Positions 1 to 64,000 of a stretch of DNA of 64,000 bases are shown in pieces. Both the position numbers and the translations under genes were made by a program. The first letter of the stretch is position 1, and every line of letters begins with the position of its first letter. Origin of the DNA: Kiloniellaceae bacterium (GTDB taxonomy: Bacteria; Pseudomonadota; Alphaproteobacteria; Kiloniellales; J153); the NCBI GenBank assembly GCA_021776095.1, contig JAJFGO010000098.1, positions 87,094 to 151,093 of the forward strand, given 5' to 3'. Under the pieces are notes generated by a model. The model saw nothing but the letters and a program-made list of their open reading frames with translations, had not been told where the DNA came from and did no database searches.

Positions 1-698
1 GCGGTATCGCATATCTTCTTGTACAGGCCTTGGAGAACGCCCTGCGCGAGGCCGGCAACGGGCGCCATGTGGCCTGCCTCTTGACCCAAGTCGAGGTCGA
101 TCCCGAGGACGCGGCTTTCGAAGATCCGGCCAAGCCGATCGGCCCGTTTTTCGACGCGGAGCAGGCCAAGCAGATCGGGATGGAACTCGGCTGGCTCATG
201 AAAGAGGATTCGGGGCGCGGCTGGCGCCATGTGGTGCCCTCGCCCAGGCCCAAACATATTTGCGACGTGTCCTTGGTTCAGGTCTTGGCGCGGCGCGGTA
301 CCGTGGTCATCGCAGGTGGCGGCGGCGGCATCCCGGTCGTTCGCGGGCCCAAGGGCGTGCGCCACGGCGTTGCCGCCGTGATCGACAAGGATTTGACCTC
401 GGCACTCATGGCCAATGTGCTGGGCATCGAGTTGTTGATGATCCTGACGGCGGTGCCGCGCGTCGCGATCCACTTCAACACGCCGCGCCAGGAATACCTG
501 GACCGGGTTACCTTGCGCAATTTGCGTGCCTTGCACGCGGAGGGGCATTTCCCGGCCGGCAGCATGGGACCCAAGATCGACGCCGCGATCCGTTTTTTGG
601 ACGGCGGTGGCGATCGTGTGATCATTGCCCATATCGACCAGGCCATGGCGGCCCTGAGGGGCGAAACCGGCACCCATATTGTGGCTGATGATGTTTGA
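1..698 (+). CDS. arcC: Carbamate kinase, C-terminal part (5' end outside window)
   Basis: Transfers phosphate between carbamoyl phosphate and ADP, giving ATP plus carbamate, in the cytoplasm. The reading frame is open from base 3, so the gene begins before the window; about 230 of the usual ~310 residues are present. The amino-acid-kinase fold is clear: a PSPRP segment, the glycine-rich stretch VVIAGGGGGIPVV, VIDKDLTSALMA, and the C-terminal family signature FPAGSMGPKIDAAIRF. The next gene begins inside its last codons, so they are co-translated. With a DUF2877 protein and an oxamate-hydrolase-like protein following, it probably harvests ATP from carbamoyl phosphate released during oxalurate breakdown rather than serving the arginine deiminase pathway. 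That role is inferred from context. Confidence 0.93.
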   Translation, partial: GIAYLLVQALENALREAGNGRHVACLLTQVEVDPEDAAFEDPAKPIGPFFDAEQAKQIGMELGWLMKEDSGRGWRHVVPSPRPKHICDVSLVQVLARRGTVVIAGGGGGIPVVRGPKGVRHGVAAVIDKDLTSALMANVLGIELLMILTAVPRVAIHFNTPRQEYLDRVTLRNLRALHAEGHFPAGSMGPKIDAAIRFLDGGGDRVIIAHIDQAMAALRGETGTHIVADDV

Positions 699-1632
699 GA
701 CCGGTGCGCCATATCGATTTCCGACCCGCAGCGGTGGCATGCGTGCGCTGGCGCTCTTACGCGCGGAGGCACCGTGCAAAGTCGTCGCCGTTTTTGCGCG
801 TAGTTTTTATCTGCAGAGTGCGGATGCCATGGCCTGCCTGGGCGGGCCGGAGATCGGCACCGGGCCGCTCAACGCTCAGATCGAAACGCCCCTTGGAATG
901 GACTGGCCGGCCAGCGGCCTGCGCCCGGGGGCCCAATGCCGGCGCGGCGCGGGCACGCTCTATTTGGCCAATCGATTCGCCCTGTCGTGGCACGGCGCGG
1001 CAACCTGGCGGCCCGCCCCGTGGCCAACGCGGATTGTACCGGCGGCGCTGGCGCGCGCGCTCAGCCATCTTGAAAGCGAATGGACGCAGTTGGCCCCGGC
1101 CGAGGGCTTGGCCCGGCCCGCCCTGGGTTTGCCGGGCCACAGACGTGCCGGCATCGCGCTGGCGGCGCGGGCGCCCCTGGCGGAGTCTCGTCGATGGTTC
1201 GCCGGCGTTCTGGGCTGCGCCGGAGGCGAGCAGGGGATCGGCGACCTCGCCTGGGTTAAGGATCTTGCCGGGCTCGGGCCCGGGCTGACGCCCTCGGGCG
1301 ACGACTTCTTGGGCGGGGTCACGATCGCCCTGCACGCCTTGGGCTATGCCGGCGCGGCGCGGCGCCTGGCCGGTGCTGCCGCAAGTGCCGCCGCCGCCAA
1401 TGGCAATGCCATTAGTGCCGCGCACCTTGATGCTGCTGGCGAGGGGCAAGGTTGCGGGGCGATCCATGATGTGTTGCATGGCTTGCTGCACGGCGATGAT
1501 ACAAGATTACACGCGAATCTCATGGCGATCGGACGGATCGGGCATAGTTCCGGCTGGGATATTTTGGCCGGGTTGGTCGCGGTCCTGCGTGTCTGGCGGG
1601 CCCAGCAAGACCTGCACCGCCAAGCTGCCTGA
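688..1632 (+). CDS. DUF2877 family protein, probable AllH-type oxamate/oxalurate carbamoyltransferase subunit
   Basis: A 314-residue protein of the DUF2877 (YlbF/AllH) family, recognised by the conserved block GLGPGLTPSGDDFLGGV near residue 200. In Escherichia coli this family sits with FdrA, YlbE and a carbamate kinase, and the three non-kinase proteins have been reported as an oxamate carbamoyltransferase. ATG 688 (or ATG 691) overlaps the end of the carbamate kinase gene by about 11 bases, so the two are translationally coupled. The other expected subunits (FdrA and DUF1116) are not in the window and should lie just upstream of base 1. Family assignment is firm; the biochemical role is inferred from family and neighbours. 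Confidence 0.82.
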   Translation: MMFETGAPYRFPTRSGGMRALALLRAEAPCKVVAVFARSFYLQSADAMACLGGPEIGTGPLNAQIETPLGMDWPASGLRPGAQCRRGAGTLYLANRFALSWHGAATWRPAPWPTRIVPAALARALSHLESEWTQLAPAEGLARPALGLPGHRRAGIALAARAPLAESRRWFAGVLGCAGGEQGIGDLAWVKDLAGLGPGLTPSGDDFLGGVTIALHALGYAGAARRLAGAAASAAAANGNAISAAHLDAAGEGQGCGAIHDVLHGLLHGDDTRLHANLMAIGRIGHSSGWDILAGLVAVLRVWRAQQDLHRQAA

Positions 1633-1662
1633 TCGCGTGCCAGGGGAACTTCGAGGAAAACT

Positions 1663-3255
1663 ATGATCCAGACAGCGCGCGCTTATTGCGGCATGGTCAC
1701 CGCGCCGCACCACTTGGCTGCTCGGGCTGGACTTCGGGTCTTGCAAGACGGCGGAAATGCGATCGAAGCTATGGTCGCGGCGGCCAGCACCATCGCCGTG
1801 GTCTATCCCCACATGAACGCCTTGGGTGGCGACAATTTTTGGCTGATCCATGCGCCCGGGCAAGAGGTTATCGGCATCGACGCCTGCGGTGGCGCCGCGG
1901 CGCGGGCCGACATCCAATTCTATGGTAGCCGAGGCCTGAGCGCGATTCCAAGCCGCGGTCCCTTGGCCGCTTTGACGGTGGGCGGCGCCGTGTCCGGCTG
2001 GCAAGAAGCGCTGCGATTGAGCGCTGAGACCTGGGGTGGGAGTATGCCCTTGGGGCGCCTGCTGGAGGACGCCGCCTTTTACGCCGAAGACGGCGTGGCG
2101 GTGACCGAAACCCTGGCGGGGAATTTGCGCGCCAAGCTGCCCGAATTGGCCGACGTACCGGGATTTTCGGAGACCTTCCTGCCTGGCGGAAAACTGCTGG
2201 ACCCGGGTGAGCGATTCCGTCAACCGCGCCTGGCGCAAACCTTGAAGCATCTGGCGGCGCGGGGCTTAAACGACTTCTACCGCGGCGATCTGGCCCGGAC
2301 CATCGCGGCCGATTTGGAACGTATCGGCAGCCCACTCACCCTGGCCGATCTGGAGCGGCACCGGGCCCTGCGGGTCGATCCTTTGAGCCTCGAGGTCGCC
2401 GGGCACCGGATCTATAACATGCCGCCGCCCACTCAAGGGTTGGCGTCGTTGGTTTTGCTCGGTGTCTTGGACCGGCTGGGGATTGGCAAAGCAGAAGGCT
2501 TCGACTACGTGCATGGCTTGGTGGAGGCGACCAAGGCCGCGTTCCGGGTCCGTGACCGGTATGTCACCGACCCGAAGTATATGACCCGCGATCCAGCCTC
2601 GTTCCTGGACGCCGAGGCGCTTGACGCCATGACGGCGGGAATCGACCGTGCGCACGCCGCACCCTGGCCGGAGGCGGCTCCCGGCGGCGATACGGTCTGG
2701 TTGGGCGCTATCGATGGCGAGGGCCGGGCGGTCAGCTTCATACAGAGCGTTTATTGGGAATTCGGCGCCGGTACCGTCTTGGCGGAAAGCGGCATCACCT
2801 GGCAAAACCGGGGCACCAGCTTCAGCCTGGACGAGACTCATCATAATTGCCTGAAACCGCACCGCCGGCCGTTTCATACCATCCAGCCCGCCTTGGCGCG
2901 GCTTTCGGATGGCCAGGTCATGCCCTATGGCACAATGGGTGGCGACGGCCAGCCGCAGACCCAGGCGATGGTCTTCACCCGCCATGCCCTGTTTGGCCAG
3001 GACCTTCAGTCAGCTGTGAGCGCACCGCGTTGGCTGCTCGGCCGGACTTGGGGCACGGCACACACCAACCTGCGGGTCGAGAATCGCCTGGCGCCCGAGG
3101 TCATCGAAGCCCTGCGGGCCGCCGGGCACGATGTCGAGGTGGTTGGCGCCTATGAAGAGGTTATGGGCCACGCCGGCGCGCTTGTGCACCATCCGGACGG
3201 CTTGATCGAGGGCGCCTGCGATCCGCGCAGCGACGGCTCCGCCGCCGGTTTCTAA
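1663..3255 (+). CDS. hpxW: Gamma-glutamyltransferase-family Ntn hydrolase, probable oxamate amidohydrolase (HpxW-like)
   Basis: A 530-residue autoprocessing N-terminal-nucleophile hydrolase. The expected cleavage point is Gly-Asp before Thr344 (GGDTVWLGAID), which would become the catalytic N-terminal Thr of the small subunit. The usual GGT signature after it is replaced by YGTMGGDGQPQTQ, which I associate with the oxamate amidohydrolase HpxW of Klebsiella rather than true glutathione hydrolases. There is no signal peptide, which also argues against a periplasmic GGT. It starts 30 bases after the DUF2877 gene behind GAGG (1653-1656). With carbamate kinase and the AllH-like protein it would convert oxamate to oxalate and ammonia. 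A generic gamma-glutamyl hydrolase remains possible. Confidence 0.75.
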   Translation: MIQTARAYCGMVTAPHHLAARAGLRVLQDGGNAIEAMVAAASTIAVVYPHMNALGGDNFWLIHAPGQEVIGIDACGGAAARADIQFYGSRGLSAIPSRGPLAALTVGGAVSGWQEALRLSAETWGGSMPLGRLLEDAAFYAEDGVAVTETLAGNLRAKLPELADVPGFSETFLPGGKLLDPGERFRQPRLAQTLKHLAARGLNDFYRGDLARTIAADLERIGSPLTLADLERHRALRVDPLSLEVAGHRIYNMPPPTQGLASLVLLGVLDRLGIGKAEGFDYVHGLVEATKAAFRVRDRYVTDPKYMTRDPASFLDAEALDAMTAGIDRAHAAPWPEAAPGGDTVWLGAIDGEGRAVSFIQSVYWEFGAGTVLAESGITWQNRGTSFSLDETHHNCLKPHRRPFHTIQPALARLSDGQVMPYGTMGGDGQPQTQAMVFTRHALFGQDLQSAVSAPRWLLGRTWGTAHTNLRVENRLAPEVIEALRAAGHDVEVVGAYEEVMGHAGALVHHPDGLIEGACDPRSDGSAAGF

Positions 3256-3833
3256 TCCGGCAAAAGACCTATCGCCGCGAGGGCGGCCAGGACCTCTTCG
3301 GCGTTGGTGTTCATTTTTTCCGCGCCTTGGGCATGGACGAAATCGAAGGTCATGCGGTCGTCGGCGGTGAAAAGAAAGACACTGGGGATGCGCTGCACAC
3401 CGCCTGCGGCGCCGACGGCCTCCGGATTTTCACCTAATACGGTAAAGCGCGGTGCGGTGCGGGCCAGGAACCGCTCCATCCGCCCGGTGCTATCAGCAAT
3501 CAGGCTTTCATGCACATTCACGGCGACGATTGCCAGGCGGTCCGTGCCGATTGCCGCACGTACCTCGTTAAAGGCCCGGAACTCCACCGTGCAGGGCGGA
3601 CACCAAGAGGCGTAGAAGGTGACCAACAGCGCCTTGCCGGCTAGGGCCTCTGTGCCGGGCGTGGCGCCGCGCAGGGCTGGGGCGCCGGCGATGGCCGCGC
3701 GCAGGGCGCCGCCGTCGGGCGCCTGGGCCCGGGCCGGCTCGGCATTTAAGGCAGCCAGGGCGAGGACAAGCAGAACCGGGAGACAGATCGGAAATTTCGC
3801 CGGGCGGGCGCGGTTTGGGGCGGAGGTGAACAT
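3252..3833 (-). CDS. TlpA-like thioredoxin-fold protein, periplasmic
   Basis: A 193-residue exported thiol-disulfide protein. The N-terminus has a basic stretch followed by a hydrophobic core and an AxA site (signal peptide, about residues 1-36). The thioredoxin fold carries the redox motif WCPPC in YASWCPPCTVEF, and a cis-proline region RIPSVFLFTAD follows. It probably reduces or resolves disulfides in the periplasm, for example in cytochrome c maturation or oxidative defence; no partner gene is adjacent. Its stop overlaps that of the convergent oxamate hydrolase gene by four bases. Confidence 0.87.
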   Translation of the reverse strand: MFTSAPNRARPAKFPICLPVLLVLALAALNAEPARAQAPDGGALRAAIAGAPALRGATPGTEALAGKALLVTFYASWCPPCTVEFRAFNEVRAAIGTDRLAIVAVNVHESLIADSTGRMERFLARTAPRFTVLGENPEAVGAAGGVQRIPSVFLFTADDRMTFDFVHAQGAEKMNTNAEEVLAALAAIGLLPD

Positions 3834-3943
3834 GGCCGGCAGTCTAACCGGCGTCAGGGCCTTCGCACTTCACGATCGGGCGATCAAATCAAAATCTGCG
3901 CGCGGGGCGGCGCGGCAATGAAAACTCGGGTTGTCGTTCGGTC

Positions 3944-4084
3944 TTAGAAGAGCCAGGACGCAGACAGGGCGATGGCAACCCAAACAACCCCGCTGGCGGC
4001 AAACCAAAAAAACATCGCGCGTCGCGCCGTGAGCGCCGTGCTCGCGGCGGCGGATTTTGGTGAAGGAGCCTTACCTTGGATCAT
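3944..4084 (-). CDS. Small hypothetical single-span membrane protein (46 aa)
   Basis: A short reading frame with ATG at 4084 and TAA at 3944. The product has a Lys/Ala/Ser-rich N-terminus, an Arg-Arg pair at residues 21-22, then one hydrophobic segment (about residues 24-46) rich in Phe, Trp, Val and Ala running to the C-terminus. It would be a tail-anchored or single-pass inner-membrane peptide. The upstream ribosome-binding signal is weak (AGGG about 11 bases before the start). It matches no family I know. Supported only by the frame and the hydrophobic segment, so it may not be real. Confidence 0.35.
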   Translation of the reverse strand: MIQGKAPSPKSAAASTALTARRAMFFWFAASGVVWVAIALSASWLF

Positions 4085-4166
4085 TAAAGCATTCCAACCC
4101 TGACATGACGTCTACTCAGCAGCGAGTGTAACGGCGAAATTCGCGCTGCGGACCATACCTGGCAGA

Positions 4167-4184
4167 ATGTCACAATAATGTCAC
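4167..4184 (+). promoter_or_regulatory. Pho-box-like direct repeat (TGTCA-N6-TGTCA)
   Basis: The bases ATGTCACAATAATGTCAC contain two TGTCA units 11 bases apart, the spacing of a PhoB box (CTGTCAT-4-CTGTCA). It lies in the gap between the halogenase gene end and the tiny gene ending at 3944. The nearest start downstream on the minus strand is 4084. In that direction the box is in the less usual orientation, so function is doubtful. Confidence 0.25.
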
Positions 4185-4268
4185 GGGCCCGGAGTCGTCC
4201 AGCACGGCATGCGAGCAAATTGCAATTCTGGGCAGCCGGTGACAGCGCGAAGGCCATGGCGCGGCGGT

Positions 4269-5942
4269 CTAAAGTATATGTGCCTCGGCTAGCGCGCCGG
4301 GGCTGAAGCGGATTTGGGGCCGCATGGCCTCGCCGGGTAAGGGTACGGTCGCATGCTGCACACTGGGGAGCTGTATGCCCGGCGACCGTTGGGCGGCGCG
4401 AGCCTCCGCCCGGGCGCGTAACTGGCTGACGAGCGTATAGTGGTCCGGGAGCTGCGCGACCAAACGAGCCTTCAAATCGTCCATGGCCCTCGTGTATCCT
4501 CGCCAATCCTCGGGCGAGAGGATGTCCTCGACCGGGAAGGAGATGCCCTCGAAGCAGCGCTTGCCGAACAGCACGTGAATGTAACTGAGGTAGTTGAACA
4601 GGTGGCCGTGCTCGATATCGTCGTCGCCGGGCAGGACGTGGCGCCAAAGTTCGAGATTTTCGCGCAGCGAGTCCGGGATCTCGATGTCGCCGCGCGCCGC
4701 TTCCCAAAACGCCGAATCGCTGCGGTTCGAAACGCAGTAATGCATAACGACGAAGTCGCGGATTTCGGAATACGCGTTCTCGATGAGGCTGTTGTAGCGG
4801 CGAGCTAGGCGCGGGTCGAAGGTTCGGTCCGGGAAATAGGCCCCAAGATAGGCCAGGGAGCGCTGAATCAGAAAGATGGCTGTCGATTCAAGCGGTTCGA
4901 TGAAGCCGCTCGACAAGCCGATGGCGACACAGTTGCCGACCCAGGTGCGCCGCGACCTACCGACCCGCATGGCCAGCGCGCGCGGCGTTGCATTTTTCGC
5001 CTCCGGGCCGAGGTGAGCCAAAAACTCCTCCGCCGCTTGGTCGTCGGTTCTGAACGCGCTGGAGAAGACATAACCGGTGCCGATGCGCGAAAAGAGCGGC
5101 ACCCGCCAGGACCAGCCGGCGCCGAGGGCGGTCGATTGGGTGAAGGGGTCGAGCCTGGTCACGTCCTGGTGCGGGATTTGGACCGCCAAGGCCCGGTCGC
5201 ATAGCAGGCTTTTGCTGTAGGGCTCGAAAGGCTCACCCAAGGCTTGCTGAATGATAAGGCCTTTGAAGCCGGTGCAGTCGAGCACCAATTCGACCGGGAA
5301 GTGGCCGTGCGCGCGCAGGGTCAGGGCATCGACGAAGCCCTTCTCGCCGAGCTTCACCTCGTCGACGTCATCCTGGATGAATTCGACCCCGCGTTGCAGC
5401 GCAATTTCCTTCAGAAACCCGGCGAACAGCCCGGCATCCAGGTGATAGGCATAACTCATGTCCTGGTTCGGGTCGCGATTGGCCCCGCGCGGGGCCCGGC
5501 GGGCGTCCATCACGGCCCGGCAGGGCGTCAGGGCATCGGAGGCGTCGGCACGGCCGTCTTGGTTGGCGAACTTTTGGAAATAGTACCCGGTGTTGATGTC
5601 GCGGATTTCGCTGTCCACCCCCTGAAACGGGTGGATGTAATCGCAGGGTTTGCCGTCCGGATCCTTGTCCCAATTGACAAAGCGGACCCCTAGCTTGAAG
5701 GACGCGTTGCACCGCAGCAAGAATTCGTCCTCGTCGATGCCCATCTGCTCCAGCCATAGAGGCATGGTGGGCACCGTCGCCTCACCGACTCCAACGGTCG
5801 GGACGTTCGGGGATTCGATCAGGGTGACTCGCATGCCTTGGCCACCGGGCCGGGGCGCGAAACGGGTTGCCAGGTAAACGGCCGACATCCAGCCCGCGGT
5901 GCCGCCGCCGACGATGGTTATGTGGCGAATCTGATTGCTCAT
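4269..5942 (-). CDS. Flavin-dependent tryptophan-type halogenase
   Basis: A 557-residue flavoprotein of the PrnA/RebH family, which uses FADH2, O2 and chloride or bromide to make hypohalous acid that halogenates an indole or other aromatic. FAD-binding GGGTAGW is at residues 12-18. The catalytic lysine equivalent (PrnA Lys79) is Lys83 in SFKLGVRF. The halogenase WxWxIP motif appears as WSWRVP (277-282), with Val for Ile. SGFIEPLEST (345-354) supplies the conserved acidic residue near the substrate. I chose ATG 5942 (MSNQIRH) because the fold begins there; the open frame extends 58 codons upstream without family features. No flavin reductase, transporter or biosynthetic cluster is adjacent, so the substrate is unknown. 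Confidence 0.9.
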   Translation of the reverse strand: MSNQIRHITIVGGGTAGWMSAVYLATRFAPRPGGQGMRVTLIESPNVPTVGVGEATVPTMPLWLEQMGIDEDEFLLRCNASFKLGVRFVNWDKDPDGKPCDYIHPFQGVDSEIRDINTGYYFQKFANQDGRADASDALTPCRAVMDARRAPRGANRDPNQDMSYAYHLDAGLFAGFLKEIALQRGVEFIQDDVDEVKLGEKGFVDALTLRAHGHFPVELVLDCTGFKGLIIQQALGEPFEPYSKSLLCDRALAVQIPHQDVTRLDPFTQSTALGAGWSWRVPLFSRIGTGYVFSSAFRTDDQAAEEFLAHLGPEAKNATPRALAMRVGRSRRTWVGNCVAIGLSSGFIEPLESTAIFLIQRSLAYLGAYFPDRTFDPRLARRYNSLIENAYSEIRDFVVMHYCVSNRSDSAFWEAARGDIEIPDSLRENLELWRHVLPGDDDIEHGHLFNYLSYIHVLFGKRCFEGISFPVEDILSPEDWRGYTRAMDDLKARLVAQLPDHYTLVSQLRARAEARAAQRSPGIQLPSVQHATVPLPGEAMRPQIRFSPGALAEAHIL

Positions 5943-6188
5943 TTTCGGTTCGTCCCTTGCCTGCGGAAACGGCACTATCCATAGGATCGCGAAAGAAGAT
6001 AGCGTGCCTATGAAACGAGACCAAGGCTGCGCTGAGTGTCTGGAATTCGAGCGCCACCCATAGCTCCGCCCCCCGTCATCTACTTGCGTTGCGTGGGGGC
6101 TCTGCCGAAAAAGCATTGGTGGCCCTGGCTCTACGCCGCTATCCTCGCTGCCCGGATAAAGCCGCCAGACCTAGAGGATGCGTACGCT

Positions 6189-7928
6189 ATGCCGCTCGAC
6201 CACAAGCCCACCTCCAGTTTCGACAAATCGAAGTTGCCCAGCCGCCACGTCTCGGTCGGCCCGGCCTCGGCCCCGCACCGTTCGTATTATTACGCCATGG
6301 GCATGACCGACACGGAGATCGCCCAGCCCTTTGTCGGGGTCGCGACCTGCTGGAACGAGGCGGCGCCGTGCAATATTTCCCTGGCCCGCCAGGCCCAGGT
6401 GGTCAAGCGCGGGGTCAAGGCGGCCTATGGCACGCCGCGCGAGTTCACCACCATCACCGTGACCGACGGTATCGCCATGGGCCATTCGGGTATGAAGTCG
6501 TCCCTGGTCAGTCGTGATCTGATTGCCGATTCGGTCGAGCTGACCATGCGGGGCCATTGCTACGATGCCCTGGTCGGCTTGGCCGGCTGCGACAAGTCCT
6601 TGCCCGGCATGATGATGGCCATGGTGCGATTGAACGTGCCCTCGGTCTTCATGTACGGCGGCTCGATCCTGCCCGGGCGCCTGAAGGGCAAGGACATCAC
6701 GGTTCAAGACGTGTTCGAGGCGGTCGGCGCCCATGCGGCCGGTAACATGTCGGACGAAGAACTTCGCGCCATCGAGTGCGCGGCCTGCCCCTCCGCCGGG
6801 TCGTGCGGCGGGCAGTTCACGGCCAACACCATGGCCTGCGTGTCCGAGGCGATCGGTTTAGCACTGCCCGGCTCGGCCGGCGCGCCGGCGCCCTACGAAT
6901 CGCGCGACGCTTACGCCGAGGCCTCGGGCGAGGCGGTCATGGCCTGCCTGGCGGCTGGCATCCGGCCGCGCGATATCGTAACCCGCAAGGCCCTGGAAAA
7001 CGCCGCGCGAGTCGTCGCGGCCTCCGGCGGTTCGACCAATGCGGGGCTGCATCTGCCGGCCATTGCTAACGAAGTCGGGATCGATTTCGACCTGAAGGAC
7101 GTGACCGATATCTTCCGCTCGACCCCCTACATCGCCGATTTGAAGCCGGGAGGGCGCTATGTCGCCAAGGACCTGTTCGAGGTCGGCGGCGTCGGCGTGA
7201 TTATGAAGGCACTGCTGGACGGCGGCTTCCTGCATCCGGACTGCATCACGGTGACCGGCAAGACCATCGGCGAGAACCTAGCCGAAGTGTCGTTCCCCAG
7301 CGATCAGGACGTGGTGCGCCCGGCCAGCAATCCTCTGACCCCGACCGGGGGCGTCGTCGGCTTGCGCGGCAACCTGGCGCCCGAAGGGGCGATCGTGAAG
7401 GTCGCCGGCCTGGAGAAGCAGCAGTTCCGTGGCCCCGCCCGGGTTTTCGACTGTGAAGAGGATTGCTTCGAGGCGGTCAAGAAGAGCGATTACCAGGAGG
7501 GTGAAGTTCTGGTCATCCGCTACGAGGGTCCCAAGGGCGGCCCCGGCATGCGCGAGATGCTGGCGACCACGGCGGCGATCTATGGCCAAGGCATGGGCGA
7601 CAAGGTGGCGCTGATCACCGACGGGCGCTTCTCCGGCGCGACGCGCGGTTTCTGCATCGGCCATGTCGGGCCGGAAGCCGCGGTCGGCGGCCCGGTCGGC
7701 TTGCTCATGGATGGCGACATCATCGCCATCGACGCGGTCGCCGGCACCTTGGACGTCGAGCTATCGGAATCGGAGTTGGAGGCGCGCGCCAAGACCTGGA
7801 TACCACGCAGTCACGATTTCCAAGCCGGCGCTCTGTGGCGCTATGCCCAGACCGTCGGTCCGGCTTACCTGGGCGCGCTCACCCACCCGGGCGCCAAGGC
7901 CGAGACCCACGTCTATGCGGATATCTGA
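6189..7928 (+). CDS. ilvD: Dihydroxy-acid dehydratase
   Basis: Dehydrates 2,3-dihydroxy-isovalerate and 2,3-dihydroxy-3-methylvalerate to the 2-keto acids in valine, leucine and isoleucine synthesis. The 579-residue length fits the IlvD family. Fe-S cluster cysteines are Cys61 (NEAAPCN), Cys134 (LAGCDKS) and Cys206 ([10 protein letters not shown]). Lys136 in GCDK and the C-terminal block [16 protein letters not shown] are also conserved. ATG 6189 follows AGAGG (6173-6177); the frame stays open for 51 codons upstream, but that sequence is unlike the family. Transcribed divergently from the halogenase with a 246-base gap; I saw no branched-chain leader peptide in it. Confidence 0.96.
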
Positions 7929-7969
7929 GGCGTTTTTTCTGCTGGCGCCAGGCTGGCGCTGACAACGTC

Positions 7970-8392
7970 ATGATTCGAATCACCGATCGTCTCCATCTGG
8001 ACGAGTCGGAGATCGAGGAGGTTTTCGTGCGCGCCTCCGGGCCCGGCGGGCAGAACGTCAATAAGGTTTCGACCGCGGTCGAGCTTCGCTTCGACGTTCG
8101 CGGCACGCCGAACCTGCCCGGGCCGGTGCGGGTGCGGCTCGCGCGCCTAGCCGGGCGCCGACTGACCAAGGACGGTGTCCTGGTGATCCGCGCTGAGCGG
8201 TTTCGCAGCCAGGAAGAAAATCGCGCCGATGCCCGCGCGCGGCTGATCGGTTTGGCGCGCCGCGCCGCCGTCGCGCCAAAATTCCGGGTCAAGACCAAGC
8301 CGAGCCGGGGCGCTGTGGAGCGCCGGCTCAAGGCCAAGGCGCAGCGCGGTCAGACCAAGCGCCGGCGGCAAGACAAGCCGTCGCTGGATTGA
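7970..8392 (+). CDS. arfB: Peptidyl-tRNA hydrolase ArfB (YaeJ/ICT1 family ribosome rescue factor)
   Basis: A 140-residue codon-independent release factor that frees peptides from ribosomes stalled without a stop codon. It has the catalytic GGQ loop in RASGPGGQNVNKVST (about residues 22-36) and a long, strongly basic C-terminal tail (KTKPSRGAVERRLKAKA and onward) that in this family lies in the empty mRNA channel. It lacks the codon-recognition domains of RF1 and RF2, as expected for ArfB. ATG 7970 matches the family N-terminus MIRITDRL. It begins 41 bases after ilvD. Confidence 0.93.
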   Translation: MIRITDRLHLDESEIEEVFVRASGPGGQNVNKVSTAVELRFDVRGTPNLPGPVRVRLARLAGRRLTKDGVLVIRAERFRSQEENRADARARLIGLARRAAVAPKFRVKTKPSRGAVERRLKAKAQRGQTKRRRQDKPSLD

Positions 8393-8417
8393 GGGTGCGC
8401 GGGCGGGTGGCAAAAGG

Positions 8418-9338
8418 ATGAGCGGGTTAGACCCTTCCGGGGCTCTCGAAAAAGCGGGCGAGGGGGCGGCCCAATACCGCTTTGGCCTGACATGCCTGGT
8501 CACGGCGACCTTCTTTACCAGCCTGGCCGGGGTCCTGCTGCGCCTGGTCGAGTCGGCGGACGGCTGGACGGTGGTGTTCTACCGTGCACTCGCCTTCGTC
8601 GCGGTCATGTTGGCGTTTATCGTTTGGCGCCACGGCCGCCATAGCGCCGCTGCGTTCCGCGACATCGGCCGGGCGGGCCTGGGCGTGGCCGTATTTCTGG
8701 GCGCGGCCTTTATAATTTTCATCTTCGCGCTTTTGAATACTACGGTCGCAAATGCGGTTTTCACGGTCAGCCTTTCGCCCTTTTTCGCCGCACTTTTCGG
8801 CTGGGTGGTGCTACGGGAATCAGTGCGGCCGGCGACTCTGGGCACCATGGTCCTGGCCCTCGTGGGCGTCGGCTTCATGTTCGGCGACGGCCTGGCGGCG
8901 GGCACCTGGCTGGGCAATATCTTGGCCCTGATTTGCTGCCTATGTTACTCGGCCGGGATCGTCTCCATGCGCGGCGGGCGCGCGCGCGATATGTTGCCAG
9001 CGGTTTGCCTGGCCGGGGTCGTCGCCACGGTGGTTTCCGGCTTGGCCGCCGGTGACCTTTCGATTGGCGGGCATGATCTCGTGATCGCCATTACCCTCGG
9101 CGTGGTGCAACTCGGCTTCCAGTATATTCTGGTGACCACCGCGACCCGTTACGTGCCGGCGGCCGAGGTTGCCCTGGTCGGCCGTCTGGCCTTGATCATG
9201 GCGCCCCTGTGGGTTTGGTTCGCGGTTGACGAGGTGCCCGGCAATCTAACCCTGATCGGCGGAATCATCGTACTCGCGGCGATCGGCGTGCACGGCATGT
9301 TGGCGTTGCGGCGATCAGCGGCCGAGGTCGCGTCCTAA
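8418..9338 (+). CDS. EamA-family (DMT superfamily) transporter
   Basis: A 306-residue inner-membrane protein with about ten hydrophobic segments arranged as two EamA repeats. The first repeat starts at about residue 22 (LTCLVTATFFTSLAGVLLRL) and the second at about residue 165 (LGNILALICCLCYSAGIV). Family members export metabolites such as amino acids, nucleosides or purines; no substrate can be read here. ATG 8418 follows AAAGG directly. It begins 25 bases after arfB and ends 11 bases before the M81 peptidase gene, so it probably belongs to the same transcript. Confidence 0.87.
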   Translation: MSGLDPSGALEKAGEGAAQYRFGLTCLVTATFFTSLAGVLLRLVESADGWTVVFYRALAFVAVMLAFIVWRHGRHSAAAFRDIGRAGLGVAVFLGAAFIIFIFALLNTTVANAVFTVSLSPFFAALFGWVVLRESVRPATLGTMVLALVGVGFMFGDGLAAGTWLGNILALICCLCYSAGIVSMRGGRARDMLPAVCLAGVVATVVSGLAAGDLSIGGHDLVIAITLGVVQLGFQYILVTTATRYVPAAEVALVGRLALIMAPLWVWFAVDEVPGNLTLIGGIIVLAAIGVHGMLALRRSAAEVAS

Positions 9339-9349
9339 CGAGAGGAAGA

Positions 9350-10852
9350 ATGGAAATGCCCCGCATCGCGATCGGCGGATTTCAGCACGAGACCAATACC
9401 TTCGCGCCGGTCAAGGCGGACTATCTTTCGTTCGCGGAGCCGGGCGGTTGGCCAGGCCTAACCCGGGGCGCGGATATGCTGGATACCTTCGACGGCATGA
9501 ACCTGCCCATCGCCGGCTTCATCGCGGAGGCGCGCGGCCGGCACGATTTGGTGCCGCTGACTTGGGCCCAGGCAACCCCCGCCGCCCATGTCACCGAGGA
9601 CGCCTTCGAGCGGATCGCCGGGGCGATCCTGGAGGACTTGCGCGCGGCGCTGCCGGTCGATGCGGTCTACCTCGATTCGCATGGCGCCATGGTCTGCGAA
9701 CACCTGGAGGACGGCGAGGGTGAGCTCTTGGCCCGAGTTCGCGCCTTGGTGGGGCCGGATCTGCCGCTGGTCGCCAGCCTAGACCTGCACGCCAATGTCA
9801 CTCCCCAGATGGTTGCCGAGGCTGACCTTCTGATCGCCTACAAAACCTATCCTCATATCGACATGGCCGAGACCGGAGGACGGGCGGCGGTCTTGCTGGA
9901 CCGGGTGTTGAGCGGCGAAAGCCTGCCCGGCAAAGCGTTTCGCAAGCTGCCGTTCCTGATCCCGATTCAGGCCGGGTGCACCATGGTCGAGCCGGCGAAA
10001 GGCCTCTATGGCCGGATCGGCGAGATCGAGGCTGGGCGTGCGGCCAGCGTATCCTTCGCTGCCGGGTTCGGCCCGGCCGATATTTGGGAATGCGGTCCGG
10101 CGGTCATGGCCTACGCGCCGACACAAGCGGCAGCGGAACGTGCAGCCGATGCCCTGACCGACGAGATCCTCGAACGCGAGGCGGAATTCACACTGCGGAT
10201 CTGGGAACCGGCGGCCGCGGTCAGCCACGCCAGGACGCGCGCGGCGAGCGCCGGCAAACCGATGGTATTGGCCGATTCTCAGGACAACCCGGGCGGTGGC
10301 GGCAGCAGCGATACGGTGGGTCTGCTCGCCGCACTGGTCGCGGGCGGGGCCGAGGACGCCGCGCTCGCCATTCTTTACGATCCCGAAGCCGCGGCGGCGG
10401 CCCACGCTGCCGGACTCGCCGCGACCCTGAACCTGGGTCTAGGGGCCAAGTCGGGCATGGCGGGGCACAGCCCCTACCAGGCCAGTTTCACGGTCGAGAG
10501 CCTGGGCGACGGCCGCTTCACCTGCACCGGCCCCTTCGACAAGGGTCTGCACATGAACCTGGGCCCCATGGCCGCTTTACAAATCGGCGGGGTGCGGGTC
10601 GTGGTCGCTTCGCGCAAGGTTCAGGCCTCGGACCGGCAGATTTTTCGCCACCTGGGGATCGAACCGGAGGCGCAGAAGATTTTGGGGCTGAAAAGCTCGG
10701 TCCATTTCCGGGCCGATTTCACCCCGATCGCCGAGGAGATCCTGGTGGTCAAGGCGCCCGGCGCCAATGCCCTGGACTACACGGAACTACCCTACCGCAA
10801 TCTGCGCCCCGGCTTGCGGGTCATGCCCAAAGGGCCCGTCTCCGGCACTTAA
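9350..10852 (+). CDS. M81 family metallopeptidase (MlrC-like)
   Basis: A 500-residue protein of the M81/DUF1485 family, whose founder MlrC acts on linearised microcystin peptides, although most members have unknown substrates. The conserved N-terminal GGFQHETNTFAP holds the metal-binding His and Glu; SHGAMV and LDLHANVTPQM follow. The C-terminal MlrC domain begins near residue 300 with ADSQDNPGGGGSSDT. There is no signal peptide, so it is cytoplasmic. GAGAGGAAGA lies just before ATG 9350; ATG 9356 is an alternative. The upstream EamA gene is tightly spaced and may move its substrate or product. Confidence 0.88.
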   Translation: MEMPRIAIGGFQHETNTFAPVKADYLSFAEPGGWPGLTRGADMLDTFDGMNLPIAGFIAEARGRHDLVPLTWAQATPAAHVTEDAFERIAGAILEDLRAALPVDAVYLDSHGAMVCEHLEDGEGELLARVRALVGPDLPLVASLDLHANVTPQMVAEADLLIAYKTYPHIDMAETGGRAAVLLDRVLSGESLPGKAFRKLPFLIPIQAGCTMVEPAKGLYGRIGEIEAGRAASVSFAAGFGPADIWECGPAVMAYAPTQAAAERAADALTDEILEREAEFTLRIWEPAAAVSHARTRAASAGKPMVLADSQDNPGGGGSSDTVGLLAALVAGGAEDAALAILYDPEAAAAAHAAGLAATLNLGLGAKSGMAGHSPYQASFTVESLGDGRFTCTGPFDKGLHMNLGPMAALQIGGVRVVVASRKVQASDRQIFRHLGIEPEAQKILGLKSSVHFRADFTPIAEEILVVKAPGANALDYTELPYRNLRPGLRVMPKGPVSGT

Positions 10853-10879
10853 GGACCGCTAACCGAAAACAGGATTCAT

Positions 10880-10967
10880 CACAGAGACACCGAGGCACAG
10901 AGGATGGGATTTACTCAAGAGACACGCTCTAAGAAGTGGCTATCTCTGTGCCTCTGAGTCTCTGTGG
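10880..10967. repeat. Intergenic imperfect inverted repeat (CACAGAGACACCGAGG type)
   Basis: Two 23-base arms, 10880-10902 and 10944-10966, are reverse complements at 21 of 23 positions, separated by about 40 bases. They would form a long hairpin. The arm sequence resembles a widespread bacterial palindromic repeat whose translation (ETQRHRD) is often mis-called as protein. It sits between two convergent genes, where it could act as a transcription end or be a dispersed non-coding repeat. Confidence 0.75.
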
Positions 10968-10982
10968 TCGTACTAATTTCAC

Positions 10983-11519
10983 TCACACCGGGCCGGTGTA
11001 TTCGCCGCGCGCCGGGTAGTCCTTGTCGATCACGAAATCCAACGCCTTGACCATCTCGGAGAAGTGCGGGCGTACGAAGGGCATGGTCTGGACCGAGGCG
11101 AAGTAGAGTGTGCGATCCGGGCGGACCAGGAATACACCAGGCTCCGCGAAGAGGGCCGGCTCCTCGACTCCGATCGAGGTGACCCCGCGCGAGGTCGATA
11201 TGGACAGGCCCCAGTTGCGGGCGACCGCGAGCGGCAAACCGTAACCGTAACGCAGGTTGGACCCACCGACCGTCTCGGCCATGGCCTGAGCGCGGTCGCG
11301 CAGGTCGGAGCTGATCGCGATGGTCTTGGTGCCGCGCGCGGCGAATTCGGGGGTTAGGCGCTCCAGCTCTTTCAGGTATGTGCCGCAGATCGGGCAATGC
11401 TGGCCGCGGTAGAACACAACCAGAGTGAAGCGCTCGGCGTTGTCGGCGGCCAGGTCGAAGGGGCCGTGGTTCAGGGTTTCGACCGCGAGGGCCGGGGTCT
11501 CTTGGCGGGGAACGAGCAT
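10983..11519 (-). CDS. Peroxiredoxin-like (AhpC/TSA) family protein
   Basis: A 178-residue thioredoxin-fold protein. The strand VVFYRGQHCPICGTYLKEL (about 34-52) carries a CxxC pair at Cys42 and Cys45, the arrangement of the peroxiredoxin-like AhpC/TSA subgroup. The downstream LYFASVQTMPF segment is also typical. It probably reduces peroxides or other oxidants using a cytoplasmic thiol donor. There is no signal peptide. The start at 11519 lacks a strong Shine-Dalgarno sequence. It lies 122 bases downstream of the GFA-family gene on the same strand and may be read through from it. Confidence 0.85.
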   Translation of the reverse strand: MLVPRQETPALAVETLNHGPFDLAADNAERFTLVVFYRGQHCPICGTYLKELERLTPEFAARGTKTIAISSDLRDRAQAMAETVGGSNLRYGYGLPLAVARNWGLSISTSRGVTSIGVEEPALFAEPGVFLVRPDRTLYFASVQTMPFVRPHFSEMVKALDFVIDKDYPARGEYTGPV

Positions 11520-11641
11520 CTTGAGGTCATGTCCTTTTCAATTTGGCCGGCCGGACGCCAGACCGAGGCCGGAATCTAGGGCCCGACTGTCGCCAAAACC
11601 AATCACATGATCTTGTTTGCCGGCGTTGCCGGTGGGGTCAG

Positions 11642-12061
11642 TTAGGGTGCGGTGCCGGACGAAGTGGTTTCGTAACCCGGTAGTTGTTCGTCTAGATGTA
11701 GCCAGGGCAGGCGGTTCGCCGCGAAGACGTGGCGGTTGGCCGGGTATTTTTCCGGATGGTCAAGAGTGCCGATGGTGATGTCGATCTCGTCCGGCCGTTT
11801 GCTGGACCAAAAAGCAACTTGAGTCGCGCAAGTGGGGCAAAACCGTCGCTCCCCGTGGTCGGACGATTTATAGGCCGCAAGCTGGCCGGTCGTGACGTCG
11901 AATTGCGTGAGTGGCACTGTGAACCAAGTCACCGCCACGGCACCGCTCCAACGCCGGCACATGGTGCAATGGCAATGGACCGCGTGATCGATAGGTCCGT
12001 CGATTCGGTAGCGCAGCGCGCCGCACAGGCAGCCGCCTTTGGGGGGCTCGGTTTCGCTCAT
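11642..12061 (-). CDS. GFA-family (CENP-V/DUF636) zinc protein
   Basis: A 139-residue protein of the glutathione-dependent formaldehyde-activating family. Zinc-binding cysteines appear as GGCLCGALRYRI, HCHCTMCRRWSGA and FCPTCATQ, the three signature clusters. Its substrate cannot be assigned, since most members are not proven formaldehyde enzymes. I chose ATG 12061 because it overlaps the xthA stop in an ATGA arrangement, which implies translational coupling to xthA; seven further codons are open upstream. Possibly a small stress or repair operon with xthA. Confidence 0.87.
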   Translation of the reverse strand: MSETEPPKGGCLCGALRYRIDGPIDHAVHCHCTMCRRWSGAVAVTWFTVPLTQFDVTTGQLAAYKSSDHGERRFCPTCATQVAFWSSKRPDEIDITIGTLDHPEKYPANRHVFAANRLPWLHLDEQLPGYETTSSGTAP

Positions 12062-12837
12062 GCCGCGGTCTCCAGTTCGCACCAGATCGGCGTGTGGTCA
12101 GAGGCTTTTTCCTTGCCGCGCGGTTTGCGGTCAATCTCGCAGGCGTTCAGGCGGTCCGCTGCCTGAGGCGAGAGCAGCAGGTGATCGATTCGCAGGCCCT
12201 GGTCGGCGCTCCAGGCGATGCCCTGGTAATCCCAATAGGTATAGGCGTGTTTGGCTGGGTGGAGGGCCCGGAAGGCCTCGGTGTAGCCAAGGTTCAAAAT
12301 GGTGCGGAAGGCTTGCCGGGTCTCGATCTTATACAACGCATCGGTGGTCCAACGCGCCGGCTCGTAAACGTCCTCCGGCGCCGGGATGACGTTGTAGTCG
12401 CCGCCCAGGACTACTGGCTGCTCGCCGGTCAAGAGGCCGCACGCATGGTCGCGCAGGCGCGCCATCCAACGTAGTTTGTAATCGTACTTTTCGGTCGTCG
12501 CAGGATTGCCGTTCGGCAGATAGATGGAGGCAACCCGCACGCCGAAGGTGGTCGCTTCCGCATAGCGGGCCTGTTCGTCCTCGGGCTCGCCGGGCAGGCG
12601 GGTGATCGGGTCGGTTAGGGGTGCGCGCGAGAGGATGGCAACGCCGTTATAAGATTTCTGGCCGACCATCAGGACCTCGTAACCGAGCGCCTTGATTTCC
12701 ATCGACGGAAAGGTGTCTTCGGTTGCCTTGAGTTCCTGCAGCAACAGCACGTCGGGTTGGACACTCTCCAGCCACGCGAGCACATTGCCCAAGCGTGCGC
12801 GGATCGAATTGACGTTCCAGGTGGCGATCTTGACCAT
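12058..12837 (-). CDS. xthA: Exodeoxyribonuclease III
   Basis: A 259-residue member of the exonuclease/endonuclease/phosphatase fold that cuts at abasic sites and degrades DNA 3' ends in base-excision repair. All catalytic blocks are present: ATWNVNSIRAR, LLLQELKAT (metal-binding Glu), GGDYNVIP, RIDHLLLSP and SDHTPIW. Length matches the family. It shares a four-base ATGA overlap with the downstream GFA-family gene. The preceding gene on this strand ends in a terminator at 12956-12984, so xthA probably has its own promoter in the gap after it. Confidence 0.95.
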   Translation of the reverse strand: MVKIATWNVNSIRARLGNVLAWLESVQPDVLLLQELKATEDTFPSMEIKALGYEVLMVGQKSYNGVAILSRAPLTDPITRLPGEPEDEQARYAEATTFGVRVASIYLPNGNPATTEKYDYKLRWMARLRDHACGLLTGEQPVVLGGDYNVIPAPEDVYEPARWTTDALYKIETRQAFRTILNLGYTEAFRALHPAKHAYTYWDYQGIAWSADQGLRIDHLLLSPQAADRLNACEIDRKPRGKEKASDHTPIWCELETAA

Positions 12838-12955
12838 GACCTGACCATGCCCCGCTCTGGGCCCACGGGCAAGTGCACTGGCGACTCAATTCGAAGCTTC
12901 ACCGGGGTGTTAGTTGTAAGGCATCAAAGGCTCCAGCAAGTTCCAGACCGATAAG

Positions 12956-12984
12956 AAAAAAGGGCCCCCAAATTACTGGGGGCC
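12956..12984 (-). terminator. Rho-independent terminator of the mandelate-racemase-family gene
   Basis: On the minus strand a perfect 7-bp GGCCCCC/GGGGGCC stem with an eight-base loop is followed by C and a run of six T. It lies 12 bases after the stop of the gene ending at 12996. Confidence 0.85.
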
Positions 12985-12995
12985 AAGCCTAAGCG

Positions 12996-14099
12996 CTAGC
13001 CGATCGAGGTCTGCCGATAGCTGGCGTTTTCCAGCCAGCCCGGTTCGATGTCCACGCCCCAGCCGGGCGCGTCGGTGACCGTTGCCTTGCCGTCCACGAT
13101 CTCATACGGCGAGTTGACGAACAGCCCGTCTTGCCAAGGGTAATAGTCCGGCCCTTCGATTGAGAATTCCAGGTATTTCCCGGCATTGGGAATCGCGCGC
13201 AGTAGATGCATGGTGAAGAGAGTCACCATGGATAAATTGGCGCAATGCGGTGTCACCGGCAGCCCTGCCGCCCCGGCCATGCGCGCGACCCTCAGGGTGC
13301 GCGAGAGCCCGCCCAGATAGCAGACGTCCGGCTGCACCACATCGACCGCCCGCATGTCGATCATCCGCGCCCAGACGGTCAGGTCGCAATCCTGCTCGCC
13401 CCCGGTCACGTCGATGGTGAGTGCGTCGGCGACCGCCTTGGTTTGCTCCAAATGCCAATAGGGGCAAGGCTCTTCGTAATGGCACAGGCCGTTGTCTTCC
13501 ATAATCCGACCCACCTCGATGGCCCGCCCCGGGGAAAAACAACTGTTCGCGTCCGCCAGCAGTTCAACGTCCGGCCCCAATTCGCGTCGCATGGTGGGGA
13601 TGATCTCTTCGGTTCGCCCGGGCCATTCATCTTGGTCGCGCCCGCACTCGGCGCCGACGCGGAACTTGAAGGCGTCGAAGCCCTGTTCGTCGCGCAGCCG
13701 TTTCAGCCGTTCCGCTTCCTGCGCCGGGGTGATGTCGCGCTTCATAGACGACCCATAGGCCCGGACCGGCCCGGCCGTACCGCCCAGAAGCGCCGCTACC
13801 GGCTGACCCGCCCGCTTGCCGCGCGCATCCCATAGTGCGGTGTCGAACCCGGCCATAGCGCGGCGCAAGTAGGAGCCCGGATATTTGTGCTCGCGTTCGG
13901 CGACCCGATCGAGCAAGTCGTCCAGATCGCTTGTGTCCTGGCCCAGCACCCAGGGCGCCACCTGGCGGTGCAGCACCTGGACCGTGATGTCGGCGTTGTA
14001 GGTGGAAACCTGACCCCAGCCCTGGGTTCCGTCTTCGGCGGTGACCCGGACAAAACCGACAAACTCGGTACAGAAACTCTCAATCGTTTTGATCTTCAC
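12996..14099 (-). CDS. Mandelate racemase/muconate lactonizing enzyme family protein (enolase superfamily)
   Basis: A 367-residue enolase-superfamily enzyme that would abstract a proton alpha to a carboxylate, typically a sugar-acid dehydratase or racemase. Metal ligands are visible in [18 protein letters not shown] and GGEQDCDL. The C-terminal barrel supplies QPDVCYLGG and the His of VTPHCAN, the Asp-His pair of the mandelate-racemase subgroup; DAFKFRVG carries the basic residues of the opposite face. Start GTG 14099 was chosen for a close GAGAGGG (14106-14112) and a family-like N-terminus. The exact substrate cannot be read and no sugar transporter is adjacent. Confidence 0.88.
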
Positions 14100-14240
14100 G
14101 GCCGGCCCTCTCTCGGAATTAGGCAATGCCGAGAATGGCGCGCGCAGCCGATTCCGCAACCACGATTTTCGGTGCGCTGGCGTTGCCGACAGCCGCATAA
14201 AAAGGGAAATTGGGTGCCCCTAAGGGGCGGCCCTAACGAT

Positions 14241-14585
14241 CTATATGGAGAACGAGGACCCGCAGCCGCAGGACGAGGCCGCGTTGGGGTTCTTGATCTG
14301 GAAGGAGGCGCCGACCAGCTCCTCGACGAAATCGACCTGGGCGCCGTTCAGGAGTTCGAGCGACATCTCGTCAATCACGGCGGTCACCCCGTCGCGCTGA
14401 AAGGTGCGGTCGTCGTCGTTGACCGTGTCGTCGAAGTCGAAGCCGTATTGAAAGCCGGAACAGCCGCCGCCGCTGACCGAAATGCGCAGCATCAGGCTAT
14501 CGCGGCCCTCCTGGACCATCAACTCAGCGATCCGCGCCGCCGCACTCTGGCTTAGGGTAATCGACATTTCGGACATTGCTGCCAT
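14241..14585 (-). CDS. erpA: A-type iron-sulfur cluster carrier (ErpA/IscA family)
   Basis: A 114-residue HesB/IscA/SufA-family protein that delivers Fe-S clusters to target enzymes. The three cluster cysteines are in GGGCSGFQYGF and the C-terminal SCGCGSSF. The conserved core LMLRISVSGGGCSGF and the Asn-Pro before the tail (KNPNAASSCGCG) are typical. ATG 14585 has AAGGAAG about 11 bases upstream; ATG 14576 and 14567 are also possible. The isolated location, divergent from dgt as often seen in Alphaproteobacteria, favours ErpA over IscA. A GCCCCTTAGGGGC hairpin 12 bases downstream may be a weak terminator. Confidence 0.88.
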   Translation of the reverse strand: MAAMSEMSITLSQSAAARIAELMVQEGRDSLMLRISVSGGGCSGFQYGFDFDDTVNDDDRTFQRDGVTAVIDEMSLELLNGAQVDFVEELVGASFQIKNPNAASSCGCGSSFSI

Positions 14586-14690
14586 GATCGGGGGCGCTTC
14601 CTTGCTGCGGTCCACCGGCGGCGGACACTCCCCTAGATGTAAGCCATTTCTCGCCGATTTCAAAGCTTCCCTTAGCGTAGGTGTCGCGAC

Positions 14691-14705
14691 TTAACCCTTC
14701 GTTAA
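14691..14705. promoter_or_regulatory. CtrA-type binding site (TTAA-N7-TTAA)
   Basis: The bases TTAACCCTTCGTTAA match the full CtrA half-site pair TTAA-N7-TTAA exactly. They lie between divergent erpA (start 14585) and dgt (start 14779), about 75-90 bases before dgt. CtrA is the alphaproteobacterial cell-cycle and motility regulator. Binding is inferred from sequence only. Confidence 0.45.
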
Positions 14706-14778
14706 GCATGGTGCGGGGAAATTGGCCAAAGCGGACGCCATTGTCTCGGCACCTTACAACATCTAGGGTCCGCCTGTG

Positions 14779-15975
14779 ATGCAACACCTTCATCTTGCGG
14801 CTTACGCGTGCCGACCGAAAGACAGTCGGGGCCGCGTCATGGCCGAGCCGGAAAGCCGGACCCGGACCCTGTTTCAGCGCGACCGGGACCGCGTCATTCA
14901 CTCGACCGCGTTCCGCCGCCTGCAATACAAGACCCAGGTCTTCGTCAGCCACGAGGGCGATCATTACCGGACCCGTCTGACCCATACCCTGGAGGTCGCC
15001 CAAATCGCGCGAAGCCTGGCGCGCGCCCTGGATTTGGACGAGGACTTGGCGGAGGCCGTGGCCCTGGCCCATGATCTGGGTCATCCTCCTTTCGGCCACG
15101 CCGGGGAGGATGCCCTGAACCAAGCCATGGCGCCCTATGGCGGATTCGACCATAACGAGCAGACCTTTCGGGTCCTGACCCTACTGGAACGCCGCTACGC
15201 CGGCTTCGACGGCCTCAACCTGACTTGGGAAACCCTCGAGGGGGTGGTCAAGCACAACGGGCCGATCGCCGGTCCCGAGGCCGGAAAGCACGAGGTGCCG
15301 TCCAGCATCGCGGCTTTCGATGCCGAGTTTCCTTTGGGCCTCGATGGCCACGCCGGGGCCGAGGCCCAGGTCGCAGCCCTGGCCGACGATATCGCCTACA
15401 ACAATCACGATATCGACGATGGCCTGCGCGCCGATCTTTTCGCGCTGGAGGATCTGAACGACGTGCCCATGGTCGGGCCTGTGTTCGGTGAGGTTGCCGC
15501 GCACTACCCTGGGTTGGAACGGCCTCGGCTGATCCACGAATCGATCCGCCGCCTGATGACCCACATGGTCGAGGACCTGCTGGCCGAGACCCGTCGGCGA
15601 CTTGACCGCGGCCATCCCAAAGACGCGGCCGCGCTGCGCGCCCTGGGGTATCCCGTAGTTGCCTTTTCCGCGCCGATGAGCGAGAACCACCGGGCGCTTA
15701 AGGCCTTCCTCTTTGCGCGTATGTATCGCCACGAGCGCGTCAAGCGCATGACCGCAAAAGCCCGACGCATCGTCTGCGATCTGTTCGGCGCCTACCTCGA
15801 GCGGATCGAACGCTTGCCTGGCGAATGGCACGAAACGGCTCGCGGCATGGCTGAAGACGATCTTGCACGCCTGGTCGCGGACTATATCGCGGGCATGACC
15901 GACCGCTTTGCCATGGACGAGCACCGGGCCATCTTCGGCACCGGCAATCTGACAGACCTAAGATCCAATCTATGA
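14779..15975 (+). CDS. dgt: Deoxyguanosinetriphosphate triphosphohydrolase-like protein
   Basis: A 398-residue HD-domain phosphohydrolase that cleaves dNTPs, chiefly dGTP, to the nucleoside and triphosphate. HD metal ligands are in [12 protein letters not shown] and [15 protein letters not shown], and [14 protein letters not shown] supplies the later conserved Asp. The N-terminal [20 protein letters not shown] is characteristic of the bacterial dGTPase-like group. ATG 14779 directly follows an in-frame GTG at 14776; either could be used. The last four bases overlap the argS start (ATGA), so the two are coupled, a pairing common in Alphaproteobacteria. Confidence 0.93.
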
Positions 15976-17726
15976 ACCCTTACAAAGATTTCAAAGCCGT
16001 CGTTAAGGCTGGGCTTGAGTCTATGACCAAGGCCGGAAACCTTGCTGAGGGACTCGATCTAGCACGCGTCGCGGTCGAGCCGCCGCGTGATCCGGCGCAC
16101 GGCGACCTGGCGACCAACGCGGCCTTGGTTCTGGCCAAAGCTGCTGGCATCAAGCCGCGCGATCTGGGCGAGGCATTGGCCGAGGAACTGCGCGGTCATG
16201 ACGAAATCGAGGCGGCCGAGGTCGCGGGGCCAGGCTTCATCAACCTGCGCCTGCGCGATAGCTATTGGCACAATTGCCTGGGCGCGATCCTGCGCGCCGG
16301 TCCCGCTTACGGGGACTCCGATATCGGCCAAGACGTCGAGGTCAATGTCGAGTATGTCTCGGCCAATCCGACCGGTCCCTTGACCGTGGGCCACGCGCGC
16401 GGCGCCGTGGTCGGCGATGCGGTCGCCGCGATCTTAGCCAAGGCGGGCTATAGCGTGACCCGCGAATTCTACATCAATGACGCGGGGTCCCAGGTCGATA
16501 CCTTGGCTGGTTCCGCCTATCTGCGGTACCGCGAAGCCCTGGGCGAGGAAATCGGGGAAATCCCCTCCGGCTTTTATCCGGGAGAGTACCTGAAGGCTGT
16601 CGGCCAGGCGCTGGCGGCCCGCGACGGCTCCAAGTGGCTCGACCGGGCTGAGGAAGATTGGATGCCGGAAGTTCGGCGTTTCGCCATCGATGCCTTGATG
16701 GATTTAGTTCGTGAAGATTTGGCCGGCCTCGGTATCGTCCAAGATGTCTTCACTTCGGAACGCGCCCTGGTCGAGGCCGGTGGCGTCGACGCCGTGCTGG
16801 AGACCTTGGTGGCGCGTGGCCTGATCTACACCGGCACGCTGGAGCCGCCCAAGGGCAAGACGCCGGAGGATTGGGAGCCGCGCCCGCAAACCCTGTTCCG
16901 GGCGACCAACTTCGGCGACGACGTGGACCGGCCCATACGGAAATCTGACGGGACCTGGACCTACTTCGCAGGTGACATGGCGTATCACCTCGATAAGTTC
17001 CGACGCGGCGCTCGGATCATGATCAATGTCTGGGGTGCTGATCACAGCGGCTACGTTAAGCGGATGAAGGCGGCGGTCGAGGCCCTGACCGAGCGGCAAG
17101 CCCGGCTCGAGGTCATGATCTGCCAGCTCGTCAAGTTGACCCGCCACGGGGAGCCCGTGAAAATGTCTAAGCGGGCGGGCACTTTCGTGACTTTACGCGA
17201 AGTGATAGATGAAGTGGGGAAGGACGTTGTCCGCTTCATCATGCTGACCCGCAAGAATGACGCGTCGCTCGATTTCGACCTGACCAAGGTTATGGAGCAG
17301 AGCCGGGACAACCCGGTCTTCTATGTGCAGTACGCACATGCCCGGGCGCGTTCGGTACTGCGCCACGCGGCGGAGGGTTTTCCGGCCATATCCCAGGCCC
17401 CGGACTCCCTGGCCGACGGCCCTTTACATCGCTTGACCGACTCGGGCGAGCTTGCTCTGATTAGGTTGCTTGCGCAGTGGCCGCGTCTGGTGGAAAGTGC
17501 CGCCGAGACCTATGAACCCCACCGTATCGCTTTTTACCTCTATGATATCGCGGCGGCCTTTCACGGCCTTTGGACCAAGGGCAAGGACGAGGCGCGCTTG
17601 CGGTTTCTGGTCGAGGACGATCCGGAATTGACTGCGGCGCGCCTAGCCCTGATCCAGGGCACGGCGCAAATCGTCGCATCCGGACTGGGCGTATTTGGGG
17701 TCCAGCCCGTCGAGGAGATGAGATAA
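15972..17726 (+). CDS. argS: Arginyl-tRNA synthetase
   Basis: A 584-residue class I aminoacyl-tRNA synthetase that charges tRNA-Arg. The ATP-binding HIGH-type motif is [14 protein letters not shown] (His-Ala in place of His-Ile), and the second signature is [13 protein letters not shown]. The N-terminal Add-1 domain and the C-terminal DALR anticodon-binding helices ([16 protein letters not shown] onward) are complete. Its start overlaps dgt and its stop overlaps the SPOR gene by one base (TAATG), giving a three-gene coupled unit. Confidence 0.97.
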
Positions 17727-18793
17727 TGGCCTCTGACCCACAAGCGGAACGCATTCGGCTGGTCATCGAGCCACCGGACGACGGCGGCGACAGGGCACAG
17801 GATGGCGACCCGGACGGCCACGTGCGGCCCGAAGATACGATCGACCTTGGCCGCTTGGAAGACGAGATGGAGTACGAATTCGAAGACGAGGATGGCGAAG
17901 CACGGCCCCGGCGCCGGCTGCTCTTGCCGCTCGGCTTGGCGAGCCTCGCCCTAGCCGGATTCGGCGCCATTACCTGGTACGCTTATCAGAACGTGATGGG
18001 CGGCGCCGATGAAGAGATGATGCCGCTGATCCAGGCCGACGCGGGACCCATCAAGACGCGCCCCGCATCGCCCGGTGGGTTGGAGGTGCCGTACCAAGAT
18101 AAATTGGTTCTGAACCAAATGTCGCCGGACCCCAGCAAGCCCCAGGTCGAGCGCCTCTTGCCGCCGCAAGAGGTGCCGAAACCGCCGGTCTTGAAACCGG
18201 ACGCCCTGGCCACCGCCGCGCCGACGGCCCAGGGTCAGGCAGCGGCGGAGAGCCAAGCGGCCGCGCCGGTGCCCACGGTCGCGGCGCCGGCCCCTAAGGT
18301 CCTCGCGCCCAAGGTCACGGCTGCCGGCCCGGTTAAGAGGACCGAAGATGCCGCTAGGACGGCCCCGGCAGACGCGTCCGGCGGATTGGCGCCAGCCGCA
18401 GGTTCCGAGACAGCCGCGCCCGCGACGCCGGCCGTGGCTGCGCCGAAGGCAGCCCAAGTCGAGACCTTGTTGCCGCCGAAGGCGCCCGCGCCCAAGGCGC
18501 CGGAGCCTAAGACGCCCAAGGCAACCCAGACCGCGGCCATCGCGGGCGGCTATCTGGTGCAGTTCGCCTCTCTCAAGGACAAGCGTCTCGCTGGCGGCGA
18601 ATGGGTCCGGCTGCAGAAGGCCTTTCCCACATTGCTCAAGGACAAGAAGATGGTGCTGCAGCAAGCCGACTTGGGCAGCCGGGGTATATTCCACCGGGTT
18701 CGTGCCGGCTACTTCACGGACCGGGCCGCCGCCGCCGCCCTATGCCAAGCGATCAAGGCGAAGAACCAAGCCTGCATCGTGATCAAGCCCTGA
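17726..18793 (+). CDS. SPOR-domain cell-division protein
   Basis: A 355-residue bitopic inner-membrane protein. A very acidic cytoplasmic part (residues 1-60) is followed by RRR and one transmembrane segment (about 65-86), then a long periplasmic linker rich in Pro, Ala and Lys. A C-terminal SPOR domain (about 273-355) starts at GGYLVQFASLKD. SPOR domains bind denuded septal peptidoglycan, so the protein should localise to the division site. It is translationally linked to argS and followed closely by nagZ, a wall-recycling gene. The linker repeats Ala-Pro-Lys units. Confidence 0.88.
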   Translation: MASDPQAERIRLVIEPPDDGGDRAQDGDPDGHVRPEDTIDLGRLEDEMEYEFEDEDGEARPRRRLLLPLGLASLALAGFGAITWYAYQNVMGGADEEMMPLIQADAGPIKTRPASPGGLEVPYQDKLVLNQMSPDPSKPQVERLLPPQEVPKPPVLKPDALATAAPTAQGQAAAESQAAAPVPTVAAPAPKVLAPKVTAAGPVKRTEDAARTAPADASGGLAPAAGSETAAPATPAVAAPKAAQVETLLPPKAPAPKAPEPKTPKATQTAAIAGGYLVQFASLKDKRLAGGEWVRLQKAFPTLLKDKKMVLQQADLGSRGIFHRVRAGYFTDRAAAAALCQAIKAKNQACIVIKP

Positions 18794-18810
18794 TCCCAGA
18801 ACAGAGTCAC

Positions 18811-19824
18811 ATGGCGCCCAAGGCGGTTATCTTCGGCTGCGAAGGCCTGTCTCCGACTGCCTGGGAGCGTGATTTCTTCGCGCGCCAGGATCCCTTCGGT
18901 TTCATACTCTTCGCCCGCAATTGCGAATCGCCGGCGCAAGTTCGTGCCCTGGTGAGTGATCTGCGGGCCTGTGTTGGGCGCGACGATGCGCCGGTCCTGA
19001 TCGACCAGGAAGGCGGCCGCGTCGCCCGCTTGAAGCCGCCGCACTGGCGCGCCGCGCCGCCGCCCGCGCGCTTCGGCGTTCTAGCGGCGCGCGACCAAGA
19101 GGCGGCGATCGAGGCGGCCCGGCTTAACGCCCGCATGATCGCGGCGGAGCTCAGCGCACTCGACATCACGGTGGATTGCGTACCGGCCCTGGATATCGCG
19201 GTCCCCGGCGCTCACGACGTGATCGGCGACCGGGCCTTTGCCCGCGATCCCAAGGTTATCGCCATGTTAGGCCGGGCGGTCTGCGAGGGCATGCTTGCCG
19301 GAGGGGTCATGCCCGTCATCAAACATATCCCCGGTCATGGCCGGGCCTCGGTGGACAGCCACCACGACTTGCCGATGGTCGAGACCGGCCGCGCCGAGTT
19401 GGAGGCGAGCGATTTCTTGCCCTTTAAGGCTCTGGCCGACATGCCCTGGGCCATGACCGCACATGTGGTTTACCGGGCGGTCGATCCAGCCCATCCGGCG
19501 ACGACCTCGGCCAGTGTGATCGCCGACGTCATTCGCGGGGATATGGGATTCGAGGGGGTGCTGGTTTCCGACGATCTGTCCATGAAGGCGCTGGGTGGTG
19601 CCATCGGCGAACGGGCCCGGGCTGCGCTCGGGGCCGGCTGCGATCTAGCATTGCACTGCAACGGCAGGGCCGATGAAATGACCGAGGTGGCCGAGGCTTG
19701 CGGCGCCCTGTCCGCCGATAGATTGGCGCGCATCGCCGCCGCTGCCGCGCGGCCAGTGGCGCCTGCATCGATTGATATGGCCGCTGCAGCCGCCCGGCTG
19801 AACGTTCTCATGGGCACGGCCTGA
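18811..19824 (+). CDS. nagZ: Beta-N-acetylhexosaminidase
   Basis: A 337-residue GH3 enzyme that removes GlcNAc from anhydro-muropeptides in cytoplasmic peptidoglycan recycling. The signature VIKHIPGHGRASVDSHHDLP (about 166-185) carries the catalytic Asp-His dyad loop, and the nucleophile Asp lies in VLVSDDLSMKAL. No signal peptide, consistent with a cytosolic NagZ. ATG 18811 is the first codon giving the family N-terminus (KAVIFGCEG); the frame is open upstream but inside the SPOR gene. It ends two bases before the M50 protease gene. Confidence 0.94.
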   Translation: MAPKAVIFGCEGLSPTAWERDFFARQDPFGFILFARNCESPAQVRALVSDLRACVGRDDAPVLIDQEGGRVARLKPPHWRAAPPPARFGVLAARDQEAAIEAARLNARMIAAELSALDITVDCVPALDIAVPGAHDVIGDRAFARDPKVIAMLGRAVCEGMLAGGVMPVIKHIPGHGRASVDSHHDLPMVETGRAELEASDFLPFKALADMPWAMTAHVVYRAVDPAHPATTSASVIADVIRGDMGFEGVLVSDDLSMKALGGAIGERARAALGAGCDLALHCNGRADEMTEVAEACGALSADRLARIAAAAARPVAPASIDMAAAAARLNVLMGTA

Positions 19825-19826
19825 AC

Positions 19827-20531
19827 ATGGGCGAATTGTTTGGCGTCGATGCGGCGGGTATGGCCTATACCGCGTCGACTTGGCTGCTGCCCGTCCTGAT
19901 CGCCATTACCTTTCATGAGGCGGCGCATGGATATGTCGCCTGGCGGCTGGGTGACGATACCGCCTATAGCCGTGGCCGGGTGACCTTCAACCCCCTGCGC
20001 CACATCGACCCGATCGGAACCGTGATTTTGCCGATCGTGCTATTTCTGTCGCCGGCGCCCTTCATTTTCGGATGGGCCAAACCGGTGCCGGTCGCCTTTC
20101 ACCGGCTGCGTTCGCCGCGCCGGGACATGATCCTGGTGGCCGCCGCCGGGCCTGGGATCAATTTCGCCCTGGCGCTGGCCGCGGCGCTTCTGGTCAATTT
20201 TGCCGTCTGGCTGCCGGCGCCCTTGTCCGACTGGGTGATCCAGAACTTGTCACATGCCGTCCTGATCAATCTTTTGTTGGCGATCTTCAATATGATGCCA
20301 CTGCCGCCCTTGGATGGCGGCCGGGTCGCCGTTGGGCTCCTGCCGCGCCAACTCGCGATACCTCTGGCACGACTCGAGCGATATGGGCTCTTTATTGTGG
20401 TCGGTGCGATCTTTCTGCTGCCGATGCTGGGCGATCGGATTGGGGTCGACCTGAATGTATTCGACTGGCTAATTTTGGCCCCGCTGGGCTGGCTGTTGCC
20501 GTTCTTTTGGATGTTGAGCGGCTTGGGTTAA
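19827..20531 (+). CDS. Site-2 protease family (M50B) membrane peptidase
   Basis: A 234-residue intramembrane zinc metalloprotease. The catalytic HExxH is in ITFHEAAHGYVAW (about 29-41), and the third ligand is the Asp in MPLPPLDGGRV. About six hydrophobic segments make up the whole protein; there is no PDZ or CBS domain, so this is the minimal M50B class rather than RseP. The substrate is unknown. It begins two bases after nagZ and precedes scpA by 53 bases. Confidence 0.9.
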   Translation: MGELFGVDAAGMAYTASTWLLPVLIAITFHEAAHGYVAWRLGDDTAYSRGRVTFNPLRHIDPIGTVILPIVLFLSPAPFIFGWAKPVPVAFHRLRSPRRDMILVAAAGPGINFALALAAALLVNFAVWLPAPLSDWVIQNLSHAVLINLLLAIFNMMPLPPLDGGRVAVGLLPRQLAIPLARLERYGLFIVVGAIFLLPMLGDRIGVDLNVFDWLILAPLGWLLPFFWMLSGLG

Positions 20532-20584
20532 TTTAGGGCGGTTGGTTTTTTTGGGCTGAAATCCGCCGCGGCAAGAGCAGGCAT

Positions 20585-21388
20585 ATGGACGAGACCGAGG
20601 TTCAGTTCGAGGACGACCAGCCGCAAGGCGGTGGCGAGGTCGCAGATCTCGTGCTCGACCTCGAGGGCTACGAGGGACCGATCGACGCCTTGCTGCAGCT
20701 TGCGCGTGATCAAAAGGTCGACCTCGCCAAGCTCTCGATCCTGGCGCTGGCCGACCAGTATCTCGAATTCGTCACCCAGGCGCGTAAGTTGCGCCTGGAG
20801 CTGGCCGCAGATTACCTGGTGATGGCAGCTTGGCTGGCTTATTTGAAATCCAAGCTGTTGCTGCCCGCGCCGGAGGGCGACGAGGAACCCAGCGGCGCCG
20901 AGATGGCGGCCGCGTTGAAATTTCAACTGCAACGCCTGCAGGCCATGCAAGACGCGGGCATGCGCCTGATGGCACTGCCGCGCCTGGGTCGCGAGGTCTT
21001 CCCGCGCGGCGAGCCGGCGCCGCTCAGGGTCGTGACCACAACGACTTATCGGGTTAGCCTTTTTGAGCTACTCAAGAGCTACGGCAATATTCGGCGCCAG
21101 CGCGAGGATGCCAGCCTGCGGATTGACCCGAGCGAGTTGTTTTCGGTGGACGACGCGATCCACCGCCTGTCGGTTCTGTTTGGTGGCCAAGTCCCGGACT
21201 GGCAGACCCTGGTCAGTTTTCTGCCCGGCGACCTGCGCGGCGGCCTAGTTTGGCGCTCTGCCATCGCCGCGACCCTCGCCGCGAGCTTGGAAATGAGCAA
21301 ACAAGGCAAGGTGGATTTGCGTCAGGACGGGCCGTTTCGACCGATCTACCTTCGCAGCCTGAGCCAGCAATCGATGGAGCCAATATGA
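20585..21388 (+). CDS. scpA: Segregation and condensation protein A (kleisin)
   Basis: A 267-residue kleisin that bridges SMC heads in the bacterial condensin complex. The conserved N-terminal helix is LVLDLEGYEGPIDALLQLAR, followed by DLAKLSILALADQYLEF and the segment AADYLVMAAWLAYLKSKLLL. The C-terminal winged helix contacts the SMC cap. ATG 20585 matches the typical acidic N-terminus. Its stop overlaps the scpB start (ATGA), so the two subunits are made together. Confidence 0.95.
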   Translation: MDETEVQFEDDQPQGGGEVADLVLDLEGYEGPIDALLQLARDQKVDLAKLSILALADQYLEFVTQARKLRLELAADYLVMAAWLAYLKSKLLLPAPEGDEEPSGAEMAAALKFQLQRLQAMQDAGMRLMALPRLGREVFPRGEPAPLRVVTTTTYRVSLFELLKSYGNIRRQREDASLRIDPSELFSVDDAIHRLSVLFGGQVPDWQTLVSFLPGDLRGGLVWRSAIAATLAASLEMSKQGKVDLRQDGPFRPIYLRSLSQQSMEPI

Positions 21389-22278
21389 TCGACCGATTTG
21401 CGCAACTGCGTCTTATTGAGGCGCTGCTCTTCGCCTCGGCCGAGCCGCTTGGCCGGGCCCAACTCCTGCGTCATTTGCCGGAGGAGACCAACCTCGACGA
21501 GTTGATGGAGGAACTGACGGGTCTTTACGCGAACCGCGGTGTCAACTTAGTCCACCTGGGCGAGCGCTGGGCTTTCCGCAGCGCCCCCGACCTGGCATCG
21601 ATGATGCAAATCGAGACCAAGGCGGAGCGCAAGCCGACCCGCGCGGCGATCGAGACCCTGGCGATCGTCGCCTACCACCAACCCGTGACCCGTGGCGAGA
21701 TCGAGGAAATCCGGGGCGTCGCCCTATCTCGGGGCACTCTCGACACACTCCTGGAGGCGGGCTGGATCAAACCCAAGGGCCGCCGGCGCACCCCCGGCAA
21801 GCCGGTGACCTGGGGCACGACCGAAGCGTTCCTGGACCATTTCGGCCTGGAAAGCCTGGACAGCCTGCCCGGCGTGGCGGAACTGAAGGCCGCCGGCCTG
21901 ATCGATACGCGTCCGGCGGTCACGGCCCTGGGCACCCGGGGCCACCTGCTCGAGCCCGGCGAACTTGGCGAGGACGTCGAAACCGAGGACGAGGATCGGG
22001 ACGGGGAGCTGGAGGGCGACGAATTGAACCTCGCCGAGGCCCTGGCCGCCGATTTTGGCGAGGATATGATTGCGCCCGATGAAGCCCCGGCATCCGAAGA
22101 AACCGCCTCCGAAGAGCCTAGCCCTGAAGATCCGGCTTCGGATGAACTTGAGGCGGGGGATCGCGCTGTCGAAGAACACGATCCCATGAGCGGCGGCCAT
22201 ATGGAGCCGGGGCCGGCCGATCAGGACGGCGCGGACGAGGCTCCGATCCAGCGCTATGCCGGGCCGCCAGATCCCTGA
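21385..22278 (+). CDS. scpB: Segregation and condensation protein B
   Basis: A 297-residue partner of ScpA made of two winged-helix domains (about 1-185), with hallmark segments LRLIEALLFASAEPL, TRAAIETLAIVAYHQPVTRGEIEEIRG and PVTWGTTEAFLDHFGL cited here as short landmarks. Beyond residue 190 there is a long Asp/Glu-rich tail that is poorly conserved and probably disordered; it makes this ScpB about 100 residues longer than the compact form. The start is coupled to scpA by a four-base overlap. Confidence 0.94.
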   Translation: MIDRFAQLRLIEALLFASAEPLGRAQLLRHLPEETNLDELMEELTGLYANRGVNLVHLGERWAFRSAPDLASMMQIETKAERKPTRAAIETLAIVAYHQPVTRGEIEEIRGVALSRGTLDTLLEAGWIKPKGRRRTPGKPVTWGTTEAFLDHFGLESLDSLPGVAELKAAGLIDTRPAVTALGTRGHLLEPGELGEDVETEDEDRDGELEGDELNLAEALAADFGEDMIAPDEAPASEETASEEPSPEDPASDELEAGDRAVEEHDPMSGGHMEPGPADQDGADEAPIQRYAGPPDP

Positions 22279-22321
22279 GCCCCGGTTGCCATGACGCCCT
22301 AGGCGAAATAGCTTCTGGCCC

Positions 22322-23503
22322 ATGAGCAATCCAAGCGGCGCCGTGCCCAGGCCGAAAGGCTCGACCGTATCGGACCTGGACAAGAGCGCCCTTTTCCTGG
22401 ATCGGGTCAGCCATGCCTACGGCAATGTCCTGGCGGTCCAGGACCTCACCCTTTCGGTCGCCGAGGGGGAACTAGTCTGCCTTTTGGGCCCGTCCGGATG
22501 CGGCAAGACCACGGCCCTGCGCATCGCCGCTGGGCTGGAATCCCTGCAAATGGGACGGGTACTCATGGCCGGGCGGGTCGTGGCCGGGGACAAGATCGAC
22601 TTGCCGCCTGAAGAGCGCAGCGTTGGCCTGGTATTCCAGGACTACGCCTTGTTCCCGCATCTAAGTGTGCGGGCCAATGTCGCCTTCGGCTTGAATAAAC
22701 TGGCGGTCCGCGAGCGCCGGGCTCGGGCCGAGGAGGTTCTGGCGCAGGTCGGCATGGACGATCTGGGCGAGGCCTATCCCCATCAGCTTTCCGGTGGTCA
22801 GCAGCAGCGCGTGGCCCTGGCCAGGGCCTTGGCGCCAAAGCCCCGGATCATGCTGCTCGACGAGCCTTTTTCCGGCCTAGACCGGGCCCTGCGCCACCAA
22901 GTCCGCGACCAGACGCTCCATGTGCTCAAGAAAAGCGGCGCGGCCACCCTGATGGTTACCCATGATCCCGAGGAGGCCATGTTCATGGCCGACCGGGTCG
23001 CCTTGATGCGGGACGGCCAGTTGGCCCAGGTCGGCCAGCCGGCGGAGCTCTATTTGGCGCCGCGCGACGCCTTCGTCGCCTCGTTCTTCGGCGAGGTGAA
23101 CCGCCTTCCGGGGGTCGTACGCGAGGGGCGGGTGCAAACGCCGTTTGGCTGGGTTCTGGCCCCAGGCCACGGCGAAGGCGCCCCGGTCGAGGTGCTAATC
23201 CGGCCCGAGGCCCTTCATTTGCGCACCATGGGTCCCGGTTGCCGGGCTGGGGAGCGGCCGGCCCACGTTCTGGCCTCGCGCATGCTGGGGCGTAGCAGCA
23301 TGATCCATTTGAGCGTGCATGGCGCCCACGGCGACCACCTCCACCTGCATGCTCGCATGCCTGGACGCCACCTGCCGGCCGAGGAAGAGGTTATGGCGGT
23401 CGAATTGGATCGCACTCAAGCCTTTGTTTTTCCTCTATCTACCCCTGGCGAGGTCGAATCCGGCCCGCCCGGCGCCACGGGCCGAGTTCAGCCTGGAAAT
23501 TGA
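22322..23503 (+). CDS. ABC transporter ATP-binding protein (PotA/FbpC-like, orphan)
   Basis: A 393-residue importer-type ATPase. Walker A is GPSGCGKTT, the Q-loop lies in GLVFQDYALFPHL, the ABC signature is LSGGQQQRVALARAL, Walker B is IMLLDEPFSGLD and the switch His is in VTHDPEEAMF. A C-terminal TOBE-like regulatory region follows (PVEVLIRPEALHL). This layout is that of spermidine, iron(III), sulfate or molybdate importers. No permease or binding protein is adjacent, so its partners are encoded elsewhere. A strong terminator follows the stop directly. Confidence 0.9.
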   Translation: MSNPSGAVPRPKGSTVSDLDKSALFLDRVSHAYGNVLAVQDLTLSVAEGELVCLLGPSGCGKTTALRIAAGLESLQMGRVLMAGRVVAGDKIDLPPEERSVGLVFQDYALFPHLSVRANVAFGLNKLAVRERRARAEEVLAQVGMDDLGEAYPHQLSGGQQQRVALARALAPKPRIMLLDEPFSGLDRALRHQVRDQTLHVLKKSGAATLMVTHDPEEAMFMADRVALMRDGQLAQVGQPAELYLAPRDAFVASFFGEVNRLPGVVREGRVQTPFGWVLAPGHGEGAPVEVLIRPEALHLRTMGPGCRAGERPAHVLASRMLGRSSMIHLSVHGAHGDHLHLHARMPGRHLPAEEEVMAVELDRTQAFVFPLSTPGEVESGPPGATGRVQPGN

Positions 23504-23504
23504 C

Positions 23505-23548
23505 GGCCCCGGGGCCGCTGGCGAACGTTGCGGTGCCGGGGCCTTTTT
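23505..23548 (+). terminator. Rho-independent terminator after the ABC ATPase gene
   Basis: GGCCCCGG (23505-23512) pairs perfectly with CCGGGGCC (23536-23543), followed at once by five T. It starts one base after the stop codon and separates the scp/ABC block from the tat genes. Confidence 0.85.
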
Positions 23549-23596
23549 GCGATAGTCCCCCTCAAGAAACCCATTTTTTGTTTAGGAGAGCCCAGT

Positions 23597-23833
23597 ATGG
23601 GTACTTTCAGTATCTGGCATTGGCTCATTGTTCTTGCCGTTGTGCTGGTTCTATTCGGTGGCGGCGGCAAAATTCCGAAGTTGATGCGCGATTTAGGTCA
23701 GGGCATCAACGCCTTCAAGAAGGGTTTGAAGGAGGAAGATAAGAAGAAGGACAAGGTCGCCAGCGACGCCGACCCGGACGCGGACGCAACAGCGTCGCGG
23801 ATCGAGGAAAAAGACAAGGCGGCCAGCGGCTGA
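23597..23833 (+). CDS. tatA: Sec-independent protein translocase protein TatA
   Basis: A 78-residue pore-forming component of the Tat system, which exports folded proteins bearing twin-arginine signals. One N-terminal transmembrane helix (about 4-20, [18 protein letters not shown]) is followed by the amphipathic helix [20 protein letters not shown] and an acidic/lysine-rich tail. ATG 23597 follows AGGAGA and gives the family start MGTFSIWHW; the frame is open upstream but inside the terminator region. The first gene of tatABC. Confidence 0.95.
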
Positions 23834-23878
23834 ATCCGGCCCGCATAGGGCCGGTCCGCGAAAGAATGATACGCCGTC

Positions 23879-24370
23879 ATGCTTGACATCGGATGGTCGG
23901 AGATGGCGGTGGTCGCGCTGGTCGCGCTCATCGTCATGGGTCCCAAGGAATTACCGCAAGCTCTGCGGGCCGCGTCTAAGTGGGTCCGCAAGGCCCGTTC
24001 GCTTGCACGTGAATTCCAGTCGGGGGTCGACGACATGATCCGTGAGGCCGACCTGGATGACGCGCGCAAGGCGGTTGAAACCACCAAGAACTTCGACGTG
24101 ACCAAGGTCCTGGACGAAACCATCGATCCGACCGGGGATGTGCGCGGCGAGGCCGCCGATTTGGAGCGCACCGCTCGTTCGGACCCGCCGGAGCCAGATC
24201 GGGCCGTCGCCGATCAAGCTAGCACCAGTGACGAGCCGGCGACGCCGGAGATGCAGGCCACGGTGGTTGAGCACCCGCTTCAGGTCGCGCCGGCTCATTC
24301 CCTCAGTCCACCGGCTGAAGACACGGCGTCGGTTGAGACGGGTGCCGAAGACACATCCAAGAGGGCATGA
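23879..24370 (+). CDS. tatB: Sec-independent protein translocase protein TatB
   Basis: A 163-residue TatB, part of the TatBC receptor for twin-arginine signals. The N-terminus MLDIGWSEMAVVALVALIV is the TatB transmembrane helix, followed by the hinge MGPKELPQALRAASKW and an amphipathic helix through about residue 65. The remainder is a low-complexity acidic/Pro/Ala tail. It starts 45 bases after tatA, and its stop overlaps the tatC start by four bases (ATGA). Confidence 0.94.
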   Translation: MLDIGWSEMAVVALVALIVMGPKELPQALRAASKWVRKARSLAREFQSGVDDMIREADLDDARKAVETTKNFDVTKVLDETIDPTGDVRGEAADLERTARSDPPEPDRAVADQASTSDEPATPEMQATVVEHPLQVAPAHSLSPPAEDTASVETGAEDTSKRA

Positions 24371-25203
24371 GCGCCGTGGCCGATTCCGCCGAAGCCCACA
24401 AGATGCCCTTGCTCGATCACCTAATCGAGCTACGCCAGAGGTTGCTGTACAGCGCACTCGCGCTGCTGGTCGCCTTTTTGATCTGTTTCTTTTTCGCGCA
24501 GCAACTTTTCGATTTCCTGGTCGAGCCCCTGGCCGCGATCCTGAAGGAGCGCGAAGGGGTTAACGGCGCGCGCCGCTTGATCTTCACCGACCTAACCGAG
24601 GTGTTCTTCACCCACCTCAAGGTCGCCTTCTTCTTCGGTGCCTTCTTCGTCTGCCCGGTGTTTTTGACTCAGCTTTGGCTATTCATTGCGCCTGGCCTGT
24701 ACCGCAACGAGAAAACCGCCTTCGCACCGTTTCTGATCGCCAGCCCGATCTTGTTTTTCATCGGCGGTTCGTTGGTCTATTTCGTAATATTCCCACTAGC
24801 TTGGGAGTTTTTCCTTAGTTTCGAGACTATGGGTGGGCCTAACAGCCTGCCGATCGAATTGGAGGCCAAGGTCAACGAGTATCTGTCCCTGGTCATGAAG
24901 CTGATCTTCGCCTTCGGGATTTGCTTTCAACTTCCGGTCATCATGACCTTGCTGGCGCGGGTCGGCCTGGCGACCTCCAAAGGGATGGCGGCAAAACGGA
25001 AGTACGCGATCGTCGGCGTCTTCGTGGTCGCGGCCATCTTCACGCCGCCCGATCCCTTGAGTCAGCTTAGCCTGGCGATCCCGATCATCCTGCTTTACGA
25101 GGTCTCGATCCTTATGGCGCGCCTGGTTGAAAAGAAGCGGAGTGATCAAGACGACGACGACCTGGATGACGATGCGCCAAGCGACGCGCTGACCGAAACC
25201 TAA
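24367..25203 (+). CDS. tatC: Sec-independent protein translocase protein TatC
   Basis: A 278-residue inner-membrane protein with six predicted helices that recognises the twin-arginine signal. The conserved N-terminal MPLLDHLIELRQRLLYS and the loop RNEKTAFAPFLIASPILF (with the essential Glu) are typical. The C-terminal tail is highly acidic (DQDDDDLDDDAPSD). Translation is coupled to tatB. About 107 bases separate it from serS with no clear terminator. Confidence 0.96.
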   Translation: MSAVADSAEAHKMPLLDHLIELRQRLLYSALALLVAFLICFFFAQQLFDFLVEPLAAILKEREGVNGARRLIFTDLTEVFFTHLKVAFFFGAFFVCPVFLTQLWLFIAPGLYRNEKTAFAPFLIASPILFFIGGSLVYFVIFPLAWEFFLSFETMGGPNSLPIELEAKVNEYLSLVMKLIFAFGICFQLPVIMTLLARVGLATSKGMAAKRKYAIVGVFVVAAIFTPPDPLSQLSLAIPIILLYEVSILMARLVEKKRSDQDDDDLDDDAPSDALTET

Positions 25204-25310
25204 GGGCCCGCCGCGCCGCTCGATCGACTTGGGCGATGGACGGGCGCGCGTCGAGGCCGTATAAGGGCCGCCGGGATTTCCGCAACATGCCGATTCGCTG
25301 ACTTGGGGCC

Positions 25311-26588
25311 ATGCTTGACCTGAAGTGGATTCGCGACCATCCGGACGACCTCGACGCTGGTTTGCGCCGCCGGGGACAGGACCCCATGGCCGCCGCGATA
25401 CTGGATCTGGACGCCAGGCACCGTCAGGCGCAGACCGAATTGCAGGATCTTCAAACCACACGCAACGAGGCCTCCAAAGCCATTGGCGAGGCTAAGCGCA
25501 AGGGCGAGAACGCCAGCGCGCAAATGGCCGAGGTTGGCCGGATTAAAGACAGCATGGCCGCGCTCGAGGACCGCGCGCGCGATCTGAGCGATGAGCTCGA
25601 CGACCTGCTCGCGGGTCTGCCCAACTTGCCTGGGCCCGATGTGCCGGACGGTCCCGACGAAACCGCCAATGCGCTGTTGCGCGATCATGGCGAGCCGCGC
25701 AGGACGAACTTCCAGGCCAAGCAACATTTCGAGTTGGGCGAGGACCTGGGCCTGATGGATTTCGACCGGGCGGCCAAGCTGTCCGGCGCGCGCTTCGTGG
25801 TCATGCGCGGCGCGGTCGCTCGCCTGCACCGGGCCTTGGCCCAGTTCATGATCGACCTGCACACGACGGAGCACGGCTATACCGAGGTCGCGCCGCCGTA
25901 TCTGGTGCGCGATCACGTGCTTTACGGCACCGGGCAGTTGCCCAAGTTCGGTGAGGATCTGTTCCGAACCCAGGAGGGCTTCTGGCTGATCCCGACCGCC
26001 GAGGTGCCCCTGACCAATTTGGTCGCCGGGGATATCCTGGACGAATTGGAACTGCCGGTTCGGGTCACGGCACTCACCCCCTGCTTTCGTTCCGAGGCCG
26101 GCGCATCCGGCAAGGACACCCGCGGCATGCTTCGCCAACATCAGTTCGACAAGGTCGAATTGGTTTCGATCGCCCATCCGGACCACTCGGACGACGAGCT
26201 CGAGCGCATGACCTCTTGCGCCGAAGAGGTGTTAAAGCGCCTGGGCCTGGCCTACAGGGTCATGGTGTTGTCGACCGGCGACACGGGCTTTGGCGCGCGG
26301 AAAACTCACGACATCGAGGTCTGGTTGCCGGGGCAGGGCGCCTACCGGGAAATCTCCAGTTGCTCCAATATGTGGGATTTCCAGGCCCGGCGCATGAAGG
26401 CCCGCTTCCGCCCGGCGGAGGATAAGGGCACGCGCTTCCTGCATACCCTGAACGGTTCGGGCGTCGCGGTCGGGCGTTGCCTGATTGCGGTCATGGAGAC
26501 CTATCAGCGCGCCGACGGGTCGATCGAGATTCCTGAGGTGCTGCGTTCCTACATGGGCGGACGCGCCGAGATCGGGACCGATGGCTGA
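25311..26588 (+). CDS. serS: Seryl-tRNA synthetase
   Basis: A 425-residue class II aminoacyl-tRNA synthetase that charges tRNA-Ser. The N-terminal coiled-coil arm (about residues 25-105) includes [20 protein letters not shown]. Motif 2 is [20 protein letters not shown], and the serine-binding/motif 3 region is [16 protein letters not shown] with [21 protein letters not shown] 25311 gives the expected [12 protein letters not shown]. Its last eight bases overlap surE. Confidence 0.97.
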
Positions 26589-27363
26589 GGGGCCCCTCGC
26601 GCTCGAGACGGCCCGCATCCTCGTGACCAACGACGACGGTATTCGCGCCCCAGGGTTGGCCGCCCTGGAGCGCATCGCGCGGACGCTCTCCGACGATGTC
26701 TGGGTAGTGGCGCCGGAGACCGAGCAGAGCGCGACCAGCCATTCCCTGACCTTGCGCCGGCCCCTGCGCGCCCGAAAGCTGGAAGAACGGCGCTATTCGG
26801 TCGATGGCACGCCGACGGACTGCGTCCTGGTGGCGCACCGCAATATTTTGTCGGCGCGGCCGCCGGACCTGGTGTTGTCGGGCATCAATCATGGCTCCAA
26901 CCTAGCCGAGGATGTGACTTATTCGGGAACGATCGCGGCGGCCATGGAGGCCGCGATCCTGGGCGTGCGGGCTATCGCCTTCAGTCAGATGCGGCCGGAT
27001 GAGGGGCGGATATCCTGGGACACGGCGGAACGCTTCGCGCCGGACATCGTGCGCCAAGCGGTCGCGATCGACTGGCCGCGCGATCTGCTGCTCAATGTGA
27101 ATTTCCCGCCGCTTGCGCCGAATTCGGTGGCCGGCGTGCGCGCCTGCCGCCAGGGGCGCCGTGACGCGGGCACCACGGTCACCGAAGGGATCGATCCCTC
27201 GGGCCGGCCCTATCTTTGGATCGGCAATTTCCTGAGCGACGCCAGTTCCGACCACGGCACCGATCTGGCGGCGGTTATGGAAGGCGCCATCGCGGTCACC
27301 CCGTTGCACTTGGACTTGACCCATAAGCGCAGCCTGGCCGGGCTGCAGGAGGTTTTCGGGTGA
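26581..27363 (+). CDS. surE: 5'/3'-nucleotidase SurE
   Basis: A 260-residue stationary-phase survival phosphatase acting on nucleoside 5'- and 3'-monophosphates and polyphosphate. Metal-binding Asp residues are in [31 protein letters not shown] and AAAMEA complete the active site. The start ATG 26581 overlaps the serS end. The stop overlaps the pcm start as GTGA. The order surE-pcm-nlpD is the same as in Escherichia coli. Confidence 0.95.
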
Positions 27364-28055
27364 CGGTCGAGGCACGCAAGATCCGCCTGGTCATGGAATT
27401 GCGCCGTACCGGCATCAACGATACCCACGTGCTCTCCGCCATCGAGCGGATTCCGCGCGAAGCCTTCGTGCCCCAGGCGTTCCAGGACCAGGCCTACGAA
27501 AACCGGGCACTGCCGATTGGCTTCGGCCAGACCCTTAGCCAGCCAGGCGTGGTCGCGAACATGACCCAGGCGCTCAAGGCCGACCGGCGCCTTAAGGTTC
27601 TGGAGATCGGCACCGGCTCCGGCTACCAGGCCGCCATACTGTCGCGGCTGTGCCGGCGCCTCTACACCATCGAGCGCTACCGCGACCTGTCGCGCGACGC
27701 CGAGGCGCGGTTTCACGAATTGCGACTGCACAACATCACGACCCGGGTCGGCGACGGCCACAAGGGTTGGCCGGAACAGGCACCCTTCAGCCGCATCGTT
27801 GTGACCGCGGCGGCGAACGAGGTCCCCGGCACCTTGGTTGATCAGCTTAGCCCCGGTGGCATCCTAGTCCTGCCGGTCGGCCAAACCGGCCGCGAGCAAA
27901 TCCTGCTGCGCCTGACCCGGGGCGAGGACGGTGAGATCTTCGAGGAGCACCTGGGCGGCGTGCGTTTCGTCCCGCTGGTGGCGGGGGTTCCCGCCGTGGT
28001 CGAATTGCGCCGGGTAGCGGGCGGGGCTGGACCCCAAGGCAGGACTCTGGCATGA
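27360..28055 (+). CDS. pcm: Protein-L-isoaspartate O-methyltransferase
   Basis: A 231-residue SAM-dependent enzyme that methylates isoaspartyl residues to repair damaged proteins. The substrate loop is GFGQTLSQPGVVANM, the SAM-binding motif I is VLEIGTGSGYQAA, and the later motif IVVTAAANEVP replaces the more common TAAA(P/A)xxxP. Start GTG 27360 overlaps the surE stop (GTGA), giving the family N-terminus. The last residues (about 215-231) are variable. Confidence 0.94.
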   Translation: MTVEARKIRLVMELRRTGINDTHVLSAIERIPREAFVPQAFQDQAYENRALPIGFGQTLSQPGVVANMTQALKADRRLKVLEIGTGSGYQAAILSRLCRRLYTIERYRDLSRDAEARFHELRLHNITTRVGDGHKGWPEQAPFSRIVVTAAANEVPGTLVDQLSPGGILVLPVGQTGREQILLRLTRGEDGEIFEEHLGGVRFVPLVAGVPAVVELRRVAGGAGPQGRTLA

Positions 28056-28083
28056 GGAATCCGGCGATCCTGAATTCGGGAAG

Positions 28084-29241
28084 ATGCTGACAGGCAAGCC
28101 AAGGCTTTGGAGGGGTGCCGCGCGTGGTGGGCGGTTGGACGCCTTATTGCCGATCGTCTGGCCTCTGATTGCCCTGACGCTGGCCGCCTGTGTAAGTGGC
28201 AATTCTCGCGTAACCTACCTGCCGCCGCCCGATCCACCGCCGATCCCGTCGCGCAAACCCGCGCCACCATCCCAGGCGCTGAATACGGCTGCGTCTCCAT
28301 CGGTGGTTGTGGTTCAGGTGCCCCGTCAGGCGGTCCGTCCGGCACCGCGCGAAGCGCCCGCCCCAGTGGCGAAACCGGACCGTGCGATACCTTTCGCTTA
28401 TGTGGTGCAGCCGGGCGATACGGTCTATGGCATTTCGCGCAAGCTGGGGGTCCCGCTGCGCGATGTGATCGACGGCAATGCCCTGGCCCCGCCCTATACC
28501 CTGAGCGTCGCCCAGAGCCTGCGCATTCCCAACCCGCGCCGGCACCAAGTCCGGCCCAAGGAGACCGTCTACGGCATCTCCCGACATTACGGGGTCGAGA
28601 TGACAGAGTTGGTGCGCCTCAATCGGATCGCGCCGCCCTACACTATTTCGCTCGGCGCCCGTCTGGTTTTGCCCGCCGCACCCGGAGCGCCGCCGGTGCG
28701 GGTCGCGGTGACGAAAAAGGCCGGCGCCATCGCGGTGCCCAGCGGCAAGCTGAGTCCACCGGCCAAGACCGAGCCGCGCGCGGTTCAAAAGGCGGCGGTC
28801 CCGGCCGCCAAGCCGGCTCGCTTGGCGAAAATTCCCCAGCCGCCGCCGCGCGCGGGCGGCAAGTTTCTTTGGCCCGCCCAAGGCAAGCTATTGGCCAGCT
28901 TTGGGCCCAAAAAGGGTGGGCTGCATAATGACGGAATCAACATCGCCGCACCGCGCGGCGCGCCAGTGCGCGCGGCCGAGAACGGCGTTGTGGTCTACAG
29001 CGGTAATGAGTTGCGCGGCTTCGGCAACCTGATCCTGATCAAACACGCCGAAGGCTGGGTGACCGCCTACGCTCACACCCAAGACATCAAGGTCGGGCGC
29101 GGTCAGCGGGTCAAGCGGGGCCAGACCATCGCTGCGGTCGGCAGCACCGGCAACGTCGCTCGGCCGCAACTCCACTTCGAGATCCGCAAGGGCTCCCGCG
29201 CCGTCGATCCGAAACGGTTTCTGGGTAAGTCGCGCGCCTAA
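28084..29241 (+). CDS. NlpD-like lipoprotein with two LysM domains and a degenerate M23 domain
   Basis: A 385-residue envelope protein. A lipoprotein-type signal ends in TLAAC, with Cys37 as the lipidation site. A proline-rich linker is followed by two LysM peptidoglycan-binding repeats (about 100-145 and 154-200) and a C-terminal LytM/M23 domain (about 260-385). The M23 zinc site is incomplete: the usual HxxxD reads HNDGIN (Asp replaced), and the HxH near the end reads QLH. It therefore probably activates an amidase at the septum, as NlpD and EnvC do, rather than cutting peptidoglycan itself. Its place after surE-pcm supports the NlpD assignment. Confidence 0.88.
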   Translation: MLTGKPRLWRGAARGGRLDALLPIVWPLIALTLAACVSGNSRVTYLPPPDPPPIPSRKPAPPSQALNTAASPSVVVVQVPRQAVRPAPREAPAPVAKPDRAIPFAYVVQPGDTVYGISRKLGVPLRDVIDGNALAPPYTLSVAQSLRIPNPRRHQVRPKETVYGISRHYGVEMTELVRLNRIAPPYTISLGARLVLPAAPGAPPVRVAVTKKAGAIAVPSGKLSPPAKTEPRAVQKAAVPAAKPARLAKIPQPPPRAGGKFLWPAQGKLLASFGPKKGGLHNDGINIAAPRGAPVRAAENGVVVYSGNELRGFGNLILIKHAEGWVTAYAHTQDIKVGRGQRVKRGQTIAAVGSTGNVARPQLHFEIRKGSRAVDPKRFLGKSRA

Positions 29242-29257
29242 TCTACCGCGCCTACGG

Positions 29258-29596
29258 TCAGTAGCACCGTGTCCGCACGCCCCACTGAATGCGCCCATTC
29301 GGTAGGGTCCGATACACGTCGTCTCGGACGCAATAAGGCGCGCGCGGTGCCACGTAATAAACAGGTCTTGGCGGCGGCGGATAAAAGACAGGCGCCGGTG
29401 GATAATACACGCGGGGCGCCAAGAGGTTGCTCAAGAGAATAGCACCGCCGATGATCCCGGCGCCGATTAGGATTTCCCCACCGTAACTTCCATGCCCGTG
29501 GTGATGGCCGTGGCCGTGCCAGCCGCCTGCATTGGCCGTGGGAACACCTAGGGCAAAGCCCAAAATGACAACGCCTGGCAGCAAAATCTTATGCAT
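29258..29596 (-). CDS. Hypothetical exported His/Gly/Pro/Tyr-rich protein
   Basis: A 112-residue secreted or membrane-associated protein of unknown function. A signal peptide ends near NANAGG in the segment GVPTANAGG, followed by a cluster of His-Gly repeats (WHGHGHHHGHGSYGG), one hydrophobic segment (about 48-62, IGAGIIGGAILLSNLL) and a Pro/Tyr-rich stretch. The C-terminus has two Cys residues (YCVRDD and TRCY) that could form a disulfide. The His cluster suggests metal binding. ATG 29596 is preferred over GTG 29602. Convergent with nlpD across 16 bases. Confidence 0.7.
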   Translation of the reverse strand: MHKILLPGVVILGFALGVPTANAGGWHGHGHHHGHGSYGGEILIGAGIIGGAILLSNLLAPRVYYPPAPVFYPPPPRPVYYVAPRAPYCVRDDVYRTLPNGRIQWGVRTRCY

Positions 29597-29757
29597 AGCC
29601 ACCGATATTAGCTGAACGTTTGAAGATTTTCAAATTTTAGGGCCGCTACACCAGGGCTATTAAGTTTCCGGGAGCCCAGCCACTTTTGGTGTTCACGCCC
29701 CTAACCCTGCCGACTAATTGCCGGAAAAAGGCCGATATTGCCGTGCCGCGCCTGCGG

Positions 29758-30633
29758 TCAATCCAACGGTTTGCCCAGGCGGCCGGCCAAATCCTGAATG
29801 AATTGCCAGGCGACACGACCGGAGCGGCCGCCTCGGGTGATTGACCATTCATTGGCCTCGGCGTGTAGCTGCGGCACCAGCAAGTCCAAGTCGTAGTGGC
29901 GAGCGTAGCCCTCGATCATGGCAAAATAGGTATCCTGGTCGCAGTTGTGGAAGCCGAGCCACAGCCCGAAGCGGTCCGACAAGCTGACTTTTTCCTCCAC
30001 CGCTTCTGAAGCGTGGATTGCTGTCGAGCGCTCGTTTTCGATCATGTCGCGGGGCATGAGGTGGCGCCGGTTCGAGGTCGCGTAGAAGATCACGTTGGCC
30101 GGCCGGCCCTCGATCCCACCTTCCAGGACCGCCTTCAGGGATTTGTAGCTGGTATCCGCGTCGTCGAAGCTCAGATCGTCGCAAAACAAAATGCAGTGCT
30201 GGCTGGCGCCGCGCAGGATTTTGAGTAGATGGGGCAGGGACGGGATATCCTCCCGGTGGATCTCGACTAGGACCAGAGGCCCGTGGCCGTTCGCCACCGA
30301 ATCCTGGTTGACCCGGGCGTGGATCGCCTTGATCAGCGAACTTTTCCCCATGCCGCGCGCGCCCCAGAGCAGGGCGTTGTTGGCCGGCAGGCCGCGTGCG
30401 AAGCGCCGGGTGTTTTCGAGCAGGATATCGCCTTGCCGGGCGATGCCTTCGAGCAGGCCATAGTCGACCCGGCTGACCTTTGCCACGGCGCTCAGGGTGC
30501 CGGTTTCCGCGTGCCAGACGAAGGCCTCGGCGCTGTCCAGGGCGGCGGTCGCCGGGGCCGGCGGGGCCAGGCGCTCCAGGCTCTCCGCGATACGCCGCAG
30601 AACCGGTTCCAGGTGCCGAAAATCGTCCGTCAT
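29758..30633 (-). CDS. DUF815 family AAA-type ATPase
   Basis: A 291-residue P-loop ATPase. The Walker A motif is GARGMGKSSLIKA and the Walker B-like segment is CILFCDDLSFDD; NVIFYATSNRRHLMPRD contains the sensor Asn. These match DUF815, an uncharacterised AAA family widespread in bacteria. ATG 30633 has GGATGAG nearby; 13 further codons are open upstream. It is divergent from yajC. The function of the family is not established, though the ATPase is certainly intact. Confidence 0.87.
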   Translation of the reverse strand: MTDDFRHLEPVLRRIAESLERLAPPAPATAALDSAEAFVWHAETGTLSAVAKVSRVDYGLLEGIARQGDILLENTRRFARGLPANNALLWGARGMGKSSLIKAIHARVNQDSVANGHGPLVLVEIHREDIPSLPHLLKILRGASQHCILFCDDLSFDDADTSYKSLKAVLEGGIEGRPANVIFYATSNRRHLMPRDMIENERSTAIHASEAVEEKVSLSDRFGLWLGFHNCDQDTYFAMIEGYARHYDLDLLVPQLHAEANEWSITRGGRSGRVAWQFIQDLAGRLGKPLD

Positions 30634-30752
30634 GCGCTCATCCAAATGTGATCGGGGCCTGTTGGGCGGCAAACCCTATCCGCCCCGACCCAGGGGCGTC
30701 AATCGCGCGCCGAGCCTGGGTCCGGGGCCCTATTTTCCAAGAGGGAGCGGCG

Positions 30753-30780
30753 TTGCAATTCCTTGTCGGGCCAGTATAGT
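30753..30780 (+). promoter_or_regulatory. Candidate sigma-70 promoter for yajC-secDF
   Basis: TTGCAA (30753-30758) and TATAGT (30775-30780) are separated by 16 bases and lie 44 bases before the yajC start. The match to the -35/-10 consensus is fair. Confidence 0.4.
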
Positions 30781-30823
30781 CCGCGCGGCGCCGTGCGCCG
30801 GGAAATGGCAAGGGAAGTAATTT

Positions 30824-31270
30824 ATGTGGATTTCGCCGGCTTACGCCCAGGCTGCCGGGGGCGGGGACGCGGGAGGGCTCGTGTCGCTACTGCCGCTGGT
30901 CCTGATTTTCGTGGTTTTCTACTTCCTGTTGATCCGGCCCCAGCAGAAAAAGATGAAGGCCCACAAAGCCTTGATTGGGGCGGTCCGCCGGGGCGATCGT
31001 GTGGTGACCGCGGGCGGCCTGATGGGCAACGTGACCAAGGTGGTCAACGACAACGAGCTTCAGGTGGAAATCGCCGATGGCGTGCGTGTGCGCGTCGTGC
31101 GCGCCACGATCCAGGATGTCCTGGCCAAGCCCGAACCGGCCGGCAAATCTAAGGGCGGCGCCGATACGGCTAAGCCGGCCAATGACGAGTCTTCGGTAAA
31201 CCGGCCGAAGGGCCCGCTCGCCGGCTTAACTTCGCTGCTGGGCGGTGGCAAGAAGCCGGAAAACAAATAG
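30824..31270 (+). CDS. yajC: Preprotein translocase subunit YajC
   Basis: A 148-residue accessory subunit of the SecDF-YajC complex. One N-terminal transmembrane helix (about 19-37, SLLPLVLIFVVFYFLLIRP) is followed by the family signature RPQQKKMKAHKALI and the domain VRRGDRVVTAGGLMGNV. The last ~40 residues are a Lys/Ala/Gly-rich extension that makes it longer than the usual ~110. Its start follows AAGGGAAG. First gene of yajC-secD-secF. Confidence 0.95.
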   Translation: MWISPAYAQAAGGGDAGGLVSLLPLVLIFVVFYFLLIRPQQKKMKAHKALIGAVRRGDRVVTAGGLMGNVTKVVNDNELQVEIADGVRVRVVRATIQDVLAKPEPAGKSKGGADTAKPANDESSVNRPKGPLAGLTSLLGGGKKPENK

Positions 31271-31344
31271 GGCAGGACGCGAACCGGGCATTGTGGCGCC
31301 TTTCAGCCTCTCCGGCCTCCCTCAATTCGACTGAACGATAAATC

Positions 31345-32910
31345 ATGGTCCAATATCCCAGGTGGCAGTTGTTCTTGGTCCTGGCCGTGATCCTGCTCGG
31401 CCTAGCCTTCGTATCGCCTAATCTCTTGAAGAGGGAGACGGCGGATGGCCTGCCTGGCTGGGTGCCGTCGCAGCAAATCAACCTGGGTCTCGATCTGCAG
31501 GGCGGATCGTACCTGTTGCTCGAAGTCGACCTGGCCGAAGTCATGCGCGAGCAACTCGACAATCTGGTCGAGAGCCTGCGTATCGATCTGCGCCGGGCCA
31601 AGATCGGCTATACCGGCCTGGGGGTCGACGGCGACGCGGTGGTCTTTACGGTGCGCGACGAGGCCAGCCTGGATCAGGCGCGCGAGATCCTGTTCCGCTC
31701 GGCCGGTCAACTTCTGATCGAGAGCTCGGGCGGCGGTGGCTTGCGCGCGGAATTCACCAAGCAAGCCATCGAGGAGCGCCGGGTCGGCATCGTCCAGCAA
31801 TCCATCGAGATCGTCCGGCGGCGGATCGACGAAACCGGAACCCGCGAACCCAGTATCCAAAGACAGGGCGAACAGCGCATTCTGGTGCAGCTTCCTGGGG
31901 TGCGCGATCCCGAGCGCATCAAGTCCCTGCTGGGCAAGACCGCAAAGCTGACTTTCCGATTCGTTGATGAGACCGCCGCAGCAGACGGATCGCGTGTGCC
32001 AGCCGGGTCCGAGGTTCTATTGTCCGACGAGTTGGACCCCTACGGCAACCCGCGCCGCTACGTGATCAAGAAGCGGATTATGGTTGGCGGCGATTCCCTG
32101 ACCGATGCGGCGGCGACCTTTCAGGACGGCCAGCCGGTGGTGAGTTTCAACTTCGACGGCGTTGGGGCGAAGCGCTTCGCCGACGCGACCCGGCAGAACG
32201 TCGGCCGGGCCTTCGCCATCGTGCTGGACAACCAAGTGATCAGCGCCCCGGTGATCCGCGAGCCGATCCTGGGCGGGCGCGGCATCATCAGTGGCAGTTT
32301 CACCACCCAGGAGGTGCAGGATCTGGCCCTTCTGCTGCGCGCCGGTGCCTTACCGGCCCCCTTGACGATTCTCGAAGAACGCTCGGTTGGGCCCGGTCTG
32401 GGCGCGGATTCGATCGCCGCCGGCAAGATCGCCAGCATCCTGGGCATGGTCTTCGTGGTGGTCTTCATGGGCATCATCTACGGCCTGTTCGGACTCATGG
32501 CCAATGTGGCCTTGATCCTGAATCTGGTTCTGATCCTGGGTGCCCTGTCCGGCTTGCAGGCGACCCTGACTCTGCCGGGCATCGCCGGCATTGTCCTGAC
32601 CATCGGCATGGCGGTCGACGCCAATGTGCTGATCTTCGAGCGTATCCGCGAGGAGGTGCGTGAAGGCCGGGGACCGGTCACGGCGATCGACGCCGGGTAC
32701 CGGCGCGCCATGTCGACCATCATCGACTCCAACCTGACCACCCTGATCGCGGCCCTGTTGCTGTTTCAGTTCGGCACCGGCCCGGTCAAGGGCTTCGCCG
32801 TGACTTTGGCGATCGGGCTGATCACCTCCATGTTCACCGCGATCATGCTGACCCGTCTTTTGATCGTGGTTTGGTTGCGCCGCCGCCGGCCTCAGGCCCT
32901 GGCGATCTGA
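31345..32910 (+). CDS. secD: Protein translocase subunit SecD
   Basis: A 521-residue inner-membrane protein that uses the proton gradient to pull secreted proteins across. TM1 is near the N-terminus (WQLFLVLAVILLGLAFV). The first periplasmic domain starts with NLGLDLQGGSYLLLEVD, and the RND-type block of five helices (about 340-515) includes GMAVDANVLIFERIREE with the conserved Asp. Complete and of normal length. It is 10 bases before secF. Confidence 0.96.
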   Translation: MVQYPRWQLFLVLAVILLGLAFVSPNLLKRETADGLPGWVPSQQINLGLDLQGGSYLLLEVDLAEVMREQLDNLVESLRIDLRRAKIGYTGLGVDGDAVVFTVRDEASLDQAREILFRSAGQLLIESSGGGGLRAEFTKQAIEERRVGIVQQSIEIVRRRIDETGTREPSIQRQGEQRILVQLPGVRDPERIKSLLGKTAKLTFRFVDETAAADGSRVPAGSEVLLSDELDPYGNPRRYVIKKRIMVGGDSLTDAAATFQDGQPVVSFNFDGVGAKRFADATRQNVGRAFAIVLDNQVISAPVIREPILGGRGIISGSFTTQEVQDLALLLRAGALPAPLTILEERSVGPGLGADSIAAGKIASILGMVFVVVFMGIIYGLFGLMANVALILNLVLILGALSGLQATLTLPGIAGIVLTIGMAVDANVLIFERIREEVREGRGPVTAIDAGYRRAMSTIIDSNLTTLIAALLLFQFGTGPVKGFAVTLAIGLITSMFTAIMLTRLLIVVWLRRRRPQALAI

Positions 32911-32920
32911 GGACCCCACG

Positions 32921-33871
32921 ATGGCGCTGATCCGATATGCCCCGATTGCCCCGAACTTCAATTTCATGCGGGGGCGCAAGGTCTTCATGGCCTTCTCCGT
33001 TGCGATGGTGGTGGCGTCGCTCACCATCTTGGCGGTGCGGGGGCTCAATCTGGGGGTCGATTTCCGCGGCGGCATCCTGATCGAGATCGAGACCAGGGAT
33101 GCGGCCAACCTCGGCGATTTGCGGGCCCGCCTGGGCAGCCTGGGCCTGGGAGAGGTCACCCTGCAGGAATTCGGCGATCCCAAGGACGTCCTGATCAACG
33201 TGCAACGCCAGGACGGCGCGGAAGAAGAGCAAATCGCGGCCATTAATCTGATCAAGTCCGAACTGGGCGATCAAGTTGCCGAATACCGCCGGACCGAGTT
33301 TGTGGGGCCCAAGGTCGGCGACGAACTTAAGCAGGCCGGCTTGCTGGCCACGGTCTTGGCCATGCTCGGCATCACCATTTATATCTGGTTCCGCTTCGAG
33401 TGGCAGTTCGCGGTCGCCGCGCTAATCGCTCTGTTCCACGACGTGATCTCGACCATCGGGCTGATGGCCTTGATCCAGCTTGAGTTTAACCTCTCGACCC
33501 TGGCGGCGATCCTGACCGTGGCCGGTTATTCGATTAACGATACCGTGGTCATTTTCGACCGCGTGCGCGAGACCCTGCGCAAATACAAGAAGCTGCCGAT
33601 CCTCGATCTCTTGACCCGCGCGGTCAACGGCACCCTGATTCGCACCAGCCTAACCAGCGTCACCACCTTGCTGGCCCTGATCTCGCTCGCGGTTTTCGGC
33701 GGCGAGGTGATCCGCGGTTTCTCGATCGCGCTGATATGGGGCGTGGTGATCGGAACCTTTTCGTCCTGGGGCCTGGCGGTCCCGATCCTCAGCTACACCA
33801 ACCTGCGGGTCGGCGTGACCGGAGCGACCGACGATCCGGCAGAGAAAACCAAGGCCGCGGAGAAGAGTTAG
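32921..33871 (+). CDS. secF: Protein translocase subunit SecF
   Basis: A 316-residue partner of SecD with six membrane helices. The P1 head begins NLGVDFRGGILIEIE, and the conserved helix-4 region is TVAGYSINDTVVIFDRVRE, carrying the Asp that pairs with SecD. Spacing of 10 bases from secD indicates one transcript. Followed by two terminators (33959-33999 and 34029-34057). Confidence 0.96.
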   Translation: MALIRYAPIAPNFNFMRGRKVFMAFSVAMVVASLTILAVRGLNLGVDFRGGILIEIETRDAANLGDLRARLGSLGLGEVTLQEFGDPKDVLINVQRQDGAEEEQIAAINLIKSELGDQVAEYRRTEFVGPKVGDELKQAGLLATVLAMLGITIYIWFRFEWQFAVAALIALFHDVISTIGLMALIQLEFNLSTLAAILTVAGYSINDTVVIFDRVRETLRKYKKLPILDLLTRAVNGTLIRTSLTSVTTLLALISLAVFGGEVIRGFSIALIWGVVIGTFSSWGLAVPILSYTNLRVGVTGATDDPAEKTKAAEKS

Positions 33872-33958
33872 AGCTCGCGGCGCGCCGGGGGTCCTGAGCG
33901 ACCTATTGGGCCCTCGCCTTCAGGCATCAAGCAACCCCAGGCCCATTTCCCATGCGGC

Positions 33959-33999
33959 CGTCATCCCGAACCTGACCAGGGGTGACGAATTTATTTTTT
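33959..33999 (+). terminator. Rho-independent terminator after secF
   Basis: CGTCATCCC (33959-33967) pairs with GGGGTGACG (33979-33987) with one G-T wobble, and is followed by AATTTATTTTTT. Confidence 0.7.
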
Positions 34000-34028
34000 G
34001 GCAGTATGTACTTTTGCACGAACGCGAA

Positions 34029-34057
34029 ACGGGGCCCCGAAGGGCCCCGTTTGTTTT
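34029..34057. terminator. Bidirectional terminator between secF and the PuuD-like gene
   Basis: A perfect 9-bp stem ACGGGGCCC/GGGCCCCGT with a four-base loop that reads TTCG on the minus strand. It is followed by TTGTTTT on the plus strand and TTT on the minus strand. The UUCG loop, stable in RNA, suggests it mainly ends transcripts of the minus-strand gene. Confidence 0.8.
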
Positions 34058-34078
34058 AGCCTTAGCGGCCAGAGGCGA

Positions 34079-34675
34079 TTAGTAGATGTTCTGTGCCGAG
34101 ACCATGGCGAAGAGCATGGGGAACGACAGCAGGGTGTTGGTCCGCGAGAACAGCATGGCCGTGCGGGCCGACTTCGCTTTCTCCTCCGCACTGGCCTCAA
34201 CGATTCCCAGCGCTCGCTTCTGGTTTGGCCAGATGACGAACCAGACATTGAACCACATAATGATGCCCAGCCACATGCCGATGCCGATCGCCGTATGCTT
34301 GGCCACACCACCGCCGACGCTAAGCGTTAGGGCGTCGACCAAATAGCCGTTCAGCATGGCCACGATCAGGCCGGTCACGATGGTGCCCATGGCGCCCCAA
34401 CGGAACCACCACAGGGCTGCCGGCGCGATTACCTTGCCGATGGCGGGCTTCTGTTCGTCCGGGATTTTCGGCATGTTCGGAATCTGGACGAAATTGAAGT
34501 ACCACAACAGCCCGATCCACATCACGCCGCTGAGCACGTGCAACCAGCGGAAGAAAAACACGCCGAACTGGTCGCCGCTGTATCCCTGCTGCGCGTAGTA
34601 GAGGATGAACAGGCCGACCGCGAGGATCAGCCCCGCGATAACGGTCTTCTTGAGATCAGTTAAGATGGCAGCCAT
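34079..34675 (-). CDS. PuuD-like (urate hydroxylase N-terminal domain) membrane protein
   Basis: A 198-residue protein with about five hydrophobic helices, resembling the membrane domain of urate hydroxylase PuuD (DUF989). RWLHVLSGVMWIGLLWYF contains the His of a probable haem-binding site, and a second His is in AKHTAIGIGMWLG. Unlike full PuuD it has no C-terminal cytochrome c domain, so the name may mislead and it may be a separate haem or quinol-linked membrane protein. A strong purine-rich ribosome site (GGGGGAAGGA) precedes ATG 34675. Single-gene transcript with its own terminator. Confidence 0.75.
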   Translation of the reverse strand: MAAILTDLKKTVIAGLILAVGLFILYYAQQGYSGDQFGVFFFRWLHVLSGVMWIGLLWYFNFVQIPNMPKIPDEQKPAIGKVIAPAALWWFRWGAMGTIVTGLIVAMLNGYLVDALTLSVGGGVAKHTAIGIGMWLGIIMWFNVWFVIWPNQKRALGIVEASAEEKAKSARTAMLFSRTNTLLSFPMLFAMVSAQNIY

Positions 34676-34869
34676 GTTTAGGTCCTTCCCCCGAGAGTGT
34701 CGCTGCGCAACACTATCATAAGTTTTTGTGGATTCGCGGCTATTTAGCCCATGATTTTCCTATGGACTCTTGGCGCGGCGTTGTCTTCCAACACTGTTTG
34801 GCGGCGCCGAATCCCATGCCGGGAATTTAGGTCTTGGGACCGAATTTGCCAAGTGGCCGCGCCGCCGTC

Positions 34870-35703
34870 ATGACCGGTCGCGCGAGCGCGTATTGCAGAA
34901 ATCAGGTCCGCCGTTTGGATCATGATCGCTATCTGACCGGCCTATTCGCCCCGGCCGGCCGGCGCGCCGATATTTTCGCGCTCTATGCCTTCAACCTGGA
35001 AATCGCAAAGACCGCCGAATTGGTTAGTGAACCGATGATCGGGCGCATACGTCTGGAATGGTGGCGCGAGGCCATCGCGGAAATTTACGAAGGCCAACCG
35101 CGCGCCCACGAGGTCGTCGCCGCACTGTCCCCATCGATCCGCGAGTGCCATTTAACTCGGGACTATTTCGAGCGCCTGATCGCGGCCCGCGAAATCGACT
35201 TGGACGATTGGCAGCCGGATACGCTTGAGGCATTGGAGGACTATGCCCGCGAGACTTCGGTGCCTTTGGTTTCGCTGGCGCTGGAGATACTAGGCCAGGG
35301 GGGCGAAGCCGCTCGGGCGGCTGCGGCACCGGTCGGCATGGCCTGGGCTCTGACCGGTTTGGTGCGCGCGGTTCCCTTCCATGCCCGCCAAATGCGGATC
35401 CGGCTGCCGCGTGACCTTATGGCCGCCCATGGCGCCCGGCCGGGCGCGCTCTTGGAACTGCGCTCGTCGCCGGAACTTCGCGCGACCGTCGCGCGGATCG
35501 CGGCACGGGCCTGGGAGCATCTTGCGATCCTGGATCGTCCGCCCAAGGCGGCCCAAGCAGCCCTGTTGCCGGCGACTCTCGCACGAGGATATTTGGCAAT
35601 TCTGGAGCGCGCCGGTTACGATCCTTTCGACGCACGGGTTCAACACCCGGATCCGGCAGCGGCTTGGCGCCTGACCTGGGCCCGTTTGCGCCGGCGGATT
35701 TGA
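34870..35703 (+). CDS. Squalene/phytoene synthase-like protein, NDUFAF6 type
   Basis: A 277-residue protein with the all-helical squalene/phytoene synthase fold, but without either Asp-rich Mg/diphosphate motif. The first site reads YAFNLEIAKTAELVSEPMIG, where DxxxD is expected; the second reads ALTGLVRAVPFHARQMRI instead of the NxxRDxxxD pattern. Both substituted segments match, from memory, human NDUFAF6 (AFNVELAQ; TCLRATPYH), a complex I assembly factor. It is therefore more likely an assembly or scaffold protein than a prenyl synthase. I chose ATG 34870; an in-frame TTG at 34834 is less likely. No Shine-Dalgarno sequence is evident. Confidence 0.83.
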   Translation: MTGRASAYCRNQVRRLDHDRYLTGLFAPAGRRADIFALYAFNLEIAKTAELVSEPMIGRIRLEWWREAIAEIYEGQPRAHEVVAALSPSIRECHLTRDYFERLIAAREIDLDDWQPDTLEALEDYARETSVPLVSLALEILGQGGEAARAAAAPVGMAWALTGLVRAVPFHARQMRIRLPRDLMAAHGARPGALLELRSSPELRATVARIAARAWEHLAILDRPPKAAQAALLPATLARGYLAILERAGYDPFDARVQHPDPAAAWRLTWARLRRRI

Positions 35704-35732
35704 ATTGGGGTGCGTAGGCGAGGAGAGCACAC

Positions 35733-36101
35733 ATGACCGAACGCAATTTCTTCAACCTGTCCGACTTGGACCAAGGCATCGCCCGTGAATTGACGACGGG
35801 AATCTCGGCCCGGGTTTTCCCCGGCGACCAGGCCATGCTCTCCCTGGTTACCCTGGTGCCCAACGCCGAAGGCAAGATCCACGACCATCCGGAGGAGCAG
35901 TGGGGCGTCATGCTGGAAGGAGACGGTGTTCGCATTCAGGACGGTCGCGAGGTGTTGGTCAAAGCGGGCGATTTCTGGCGCACGCCGGGAGGAGTGCCGC
36001 ACGGCCTACGGGCCGGGGTCCAGGGCGCCAAAGTCCTCGACGTTTTTGCCCCGCCGCGCGAGGAGTACAAGAAAACCGGCCAAGGTTTCGGCGGGACCTA
36101 G
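35733..36101 (+). CDS. Cupin domain protein
   Basis: A 122-residue single beta-barrel cupin. Metal-site residues lie in the first motif GKIHDHPEEQWGVMLEGDG (two His and Glu) and the second GDFWRTPGGVPHGLRA. GAGGAGAG precedes ATG 35733. Such small cupins may be enzymes, isomerases or ligand sensors. It sits 30 bases after the NDUFAF6-like gene and 33 before the RraA-family gene; the second neighbour suggests a common role in keto-acid or aromatic metabolism, without proof. Confidence 0.85.
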   Translation: MTERNFFNLSDLDQGIARELTTGISARVFPGDQAMLSLVTLVPNAEGKIHDHPEEQWGVMLEGDGVRIQDGREVLVKAGDFWRTPGGVPHGLRAGVQGAKVLDVFAPPREEYKKTGQGFGGT

Positions 36102-36133
36102 AGCGCCAAAAGGGAAAGCTGGGGAGGGCCGGA

Positions 36134-36799
36134 ATGCCGATCCAACGTCACGAGATTGACTTCGGACCTCTGACCGAAGCGGAGATCGCCGCCTGGCGCG
36201 AAATTCCGCCGGCGATTGCCAGCGATTGTATGAACCGGAGCCAGTTTATGGCCGCCGCCATTAAGCCGGTCACCGCCGGAACCCGCCTGGCCGGTCAAGC
36301 GCGCACCGTTACCAGCATGGTCGGAGACAATGGGGTCAGCCATGTGGCGACCGCCCTACTGCGTCCGGGCGAGGTCCTGGTGATCGATGCCCGGGGCTAT
36401 GCCGACATCGCGGTTTGGGGCGGTGTCGCGACCCGCGCGGCCATGGTCAAAAGCGCGGCCGGCGTGGTGATCGACGGCGCTGTCCGCGATGTCGCCGAAA
36501 TTCGCGAACTGGGTTTTGCCTGCTTTACTCGCGCTGTTGTGCCCGGCGGCCCCCATAAGGGATTCGGTGGGGTCATCGACGGCCCGATCGCCTGTGCCGG
36601 CTGTCCCGTTTCGCCGGGGGATATCGTGCTTGGCGACGACGATGGCGTTGCCGTGGTGCCTCTAGCGCGCTGGCGGGCTGTCTATGCGGCCTGCCGGGAC
36701 AAGTTGGAGCAGGAGCAGGGCTGGCTGCGCGAGATTGCCGCCGGCAAAACCATGGTGGAACTGCTCGGCCTAACCGAGGCCGAGATCCTTCGAGACTAA
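36134..36799 (+). CDS. RraA-family protein (HMG/CHA aldolase-like)
   Basis: A 221-residue member of the RraA/4-hydroxy-4-methyl-2-oxoglutarate aldolase family. The class II pyruvate aldolase signature is visible as VVIDGAVRDVAEI (Arg-Asp) together with the upstream WGGVATRAA and the C-terminal GDIVLGDDDGVAVVP. Members cleave 4-hydroxy-4-methyl-2-oxoglutarate or 4-carboxy-4-hydroxy-2-oxoadipate at the end of protocatechuate and gallate meta-cleavage, or decarboxylate oxaloacetate. The rest of such a pathway is not in the window. Start ATG 36134 follows GGAGGGCCGGA. Confidence 0.88.
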   Translation: MPIQRHEIDFGPLTEAEIAAWREIPPAIASDCMNRSQFMAAAIKPVTAGTRLAGQARTVTSMVGDNGVSHVATALLRPGEVLVIDARGYADIAVWGGVATRAAMVKSAAGVVIDGAVRDVAEIRELGFACFTRAVVPGGPHKGFGGVIDGPIACAGCPVSPGDIVLGDDDGVAVVPLARWRAVYAACRDKLEQEQGWLREIAAGKTMVELLGLTEAEILRD

Positions 36800-36803
36800 C
36801 CTG

Positions 36804-38189
36804 TTATTCCGCCGCCTCTTGGCTTTGGGCGGCTTGCCAAGCCGCCAGTTCGGCCAGTGCGCGGGCGCTGAGGGCAGCCTTGCGGTCGCGGCCCTTGAGC
36901 CGCTTTTTGCCTTTGAGACCTTCTTGGCCTTCGAGGGGCGGAAACAGCCCGAAATTGACGTTCATGGGCTGGAAGGTCTTGGCGTCGGCACCACCGGTGA
37001 TGTGGCCGAGCAGGGCACCATGGGCGGTGGTGGGTGGCGGCGCGCTGAGGACCTGGCCCAGGCGTTCGGCCGCCGCGAAGCGGCCCGCGAGTAAACCGAT
37101 GGCGGCAGATTCCACATAGCCCTCGACGCCGGTTATCTGGCCGGCGAAACGCAGGCGCGGTTGGGCCTTGAGGCGCAAGCGGGCGTCCAGCATCTCGGGC
37201 GCGTTCAGGAAGGTATTGCGGTGCAACCCGCCCAGCCGGGCGAATTCGGCCTCTTCCAGGCCCGGGATGCTCCGGAAGATGCGGACTTGCTCGGCGTACT
37301 TCAGCTTGGTTTGAAAACCGACCAGGTTGTAGAGCGTGCCGAGCGCGTTGTCTTGACGCAGTTGGACCACGGCATGGGCACGGCGGCCGGTGCGTGGATC
37401 GGTGAGGCCGACCGGCTTCATGGGGCCGAAGCGCAGAGTCTCGGGCCCGCGCGCGGCCATGATTTCGATCGGCAGGCAGCCCTCGAAATAGGGCGTGCCT
37501 TCCCACTCCTTGAATTCGGTCTTCTCCCCGGCTAGGAGCGCGGCGATGAAGCCATCGTACTGCGACTGATCCAGGGGGCAATTGATGTAGTCGGCGCCGT
37601 CCCCGCCGGGGCCGACCTTGTCGTAGCGCGACTGGAACCAGGCGATGTCCAGGTTCACGCTATCTTTGTGAACGATAGGCGCGATGGCATCGAAGAAGGC
37701 CAGGTCCGCGGCACCGGTCAGGCCACGCACCGCTTCAGCCAGGGCCGGTGAGGTCAGGGGACCGGTTGCCACGATGACCGAATCCCAATCCTCGGGCGGC
37801 AGGCCGTCGATTTCCTCGCGCCGGATATCGATCAGAGGTTCGGCCTCGAGGTGTTCCGTGACCATGCCTGAAAAGCCGTCGCGGTCGACTGCAAGGGCCC
37901 CTCCAGCCGGCAGCTTGTGACCATCGGCGGCTGTCATGATCAGTGAGCCGAGGCGGCGCATTTCCTCGTGCAGCAGGCCGACGGCGTTGTAGTCGAGATC
38001 GTCGGAGCGGAAGGAATTAGAGCAGACCAGCTCCGCCAGGCCGTCGCCTTGATGGGCCTCGGTGCCACGCAGGGGGCGCATCTCGTGCAGGACCGCCGGG
38101 ACCCCGGAGCGGGCCAGTTGCCAGGCGGCCTCGCTGCCGGCCAGGCCGCCGCCGACAACGTGAACTGGAGTCTTGGGGTGATCTGACAT
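36804..38189 (-). CDS. trmFO: Methylenetetrahydrofolate-tRNA-(uracil-5-)-methyltransferase
   Basis: A 461-residue FAD- and folate-dependent enzyme that makes 5-methyluridine at position 54 of tRNA. N-terminal FAD motif [17 protein letters not shown] and the conserved [25 protein letters not shown] and [15 protein letters not shown] segments are those of TrmFO (GidA-like small form). I chose ATG 38189 (MSDHPKTPV); 13 codons are open upstream. Convergent with the RraA-family gene across four bases. Confidence 0.96.
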
Positions 38190-38285
38190 TTCGACGGCAG
38201 AAGTACTCTTCGCATGGCGCGTGGGCAAGTCGGACAGACTTGAGCTAGACTTGGGTAAGTCCTGAGAAATGTAAAGGAGAACCGA

Positions 38286-39311
38286 GTGTTGCGCCTATCG
38301 ATCCTCGATCAGTCCATTGGCACCAGCGGCCGGCCGCACGGCCAGGCGATCCGCGATACCTTGGCCATGGCGAAGTTGTGCGATGAGCTGGGCTACGATC
38401 GATTTTGGGTGTCCGAACATCACAACCACCCGACCATCCTAGGCACCGCGCCGGAGATTCTGATCGCGGCGATTGCCGCGACCACCCAGCGTATTCGGGT
38501 TGGCGCGGCCGGCATCATGTTACCGCACTACTCGCCCTTCAAGGTTGCCGAGCAGTTCCGTGTGCTAGATGCCATGGCACCGGGGCGGATCGATCTGGGC
38601 CTTGGCCGCGCGCCCGGGTCGGACGGTCGCACTGCTTTCGCGCTCAATCCCATGGCGAACGAACGCCCGGCGCAATTCCCAGCCGACGTGCGCGACCTTA
38701 TGGCTTGGGTCAGCGCCACGCCGCTGCCCGAGGGGCACCCCTTCGCCAGCCTGCGCGCCTTTCCCGAAGGCGATACCGTGCCGGAATTCTGGCTGCTGGG
38801 CAGTTCCGATTACGGTGCCCAGGTTGCGGCCCATTTCGGGCTGCCTTATTGCTTTGCCTGGTTCTTCACCGACGGGCGTGGCGGGGCCGAGGCCCTCAAG
38901 CTCTACCGCGATAATTACCAGCCGAGCGACCGGCACCGGGAACCCCATTCCGCCTTGTGCGTTTGGGCCATGGCCGCGGAGACGCGCGAAGAGGCCGAGT
39001 ATCACTATGCGTCTCGCGCCAAGTGGCAGCTCTACCGGAGCCAAGGGGTTTTCGGTCCGCTCGACCCGCCCGATGTGGCGCTCGCGCATTCTTACACGAA
39101 AGCAGAGGCGGCAAAGATAGAGGATCTGAAACGCCGCGCCTTCATCGGCACGGGCCCCGACGTCGCCGCGCGCATTCGGAACCTGGCAGAAGAACAGGGC
39201 GTGCAGGAGATCGCGATCGTCACCTGGGCCACGGACGAAATTGCGCGCCGCAAGAGCTATGAAATCCTGGCAAAGGAGTTCGCGTTGGAAGCGGCGGAGC
39301 GCCTCTCCTGA
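38286..39311 (+). CDS. LLM class flavin-dependent oxidoreductase
   Basis: A 341-residue TIM-barrel enzyme of the bacterial luciferase-like family using FMNH2 or F420-type cofactors. Typical segments are [36 protein letters not shown] and [17 protein letters not shown]. It belongs to the group of monooxygenase-like proteins without an assigned substrate. The start is GTG 38286, six bases after a strong AAAGGAGA. Divergent from trmFO; no flavin reductase is adjacent. Confidence 0.9.
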
Positions 39312-39380
39312 CAGAATGGTGTCAGGAGGACCCTGATAGAAAACCCTATTCGAGTTAATTTTGGGTTCAGGGACAGGGAA

Positions 39381-40022
39381 ATGGAGACGACAATGGATTA
39401 TCTGCCCGGCATCCTGCTTGCGTATTCCGCGTTCTTGCTTTCGATCATGAGCCCGGGCCCGAACATCCTGGCGATCATCGGCACCTCAATGAGTATCGGC
39501 CGAATGGAGGGGTTTCTCCTGGCTCTGGGGGTTGCGGCTGGCTCGTTGTGTTGGGCCAGCTTAACTGTGACAGGTTTATCCGCATTGTTGGCGGCTTACG
39601 CATCCGTGCTGACGATCATCAAAATCGTCGGCGGTCTATTTCTCTTGTGGTTGGCATTCAAGTCTATGCGTTCAGCAATGTCCTCGTACGACATTGAGAC
39701 AATCGCGCTTTCTAACGGCAAGCGTGGAGCCTTCGGGTATTTTCTTCGGGGTTTGACGATTCAGATGACCAATCCAAAGGCCGCCTTGGCATGGATCGCG
39801 GTCATCTCGCTTGGCTTGCAGGGTAATGCGCCTATTTGGGTCGGTCTGTCCATTGTGGCCGGAACCGCAGTTCTTTCCGCTGTAATCCACTGCCTTTATG
39901 CATTGGCGTTCTCGACCGAGATCATGGTGCGTATTTACGGGAAGGCGCGGCGAGGAATTCAGGGTGTATTGGGTGCTTTCTTTTGCTTCGCGGGGATTAA
40001 ACTGCTGACAAGCCGCTCATAA
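39381..40022 (+). CDS. LysE/RhtB family transporter
   Basis: A 213-residue inner-membrane exporter with about six helices. The family signature SIMSPGPNILAIIGTSMSIG (about 25-44) and the downstream NPKAALAWIAVISLG are clear. Members export amino acids such as lysine, threonine or homoserine lactone. ATG 39381 is used; ATG 39393 is also possible. Its codon choice is somewhat more A+T-rich than the surrounding genes. Confidence 0.88.
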   Translation: METTMDYLPGILLAYSAFLLSIMSPGPNILAIIGTSMSIGRMEGFLLALGVAAGSLCWASLTVTGLSALLAAYASVLTIIKIVGGLFLLWLAFKSMRSAMSSYDIETIALSNGKRGAFGYFLRGLTIQMTNPKAALAWIAVISLGLQGNAPIWVGLSIVAGTAVLSAVIHCLYALAFSTEIMVRIYGKARRGIQGVLGAFFCFAGIKLLTSRS

Positions 40023-40124
40023 GGCCACGAGGACCGGCTATTGCGGCACCTGCTTTCCATTATTGAGCCCGGCGATTAGGATCGCCCAGCCGATTTATAA
40101 TCTAAACAGTGGGAAATGCGGAAA

Positions 40125-40583
40125 ATGGCCGAGAAGCGTTGGCAGGTTTATCTATCGGGCGAAATCCACAGTGACTGGCGCGAGCAGATCCACGCCGGGG
40201 TCGAGGCCGCGGGCCTGCCGGTCGATCTTCTTTCGCCGGTGACCGATCACGACCGCAGCGACCGCTGCGGCGTCGCCATATTGGGCGAAGAGCCCTCGGC
40301 CTTCTGGCAGGACCATAAGGGTGCCAGGGTGAACGCCATCCGCAACCGCACTTTGATGCAGCGGGCCGATGTGGTGGTGGTGCGCTTTGGCGATAAATAC
40401 AAGCAGTGGAACGCGGCCTTCGATGCCGGATGTGCCAGCACCCTCGGCAAACCGGTCATCATCTTGCACGATCCCGCCCTGAACCATGCCCTCAAAGAGG
40501 TCGATGGCGCCGCCCTGGCAGTGGCGGAAACGCCGCAGCAGGTCGTTAAGCTGCTGGCCTATGCGATTGGGGGCAAGCTGTAA
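40125..40583 (+). CDS. YtoQ family protein
   Basis: A 152-residue protein of the YtoQ family, related to nucleoside deoxyribosyltransferase-like folds. Recognised from WQVYLSGEIHSDWREQI at the N-terminus and DVVVVRFGDKYKQWNAAFDAG. The family has no established function. ATG 40125 was chosen; ATG 40116 is also in frame. No strong operon partner: 102 bases follow LysE and 116 precede the cytochrome gene. Confidence 0.85.
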   Translation: MAEKRWQVYLSGEIHSDWREQIHAGVEAAGLPVDLLSPVTDHDRSDRCGVAILGEEPSAFWQDHKGARVNAIRNRTLMQRADVVVVRFGDKYKQWNAAFDAGCASTLGKPVIILHDPALNHALKEVDGAALAVAETPQQVVKLLAYAIGGKL

Positions 40584-40699
40584 CTGCGAAAACCGAGCGG
40601 CGGAATTGATCTCGGTCATTTACCGATCTCGGATGGAATCCATGATAAACTTGGCTTGGCATGCGGTAACGGGATCGACATGCAAGAGTGGAGTGACTC

Positions 40700-41077
40700 G
40701 TGCGGCGTTTTTATCTGACCATAATTGGCATTGCGGTCGCGATGACCTTGGCTGCAGGGCCATCTCAGTCCCAAGACGTGAATGTGCCGGAGTTATCGGC
40801 AGAAGCCCGCCAGGGCGGCGCGCTTTTTATGGGTAAGTGCGCTGGGTGTCACGGGTATTATGGCCAGGGGACGAAAAAGGGGCCACCCCTTTTGCACCCC
40901 TACTATCGCCCCGGGCACCATTCGGACCAGTCATTCTGGGCTGCGATACGTAACGGCGCGCGGCAACATCATTGGTCCTTCGGGAACATGAAGCCTGTCG
41001 AGGGAGTCACCGACGAGCATATTCCGTTGATCATCCGCTATGTGCGCGAACTTCAGAATGCCAACGGCATTTTATGA
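40700..41077 (+). CDS. Secreted monohaem cytochrome c
   Basis: A 125-residue class I cytochrome c. A signal peptide (about residues 1-24, RRFYLTIIGIAVAMTLAAG) is followed by haem-attachment CAGCH at 47-51. Met97 in SFGNMKPVEG is the probable sixth ligand. The segment YYRPGHHSDQSFWAAIRNG is typical of periplasmic small cytochromes. Start GTG 40700 gives the proper signal sequence. It probably feeds electrons to an oxidase or reductase with the cytochrome encoded 98 bases downstream. Confidence 0.88.
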   Translation: MRRFYLTIIGIAVAMTLAAGPSQSQDVNVPELSAEARQGGALFMGKCAGCHGYYGQGTKKGPPLLHPYYRPGHHSDQSFWAAIRNGARQHHWSFGNMKPVEGVTDEHIPLIIRYVRELQNANGIL

Positions 41078-41175
41078 TTCCGGCGCCGCCGCCATGGCGC
41101 TATAGCACGCGATCGGGAGCGAGAAAACGGGTCTATCCGGTATCTTTAGGGGAACTGCCGGACCAGGAGGAAGTC

Positions 41176-41757
41176 ATGAACAAGCACCGCGCCATCTTAT
41201 ATGTCGCCGTCCTCGGTCTAGCTTTCCTCGGAAACGTACCCGAGACCCCAACCTGGGCCGATAGCGGCCACACGCACGGTCCGGCGAGTCAGCGAGAGAT
41301 GCTGGAGCAAATGCGCAGAATGCATAGCGATCACGCCCACGGGCATGATTTCGATGCCATGAGCGAGATGTCACCGGACGAAATGCGCCGTGTGATGGGA
41401 CTTATGATGGATATCGGTCTGGCGATGCCGCCGATGGACAGCCATCGGGGACGGGAAACCTTCTTGAACAAGGGTTGCGTGGTTTGTCATTCGGTCAACG
41501 GCGTTGGCGGAACAGTGGGACCGCCCTTGAATGCCACCGACATGCCCCAGCCTATGAGCGCCTTCGAGTTCGCCGCCAGGATGTGGCGCGGCGCCCCCGC
41601 CATGGCCCAGATGCAAGAGGAACTTTTGGGTGAGATCATTGATCTTAGCGGGCAAGACCTAGCCGATCTGGTCGCCTTTGCTCACGACCGGGCCGCACAG
41701 CAGGAGCTGACCGGCGAACAGGTTCCGGAACGTTTCCGCGCCCCTATTGTGCAATAG
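41176..41757 (+). CDS. Secreted cytochrome c with Met/His-rich N-terminal region
   Basis: A 193-residue exported protein. Signal peptide about 1-28, then a region (32-90) with seven His and eleven Met residues (for example SDHAHGHDFDAMSEMS), then a monohaem cytochrome c domain with CVVCH at 101-105. PMSAFEFAARMWRGAPAM (127-144) carries candidate axial Met residues. The start follows a perfect AGGAGG. The Met/His-rich segment recalls copper-binding proteins, suggesting copper handling or transfer to a cuproenzyme in the periplasm. Partner cytochrome gene immediately upstream. Confidence 0.86.
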   Translation: MNKHRAILYVAVLGLAFLGNVPETPTWADSGHTHGPASQREMLEQMRRMHSDHAHGHDFDAMSEMSPDEMRRVMGLMMDIGLAMPPMDSHRGRETFLNKGCVVCHSVNGVGGTVGPPLNATDMPQPMSAFEFAARMWRGAPAMAQMQEELLGEIIDLSGQDLADLVAFAHDRAAQQELTGEQVPERFRAPIVQ

Positions 41758-41789
41758 CGGTACGAGCTTCAGAGCAGGGCGTGTCGGAG

Positions 41790-41978
41790 TCAGCTGCCCC
41801 GGTCGCTGCGTTCCAAGCGCGCGATCAGGCTGACGCCGGCGCAGCCCGCCAAATAGCCAAGCAGCAGTGTGGTTAGGATGTGCAGGCCCAATTGATGGCC
41901 GGCCGATAAACCGGCCAAAAACATCGCGATGAAGGCACCGGTCCCGACCATGGGGTAGAGCGGTCTGTTGGAATACAT
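41790..41978 (-). CDS. Small hypothetical membrane protein (62 aa)
   Basis: A 62-residue protein with two hydrophobic stretches (about 9-27, PMVGTGAFIAMFLAGLSAG, and 33-52, ILTTLLLGYLAGCAGVSLIA) and a charged C-terminal RLERSDRGS. A convincing ribosome site AAAGGGGAT lies seven bases before ATG 41978. It follows the cyclase gene by 47 bases on the same strand and could be co-transcribed. No known family. Confidence 0.6.
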   Translation of the reverse strand: MYSNRPLYPMVGTGAFIAMFLAGLSAGHQLGLHILTTLLLGYLAGCAGVSLIARLERSDRGS

Positions 41979-42025
41979 AGCCGGATCCCCTTTCGTTGCC
42001 GGGACGGGGTGCCCGTGGCCGAAGA

Positions 42026-43291
42026 TTAGACCGGTGGGCGCGGATCGACTAGGGAGAAGACTTCGCGCGGCTCCGCCATGCCTTTGAACTGATGGTACCC
42101 GTGGGAATCGAAGCGGTGCGGGGCCAGGCGGGCGATGTCGCTCGAGACCAGGATCTGGCGGTCCAGCTCGGCGCACAGCGATTCCAAACGGCAGACCAGA
42201 TTTACCGCCGGCCCGATGACCGTGAAGTCCAGGCGGTCTGCGGCGCCGATATTACCGTACATGACATCGCCGATATGAAGCGAGATGCCGCAGTCCAAGG
42301 GTACTTGGCCGACCGCGCGGCGCACTTCGCTGAGGGCGGCGATGCCCGTGGCGGCCTCTTCCGCCGCGCTGAGTGCCGCACCCAGGGCGTCGCATTCGGT
42401 GGCGTTTTCGGCATCGCAGGAAAAGATGGCCAGCATGGCGTCGCCGACGAATTTCAAGACTTCGCCGCCCCGATTGGTGACCGGGCCGGCCATGCAATCG
42501 AAATAGGTGTTCAGCAGTTCGATGACCTGGTCCAAGGGCATGGTCTCCGACAGGGCGGTGAAGCCGCGCAGATCGCAGAACCAAAGGATGGCGTGGATGA
42601 CCTCGCCGTCGCCGCGCCGGATGGTGCCGTTGAAGATACGCTCGCCGGTATTGGGCCCGACATAGGTGCTGAGCAGGTCGCGCGCCGTGCGGCGGGTCTG
42701 CTGAAGTTCGATCAGCGCGGTGAAAGCGGGCAGGACCGCTTCCACCAAGGCCCGGTCCTCGTCCTCGAAGCCGCCTGGGCGCCGTGTCGCTAGGCTCAGG
42801 GCGTTGTTTATGCCGCCGCCGAAAGGCAAGGGCAGGATCACGTAGTCGGTAAAGCCGCGCTCTATCAGATCGTCCAGGATCGGATAGGCCGCCGGGCCGT
42901 TCTCGGCGTTCTGGCCGTCCAGGCGGTGGCGGGCGGCGCCCCCGCCCTCGAATATGAGCCGCACCGGAGAGGCGGTATAGGCCTGGGAATCTCGGGCGCT
43001 GTGTTGGAAGCCCATCTCGGCCGCACCGCCGGCCTCCACATCCCACATAAAGCTGCGCGCGGCCATCTGCGGGTGAAGCTGCGGCATATGCAAGCTTGCC
43101 CGCTCCAATGGCATACCGGCATCCCTCAGGCGTCGCGCGAAGCTGTCGATCAAAAAGGTCATGCGTCCGGATCGCAGGCGTTGCTCGCCCAGCAACCAAT
43201 AGGTGATCGTGCGGGCTCGCTCCTGCAGCCGCGCCGCCTCGTCGGAGCGCGTCCGGGAATCGTCCGCTTTCGTGGACACCAAAGGGTTCAT
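42026..43291 (-). CDS. Class III adenylate/guanylate cyclase domain protein
   Basis: A 421-residue cytoplasmic signalling protein. The C-terminal cyclase domain (about 225-415) contains LWFCDLRGFTALSETM and EVLKFVGDAMLAIF, whose Asp residues bind the two metals. GAADRLDFTVIGPAVNLVCRLESLC supplies the substrate-specificity and transition-state residues. The N-terminal ~190 residues resemble a GAF-type sensory module, including YVILPLPFGGGINNALSLAT. AGGAAC precedes ATG 43291. It probably makes cAMP in response to a small ligand. No effector gene is nearby. Confidence 0.87.
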   Translation of the reverse strand: MNPLVSTKADDSRTRSDEAARLQERARTITYWLLGEQRLRSGRMTFLIDSFARRLRDAGMPLERASLHMPQLHPQMAARSFMWDVEAGGAAEMGFQHSARDSQAYTASPVRLIFEGGGAARHRLDGQNAENGPAAYPILDDLIERGFTDYVILPLPFGGGINNALSLATRRPGGFEDEDRALVEAVLPAFTALIELQQTRRTARDLLSTYVGPNTGERIFNGTIRRGDGEVIHAILWFCDLRGFTALSETMPLDQVIELLNTYFDCMAGPVTNRGGEVLKFVGDAMLAIFSCDAENATECDALGAALSAAEEAATGIAALSEVRRAVGQVPLDCGISLHIGDVMYGNIGAADRLDFTVIGPAVNLVCRLESLCAELDRQILVSSDIARLAPHRFDSHGYHQFKGMAEPREVFSLVDPRPPV

Positions 43292-43350
43292 GTTCCTGCC
43301 GGTTCTTAGGTTCGCCGATTCAAATCATGTGGGGACCGGGCCCCTTAGCC

Positions 43351-46218
<2,868 letters not shown>

Positions 46219-46366
46219 CGGTACTCAATACATTTCGGGTTCGGGTAGTTCGCGCGAGCGCCGGACCGCGCCGCAGTTGATCGCAAGATAACCGCCGCGC
46301 GCAAGGAGTCCATGGCGGACACACGAGTTCCCCTTCCAGGTCCGGTCTGGCGGGGTTATGGAGTTA

Positions 46367-46381
46367 GAACAAAACCTGAAC
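46367..46381 (-). promoter_or_regulatory. LexA (SOS) box of uvrA
   Basis: On the minus strand the bases read GTTCAGGTTTTGTTC, an exact GTTC-N7-GTTC, the alphaproteobacterial LexA operator. It is 149 bases before the uvrA start in the 239-base gap after the EEP nuclease gene. Confidence 0.75.
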
Positions 46382-46457
46382 TTACTATGGCCGATTCCCG
46401 CGCCGGAATCGAGAGGCAAAGGTGCGCCTCGGATAATCTCCTGACACGAGCCGCCCG

Positions 46458-47711
46458 TTAGGCCGGAATCGGCAGCCGGATCCAGATCGGCAGGTGGTCG
46501 CTGACGTCGTGCTGGAACTTGGCGATCAGCGCCTTCTTCTGCGTCTTGGTGAGCGCATCGTAGGCCTTGCCGTGCAGGGCCTCCGCGAAAAGATCGGTGA
46601 AGCGGAATACCCGGTAGTCAAAGCCGTCCGGGTTGGCCCCGGCGGTCTCGTTCGCCTTGTCGTTGGGCAGGTGCTTGTCGCCCAGGAACATGGCGATCTG
46701 GTCGTAGGTCTCGCTAAGCCGCGCGGTCGAGCGCCAGACCGCCTTGTTCGGGTCCGCAATATGGGCCCGTGAGGGGTGGATATCCAGGAACGGGAAATTG
46801 ACCTTGGCGCGCTTCGCCCCGGCAAGTTGGCCCTGGTTCAAAGCCATGAGGTCGGCCTCGATTTCCGTGCGGCGTGCGTCGGCCTTGGTGAAATCCAAAT
46901 TTAAGTCGCCGAACAGGATCAGGTTCTTGTGGTAGAGGTTTTTGACCTGCCGCGCGCGGTCGACCAACCACGACATGAGCGCCAGGAACTCCTGGTATCG
47001 TTCCTCCCGCTGCTTTTCCTTATGGCCGAAGAGGAGGTGCGCATTGACCGCCAGAAAGTCGATGGAACTCGCTGCGCCAAGTATTTGGAATGAAACGCAA
47101 TGAGGTGTGCGAATGAAGGTCAGGAACTCGGGCAGCAGGAACGGCGGCTTTTTTTTCCGCCGTGGACGGCTGCCGGGCCGACCGGCGGCCTCCCAGGCCT
47201 CGATACGGTCCTGAAATTCATCTTCCCAGCCGGTCAATTCCTTTTCGCGCGCGAGCAGGGCCTTGCCGAAGGCTTTACGACTGGCCAGCAGGCGTTCGGC
47301 CAAGGAGCTTCGGTCGAAGGTCAGATCCGAGGCCACCTCGCTGCGCGCGACGCGTTCCCAACGGAACAGATAGGCCAGGCGTTCGGTCATGCCCTGTTTC
47401 GAGGCCGGCACGCCTCCGGTGATGTCCGAGGTGACCATGCCGTAGGGCTCGCCCAGCAAGCTTTTCAAATGGTTGAGACCCACCAGATTGTCGCTGACCT
47501 CCTGAATGGCCAGGAGGTCGCAACGATCAGCGACGCGGCGGAGGAATTCCCAGGCCCCGGTACTGCGGTTCTTGACCTTGCCGAGTTTGCGAATGTTGAA
47601 AGAGGCGAGCACGACAGAACCGTCGCGCCGCTGCGGCATGTCGAAACGCGCTTCGTCTTGATCCAGCAGCGCGAATACCTTGTTCCATTGCGTTGGCGTG
47701 AATTTGGCCAT
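46458..47711 (-). CDS. Endonuclease/exonuclease/phosphatase family protein
   Basis: A 417-residue member of the DNase I/EEP fold. The active-site blocks are all present: SFNIRKLG, LAIQEVSD (Glu), AVNAHLLFG (His), LFGDLNLDF (Asp, Asn), ETYDQIAM and the C-terminal SDHLPIW (Asp-His). A central basic insertion (about 150-205, with RPRRKKKPPF) is unusual compared with XthA. Its substrate, DNA, RNA or a phospholipid, cannot be decided. It lies upstream of uvrA on the same strand and divergent from ssb. Confidence 0.86.
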   Translation of the reverse strand: MAKFTPTQWNKVFALLDQDEARFDMPQRRDGSVVLASFNIRKLGKVKNRSTGAWEFLRRVADRCDLLAIQEVSDNLVGLNHLKSLLGEPYGMVTSDITGGVPASKQGMTERLAYLFRWERVARSEVASDLTFDRSSLAERLLASRKAFGKALLAREKELTGWEDEFQDRIEAWEAAGRPGSRPRRKKKPPFLLPEFLTFIRTPHCVSFQILGAASSIDFLAVNAHLLFGHKEKQREERYQEFLALMSWLVDRARQVKNLYHKNLILFGDLNLDFTKADARRTEIEADLMALNQGQLAGAKRAKVNFPFLDIHPSRAHIADPNKAVWRSTARLSETYDQIAMFLGDKHLPNDKANETAGANPDGFDYRVFRFTDLFAEALHGKAYDALTKTQKKALIAKFQHDVSDHLPIWIRLPIPA

Positions 47712-47860
47712 GGCGGTGATTCCCGAAATGAGGGAAAATCAAACTGAAAGTCTAGCACAGATCGCCGCTCGTGGTTCGAGAATCCCTTTGGCCTGTCTGG
47801 GGCTTCGGTCTAAGGTGCCCGCCGTTTCCGAACAGTGCGATACAAACACGGGGTAAGGCG

Positions 47861-48364
47861 ATGGCGGGCAGCGTGAATAAGGTGATTTTGGTCGGCAACC
47901 TGGGGCGCGATCCTGAAGTGCGCACGACCCAGGACAACCTGAAGATCGTCAACCTGTCGCTCGCGACCTCCGAGACCTGGCGCGACCGCAACAGCGGCGA
48001 GCGGCGCGAGCGCACCGAGTGGCACCGGGTCGTGATCTTCAATGAGCGTTTGGCCGACGTGGCCGAAAAATACTTAAGAAAAGGCTCGAAGATCTACGTC
48101 GAAGGCGCTCTTCAAACACGGAAATGGACCGACCAAAACGGTCAGGACCGCTACTCGACGGAGGTCGTGCTGCAGCGCTTCCGTGGCGAACTGACCATGC
48201 TCGATGGCCGTAGCGGCGGTGAAGGCGGCGGGCAGGGCGGGGGCGATTTCGGTGGCCAAAGTGGCGGCGGTGGCGGGGGTGATTTCGGCGGCCAGGGCGG
48301 CGGGGGTGGTAGCAGCGGTGGTCCAGGGCCGGGCGGCGACCTGGACGACGAGATACCCTTCTAA
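47861..48364 (+). CDS. ssb: Single-stranded DNA-binding protein
   Basis: A 167-residue SSB. The OB-fold DNA-binding domain (about 1-110) begins [18 protein letters not shown] and contains [21 protein letters not shown] Gly-rich linker with a repeated GGDFGGQ unit leads to the acidic tip DDEIPF, which docks replication and repair partners. ATG 47861 gives the normal N-terminus; the frame is open for 30 codons upstream. Convergent with the HisKA protein gene. Confidence 0.97.
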
Positions 48365-48413
48365 ACGCCGGTTTGAAGTGGCCGCGCCGGATGCCCGCGG
48401 GGCGAACCTGTCC

Positions 48414-49235
48414 CTATTCGTTTATGGCTGTGGCGGCCTTGGACTGGTCGTCCTCAGCCGGCTCGGATTCGTCTTGGGCACGGCGGGTGCCCGGATCGGG
48501 CCGCTTTTCAGGTTGAGGCCCAGCCGCCAAGTGCCGTTCGAAAACGCGCAATAGGGCCCAGCCCGATTCATTGACGTGCCCCATGTAATCGCGATAGCGC
48601 CGGTCCGTGATCGGCCCGAAGATCTCGGCCTTGGCCGCCTCGGAAAAACCGACGATTGCGTTCAACAAGGTCCGCACCTCGTGACCCAGGTCGCGGCTGT
48701 CCCCGATCCGATCGGCCAGGTCCGAGGGCTTGGTCACGCTGCGGCTTTGCTCGATCTCGGCTTCGACTGCCTGTCGGCGCGCATATTCTCGAGCCAGGCG
48801 GATCCGAAGCGATGTCTCGCGCCGCTTCGACTCGGCCAGAGCCGCCGCAACCGCCCAAATGCCCAGTAGCACGATGAGGCGGTTTGCCAGGCCCGGACCG
48901 GCCAGCAGTGCGGACACCGAGGCGCCGGCCGCGCCAGTTAAGGCCGCGCCGATCACTACCAAGGCGCTGGCAATCGCCGCCAAGACGTAGACATCGCGCG
49001 GCTTGGCCAGCCAGAGGCCCAGGAAGACGATGGTAAGATGCAAGGCGGCGGCCCAGACGCCTGCCGGCAGGAAAACCTCCGCCGCCAGGGTCGTGCCGCC
49101 GAGGGCCAGAATGCTGGCGAGTGCCCGGAGATTATGAAGCGGCAATCCTCCGGTCGTTCCGGCCCGGGCCGGAACCCCAATTTGTCGGGCCTTTTGGGCG
49201 GGCGCTGGCGCGCTCGCCGCCCCTGTTTCGGCCAT
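48414..49235 (-). CDS. Membrane protein with HisKA-like dimerisation domain but no kinase ATPase domain
   Basis: A 273-residue protein. About four hydrophobic helices (residues 36-135) are followed by a coiled segment and a HisKA-type H-box, DLGHEVRTLLNAIVGFSE (183-200), with the phospho-acceptor His185. After FGPITDRRYRDYMGHVNESG the sequence ends in an acidic tail (about 240-273) with no HATPase domain: no N, G1 or G2 box. It may be an orphan phospho-acceptor, a decoy or a dimerisation partner. AAGGGGA precedes ATG 49235; a few more codons are open upstream. The 50 bases to ssb leave no room for a lost kinase domain. Confidence 0.8.
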   Translation of the reverse strand: MAETGAASAPAPAQKARQIGVPARAGTTGGLPLHNLRALASILALGGTTLAAEVFLPAGVWAAALHLTIVFLGLWLAKPRDVYVLAAIASALVVIGAALTGAAGASVSALLAGPGLANRLIVLLGIWAVAAALAESKRRETSLRIRLAREYARRQAVEAEIEQSRSVTKPSDLADRIGDSRDLGHEVRTLLNAIVGFSEAAKAEIFGPITDRRYRDYMGHVNESGWALLRVFERHLAAGPQPEKRPDPGTRRAQDESEPAEDDQSKAATAINE

Positions 49236-49547
49236 AACGTAAGTCCCCTTAAAAGCGTCCCTTGTCATTCAGATCCCCCAAGACCCGATCTCTGCACCAT
49301 AGCTTGTGGGGATTCGCGCCGATTTGTCCACATCCTGATGTGAAATATTGTGCAGCGGGCGGAATCGACGCCACTTCGGCCAGTTACGCGCCGGGGTGCG
49401 CGGTTGTTCGCACCTGCGAAATTTGCTACAGGTTTGAGTCAATTCCATGCCGAATCCAGGCGGCCGGGCGCAGTTTTTCGAGACGTCGGGTGCGGCCTGG
49501 GCCCACAGCCAATTCCGAACCGGTTTTCAGGTATTTAGGACCATCCC
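49236..49547 (+). other. Intergenic region upstream of gyrA
   Basis: 312 bases between divergent genes with no supported reading frame. It holds four GANTC methylation motifs within 146 bases (49311, 49362, 49436 and 49452). A possible promoter is TTGTCC (49324-49329) with TATTGT (49346-49351) at 16-base spacing. Its match to consensus is modest and it lies 200 bases from the gyrA start. Confidence 0.5.
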
Positions 49548-52286
49548 TTGAGCGATACGACAACGCCAGATTTCGACATCACGCCGGTCACCGTCGAGGA
49601 CGAGATGCGCCGCTCCTACCTCGATTACGCCATGAGCGTCATCGTGTCGCGGGCGCTTCCCGACGTGCGCGACGGTCTCAAGCCGGTTCACCGGCGCATT
49701 CTTTATGCCATGAAAGAGGCCGGCTACGACTGGAACCGGGCCTACCGGAAGTCGGCGCGCGTGGTCGGCGACGTCATGGGTATCTACCATCCTCACGGCG
49801 ACCAGGCGATTTACGACGCCATGGTTCGCATGGCGCAGGAGTTCTCCATGCGCCTGCCGTTGATCGACGGCCAGGGCAATTTCGGCTCCATGGACGGCGA
49901 CCCGCCAGCGGCTATGCGCTACACCGAGGCCCGCCTGCAACGGGTCGCCAGCGACGCCCTGCTGGAGGATATCGACAAGGGCACGGTCGATTTCCAGCCC
50001 AACTACGACGAGACCACCAAAGAGCCCAGCGTGCTGCCGGCGCGCTTTCCGAACATCCTGGTCAATGGCGCCGGCGGCATCGCGGTTGGCATGGCGACCA
50101 ACATTCCGCCGCACAATTTGGGCGAGGTGATCGACGCCTGCACCGCCTATATCGAGAACCCCAACATCAGCGTCGACGGCTTGATGGAGCATGTGCCGGG
50201 TCCGGATTTTCCGACCGGCGCCATCGTCATGGGCCGCGCCGGCATTCGCGACGCCTATCACACCGGGCGCGGTTCGGTGCGGGTGCGCGCCAAGGTCGAT
50301 GTCGAGGAGATCCGCAAGGACCGCCAGGCGATCGTGGTCGAAGAGGTTCCCTTCCAGGTCAACAAGGCGCGCATGATCGAACGCATGGCCGAGGTCGTGC
50401 GCGACAAGACGGTCGAGGGCATCAGCGATCTGCGCGACGAAAGCGACCGGCAAGGCCTGCGGGTGGTCATCGAACTGCGACGCGACGCGGAACCCGACGT
50501 GGTCCTGAACCAGCTCTATCGCTACACGCCGCTGCAGAGCTCCTTCGGCATGAACATGGTGGCGATCAACGGCGGCCGGCCGGAGACCCTGGATCTCAAG
50601 CAGATCATCTCCGCCTTCGTTGCCTTCCGCGAAGAGGTTATTACCCGGCGCACCATCTTCGATCTGGGTAAGGCGCGCGACCGGGCTCACGTTCTGGTCG
50701 GGCTGGCCATCGCGGTCGCCAACATCGACGAGGTTATCGCCTTGATCCGGGCGGCGCCGGACCCGGTTGCCGCGCGCAGCGCCTTAATGGCGCGCGCCTG
50801 GCCGGCTGCCGATGTTGCCTCCCTGATTGCCCTGATCGACGAACCGGGCTGCGCCATCGCCAACGACGGCACGATCCACCTGACCGAGATCCAGGCCCGG
50901 GCCATCCTGGAATTGCGCCTGCAGCGCCTGACCGGACTGGAACGGGGCAAGATCGCGGAGGAGTTGGAGACCCTGGCGGCGCAAATTAGCGACTTCCTGG
51001 CGATCTTGGACTCGCGGACCCGGCTGATGGATATCCTGCGAAGCGAACTCTTGGATATGAAAGAGCGTTTCGCCACGCCTCGGCGCACAGCGATCGAAGA
51101 CTCGGCGGCCGATCACGACGACGAAGACCTGATCCAGCGCGAGGACATGGTGGTCACGGTCAGCCACGGCGGCTACATCAAGCGGGTGCCGCTCAGCATG
51201 TACCGGGCGCAACGGCGCGGCGGCAAGGGTCGCGCCGGTATGGCGACCCGCGACGAGGATTTCGTTAGCAAGGTCTTCGTGTGCAACACCCACACGCCGG
51301 TTCTGTTCTTTTCCTCGCGCGGCATGGTCTACAAGATGAAGGTTTATCGCCTGCCGCTCGGCTCGCCCCAGGCGCGCGGCAAGGCCCTCATCAACCTCCT
51401 CCCGCTGCGCGCTGGAGAGACCATCACCACCGCCATGCCCTTGCCCGAGGACGAGGCCGCTTGGGGCGATATGTTCGCGGTCTTCGCGACGTCGCGCGGC
51501 GACGTGCGACGCAATCTTCTGTCGGATTTCACCCACGTCATGGCCAATGGCAAAATCGCCATGAAACTGGAGGATGCCAATGCTCGCCTAGTCAGCGTCC
51601 GGGTTTGCGGCCAGGCCGACGATGTTCTGCTGGCTACCGCGCTCGGCAAGTGCATCCGTTTTTCGGTGACCGACATGCGGGTCTTTTCTAGCCGCACTTC
51701 GACCGGGGTGCGCGGGATCAGGCTGGCGTCTGACGACGAGGTCATTTCCATGACCGTGCTGCGCCATGTCGATCTGGGGATCGAGGAGCGCGACGCATAT
51801 CTGCGCTATGCGGCGGCTCGCCGCCGGGCCGAGAGCGGCGACGAGGAAGAGGCGCCCTGCGCCCCCGATGACCTCGGCATTGAGCTGTCCGAGGCGCGCC
51901 TGGAGGAACTGGCAGCGGCCGAGCAGTTTATCCTCTCAGTCGCCGAGGATGGCCAAGGCAAGCGGACCTCGGCCTACGAATACCGGGTCATCGGCCGGGG
52001 CGGGCAGGGTATCGTCAGCATGGAACTATCGCGCGGGCGCGGCATTAGCTCCCGCGTGATCGGCGCGTTCCCGGTCGAGCCGAGCGATCAGGTGGTGCTG
52101 GTGACCGACGCGGGTAAGCTAATCCGCTGTCCGGTCAGCGACGTGCGGATCGCCGGGCGCGCGACCCGTGGTGTGCGGTTGTTCGACGTTGCCGAGGACG
52201 AGCGGGTCGTCTCCGTCGCCCGCCTGGCCGACGAAGGCGAAGACCCCGAGGAGCCTGAAGAACCAGCGCCCGGTGGTGACACCTAA
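49548..52286 (+). CDS. gyrA: DNA gyrase subunit A
   Basis: A 912-residue type II topoisomerase subunit that, with GyrB, introduces negative supercoils. The breakage-reunion domain begins [20 protein letters not shown]. The catalytic Tyr is Tyr125 (AMRYTEARL). The C-terminal beta-pinwheel carries the GyrA box QRRGGKG, so this is GyrA rather than ParC. The quinolone region reads [10 protein letters not shown], giving Gln86 where E. coli has Ser83, and Asp90 for Asp87. The tail is very acidic. Start TTG 49548 is inferred from TTAGGA and the family N-terminus; no nearby ATG fits. Confidence 0.97.
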
Positions 52287-52317
52287 CGCCGGGTCAATAA
52301 GGGAAGGAAGGACCGCC

Positions 52318-52866
52318 ATGTCCGGGCCGCACATCGGGGTTTATCCTGGGACCTTCGACCCAATCACCAAGGGCCATATGGATATCATCGTTCGGGCCGC
52401 GCGGGTGCTCGACGGCCTAGTGGTCGCGGTTGCCGCGAATCCGGGCAAGAGCCCTCTGTTCGACGTGACCGAGCGCGTCGAAATGATCGAAGGGGAACTG
52501 GGCGAGGTGCGCGCCGCGGGTTATGACGTCACGGTCCAACCCTTTGACAATTTGCTGATTCACTTCGCCCAGGAAATCGGCGCCAATATCATCGTTCGCG
52601 GACTACGGGCGGTTTCGGATTTCGAGTACGAGTTCCAGATGGCCTCCATGAACTCCCGCCTCGATCCCGAGATCGAGACCCTGTTCCTGACCGCGTCGGA
52701 GCGCCAGCAGTTCATCGCCGCCGGCCTGGTCAAGGAGATCGCCCGCCTAGGCGGGGACGTCGCCGGATTCGTCAGCGCACCGGTCGTCGCCAAGCTGGCC
52801 GGGCGCTTTACCCCGGCCCCGGCCAAGACCGTCGCCAAACGCCGGCCGCCTCTGCGGAAGGTCTAG
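52318..52866 (+). CDS. coaD: Pantetheine-phosphate adenylyltransferase
   Basis: A 182-residue enzyme that adenylates 4'-phosphopantetheine in coenzyme A synthesis. GVYPGTFDPITKGHMDI carries the nucleotide-binding TxxH-type motif (T...GH), and later NIIVRGLRAVSDFEYEFQM and FLTASERQQFIAAGLVKEIA are typical. The last ~20 residues are an unconserved Lys/Pro-rich tail. GGAAGGAAGG precedes ATG 52318. It follows gyrA by 31 bases and may be co-transcribed. A GACGGCGA/TCGCCGTC hairpin at 52871-52897 is a possible weak terminator. Confidence 0.95.
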   Translation: MSGPHIGVYPGTFDPITKGHMDIIVRAARVLDGLVVAVAANPGKSPLFDVTERVEMIEGELGEVRAAGYDVTVQPFDNLLIHFAQEIGANIIVRGLRAVSDFEYEFQMASMNSRLDPEIETLFLTASERQQFIAAGLVKEIARLGGDVAGFVSAPVVAKLAGRFTPAPAKTVAKRRPPLRKV

Positions 52867-52903
52867 GGCCGACGGCGAGACGAGGCGATTCGCCGTCTTC
52901 GAC

Positions 52904-52933
52904 TTGACCGGCGCGCGGGCCCCGGCCTATGGT
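52904..52933 (+). promoter_or_regulatory. Candidate promoter for tRNA-Lys
   Basis: TTGACC (52904-52909) and TATGGT (52928-52933) are 18 bases apart and lie 47 bases before the mature tRNA start. Confidence 0.4.
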
Positions 52934-52980
52934 CGCGCCGCCCGCGGCCGGCTCGCCCCGGCAGGGCCGTTTTCCGGTGA

Positions 52981-53056
52981 GAGCCCGTAGCTCAGGTGGT
53001 AGAGCAGCTGACTTTTAATCAGCGGGTCGAAGGTTCGAGTCCTTCCGGGCTCACCA
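52981..53056 (+). tRNA. tRNA-Lys (anticodon UUU)
   Basis: 76 bases including an encoded CCA. Acceptor GAGCCCG (52981-52987) pairs with CGGGCTC (53046-53052). The D arm has GTAGCTCAGGTGGTAGAGC. The anticodon stem-loop CTGACTTTTAATCAG gives anticodon TTT. The T arm is AAGGTTCGAGTCCTT. All four arms fold without mismatch. Confidence 0.97.
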
Positions 53057-53204
53057 GGAAAATCATGTGGTTAGGGTATCTCTCTCAGAAATCTGTGGAT
53101 CCCGAGATACCGTGCTCGGCAACAAGCTGGTTTAATTTGGCCTGGTGCTGGCGCAGTGTCCCGCCATGTCCGTCCGGCTTTCTCTCCCTACAGGAGCTAG
53201 CTTT

Positions 53205-55253
53205 ATGAAATCGAGTTGGGACGCTGATCTTGCAAAGGCGACCGTGGACTCCTACGTCGCGCAAGGCGTGAACGAGGACCTGGCAATCCGGACTTACACG
53301 ACGCGGCTGTTGGGACAGGATCCCCAACTTGTCCTTCACGGCGGCGGGAATACCTCGGTCAAGACGGTTTTCACCGATGAAGACGGCACCGAGGTTGAGG
53401 TGATGTGCGTCAAGGGGTCCGGCTGGGATATGGCGACGATCGAACCGCAGGGTTTACCGGCAGTTCGATTGGGCCCGCTGCAAAAAATCGCCGAATTCGA
53501 ACGCTTGAGCGATGAGAAAATGGTGGCGCTGCAACGGCGCCAATTGTTAGATCCCGCCGCACCTAATCCATCGGTCGAGGCGATCCTGCACGCTATTCTG
53601 CCGTTCAAGCATGTGGACCATACACATGCCAACGCCATTGTTGCCCTCACCAACCAGCCCAATGGCGAAGACATTATTCGCGAGATTTATCCGGACGCGG
53701 TCCTTGTCACGTATGTTATGCCGGGTTTCGAACTCGCCAAGGTTTGCCTGCGAACGCTTCAAGGTCAACCGAATGGCGATGCGATGATCCTTCTAAATCA
53801 TGGCATCTTTACTTACTCCGACGATCCGCGCCAAGCCTACGAAAACATGATTGCCCTGGTAGATCGGGCTGAACGGAAACTGGCCAAAGGGAACGAGCGT
53901 CCGTTTCGCGGAATCGAGTTACCGGACGATCTTGCGAACGTCTCCGAGGTCGCGCCGATCATTCGCGGCGCGCTGGCCTGCGATAGCGGGGCCGATGAGA
54001 TGCCTAAGCGCTGGGTGCTGGAGCACCGGGCCGACGACGCCATCTTGCGCTTTTGTAACGGCGAGACCATCGAAGACTACGCGACCAAGGGAAACGCGAC
54101 ACCGGATCATATTCTTCGCATAAAGCGCGCCGGGATTCCTCTACCGCCGCCGACGAAGTTGACGCTCGATAAGTTCGCCAACACTGTCAGGTCTTCCGTT
54201 GAGCAATTTGCGCAAGACTATGACGCATACTTCAAACGTAATAACGAGCGCGTCGGCGGAACGAAGGTCATGCTCGACCCGATGCCACGGGTTTTTTATG
54301 TTGCTGGACTTGGGTTGTTTGCTGCGGGCAAGACGAAAAAGGACGCCAAGGTCGCGGCCGATATCGCGGAAGCAACCATCGAGGTCATTACCAAGGCGGA
54401 AGGGATCGGTACCTTCACGGCGCTTTCGGAAGAGGACCTGTTCGACGTCGAGTATTGGTCCTTAGAACAAGCGAAGTTGTCGAAAGCAGTGGAAAAACCG
54501 CTCACCCGCCAGGTCGCGGTGGTGACAGGCGCGGCCGGCGGACTGGGGTATGCGATTTCGGCGGCGCTTCGATCGGACGGCGCCGAAGTCGCCATGCTCG
54601 ATATCGATGGCGAGAAATTAGCGGCCGCGGCGACGGAATTGGGCGCGTTCGCCGTCTGCTGCGATGTCACCAAACTGGACGCCGTGGACGCGGCCATTGC
54701 CCGAACCGTGGAACAGTTCGGCGGTGTCGATATTCTAATTTCCAACGCCGGGGCGGCCTTTCAAGGTCGCTTGCTCGAAGTCGGCGACGAAACGTTCCAA
54801 CAGGCTTTCGCGCTGAATTTTTGGAGCCATCACTACGTGGCGCGCGCCTGCGTGAAGGTTATGGAAACAATGGGGACAGGTGGAGCTTTGGTTTTTAATG
54901 TTTCCAAACAGGCGGTAAATCCTGGCCCCGATTTCGGTCCATACGGAACCTCAAAGGCGGCCTTGATGGCGCTGATGCGTCAATACGCGGTCGAATATGG
55001 CGTGGCGGGGATAACTGCAAACGCGGTGAACGCGGATCGAATCCGGACCGGCTTGTTGACGGACGAGTTCATCGCCGAGCGCAGCGTGGCGCGGGGCGTT
55101 TCCCCGGAGGACTACATGCGGGGCAACTTGTTGAAGCGGGAAGTATCCGCCCAGGATGTGGCGGATGCTTTCGTATATTTGGCAAAGGCGAGGAAGAGCA
55201 CCGGTGCGGTGATAACCGTGGATGGGGGAAACGTTGCCGCGATGATGCGGTGA
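53205..55253 (+). CDS. Bifunctional class II aldolase/short-chain dehydrogenase
   Basis: A 682-residue fusion. The N-terminal class II aldolase part (about 1-400) has zinc-binding His residues in FKHVDHTHANAI. The C-terminal SDR part (about 435-682) has nucleotide-binding VTGAAGGLGYAI, catalytic Ser in FNVSKQ, Tyr-Lys in PYGTSKAALMA, and the end VDGGNVAAMM. This is the RhaD-like architecture annotated as rhamnulose-1-phosphate aldolase/lactaldehyde dehydrogenase. ATG 53205 follows AGGAG by eight bases. It stands alone after tRNA-Lys and is visibly richer in A+T at third positions than its neighbours, suggesting acquisition. The sugar substrate is uncertain. Confidence 0.88.
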   Translation: MKSSWDADLAKATVDSYVAQGVNEDLAIRTYTTRLLGQDPQLVLHGGGNTSVKTVFTDEDGTEVEVMCVKGSGWDMATIEPQGLPAVRLGPLQKIAEFERLSDEKMVALQRRQLLDPAAPNPSVEAILHAILPFKHVDHTHANAIVALTNQPNGEDIIREIYPDAVLVTYVMPGFELAKVCLRTLQGQPNGDAMILLNHGIFTYSDDPRQAYENMIALVDRAERKLAKGNERPFRGIELPDDLANVSEVAPIIRGALACDSGADEMPKRWVLEHRADDAILRFCNGETIEDYATKGNATPDHILRIKRAGIPLPPPTKLTLDKFANTVRSSVEQFAQDYDAYFKRNNERVGGTKVMLDPMPRVFYVAGLGLFAAGKTKKDAKVAADIAEATIEVITKAEGIGTFTALSEEDLFDVEYWSLEQAKLSKAVEKPLTRQVAVVTGAAGGLGYAISAALRSDGAEVAMLDIDGEKLAAAATELGAFAVCCDVTKLDAVDAAIARTVEQFGGVDILISNAGAAFQGRLLEVGDETFQQAFALNFWSHHYVARACVKVMETMGTGGALVFNVSKQAVNPGPDFGPYGTSKAALMALMRQYAVEYGVAGITANAVNADRIRTGLLTDEFIAERSVARGVSPEDYMRGNLLKREVSAQDVADAFVYLAKARKSTGAVITVDGGNVAAMMR

Positions 55254-55279
55254 ACGCTGAAATGCGGTCCGCTGTTGTG

Positions 55280-56233
55280 TCAGCGCGGTTCTGCGCCAGC
55301 TAATTTGCGGACCCGCTCGCGGTGGACGATGTAGAGGCCGCTGGCGGCAATAATTACGGCGCCGAACACGGTCCAGCCGTCGGGTAGTTCGTCAAAGACG
55401 ACGAAGCCGAGCAGGGTCGCCCAGATCAAGCTGGAATAGCTGAACGGCGTGACCGTGGCCGCCGGGGCGGTCTCGAAGGCCTTGATCAGGGCGAAGTGGC
55501 CAATGGCGCCCAAAACCCCCAGCATGACGAAGCCGATCCAAGCCTCCACCGCCGGCGGCACCCAAACCAAGGGCACGCCGAAGCCCGTAACCAAGGTACC
55601 GACCGAGGCGCTGTAGGCGAGGGTGGTAAGCGGCCGATCGACTCCGGCCAGGCGCCGGGTGGTGATCTGATAGAGCGAGTAGGAGCAGGCCGCGCCCAGG
55701 GCGAGCAGGGCCGCCGGCTCCATGGCCGCGCTGCCTGGCCGGATAATGATGATGGCGCCGACGAAACCGACAACGACGCTGGCCCACCGATGCGGACCGA
55801 CCCGCTCGCCCAGCAGAGGTGTGGAAAGTGCGGTCACCAGCAGAGGGGAGACGAACATGATGGCGCTGGCGTTGGCGAGCGGCATGAAGCTGATGGCGGT
55901 AAAGAAAAACCCGGTGGCGCCGAGCAGAAAGATCGAGCGCAGGATCTGCAAGCCAAGCCGATTGGTGCGCAAGAGAGAGATCAGGCGGGGCGCCAGGAAG
56001 GTACCCAGAATCAGGACATGGAAGAAATATCGCGCCCAGACGATTTGCAGCACCGGATAGCTCTGAGAGAGGTACTTGGCCATGGTGTCCAGGCCAATGA
56101 ACAAAGCCATGGCGACGAGCATCCATAGAATGCCCCGTCCCGGCCGGGTGCTGTCGCGTACAGTGCGGAGGCTTTGGTCCAAGGCGGGGCCTAGAGGGGC
56201 GGGAGTGGGGCAGAGTCGTCTCGGTCCGATCAT
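55280..56233 (-). CDS. EamA-family (DMT superfamily) transporter
   Basis: A 317-residue inner-membrane protein with about ten helices as two EamA domains (about 35-165 and 180-310). The first starts ILWMLVAMALFIGLDTMAKY. The second ends FVVFDELPDGWTVFGAVII. The loop VWARYFFHVLILG is typical of the group. Substrate unknown; its nearest relatives are often called S-adenosylmethionine or drug/metabolite exporters, which I cannot confirm. ATG 56233 is chosen; other in-frame starts exist. Convergent with the aldolase fusion gene across 26 bases. Confidence 0.86.
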   Translation of the reverse strand: MIGPRRLCPTPAPLGPALDQSLRTVRDSTRPGRGILWMLVAMALFIGLDTMAKYLSQSYPVLQIVWARYFFHVLILGTFLAPRLISLLRTNRLGLQILRSIFLLGATGFFFTAISFMPLANASAIMFVSPLLVTALSTPLLGERVGPHRWASVVVGFVGAIIIIRPGSAAMEPAALLALGAACSYSLYQITTRRLAGVDRPLTTLAYSASVGTLVTGFGVPLVWVPPAVEAWIGFVMLGVLGAIGHFALIKAFETAPAATVTPFSYSSLIWATLLGFVVFDELPDGWTVFGAVIIAASGLYIVHRERVRKLAGAEPR

Positions 56234-56320
56234 CCACTTAGGTGCCCTCGCGGTCACGCGAAATCACCGTCCAGCTTCCACGCCATCCGCCTCCGGCATG
56301 GCCGGAAACATCGCGAGGCG

Positions 56321-56485
56321 TCACAGGATGTTGAGCGCCTTTAGGATGATCAGGGGCCAGGCGGCGCCATAGCTCATGGCGCCGCCGATATCCAACTCGA
56401 TCCCAGATATCTGACGGGCCAGGCCAAAACCGAAGGTTCCGGCCAAATAGACCACGACCACACTGCCATAGAGCCATCTTGGCAT
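56321..56485 (-). CDS. Small hypothetical membrane protein (54 aa)
   Basis: A 54-residue protein with two hydrophobic segments: about 4-22 (WLYGSVVVVYLAGTFGFGL) and 38-54. Between them is ARQISGIELDIGGAMSYG. A strong GGAGGGG lies five bases before ATG 56485, which argues that it is translated. Longer upstream frames lack hydrophobic or family features. It precedes the EamA transporter on the same strand by 87 bases. No known family. Confidence 0.65.
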   Translation of the reverse strand: MPRWLYGSVVVVYLAGTFGFGLARQISGIELDIGGAMSYGAAWPLIILKALNIL

Positions 56486-56719
56486 TTTTTCCCCTCCGCG
56501 GGGGGAGACCGCCAGCATCTTGCAAGGCGGCTTACAGGGACAAATTCTAGCCCTCCGGGGAGGCGCACTAGAGTGTGAATTCTGTGATTTTTTCCGATAG
56601 GCGATGGCCGGCCTAATTGTATGTTTCTCAATATCTTGCGGTGAATTAAACGGTATTTTAAGTACGTTGGCTCTTTGATCGTCCCAGAGTTGTGAAATTT
56701 CCCTGGGGGCCACGATCTA

Positions 56720-57310
56720 ATGAGTAGCGTCGCCAAACTCTGGGCGCGTATCGAAGAAGCCAAACAACGCCTCGGTGCTACCGATGAGGCGCAAATCAAG
56801 CAAATCCAAGGCATCAACACGCAGGTCAAAGAGGTTCGCGCTGGTCTCGCCGAGCGCTACCGCGAGCTTGAGCGGCACCGCGAAGAAGTTTCCAAGCTTC
56901 GGGGCGAGAACGAACAACTCAAGCGCATGCTCCATCGCCTGCTTACCGCCATCGAACAGCGCTCGACCAATCCACTTAAGGAGATGATGCGCGAATTGGC
57001 CGGTGACGTCAGCGCCATGGCGCCTCTGGCGGCGGTGGCCGAGGTCGGGGCCCAGCCCACGGGGGCCCCCAAGCAAGACCCTAAGCCTGCCGGAACGGCA
57101 AAGCGTCCGGCAATCGAGCGCTTGGGCGGTTCGGTGGCCGCCACACCGGCCCCCGCCGCGGACCCGATGGCAAGTACCGCCATCCCCAGCGAGAAGGACT
57201 CGCGCTGGCTGCATGAGATCATGGAGCGGGCCCAGGAACTTTCGGCCGACGGCGGGAAGGCATCTCGCCCGTCCTCCACCGCGACGTCGTCCCACGGCAC
57301 GTTGAACTAG
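56720..57310 (+). CDS. Hypothetical coiled-coil protein
   Basis: A 196-residue soluble protein. Residues about 5-80 form a strong coiled coil (IEEAKQRLGATDEAQIKQIQ and RYRELERHREEVSKLRGENE as landmarks). A Pro/Ala-rich low-complexity linker follows (about 100-165), then a short amphipathic helix DSRWLHEIMERAQELSAD near the C-terminus. The fold recalls small structural or division-associated proteins, but no family can be named. An A+T-rich gap of 234 bases lies upstream. The ribosome site is weak. Confidence 0.7.
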   Translation: MSSVAKLWARIEEAKQRLGATDEAQIKQIQGINTQVKEVRAGLAERYRELERHREEVSKLRGENEQLKRMLHRLLTAIEQRSTNPLKEMMRELAGDVSAMAPLAAVAEVGAQPTGAPKQDPKPAGTAKRPAIERLGGSVAATPAPAADPMASTAIPSEKDSRWLHEIMERAQELSADGGKASRPSSTATSSHGTLN

Positions 57311-57325
57311 GTTCCGCCGCGCCGT

Positions 57326-57943
57326 TCAAGCCCGTCGCCGGAAAATCAAGCTCAAGTTATTGGCCGGCATAGCTACGGTTTCCGCAAGCTCAAGGCCGGC
57401 GGCCCGGGCGCGTTCGGTCACGGCCTCCATATCCCGCACGCCCCACTCCGGGTTTTGGGCACGCAGGGCGCGGTCGAATTCGGCGTTGCTGGGTGCGGTA
57501 TGGCTGCCGTCGCGACGAAACGGCCCATAGAAAAATAGCAGACCGGTTTTGGACAGGATCTCGCCGGCGCCGCGTATCAATCCTTCGCCGGCCGCCCAAG
57601 GCGCGATATGGATCATATTGATACACAGGATCGCGGCCATTTGCCCAGGCAGGGCCGTTTCCCAATCGGGGTTGCTCACGTCGATTGATAAGGGCGCCCG
57701 CAGATTGGTCAGGTTTGATTGGGCGCGCCAGGCGGCAATGCTGTGCCGAGCTTCCGGGTTCGGATCGCTCGGCTGCCAGTCGATTTCAGGGAAGGCGCCA
57801 GCGAAGGCCGCCGCGTGTTGGCCGGTACCGCTGGCGATCTCTAACGCGACGCCCTTGTCCGGCAAGTGTCGGCGCAGGACCGCGAGTATCGGCGCCTGGT
57901 TGCGGGCGGCGGCGGGCGCGCGGGCGAGGGCCTCACCGCTCAT
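57326..57943 (-). CDS. DUF938 family SAM-dependent methyltransferase
   Basis: A 205-residue class I methyltransferase-like protein. Motif I is ALEIASGTGQHAAAFAGAFP and the acidic strand end is WQPSDPNPEA; ILCINMIHIAPWAA contains the motif IV region. These match DUF938, whose substrate is unknown. The open frame extends far upstream across the cytochrome gene in another phase; ATG 57943 was chosen where the family begins. It lies 25 bases downstream of the cytochrome c gene, probably in one transcript. Confidence 0.86.
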   Translation of the reverse strand: MSGEALARAPAAARNQAPILAVLRRHLPDKGVALEIASGTGQHAAAFAGAFPEIDWQPSDPNPEARHSIAAWRAQSNLTNLRAPLSIDVSNPDWETALPGQMAAILCINMIHIAPWAAGEGLIRGAGEILSKTGLLFFYGPFRRDGSHTAPSNAEFDRALRAQNPEWGVRDMEAVTERARAAGLELAETVAMPANNLSLIFRRRA

Positions 57944-57968
57944 GTTAGCCGGGCCCGTTGGGCCCGCC

Positions 57969-58361
57969 TCATTTGGGGACCAGGGTTTCGACAAAGGCCA
58001 CGACATCCTCGATCTGGTCGAATGTGATCTCGAAGGGCGTGACCACTGAGGGTAGGTCGGTCCAGGCCGGCACGCCGGGAACCCGCACGAAGACCGGATG
58101 CGGTCGCCGGTCGAAAAAAGTCTGAAATCGGGGCCGCCAATCGTCGCGGCGAGCCAGGAGTTGAAATGATGGCGTGCTGTTGATACCGCCGTGGGGGTTG
58201 GCGTCGCCGACCACATGGCAGCGGGTACAGTGCGCGATCGCGATGTCCCGGCCGGCCTGAGCGTCGCCCTTGCCGTTGCCCTGACCGGTATCCTGGGCGT
58301 GGCCTGCCGCGGAAACGAAGGCGCCGCCACAAAATACAGCGATGGCTAGAAGACGAATCAT
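57969..58361 (-). CDS. Secreted monohaem cytochrome c without a distal Met
   Basis: A 130-residue exported protein with a signal peptide (about 1-22, ending GHAQD) and haem motif CTRCH at 45-49. The mature protein has no Met at all, so the usual Met sixth ligand is missing. His57 (NPHGG) and His88 (RRPHPVF) are the candidates instead, or the haem may be five-coordinate. The C-terminal helix IEDVVAFVETLV is typical of class I cytochromes. Close upstream neighbour of the DUF938 gene. Confidence 0.85.
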   Translation of the reverse strand: MIRLLAIAVFCGGAFVSAAGHAQDTGQGNGKGDAQAGRDIAIAHCTRCHVVGDANPHGGINSTPSFQLLARRDDWRPRFQTFFDRRPHPVFVRVPGVPAWTDLPSVVTPFEITFDQIEDVVAFVETLVPK

Positions 58362-58452
58362 GGCTGCAAACCTAGCGCCTCCGATCCGGCTTGAGAAGAT
58401 GGCGCATTTATCGGTACCATGCGCTCAGGATAGATCAACCGGGGAGACCAGG

Positions 58453-59157
58453 ATGACGGACAAGAAGGTCGCGGTGGTGACCGCCGGCGGCAGCGGCATG
58501 GGCGCCGGCGCGGCCCGCAAATTGGCGCAAGACGGATACGCCGTGGCGATCCTGTCATCATCGGGCAAGGGCGAGGCCTTGGCGAGGGAACTCGATGGCT
58601 TGGGCGTCACCGGATCGAACCGCTCGGTTGACGACATACGGCGCACGATCGAGGGCGCGTTCGAGCGTTGGGGCCGAATCGATGTCCTGGTGAACAGCGC
58701 CGGTCACGGACCCAAGGGCCCGGTTCTGGAGATATCCGACGAAGATTGGCACACCGGGATGGAGGTGTACTTGTTGAACGTCGTGCGCACCGCCCGGTTG
58801 GTCACGCCGATCATGCAAAAACAGGGTGGCGGCGCAATCGTCAATATCTCGACCTATGCGACCTTCGAGCCCGATCCCACGTTCCCGACCTCTGGCGTGT
58901 TCCGCGCCGGTCTGGCCGCTTTCACCAAGCTTTTCGCCGACCGCTACGCGCCCGATAACATCCGCATGAACAATGTCTTGCCCGGATTCATAGACAGCCT
59001 GCCGGAGAAGGAATCCTTCCGCGCCCGTATCCCCATGGGGCGTTACGGCCAGGTCGACGAAATCTCCGAAACCGTGGCTTTTCTGGCGTCCGACAAATCG
59101 AGCTACATCACCGGCCAAAACATTCGGGTCGACGGCGGCATCACCCGCTCGGTCTGA
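58453..59157 (+). CDS. SDR-family oxidoreductase with substituted YxxxK
   Basis: A 234-residue Rossmann-fold short-chain dehydrogenase-like protein. The cofactor motif is TAGGSGMGAG (10-19) and NSAG (81-84). Catalytic Ser133 is present. The expected Tyr-xxx-Lys is Ser147-Gly-Val-Phe-Arg151 in FPTSGVFRAGLAAF, so both proton-relay residues are replaced. The C-terminal ITGQNIRVDGGITRSV is normal. It may bind NAD(P) but react differently or not at all. ATG 58453 follows AGACCAGG. Divergent from the cytochrome c gene. Confidence 0.88.
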   Translation: MTDKKVAVVTAGGSGMGAGAARKLAQDGYAVAILSSSGKGEALARELDGLGVTGSNRSVDDIRRTIEGAFERWGRIDVLVNSAGHGPKGPVLEISDEDWHTGMEVYLLNVVRTARLVTPIMQKQGGGAIVNISTYATFEPDPTFPTSGVFRAGLAAFTKLFADRYAPDNIRMNNVLPGFIDSLPEKESFRARIPMGRYGQVDEISETVAFLASDKSSYITGQNIRVDGGITRSV

Positions 59158-59172
59158 TAGGGGGAGGCCTTT

Positions 59173-60420
59173 CTAGCCGACCGATTTCAAGCGGCGGTCG
59201 TGCGGCCGGCCGGCGCCGTGCGCGGCTTCCCATTCGGCCATGTAATCGCGGGTCAAGGGTAACGCGTCGATCGACTTGGTCAGCTGGATCTGCGCAACGA
59301 TCTGACCCTGATGGCGGAAGGTCATCTCGGAGGCCGCCAGGTAGTACTCCCACATCCGGCAGAAGCGCTCGTCGTAGAGCGCCGCCGCCTCATCCCAATT
59401 GGCCAGGAATCGATCGCGCCAATGACGCAACGTCTTGGCGTAGTGCAGGCGCAGAACCTCCAAGTCGGTGACCCAAAGCCCTGAACGCTCGGTCACGGGA
59501 AGGATCTCGGACAAAGCTGGGCAATAGCCGCCGGGAAAGATGTACTTGCGAATCCAGGGATTGGTGTTCGAAGGCGGATCCCGATGGACGATGGTGTGCA
59601 GCAAAGCCACGCCGTCATCCGCCAAGAGTTCGTGCATCTTTCTGAAAAACTGCCGGTAGTGTGGAGTCCCGACATGCTCGAACATCCCGACCGAGACAAT
59701 CCGGTCGAAAACCTGGGTAACTTCGCGGTAGTCGCGCAACTGAAAATCGACCCGGTCGTTCAGGCCCGCTTCCTCGGCGCGCCGGCAGGCGACCCGGTAC
59801 TGTTCCTTCGACAGGGTGATACCGGTCACGCGAACCCCGGCCACTCGGGCCAGATAAAGGGCCATGCCGCCCCAGCCGGAGCCGATGTCCAGCACATGCT
59901 GCCCTGGCGCTAGACGCAGCTTGGCGGCGATGTGGCGCTTTTTTGCCTCCTGGGCCTCTTCCAGGCTCATCCCGGGCTCCGAGAAATAAGCGCAGGAGTA
60001 TTGCCGGTCGGGATCGAGGAACATGGCGTAGAGCTGGTCTGAAAGGTCGTAATGGTGTGCGACGTGCTTTTGCGCCCGGCCGCGCGGGTTGGCCTGGGCA
60101 AGACCGCGCCACAGCTGTCTGAGGCGCAAAGTGATGGCATCCCAAGTGCCCATGAAATCTTCGCCGACATTGCGGCCGATCAGGTCGAGCAGGTCGTAGA
60201 CCGAGCCTTGCTCAATCGTCATGGTGCCGTCCATGTAGGCTTCGCCGGTATAAAGTCGGGGGTTCATCCAGAGTTTTCGATGCAGGCTGGGATCGTGCAG
60301 CCGAACCACAACGCTCGGCCCGGACGTTGGATCGCCCATGCGATGCGACACCCCATGGGCATCTATTAGCGTTAACTCGCCCTGCCGGATGAATGACCGC
60401 AGGAACTTGGCCAGAATCAT
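59173..60420 (-). CDS. cfa: Cyclopropane-fatty-acyl-phospholipid synthase
   Basis: A 415-residue SAM-dependent enzyme that adds a methylene bridge to unsaturated acyl chains of membrane phospholipids. The SAM motif is VLDIGSGWGGMALYLA. Conserved active-site segments include HYDLSDQLYAMFLD, YSCAYF, FEHVG and HYAKTLRHWRDRF. The N-terminal lipid-binding domain starts about residue 1. ATG 60420 was chosen for GGAGG five bases before it; a GTG at 60453 is in frame. It is convergent with the SDR gene across 15 bases. Confidence 0.94.
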   Translation of the reverse strand: MILAKFLRSFIRQGELTLIDAHGVSHRMGDPTSGPSVVVRLHDPSLHRKLWMNPRLYTGEAYMDGTMTIEQGSVYDLLDLIGRNVGEDFMGTWDAITLRLRQLWRGLAQANPRGRAQKHVAHHYDLSDQLYAMFLDPDRQYSCAYFSEPGMSLEEAQEAKKRHIAAKLRLAPGQHVLDIGSGWGGMALYLARVAGVRVTGITLSKEQYRVACRRAEEAGLNDRVDFQLRDYREVTQVFDRIVSVGMFEHVGTPHYRQFFRKMHELLADDGVALLHTIVHRDPPSNTNPWIRKYIFPGGYCPALSEILPVTERSGLWVTDLEVLRLHYAKTLRHWRDRFLANWDEAAALYDERFCRMWEYYLAASEMTFRHQGQIVAQIQLTKSIDALPLTRDYMAEWEAAHGAGRPHDRRLKSVG

Positions 60421-60471
60421 CTTTGCCTCCGCACCGGTTAATCGCTGCGTCACGTACAAGGTTGCAGAAAT

Positions 60472-60501
60472 CCTAAACGGGAAATTGCTTTTCTTTCAAG
60501 C
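60472..60501 (-). promoter_or_regulatory. Candidate promoter for cfa
   Basis: On the minus strand TTGAAA (60496-60501) and TAGGAT (60472-60477) are 18 bases apart, 51 bases before the cfa start, in the A+T-rich divergent gap. Confidence 0.35.
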
Positions 60502-60522
60502 ATTATATGGTCTTAGGTTGTA

Positions 60523-60534
60523 GGTCGACCTATG
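60523..60534. promoter_or_regulatory. 12-bp perfect palindrome in the cfa/glucosaminidase gap
   Basis: TAGGTCGACCTA reads the same on both strands. It lies just upstream of the candidate cfa -35 box, so a dimeric regulator could act there. No specific factor can be named. Confidence 0.3.
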
Positions 60535-60648
60535 AAATAGGACTTGCGCGGCCCCAGGGCTCAGACCATTTACCGGTGTCTTAAGACCTTTCGCCTAGCC
60601 TCCCAGCGGCGGGATAGCACAGTGAGGATCTTGAGAACCTTGGGGATC

Positions 60649-61575
60649 ATGGGGACTATATCTTGGAATCGACAGGTCCTGGGCCCGGGCCATAACGCCC
60701 GGCCGGTTCTGGTCGCGGCCATGCTGGTGTTTCTGGGCGCGCTGGCCCCGATTCATCTGGGCATTGAGCTGACCCGCGGGATATCGACGCCCGGTCCCCG
60801 CTCGGTCGATGACGTATTGCTCGATTTGGGCCGTCAGGGCTTCGACTTGGACGCGGTAGCTGCGGCCGGGGCGCAGGTCCCGCGTGTATTCCTGACTGCC
60901 TTGCCGCGCGATTGGCGCGACTTGGCGCAAGCCGCGGAGCGAAAGCGTGCCTTCACCATGGTCGTTCTGCCTCTGGTCTTACGCACCAATGAAATGCTCT
61001 TTGCCGTGCGCGGCCGCGTGCAGGCTCTATCCGCCCGCCTTGGGGCGGGTGGAAAGCTCTCCGAGAAGGACCGCGATTGGATTCTCGAACTGGCCACACA
61101 CCATAAGGTCGAGGTGCCCGAGGTGACCGAGAAGGTTCTGGCCGCGTTGGAACGCAAGATCGACATCGTTCCGCCGTCCCTGGCGATTGCCCAAGCGGCG
61201 ATCGAATCGGGTTGGGGGACGTCGCGCTACACAACCGAGGGCAACGCCCTGTTCGGGCAGTGGGCCGAAGAATCCGAGGACAGCATGGTGCCGAGTGGCC
61301 GCGACGCCGGGCGCACCTATGCCATTCAGAGCTTTTCCAGCCTGATCGACTCTGTCTCCGCCTATATGCGCAATCTCAATTCTCACCGGGCCTACCGGCG
61401 GTTTCGCGCGGCTCGGGCCGAGATGCGTAGCGCCGGCCAAGCGATCGCCGGGCCGGCCTTGGCGAAACACTTGGGGGCCTATTCCCAACAGGGCCCGAAA
61501 TACATCCGCGCTCTGGTTTCAATCATCGAAAAGAACAATCTGGACGCCCTGGACCGCGCAGCCTTGGGTTCCTAG
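60649..61575 (+). CDS. Bax-like glucosaminidase-domain protein
   Basis: A 308-residue envelope protein with an N-terminal signal anchor (about 18-38, ARPVLVAAMLVFLGALAPIH) and a C-terminal mannosyl-glycoprotein endo-beta-N-acetylglucosaminidase domain. Its catalytic Glu is Glu186 in QAAIESGWGTSRYTTEGNAL. The layout matches E. coli Bax, a periplasmic peptidoglycan hydrolase. ATG 60649 has GGGG four bases away; GTG 60622 is another in-frame start. Overlaps the convergent small membrane gene by four bases. Confidence 0.84.
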   Translation: MGTISWNRQVLGPGHNARPVLVAAMLVFLGALAPIHLGIELTRGISTPGPRSVDDVLLDLGRQGFDLDAVAAAGAQVPRVFLTALPRDWRDLAQAAERKRAFTMVVLPLVLRTNEMLFAVRGRVQALSARLGAGGKLSEKDRDWILELATHHKVEVPEVTEKVLAALERKIDIVPPSLAIAQAAIESGWGTSRYTTEGNALFGQWAEESEDSMVPSGRDAGRTYAIQSFSSLIDSVSAYMRNLNSHRAYRRFRAARAEMRSAGQAIAGPALAKHLGAYSQQGPKYIRALVSIIEKNNLDALDRAALGS

Positions 61576-61802
61576 TCCCTGGGGGGCTGTTGCTGGTCGT
61601 CGTGACCGTGACGACTGCTGTAAAATACCAGGGCCATGAGACCCCCGCCGAGAATCAGACTGAAGACGGCGCCGAGAATCATCGCGATCAGCCCGTGGAT
61701 GCCGATATCGACATCGGCCATGCTCCACCAGACATAGGCGCCCCCGGCGATGGCCAGGACGAGTAGCCCGATGAGTGAGATAATTAGCAAAACGCTGCGC
61801 AT
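61572..61802 (-). CDS. Hypothetical two-helix membrane protein (76 aa)
   Basis: A 76-residue protein with two hydrophobic helices (about 4-26, VLLIISLIGLLVLAIAGGAY, and 36-60) and a His/Asp/Gln-rich cytoplasmic tail (RHGHDDQQQPPRD). Start ATG 61802 has only a weak ribosome site. It resembles short conserved alphaproteobacterial membrane proteins without assigned roles. Confidence 0.65.
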   Translation of the reverse strand: MRSVLLIISLIGLLVLAIAGGAYVWWSMADVDIGIHGLIAMILGAVFSLILGGGLMALVFYSSRHGHDDQQQPPRD

Positions 61803-61910
61803 TTCAGTGCCAACCTAGTGCGGTCGGGCCGTGATGACCAGCGGCCCAGGCATCAATGCCCGACCAGGACAGGCGGCCCGGTCGATGCCGGGTGCGGTGC
61901 CAGATTCCCG

Positions 61911-61938
61911 TTGCTCTTGCGGCTCCGCGCGCTATAAA
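61911..61938 (+). promoter_or_regulatory. Candidate promoter for the tRNA-Leu pair
   Basis: TTGCTC (61911-61916) and TATAAA (61933-61938) with 16-base spacing, 50 bases before the first mature tRNA. Confidence 0.45.
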
Positions 61939-61988
61939 TCCGGCTCCCATGCCTTATTGGGTCCCTGGTCGCTCCGGGCGACCTCGGG

Positions 61989-62075
61989 GCGGCTGTGGCG
62001 GAATCGGTAGACGCGCAGCGTTGAGGGCGCTGTGGGGGAAACCCCGTGGAGGTTCAAGTCCTCTCAGCCGCACCA
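61989..62075 (+). tRNA. tRNA-Leu (anticodon GAG)
   Basis: 87 bases with encoded CCA and the long variable arm of class II tRNAs (GTGGGGGAAACCCCGT region). Acceptor GCGGCTG pairs with CAGCCGC. Anticodon stem-loop CAGCGTTGAGGGCGCTG gives GAG, reading CUC/CUU. Confidence 0.96.
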
Positions 62076-62106
62076 AGGCATGGTTAGGCGAATACGGTTT
62101 GACAAA

Positions 62107-62137
62107 GGCGGGCGGTTTCTAGTCTAACTCGCCCGCC
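62107..62137. other. Stem-loop between the two tRNA-Leu genes
   Basis: GGCGGGCG (62107-62114) pairs perfectly with CGCCCGCC (62130-62137), loop of 15 bases. No T-run follows, so it may be a processing structure rather than a terminator. Confidence 0.4.
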
Positions 62138-62142
62138 TGGAT

Positions 62143-62229
62143 GCGGCTGTGGCGGAACTGGTAGACGCGCTAGCTTCAGGTGCTAGTTCTCGCAAGGGAG
62201 TGGAGGTTCGAGTCCTCTCAGCCGCACCA
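62143..62229 (+). tRNA. tRNA-Leu (anticodon CAG)
   Basis: 87 bases with encoded CCA and a long variable arm. Acceptor GCGGCTG/CAGCCGC is identical to the previous tRNA. Anticodon stem-loop CTAGCTTCAGGTGCTAG gives CAG, reading CUG. Probably one transcript with tRNA-Leu(GAG), 67 bases upstream. Confidence 0.96.
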
Positions 62230-62265
62230 AGCTTTTCTCCTAGTATTGCCCGCCGAATTCTCTTC

Positions 62266-62772
62266 TCAAATCTCAGGTGTTATCGACAAGGCTTTGTTTT
62301 CGGCCCGAATTCGGATTGCGAGAACAGCCGCGTTCAAGATACTGAAGGCCAAGGCCAGGCCCCAGGCGCCGAATGCCAAGGGCAAGACCGCGATCTCCAG
62401 GACAACCACCAGGTAGTTGGGATGGCGCAGGAAACGGTAGGGACCGTGGCGCACCAGCGGCCGGCCGGGCACCACGACGATGCGCAAGGTCCATCGCGCG
62501 CCGAGACTGAGCACGACCCAGACGCGCGCGGCCTGTAGCACCAAATAGACTCCAAGCAGCCAAGAGTTCGGCTGTGTGTCGGGCGGAATCAGCAGGAACT
62601 GCGCTGCCAGCCAAGCGATGTGCAATAGCACGATCAGAGGATAGTGCGCCGCGCCATGCTCGACCCCACCCTCGGCCAACAACTGGCGGGTGTTGCGGCG
62701 CACGAGAAGCAGCTCGCCGAGCCTTTGGGCGGCGACCAGGAGCACAATGATTTGAGGCCAGCCCAAGGGCAT
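62266..62772 (-). CDS. Isoprenylcysteine carboxylmethyltransferase-family protein
   Basis: A 168-residue inner-membrane methyltransferase-like protein of the ICMT family with about four helices. The SAM-binding signature is RHGPYRFLRHPNYLVVVLEI. It starts five bases after the type III polyketide synthase gene. In Bacillus (bpsB) and Streptomyces (srsB) such enzymes methylate alkylpyrones or alkylresorcinols made by the adjacent synthase, so a tailoring role is likely. I chose ATG 62772; 31 codons are open upstream but lie inside the synthase gene. Confidence 0.87.
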   Translation of the reverse strand: MPLGWPQIIVLLVAAQRLGELLLVRRNTRQLLAEGGVEHGAAHYPLIVLLHIAWLAAQFLLIPPDTQPNSWLLGVYLVLQAARVWVVLSLGARWTLRIVVVPGRPLVRHGPYRFLRHPNYLVVVLEIAVLPLAFGAWGLALAFSILNAAVLAIRIRAENKALSITPEI

Positions 62773-62777
62773 GGGAT

Positions 62778-63830
62778 CTAAGGCGATTCCAAGAGCGCAA
62801 AGCCGGCACTGAAGCCTGGGCCTAGGGACGATAGTAAGGTGCGGCCCCGGAGGCCGCGCGACCAAGCGGCCTCGAGCACGAACATGACCGTCGCCGAGGA
62901 CATGTTGCCGTAGTCGCGCAAGACCTGACGGGCCTCAACCATGACACCAGGGTCCAATTGAAGGGCATCCTCCAGGGCCTCGATGACCTTGGCGCCGCCG
63001 GGGTGGCAGACGATGCCGTCCAATTCGGCCCGGCTCAGCCCTTGGCCGCTCAGAAACCGCTCGACCGCGGCGCGATAGTCGCGTCGTACTATACTGGGGA
63101 TATCGCGCGAGAAGAGCACGCCGAAGCCGTCTTCCTCGATGCGCCAGCCCATGACATCCAAGGTCTCGGGCCAGGTATATTCGCCCCAGCCCGTAATCGC
63201 CGGGCATCCATCGGGCGTGTCGCTGGACAGCAGGGCCGCCGCGGCGCCGTCGCCAAACAAGGCCGTGGCGATCACGTTGCTCTTGGAGGTATCGCTGGGC
63301 CGGAACGTTAGGCCGCAAAGCTCGACCACCAGGAACAAGATACGGGATCCCGGGGTGGCCTGGGCCAAGGCGGCGGCGCGAGCTAAGCCCAACACGCCGC
63401 CGGCGCAGCCCAGCCCGAAAATGGGTAGGCGTTGCACATCCCGGCGCAGCGGCATGCGCGCCATGAGGCAGGCGTCCAGGCTGGGCGTTGCCATCCCCGA
63501 GGTGGTGACCGTGACCACGGCGTCGACCGCTTCTGGCGCAATACCGGCGCGGGCCAGGCACGTTTCCGCCGCCCGATGCAGCAAATCGACGGCATGGCCG
63601 ACGAACAGCTCGCCGCGCTCTTTCCAACCGTGCGGCCGGGCATACCACTCCAAGGGCACACAGGAATAGCGTTGGCAAACGCCAGCGTTGCCGTAGACCG
63701 GCAGCAAGCGGGTTATATCCGTGCCCTGATCCATGAATATCCGGTGGGCGCGCTCGACCACCTCGTGCTGATCCAGCACATGGGGAGGTACGGCGGTTGC
63801 CAAGGCGTGGAGTCGAACTGGATGTGACAT
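62778..63830 (-). CDS. Type III polyketide synthase (chalcone/stilbene synthase family)
   Basis: A 350-residue homodimeric ketosynthase that extends an acyl-CoA with malonyl-CoA units and cyclises the chain. The catalytic triad is complete: Cys142 (FGLGCAGGVLGL), His276 (VCHPGG) and Asn309 (DYGNMSS). The adjacent methyltransferase-like gene suggests long-chain alkylpyrone or alkylresorcinol lipids, as in the srs and bps systems. ATG 63830 gives the family N-terminus; 29 codons are open upstream. Divergent from the hydrolase gene at the window end. Confidence 0.93.
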   Translation of the reverse strand: MSHPVRLHALATAVPPHVLDQHEVVERAHRIFMDQGTDITRLLPVYGNAGVCQRYSCVPLEWYARPHGWKERGELFVGHAVDLLHRAAETCLARAGIAPEAVDAVVTVTTSGMATPSLDACLMARMPLRRDVQRLPIFGLGCAGGVLGLARAAALAQATPGSRILFLVVELCGLTFRPSDTSKSNVIATALFGDGAAAALLSSDTPDGCPAITGWGEYTWPETLDVMGWRIEEDGFGVLFSRDIPSIVRRDYRAAVERFLSGQGLSRAELDGIVCHPGGAKVIEALEDALQLDPGVMVEARQVLRDYGNMSSATVMFVLEAAWSRGLRGRTLLSSLGPGFSAGFALLESP

Positions 63831-63904
63831 GCTATTTTCGTTGGGCCCTAAAGTAGACGTGGCTCTGAATAACCGAATTGCCAGAGCGGGAGTTTCACGA
63901 TTTG

Positions 63905-64000
63905 GTGCTGGAGACATTCAAACACGCCCGGATCGCCACCGAAGGCGCCGAAATCAACGTTCGAACGGCGGGCGAGGGGCCGCCCCTGCTGCTGTTGCAC
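63905..64000 (+). CDS. Alpha/beta hydrolase, N-terminal fragment (runs off window)
   Basis: The first 32 codons of a reading frame starting GTG 63905. The segment INVRTAGEGPPLLLLH ends with the HG-type oxyanion-hole start of alpha/beta hydrolases, and the run FKHARIATEG before it resembles haloacetate dehalogenase-like members. The catalytic residues lie beyond the window, so only the fold is supported. TTG 63902 is an alternative start. Confidence 0.6.
   Translation, partial: MLETFKHARIATEGAEINVRTAGEGPPLLLLH

Follow-up and report, generated by a model that had tools for sequence, protein, structure and literature searches.

Among the closest described counterparts of the enzyme considered here is the oxamic transcarbamylase (OXTCase) of Escherichia coli. 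Measurements of its activity date from the 1960s, but its genes were not named until 2024; the 2024 study assigns OXTCase activity to AllFGH and treats the subunit arrangement as unsettled (PMC11326118). In the anaerobic oxamate branch of E. coli (AllFGH with AllK), oxalurate and Pi yield oxamate and carbamoyl phosphate, and then ATP (PMC11326118). Our operon shares AllF, AllG, AllH and a carbamate kinase (CK) with this branch, yet several features set it apart. The E. coli operon has allC, allE and allD beside it, whereas here a ureidoglycine aminotransferase is predicted to make oxalurate; AllE and AllD had no match among the 22 proteins of our locus, and among 80 related loci AllE was matched in one and AllD in none. 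The tail of AllF is fused in E. coli but is a separate gene here, and the CK gene lies between those for AllF and AllH. The published three-gene description of OXTCase does not include this small separate gene, which is new here. Finally, E. coli is reported not to consume oxamate in anaerobic culture (PMC8550087), whereas an HpxW-type enzyme for oxamate is encoded here.

The HPX uric-acid pathway of Klebsiella also resembles our operon, in that both have a racemase, PuuE allantoinase, allantoate amidohydrolase, an HpxJ-type aminotransferase, HpxW and an HpxU-like RpiR regulator. We observed hpxU, an HpxJ-type gene, hpxX, an AtzE-type gene and hpxZ in the Klebsiella cluster, and we take HpxA, HpxB and HpxK to be further members of that pathway. 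The difference lies at the position of HpxXYZ, where our operon has AllFGH and CK, which would save one ATP. Neither HpxX nor HpxZ was found in any of the 80 related loci at E 1e-8 (HpxX has only 61 aa, and distant copies could escape), and the genome of our operon encodes no AtzE-type protein over the cut-off. A Klebsiella-type HPX cluster was rejected as a description of the operon, since the HpxXYZ oxalurate module was not found. The operon instead combines the ATP-saving oxalurate branch of E. coli (AllFGH, CK), which replaces HpxXYZ, with the opening and final steps of the Klebsiella pathway.

Two other systems are also comparable. Nitrifiers have AllFGH and CK outside enteric bacteria, but their allFGHK clusters lie beside biuret/triuret genes and, according to the authors, are without upstream purine or allantoin genes (PMC12625717), in contrast to the whole allantoin path and HpxW found here. 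The ureidoglycine transcarbamylase route of Rubrobacter likewise uses carbamoyl phosphate and CK in allantoin catabolism, but its ATCase-like enzyme acts on allantoate, one step earlier (PMC4016543). HpxW in alphaproteobacteria is not itself new, since PMC3560190 describes how hpxW was told from ggt by gene context in 22 alpha- and gammaproteobacteria. In the literature searched, with most subscription journals outside the search, neither AllFGHK together with HpxW in alphaproteobacteria nor a stand-alone AllF tail was described.

Gene content and order of the operon

The window, by which we mean the whole 64,000-nucleotide stretch that was analysed, opens with three genes:

1..698, + strand: carbamate kinase (CK), 3' part; PF00696, 53 bits against a cut-off of 24.9 (window 3-698)
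679..1632, + strand: AllH (DUF2877), OXTCase subunit; PF11392, 72.6 bits against a cut-off of 25
1663..3255, + strand: HpxW-type Ntn hydrolase, predicted oxamate amidohydrolase, nucleophile Thr344; PF01019, 425 bits against a cut-off of 27

The original prediction described tightly spaced genes for CK, a DUF2877 protein and a gamma-glutamyltransferase (GGT)-family protein with a GGDT cleavage point and an MGGDGQPQ motif. This was borne out by the Pfam matches, by the presence of both motifs (cleavage at Thr344) and by the spacing, the CK and AllH genes overlapping by 20 bases and AllH being followed by a 30-base gap. The CK gene starts with GTG at L003:19724, 271 bases before the window, and encodes 322 aa. 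The fdrA/allF and DUF1116/allG genes that were to be sought upstream of base 1 do indeed lie directly there. AllF scores 483.4 bits with NF004760 (cut-off 433) and is 43% identical to E. coli AllF over 497 aa; AllG scores 307.6 bits with PF06545 (DUF1116; cut-off 27) and is 53% identical to its E. coli counterpart. Also 5' of base 1 on the same contig are genes for the ureidoglycine aminotransferase (UGXT), allantoate amidohydrolase, PuuE allantoinase, a racemase and an ABC transporter. Together they form a close-packed run of 16 genes, with the transporter and racemase first and the three window genes last. Family models were over their cut-offs for PuuE, allantoate amidohydrolase, FdrA and AllH, PDB matches were found for the aminotransferase, the racemase and the HpxW-type protein, and the RpiR regulator of the locus is 32% identical to HpxU.

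Full-length CK matches the NF009007 subfamily model (324 bits, cut-off 266), falls below the arcC equivalog TIGR00746 (336.7 against 358.25) and is 38% identical to E. coli AllK. AllH is 30% identical to E. coli AllH over 200 aa. Its AlphaFold2 model has a mean pLDDT of 93.6; a Foldseek search of the PDB returned 522 matches at E <= 10, of which none reached E <= 0.001, and the best VIA-align Z was 4.3. Neither result supports AllH as a new fold or as a clue to mechanism.

Gene content, gene order, family membership and the homology of a small upstream gene product to the AllF tail can be read directly from the sequence. Based on these observations, we hold with high confidence that the window opens on the 3' end of an operon for allantoin catabolism with the pathway proposed below and a small AllF-tail part of OXTCase. 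The original prediction of an oxalurate/oxamate operon from three genes thus stood in its main point; those genes are only the end of the run, and AllF, AllG and probably a fourth, small gene would also be needed. OXTCase here probably consists of AllF, AllG, AllH and the product of this fourth gene, which lies outside the window.

Proposed pathway and its substrate

The transport role and all substrates given here are predictions from gene content. A Liv-type ABC importer would take up allantoin, which the racemase and PuuE allantoinase would convert to allantoate. Allantoate amidohydrolase would release S-ureidoglycine, NH3 and CO2, and the aminotransferase would convert S-ureidoglycine to oxalurate by passing its amino group on to a keto acid. 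Phosphorolysis of oxalurate by AllF, AllG, AllH and the small AllF-tail protein would give oxamate and carbamoyl phosphate; CK would turn the latter into ATP, NH3 and CO2, and the HpxW-type hydrolase would split oxamate into oxalate and NH3. The net outcome would be oxalate and a saving of one ATP, with all four allantoin nitrogens recovered by a path that involves neither urea nor urease. Oxalyl-CoA decarboxylase had no match over the cut-off.

Imported allantoin is the likely substrate rather than home-made urate, since the genome (95.4% complete) has no match to HIU hydrolase or OHCU decarboxylase. A urate route of the YgeX/YgeY type, with diaminopropionate ammonia-lyase and a second M20 enzyme, was not adopted. 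The PLP protein at L003:243-1529 does match the diaminopropionate ammonia-lyase model (500.9, cut-off 276), but its gene belongs to a divergent group that includes a TRAP transporter and is separated from the M20 gene by over 12 kb, and the M20 protein falls far short of the YgeY model (92.9 against 321).

The module of AllFGH, CK and HpxW might instead serve another ureide, such as a biuret-like compound or a cyclic ureide whose ring an amidohydrolase opens, with the allantoin genes as mere neighbours. Elsewhere the module does lie beside a cytosine-deaminase-like amidohydrolase (cluster 8, 11 loci; cluster 32, 4 loci), and an Aminobacter plasmid has an AllF/AllG pair beside a ring-opening amidohydrolase; for the amidohydrolase-type loci, parabanate would be our guess. 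The aminotransferase is absent from the stretch covered in 19 of 42 loci with an HpxW-type gene, so the module is not tied to allantoin. In our operon, on the other hand, the aminotransferase predicted to yield oxalurate immediately precedes the small gene and AllG, with a 24-base gap, and 14 of the 80 loci have the same order, UGXT-AllG-AllF-CK-AllH-GGT. We consider another ureide very improbable as the substrate here, and retain allantoin.

The operon also points to an ATP-yielding oxalurate branch that extends beyond anaerobic, urease-negative enteric bacteria, given the heme-copper oxidases of this genome and the urease counts in a sample of genomes of the class. Three COX1-family (heme-copper) oxidase genes are present, and the "fermentative" half of the proposed fermentative or nitrogen-scavenging use is therefore unsupported; it is safer to read the operon as serving nitrogen scavenging, with ATP as a bonus. 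In the class sample, 10 of the 28 genomes with AllG and 69 of the 261 without it have urease (p = 0.37), as do 4 of the 14 in which the small domain is fused to AllG or encoded next to it, so the pairing of OXTCase with urease absence, an idea from E. coli, is not borne out there. This genome itself has only weak urease-family matches (best E 8.5e-6).

The HpxW-type hydrolase and its linkage to AllFGH

The last gene had been predicted to encode an HpxW-like hydrolase, and identity, phylogeny and residues all place its product with HpxW and not with E. coli GGT. The protein is 55% identical to Klebsiella HpxW compared to 29% for E. coli GGT, and its best PDB match is 5hft. In the tree, it falls in a 44-row group with Klebsiella HpxW (support 100/96) that includes a Paraburkholderia hpxW with an oxalate antiporter as its neighbour, as well as an Acidithiobacillus protein encoded next to HpxZ; E. 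coli GGT and the seven paralogues placed from the window's own genome fall outside. Residues R114, N411, D433, S462 and S463 of the E. coli GGT alignment, which we take to be gamma-glutamyl-binding positions, are kept by 0 of the 44 members, compared to 44 of 44 for the nucleophile. At R114, D433, S462 and S463 the window protein has C, S, H and T. Taken together, these data led us to reject a classical GGT. The same residues are also lost in other non-GGT members of the family (e.g. L122, L123 and L107), so their loss alone is no proof of oxamate as the substrate. We predict that the protein is an oxamate amidohydrolase of the HpxW type.

Could the gene nevertheless encode an ordinary GGT, or a broad YwrD-type acylase, that came to lie beside AllFGH by chance? 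Its Pfam and TIGR00066 family is that of GGT, although the TIGR00066 score of 306.8 is below the 357.85 cut-off, and among the matches listed most public plasmid records label such genes gamma-glutamyltransferase. Against this stand the identity values and tree placement, the replaced gamma-glutamyl-binding positions (an argument that by itself leaves room for a YwrD-type acylase), and a separate GGT-family protein of the window's own genome (C39:9102) that keeps R114, D433, S462 and S463. The linkage to AllFGH is also conserved. Among the 40 related loci with at least 6 kb on both sides, 31 have an HpxW-type gene at least 55% identical to the window protein, and AllF, AllH, CK and an HpxW-type gene occur together in 27. 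Microvirga massiliensis (L090) is one relative with AllG, AllF, CK, AllH, an HpxW-type gene and the aminotransferase. A rough chance expectation, for a genome of this size with seven GGT-family genes, is about 1.2 of 40 loci of 21 kb, and the association is thus not due to chance placement. In the class sample, 10 of the 28 genomes that have AllG and 15 of the 261 that lack it carry an HpxW-type gene (p = 1.8e-5); 18 of the 28 have none, and in only 4 of the 10 with both do the two lie within 5 kb on one contig. On this evidence, a GGT or YwrD-type acylase beside AllFGH by chance is highly unlikely. The predicted HpxW assignment supports use of that name for the GGT-like genes of this clade labelled gamma-glutamyltransferase in public records.

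A small gene before allG

A gene of 59 codons precedes allG, in the gap after the UGXT gene, and its product is homologous to the C-terminal tail of E. coli AllF (approximately residues 504-554/555). It aligns to positions 506-554 of the FdrA model and to residues 431-473 of 3dmy (E 6e-8). The AllF of this operon is without this tail: its match covers positions 6-491 of the 555-position model, and the tail profile reaches only E 0.31. The small gene is found before allG in 78 of the 80 related loci, in 8 of them as an in-frame fusion to AllG; it stands alone in this genome and in the other 70. In L073 the sequence before AllG is present and the small gene is absent.

The domain takes other positions in other lineages. 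It lies at the junction of a 1,003-aa AllF-AllG fusion in Enterococcus, and forms the head of AllG in a plasmid-borne E. coli type, in Peptoclostridium and in part of the alphaproteobacteria. That the domain can be fused to either AllF or AllG hints at the place where these subunits touch, and we propose that the 59-aa protein is a part of OXTCase at this contact. Alternatively, the gene could be a leader or a decayed remnant and not a working subunit: it is short, hidden in the UGXT-AllG gap and without a Pfam match. Nevertheless, differences by codon position across 69 stand-alone copies (0.384/0.263/0.664) have a coding signature and indicate a conserved protein sequence, the domain is fused to AllF or AllG in other lineages, and its presence tracks AllF or AllH beside AllG (15 of 15 class-sample loci with such a neighbour and 0 of 14 without; n = 29). 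We regard a leader or remnant as quite improbable.

On balance, we moderately favour a view of OXTCase as an enzyme with an overlooked fourth domain of ~50 residues. This domain would move between genes (AllF tail, AllF-AllG junction, AllG head or own gene), lie where AllF meets AllG, distinguish true OXTCase from other DUF1116 proteins and be required for activity. Together with HpxW, the four-gene enzyme would carry the pathway, which in E. coli stops at unused oxamate, to full nitrogen recovery here. The conservation of the domain also means that cloning AllF, AllG and AllH from genomes of this type, with the small gene left out, may give inactive proteins.

A model of one fusion of the small domain to AllG (L053) has a mean pLDDT of 82.9, with residues 11-50 of the small part in blocks of 78-85, and its PDB matches at E <= 0.001 are only three 3clq chains, as expected for AllG. 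This model gives no contact map, and no interface claim rests on it. The small gene is also kept in five loci (L052, L056, L060, L065 and L075) where AllF was not found in the stretch covered, which suggests that its partner may be AllG alone.

Gene content and predicted chemistry

The operon whose 3' end opens the window is a unidirectional run of 16 genes (small gene counted), which extends from a Liv-type transporter to a GGT-like gene. The original prediction had placed carbamate kinase (CK), a DUF2877 protein and a GGT-family hydrolase in an oxalurate/oxamate catabolic operon; all three are present as claimed, and FdrA (AllF) and DUF1116 (AllG) were both found upstream of base 1, in L003, the stretch of the same contig that ends there; the window itself is C120:87094-151093. 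Together with AllH (DUF2877), these are the proteins of oxamic transcarbamylase (OXTCase). With the small gene ignored, coding gaps in the run are -20 to +74 bases, with the single exception of 224 bases before AllG.

Genes of the operon and the adjoining regulators
L003:4669-5580, farther up than the GntR gene: RpiR regulator, 32% identity to Klebsiella HpxU
L003:5592-6350, divergent from the operon: GntR regulator
L003:6594-11244, operon direction: Liv-type ABC transporter (binding protein, two permeases, two ATPases)
L003:11250-11957, operon direction: Asp/Glu/hydantoin racemase (top PDB matches 'putative hydantoin racemase' and 'allantoin racemase')
L003:11968-12885, operon direction: allantoinase PuuE (TIGR03212, 545.3 > 424.6)
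L003:12879-14159, operon direction: allantoate amidohydrolase (NF006775, 566.5 > 479)
L003:14166-15473, operon direction: second M20-family deacylase, without equivalog assignment
L003:15470-16726, operon direction: aminotransferase (top PDB match 'ureidoglycine-glyoxylate aminotransferase', 543 bits)
L003:16751-16930, operon direction: small gene, 59 codons
L003:16951-18201, operon direction: AllG, start picked by comparison
L003:18198-19727, operon direction: AllF
window 3-698, + strand: carbamate kinase, 3' part (start in L003 at 19724)
window 679-1632, + strand: AllH/DUF2877 protein
window 1663-3255, + strand: GGT-family Ntn hydrolase

In the predicted route, allantoin would be converted to allantoate, and allantoate to S-ureidoglycine, NH3 and CO2. 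S-ureidoglycine would then yield oxalurate, its amino group passing to a keto acid, and oxalurate would be split into oxamate and carbamoyl phosphate. The latter would give ATP, NH3 and CO2, while oxamate would be hydrolysed to oxalate and NH3; the nitrogen and ATP balance is derived from these predicted reactions. No match to HIU hydrolase or OHCU decarboxylase, and no urease alpha above cut-off, was found in the genome (95.4% complete). The use of these compounds had been proposed to be fermentative or nitrogen-scavenging, but there is no ground for calling it fermentative, since the genome carries three COX1-family genes.

The individual parts of this route are already known. The literature searched gave no account of the combination of AllFGHK, HpxW and aminotransferase, nor of the AllF tail as a separate small gene.

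The second M20 deacylase has a counterpart in only one of 80 related loci (27% identity). Upstream, on the opposite strand, a diaminopropionate ammonia-lyase (500.9 > 276 bits) lies beside a TRAP transporter (L003:243-3972). Within the window, a 500-aa ORF at 9350-10852 presumably resembles an M81/MlrC-type metallopeptidase.

The HpxW-type hydrolase and its neighbors in relatives

The GGT-like protein shares 55.3% identity with a K. pneumoniae ORF (in L116) vs 29.2% with E. coli GGT. We take this ORF to be HpxW, because it agrees with the small chain of PDB 5hft across the stretch compared and because the corresponding part of another K. pneumoniae record sits between hpxU and hpxX. The top PDB match of the window protein is also 5hft, which we assume to be Klebsiella HpxW. 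In a 58-row tree, a 44-row group (support 100/96) unites the window protein with Klebsiella HpxW, a Paraburkholderia hpxW adjoining an oxalate/formate antiporter and an Acidithiobacillus protein adjoining HpxZ. E. coli GGT falls outside, as do seven other GGT-family proteins of the genome, several of which are long-branched and unsure in their own placement. Sequence identity and the tree thus bear out the HpxW-type assignment of the original prediction. At E. coli GGT R114, N411, D433, S462 and S463, presumably its gamma-glutamyl-binding residues, the window protein has C, Y, S, H and T; none of the five E. coli residues is kept in any of the 44 rows, whereas the nucleophile Thr is kept in all 44. 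Since some family members outside the group also lack the five, the residues speak against GGT rather than for oxamate. Hydrolysis of oxamate by HpxW was reportedly described by Hicks and Ealick in 2016, a study cited in PMC5270733.

The seven other family members lie on contigs C39, C36, C32, C10, C68, C5 and C93, and only the C39:9102 protein retains R114, D433, S462 and S463. On Azospirillum plasmid p04 (L117), an HpxW-type gene is flanked on one side by a TauE/SafE exporter and on the other by a Liv-type transporter, which is followed by xanthine-dehydrogenase-family genes; no AllFGH is annotated within that stretch.

A scan of genome contigs with AllG yielded 254 confirmed relatives. The counts refer to the best 80 of them and are therefore biased to close relatives. 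Among these 80, AllF was found in 72, AllH in 65, CK in 56, an HpxW-type gene (at least 55% identity) in 42 and the aminotransferase (at least 60%) in 32; the corresponding counts for the 40 loci with at least 6 kb on either side were 38, 36, 35, 31 and 18. AllF, AllH, CK and HpxW-type occurred jointly in 27 of these 40, and the exact order aminotransferase-AllG-AllF-CK-AllH-HpxW in 14/80. Klebsiella HpxX and HpxZ were found in none of the 80, and HpxY only as amidase matches (25-34% identity) in seven. According to PMC11326118, K. pneumoniae lacks AllFGHK.

In a class sample of 289 genomes, AllG was present in 28 and HpxW-type (at least 50%) in 25. HpxW-type occurred in 10/28 genomes with AllG vs 15/261 without (Fisher p = 1.8e-5, or 7.4e-5 minus the window's own genome, kinship ignored), and the two genes lay at most 5 kb apart on one contig in four of the ten. 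In a subset picked after the fact, the 14 genomes with the small domain within or next to AllG, the figures were 8/14 vs 17/275 (p = 2.1e-6, kinship ignored).

The small gene before AllG

The small gene lies 24 bases downstream of the aminotransferase and 20 upstream of AllG. Its product shares 55% identity over 42 residues with E. coli AllF 513-554, and matches positions 506-554 of 555 of the NCBIfam FdrA model (E 1.5e-11) and residues 431-473 of PDB 3dmy (FdrA; E 6e-8); a Pfam search gave no match. The genome's AllF stops where this tail would begin (FdrA model 6-491). The small-domain profile matched neither this AllF (E 0.31) nor, at an E limit of 0.01, any of the 66 ORFs identified as AllF across the 80 loci. 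By tblastn, the domain was present in 78/80 loci (best 80 of 254), on the same strand before AllG; it was missed in L074, where the contig starts inside AllG, and in L073, where the stretch before AllG is present and the gene absent. In eight (L053, L070, L083, L087, L088, L092, L100, L113) it continues in frame into AllG. Codon positions 1, 2 and 3 differed in 0.384, 0.263 and 0.664 of comparisons among 69 stand-alone copies (68 loci plus the window; two copies containing N excluded), a coding pattern. The profile from these copies places the domain at the E. coli AllF C-terminus (about 504-554), at about residues 525-579 in an FdrA-DUF1116 fusion of 1,003 aa from Enterococcus faecalis, and N-terminally in DUF1116 proteins encoded in Peptoclostridium, on an E. 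coli plasmid, and in Aminobacter and Methylocystis. A domain that is fused to one neighbor in some lineages and to the other elsewhere often points to proteins that share a complex; this one may be required for activity.

As a control, 29 other-genome loci from the class search (L005-L033) were used, mostly covering about 1.5 kb either side of the DUF1116 match. The domain was present in 15 (four short separate frames, 11 within the AllG frame) and absent in 14. Fusion is thus commoner than a separate gene in this sample, the reverse of the 80 loci nearest the window. Because it occurred in all 15 loci with AllF or AllH (14/14 with an AllF match, plus L032 with an AllH match) and in 0/14 without, the domain tracks OXTCase context and not DUF1116 as such. 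DUF1116 identity to the genome's AllG was 28-48% in loci without AllF, AllH or domain vs 48-81% in the others. Five loci in which no AllF was found (L052, L056, L060, L065, L075; some contigs short) still have the domain next to AllG, which may therefore be its main partner. The DUF1116 proteins of L017-L022 and L024-L031, with no AllF, AllH or small domain within the stretch covered, probably have another function under the Pfam name AllG.

Variant loci

L052, L056, L060 and L065 carry AllG, AllH and the small gene adjoining a creatininase-family gene, with ArgJ in three and no AllF found in the stretch, and possibly represent an AllF-less relative of OXTCase; L075 is similar, with no creatininase gene called. 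In SAR324, Thioglobus and Pedosphaera MAGs (L099, L104, L109, L110), the aminotransferase, AllG and AllF follow a carbamoyltransferase of the ATCase/OTCase type and an asparaginase, both identified with Pfam on the L109 copies; AllH is present in L099 and L104, CK in 3/4 and HpxW-type in 0/4 within the stretch covered. The asparaginase could replace HpxW, and both ureido groups would be phosphorolysed if the carbamoyltransferase resembles Rubrobacter ureidoglycine transcarbamylase. Cytosine-deaminase-like amidohydrolases of cluster 8 (L039, L042, L043, L044, L057, L059, L063, L066, L086, L088, L092) and cluster 32 (L107, L108, L111, L112) accompany AllG, usually with AllF, CK and AllH. Some of these loci also have HpxW-type, some a TetR regulator and a Liv-type transporter, and none an aminotransferase within the stretch. 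Here the module may act on a different ureide, possibly a cyclic compound like parabanate. Lastly, the conjugative Aminobacter plasmid pSR8 (L144) carries FdrA and DUF1116 together with carbamate kinase, two amidohydrolases (one of them ring-opening) and a BMP-type transporter, and its AllF/AllG pair perhaps acts on a different ring-opened ureide.
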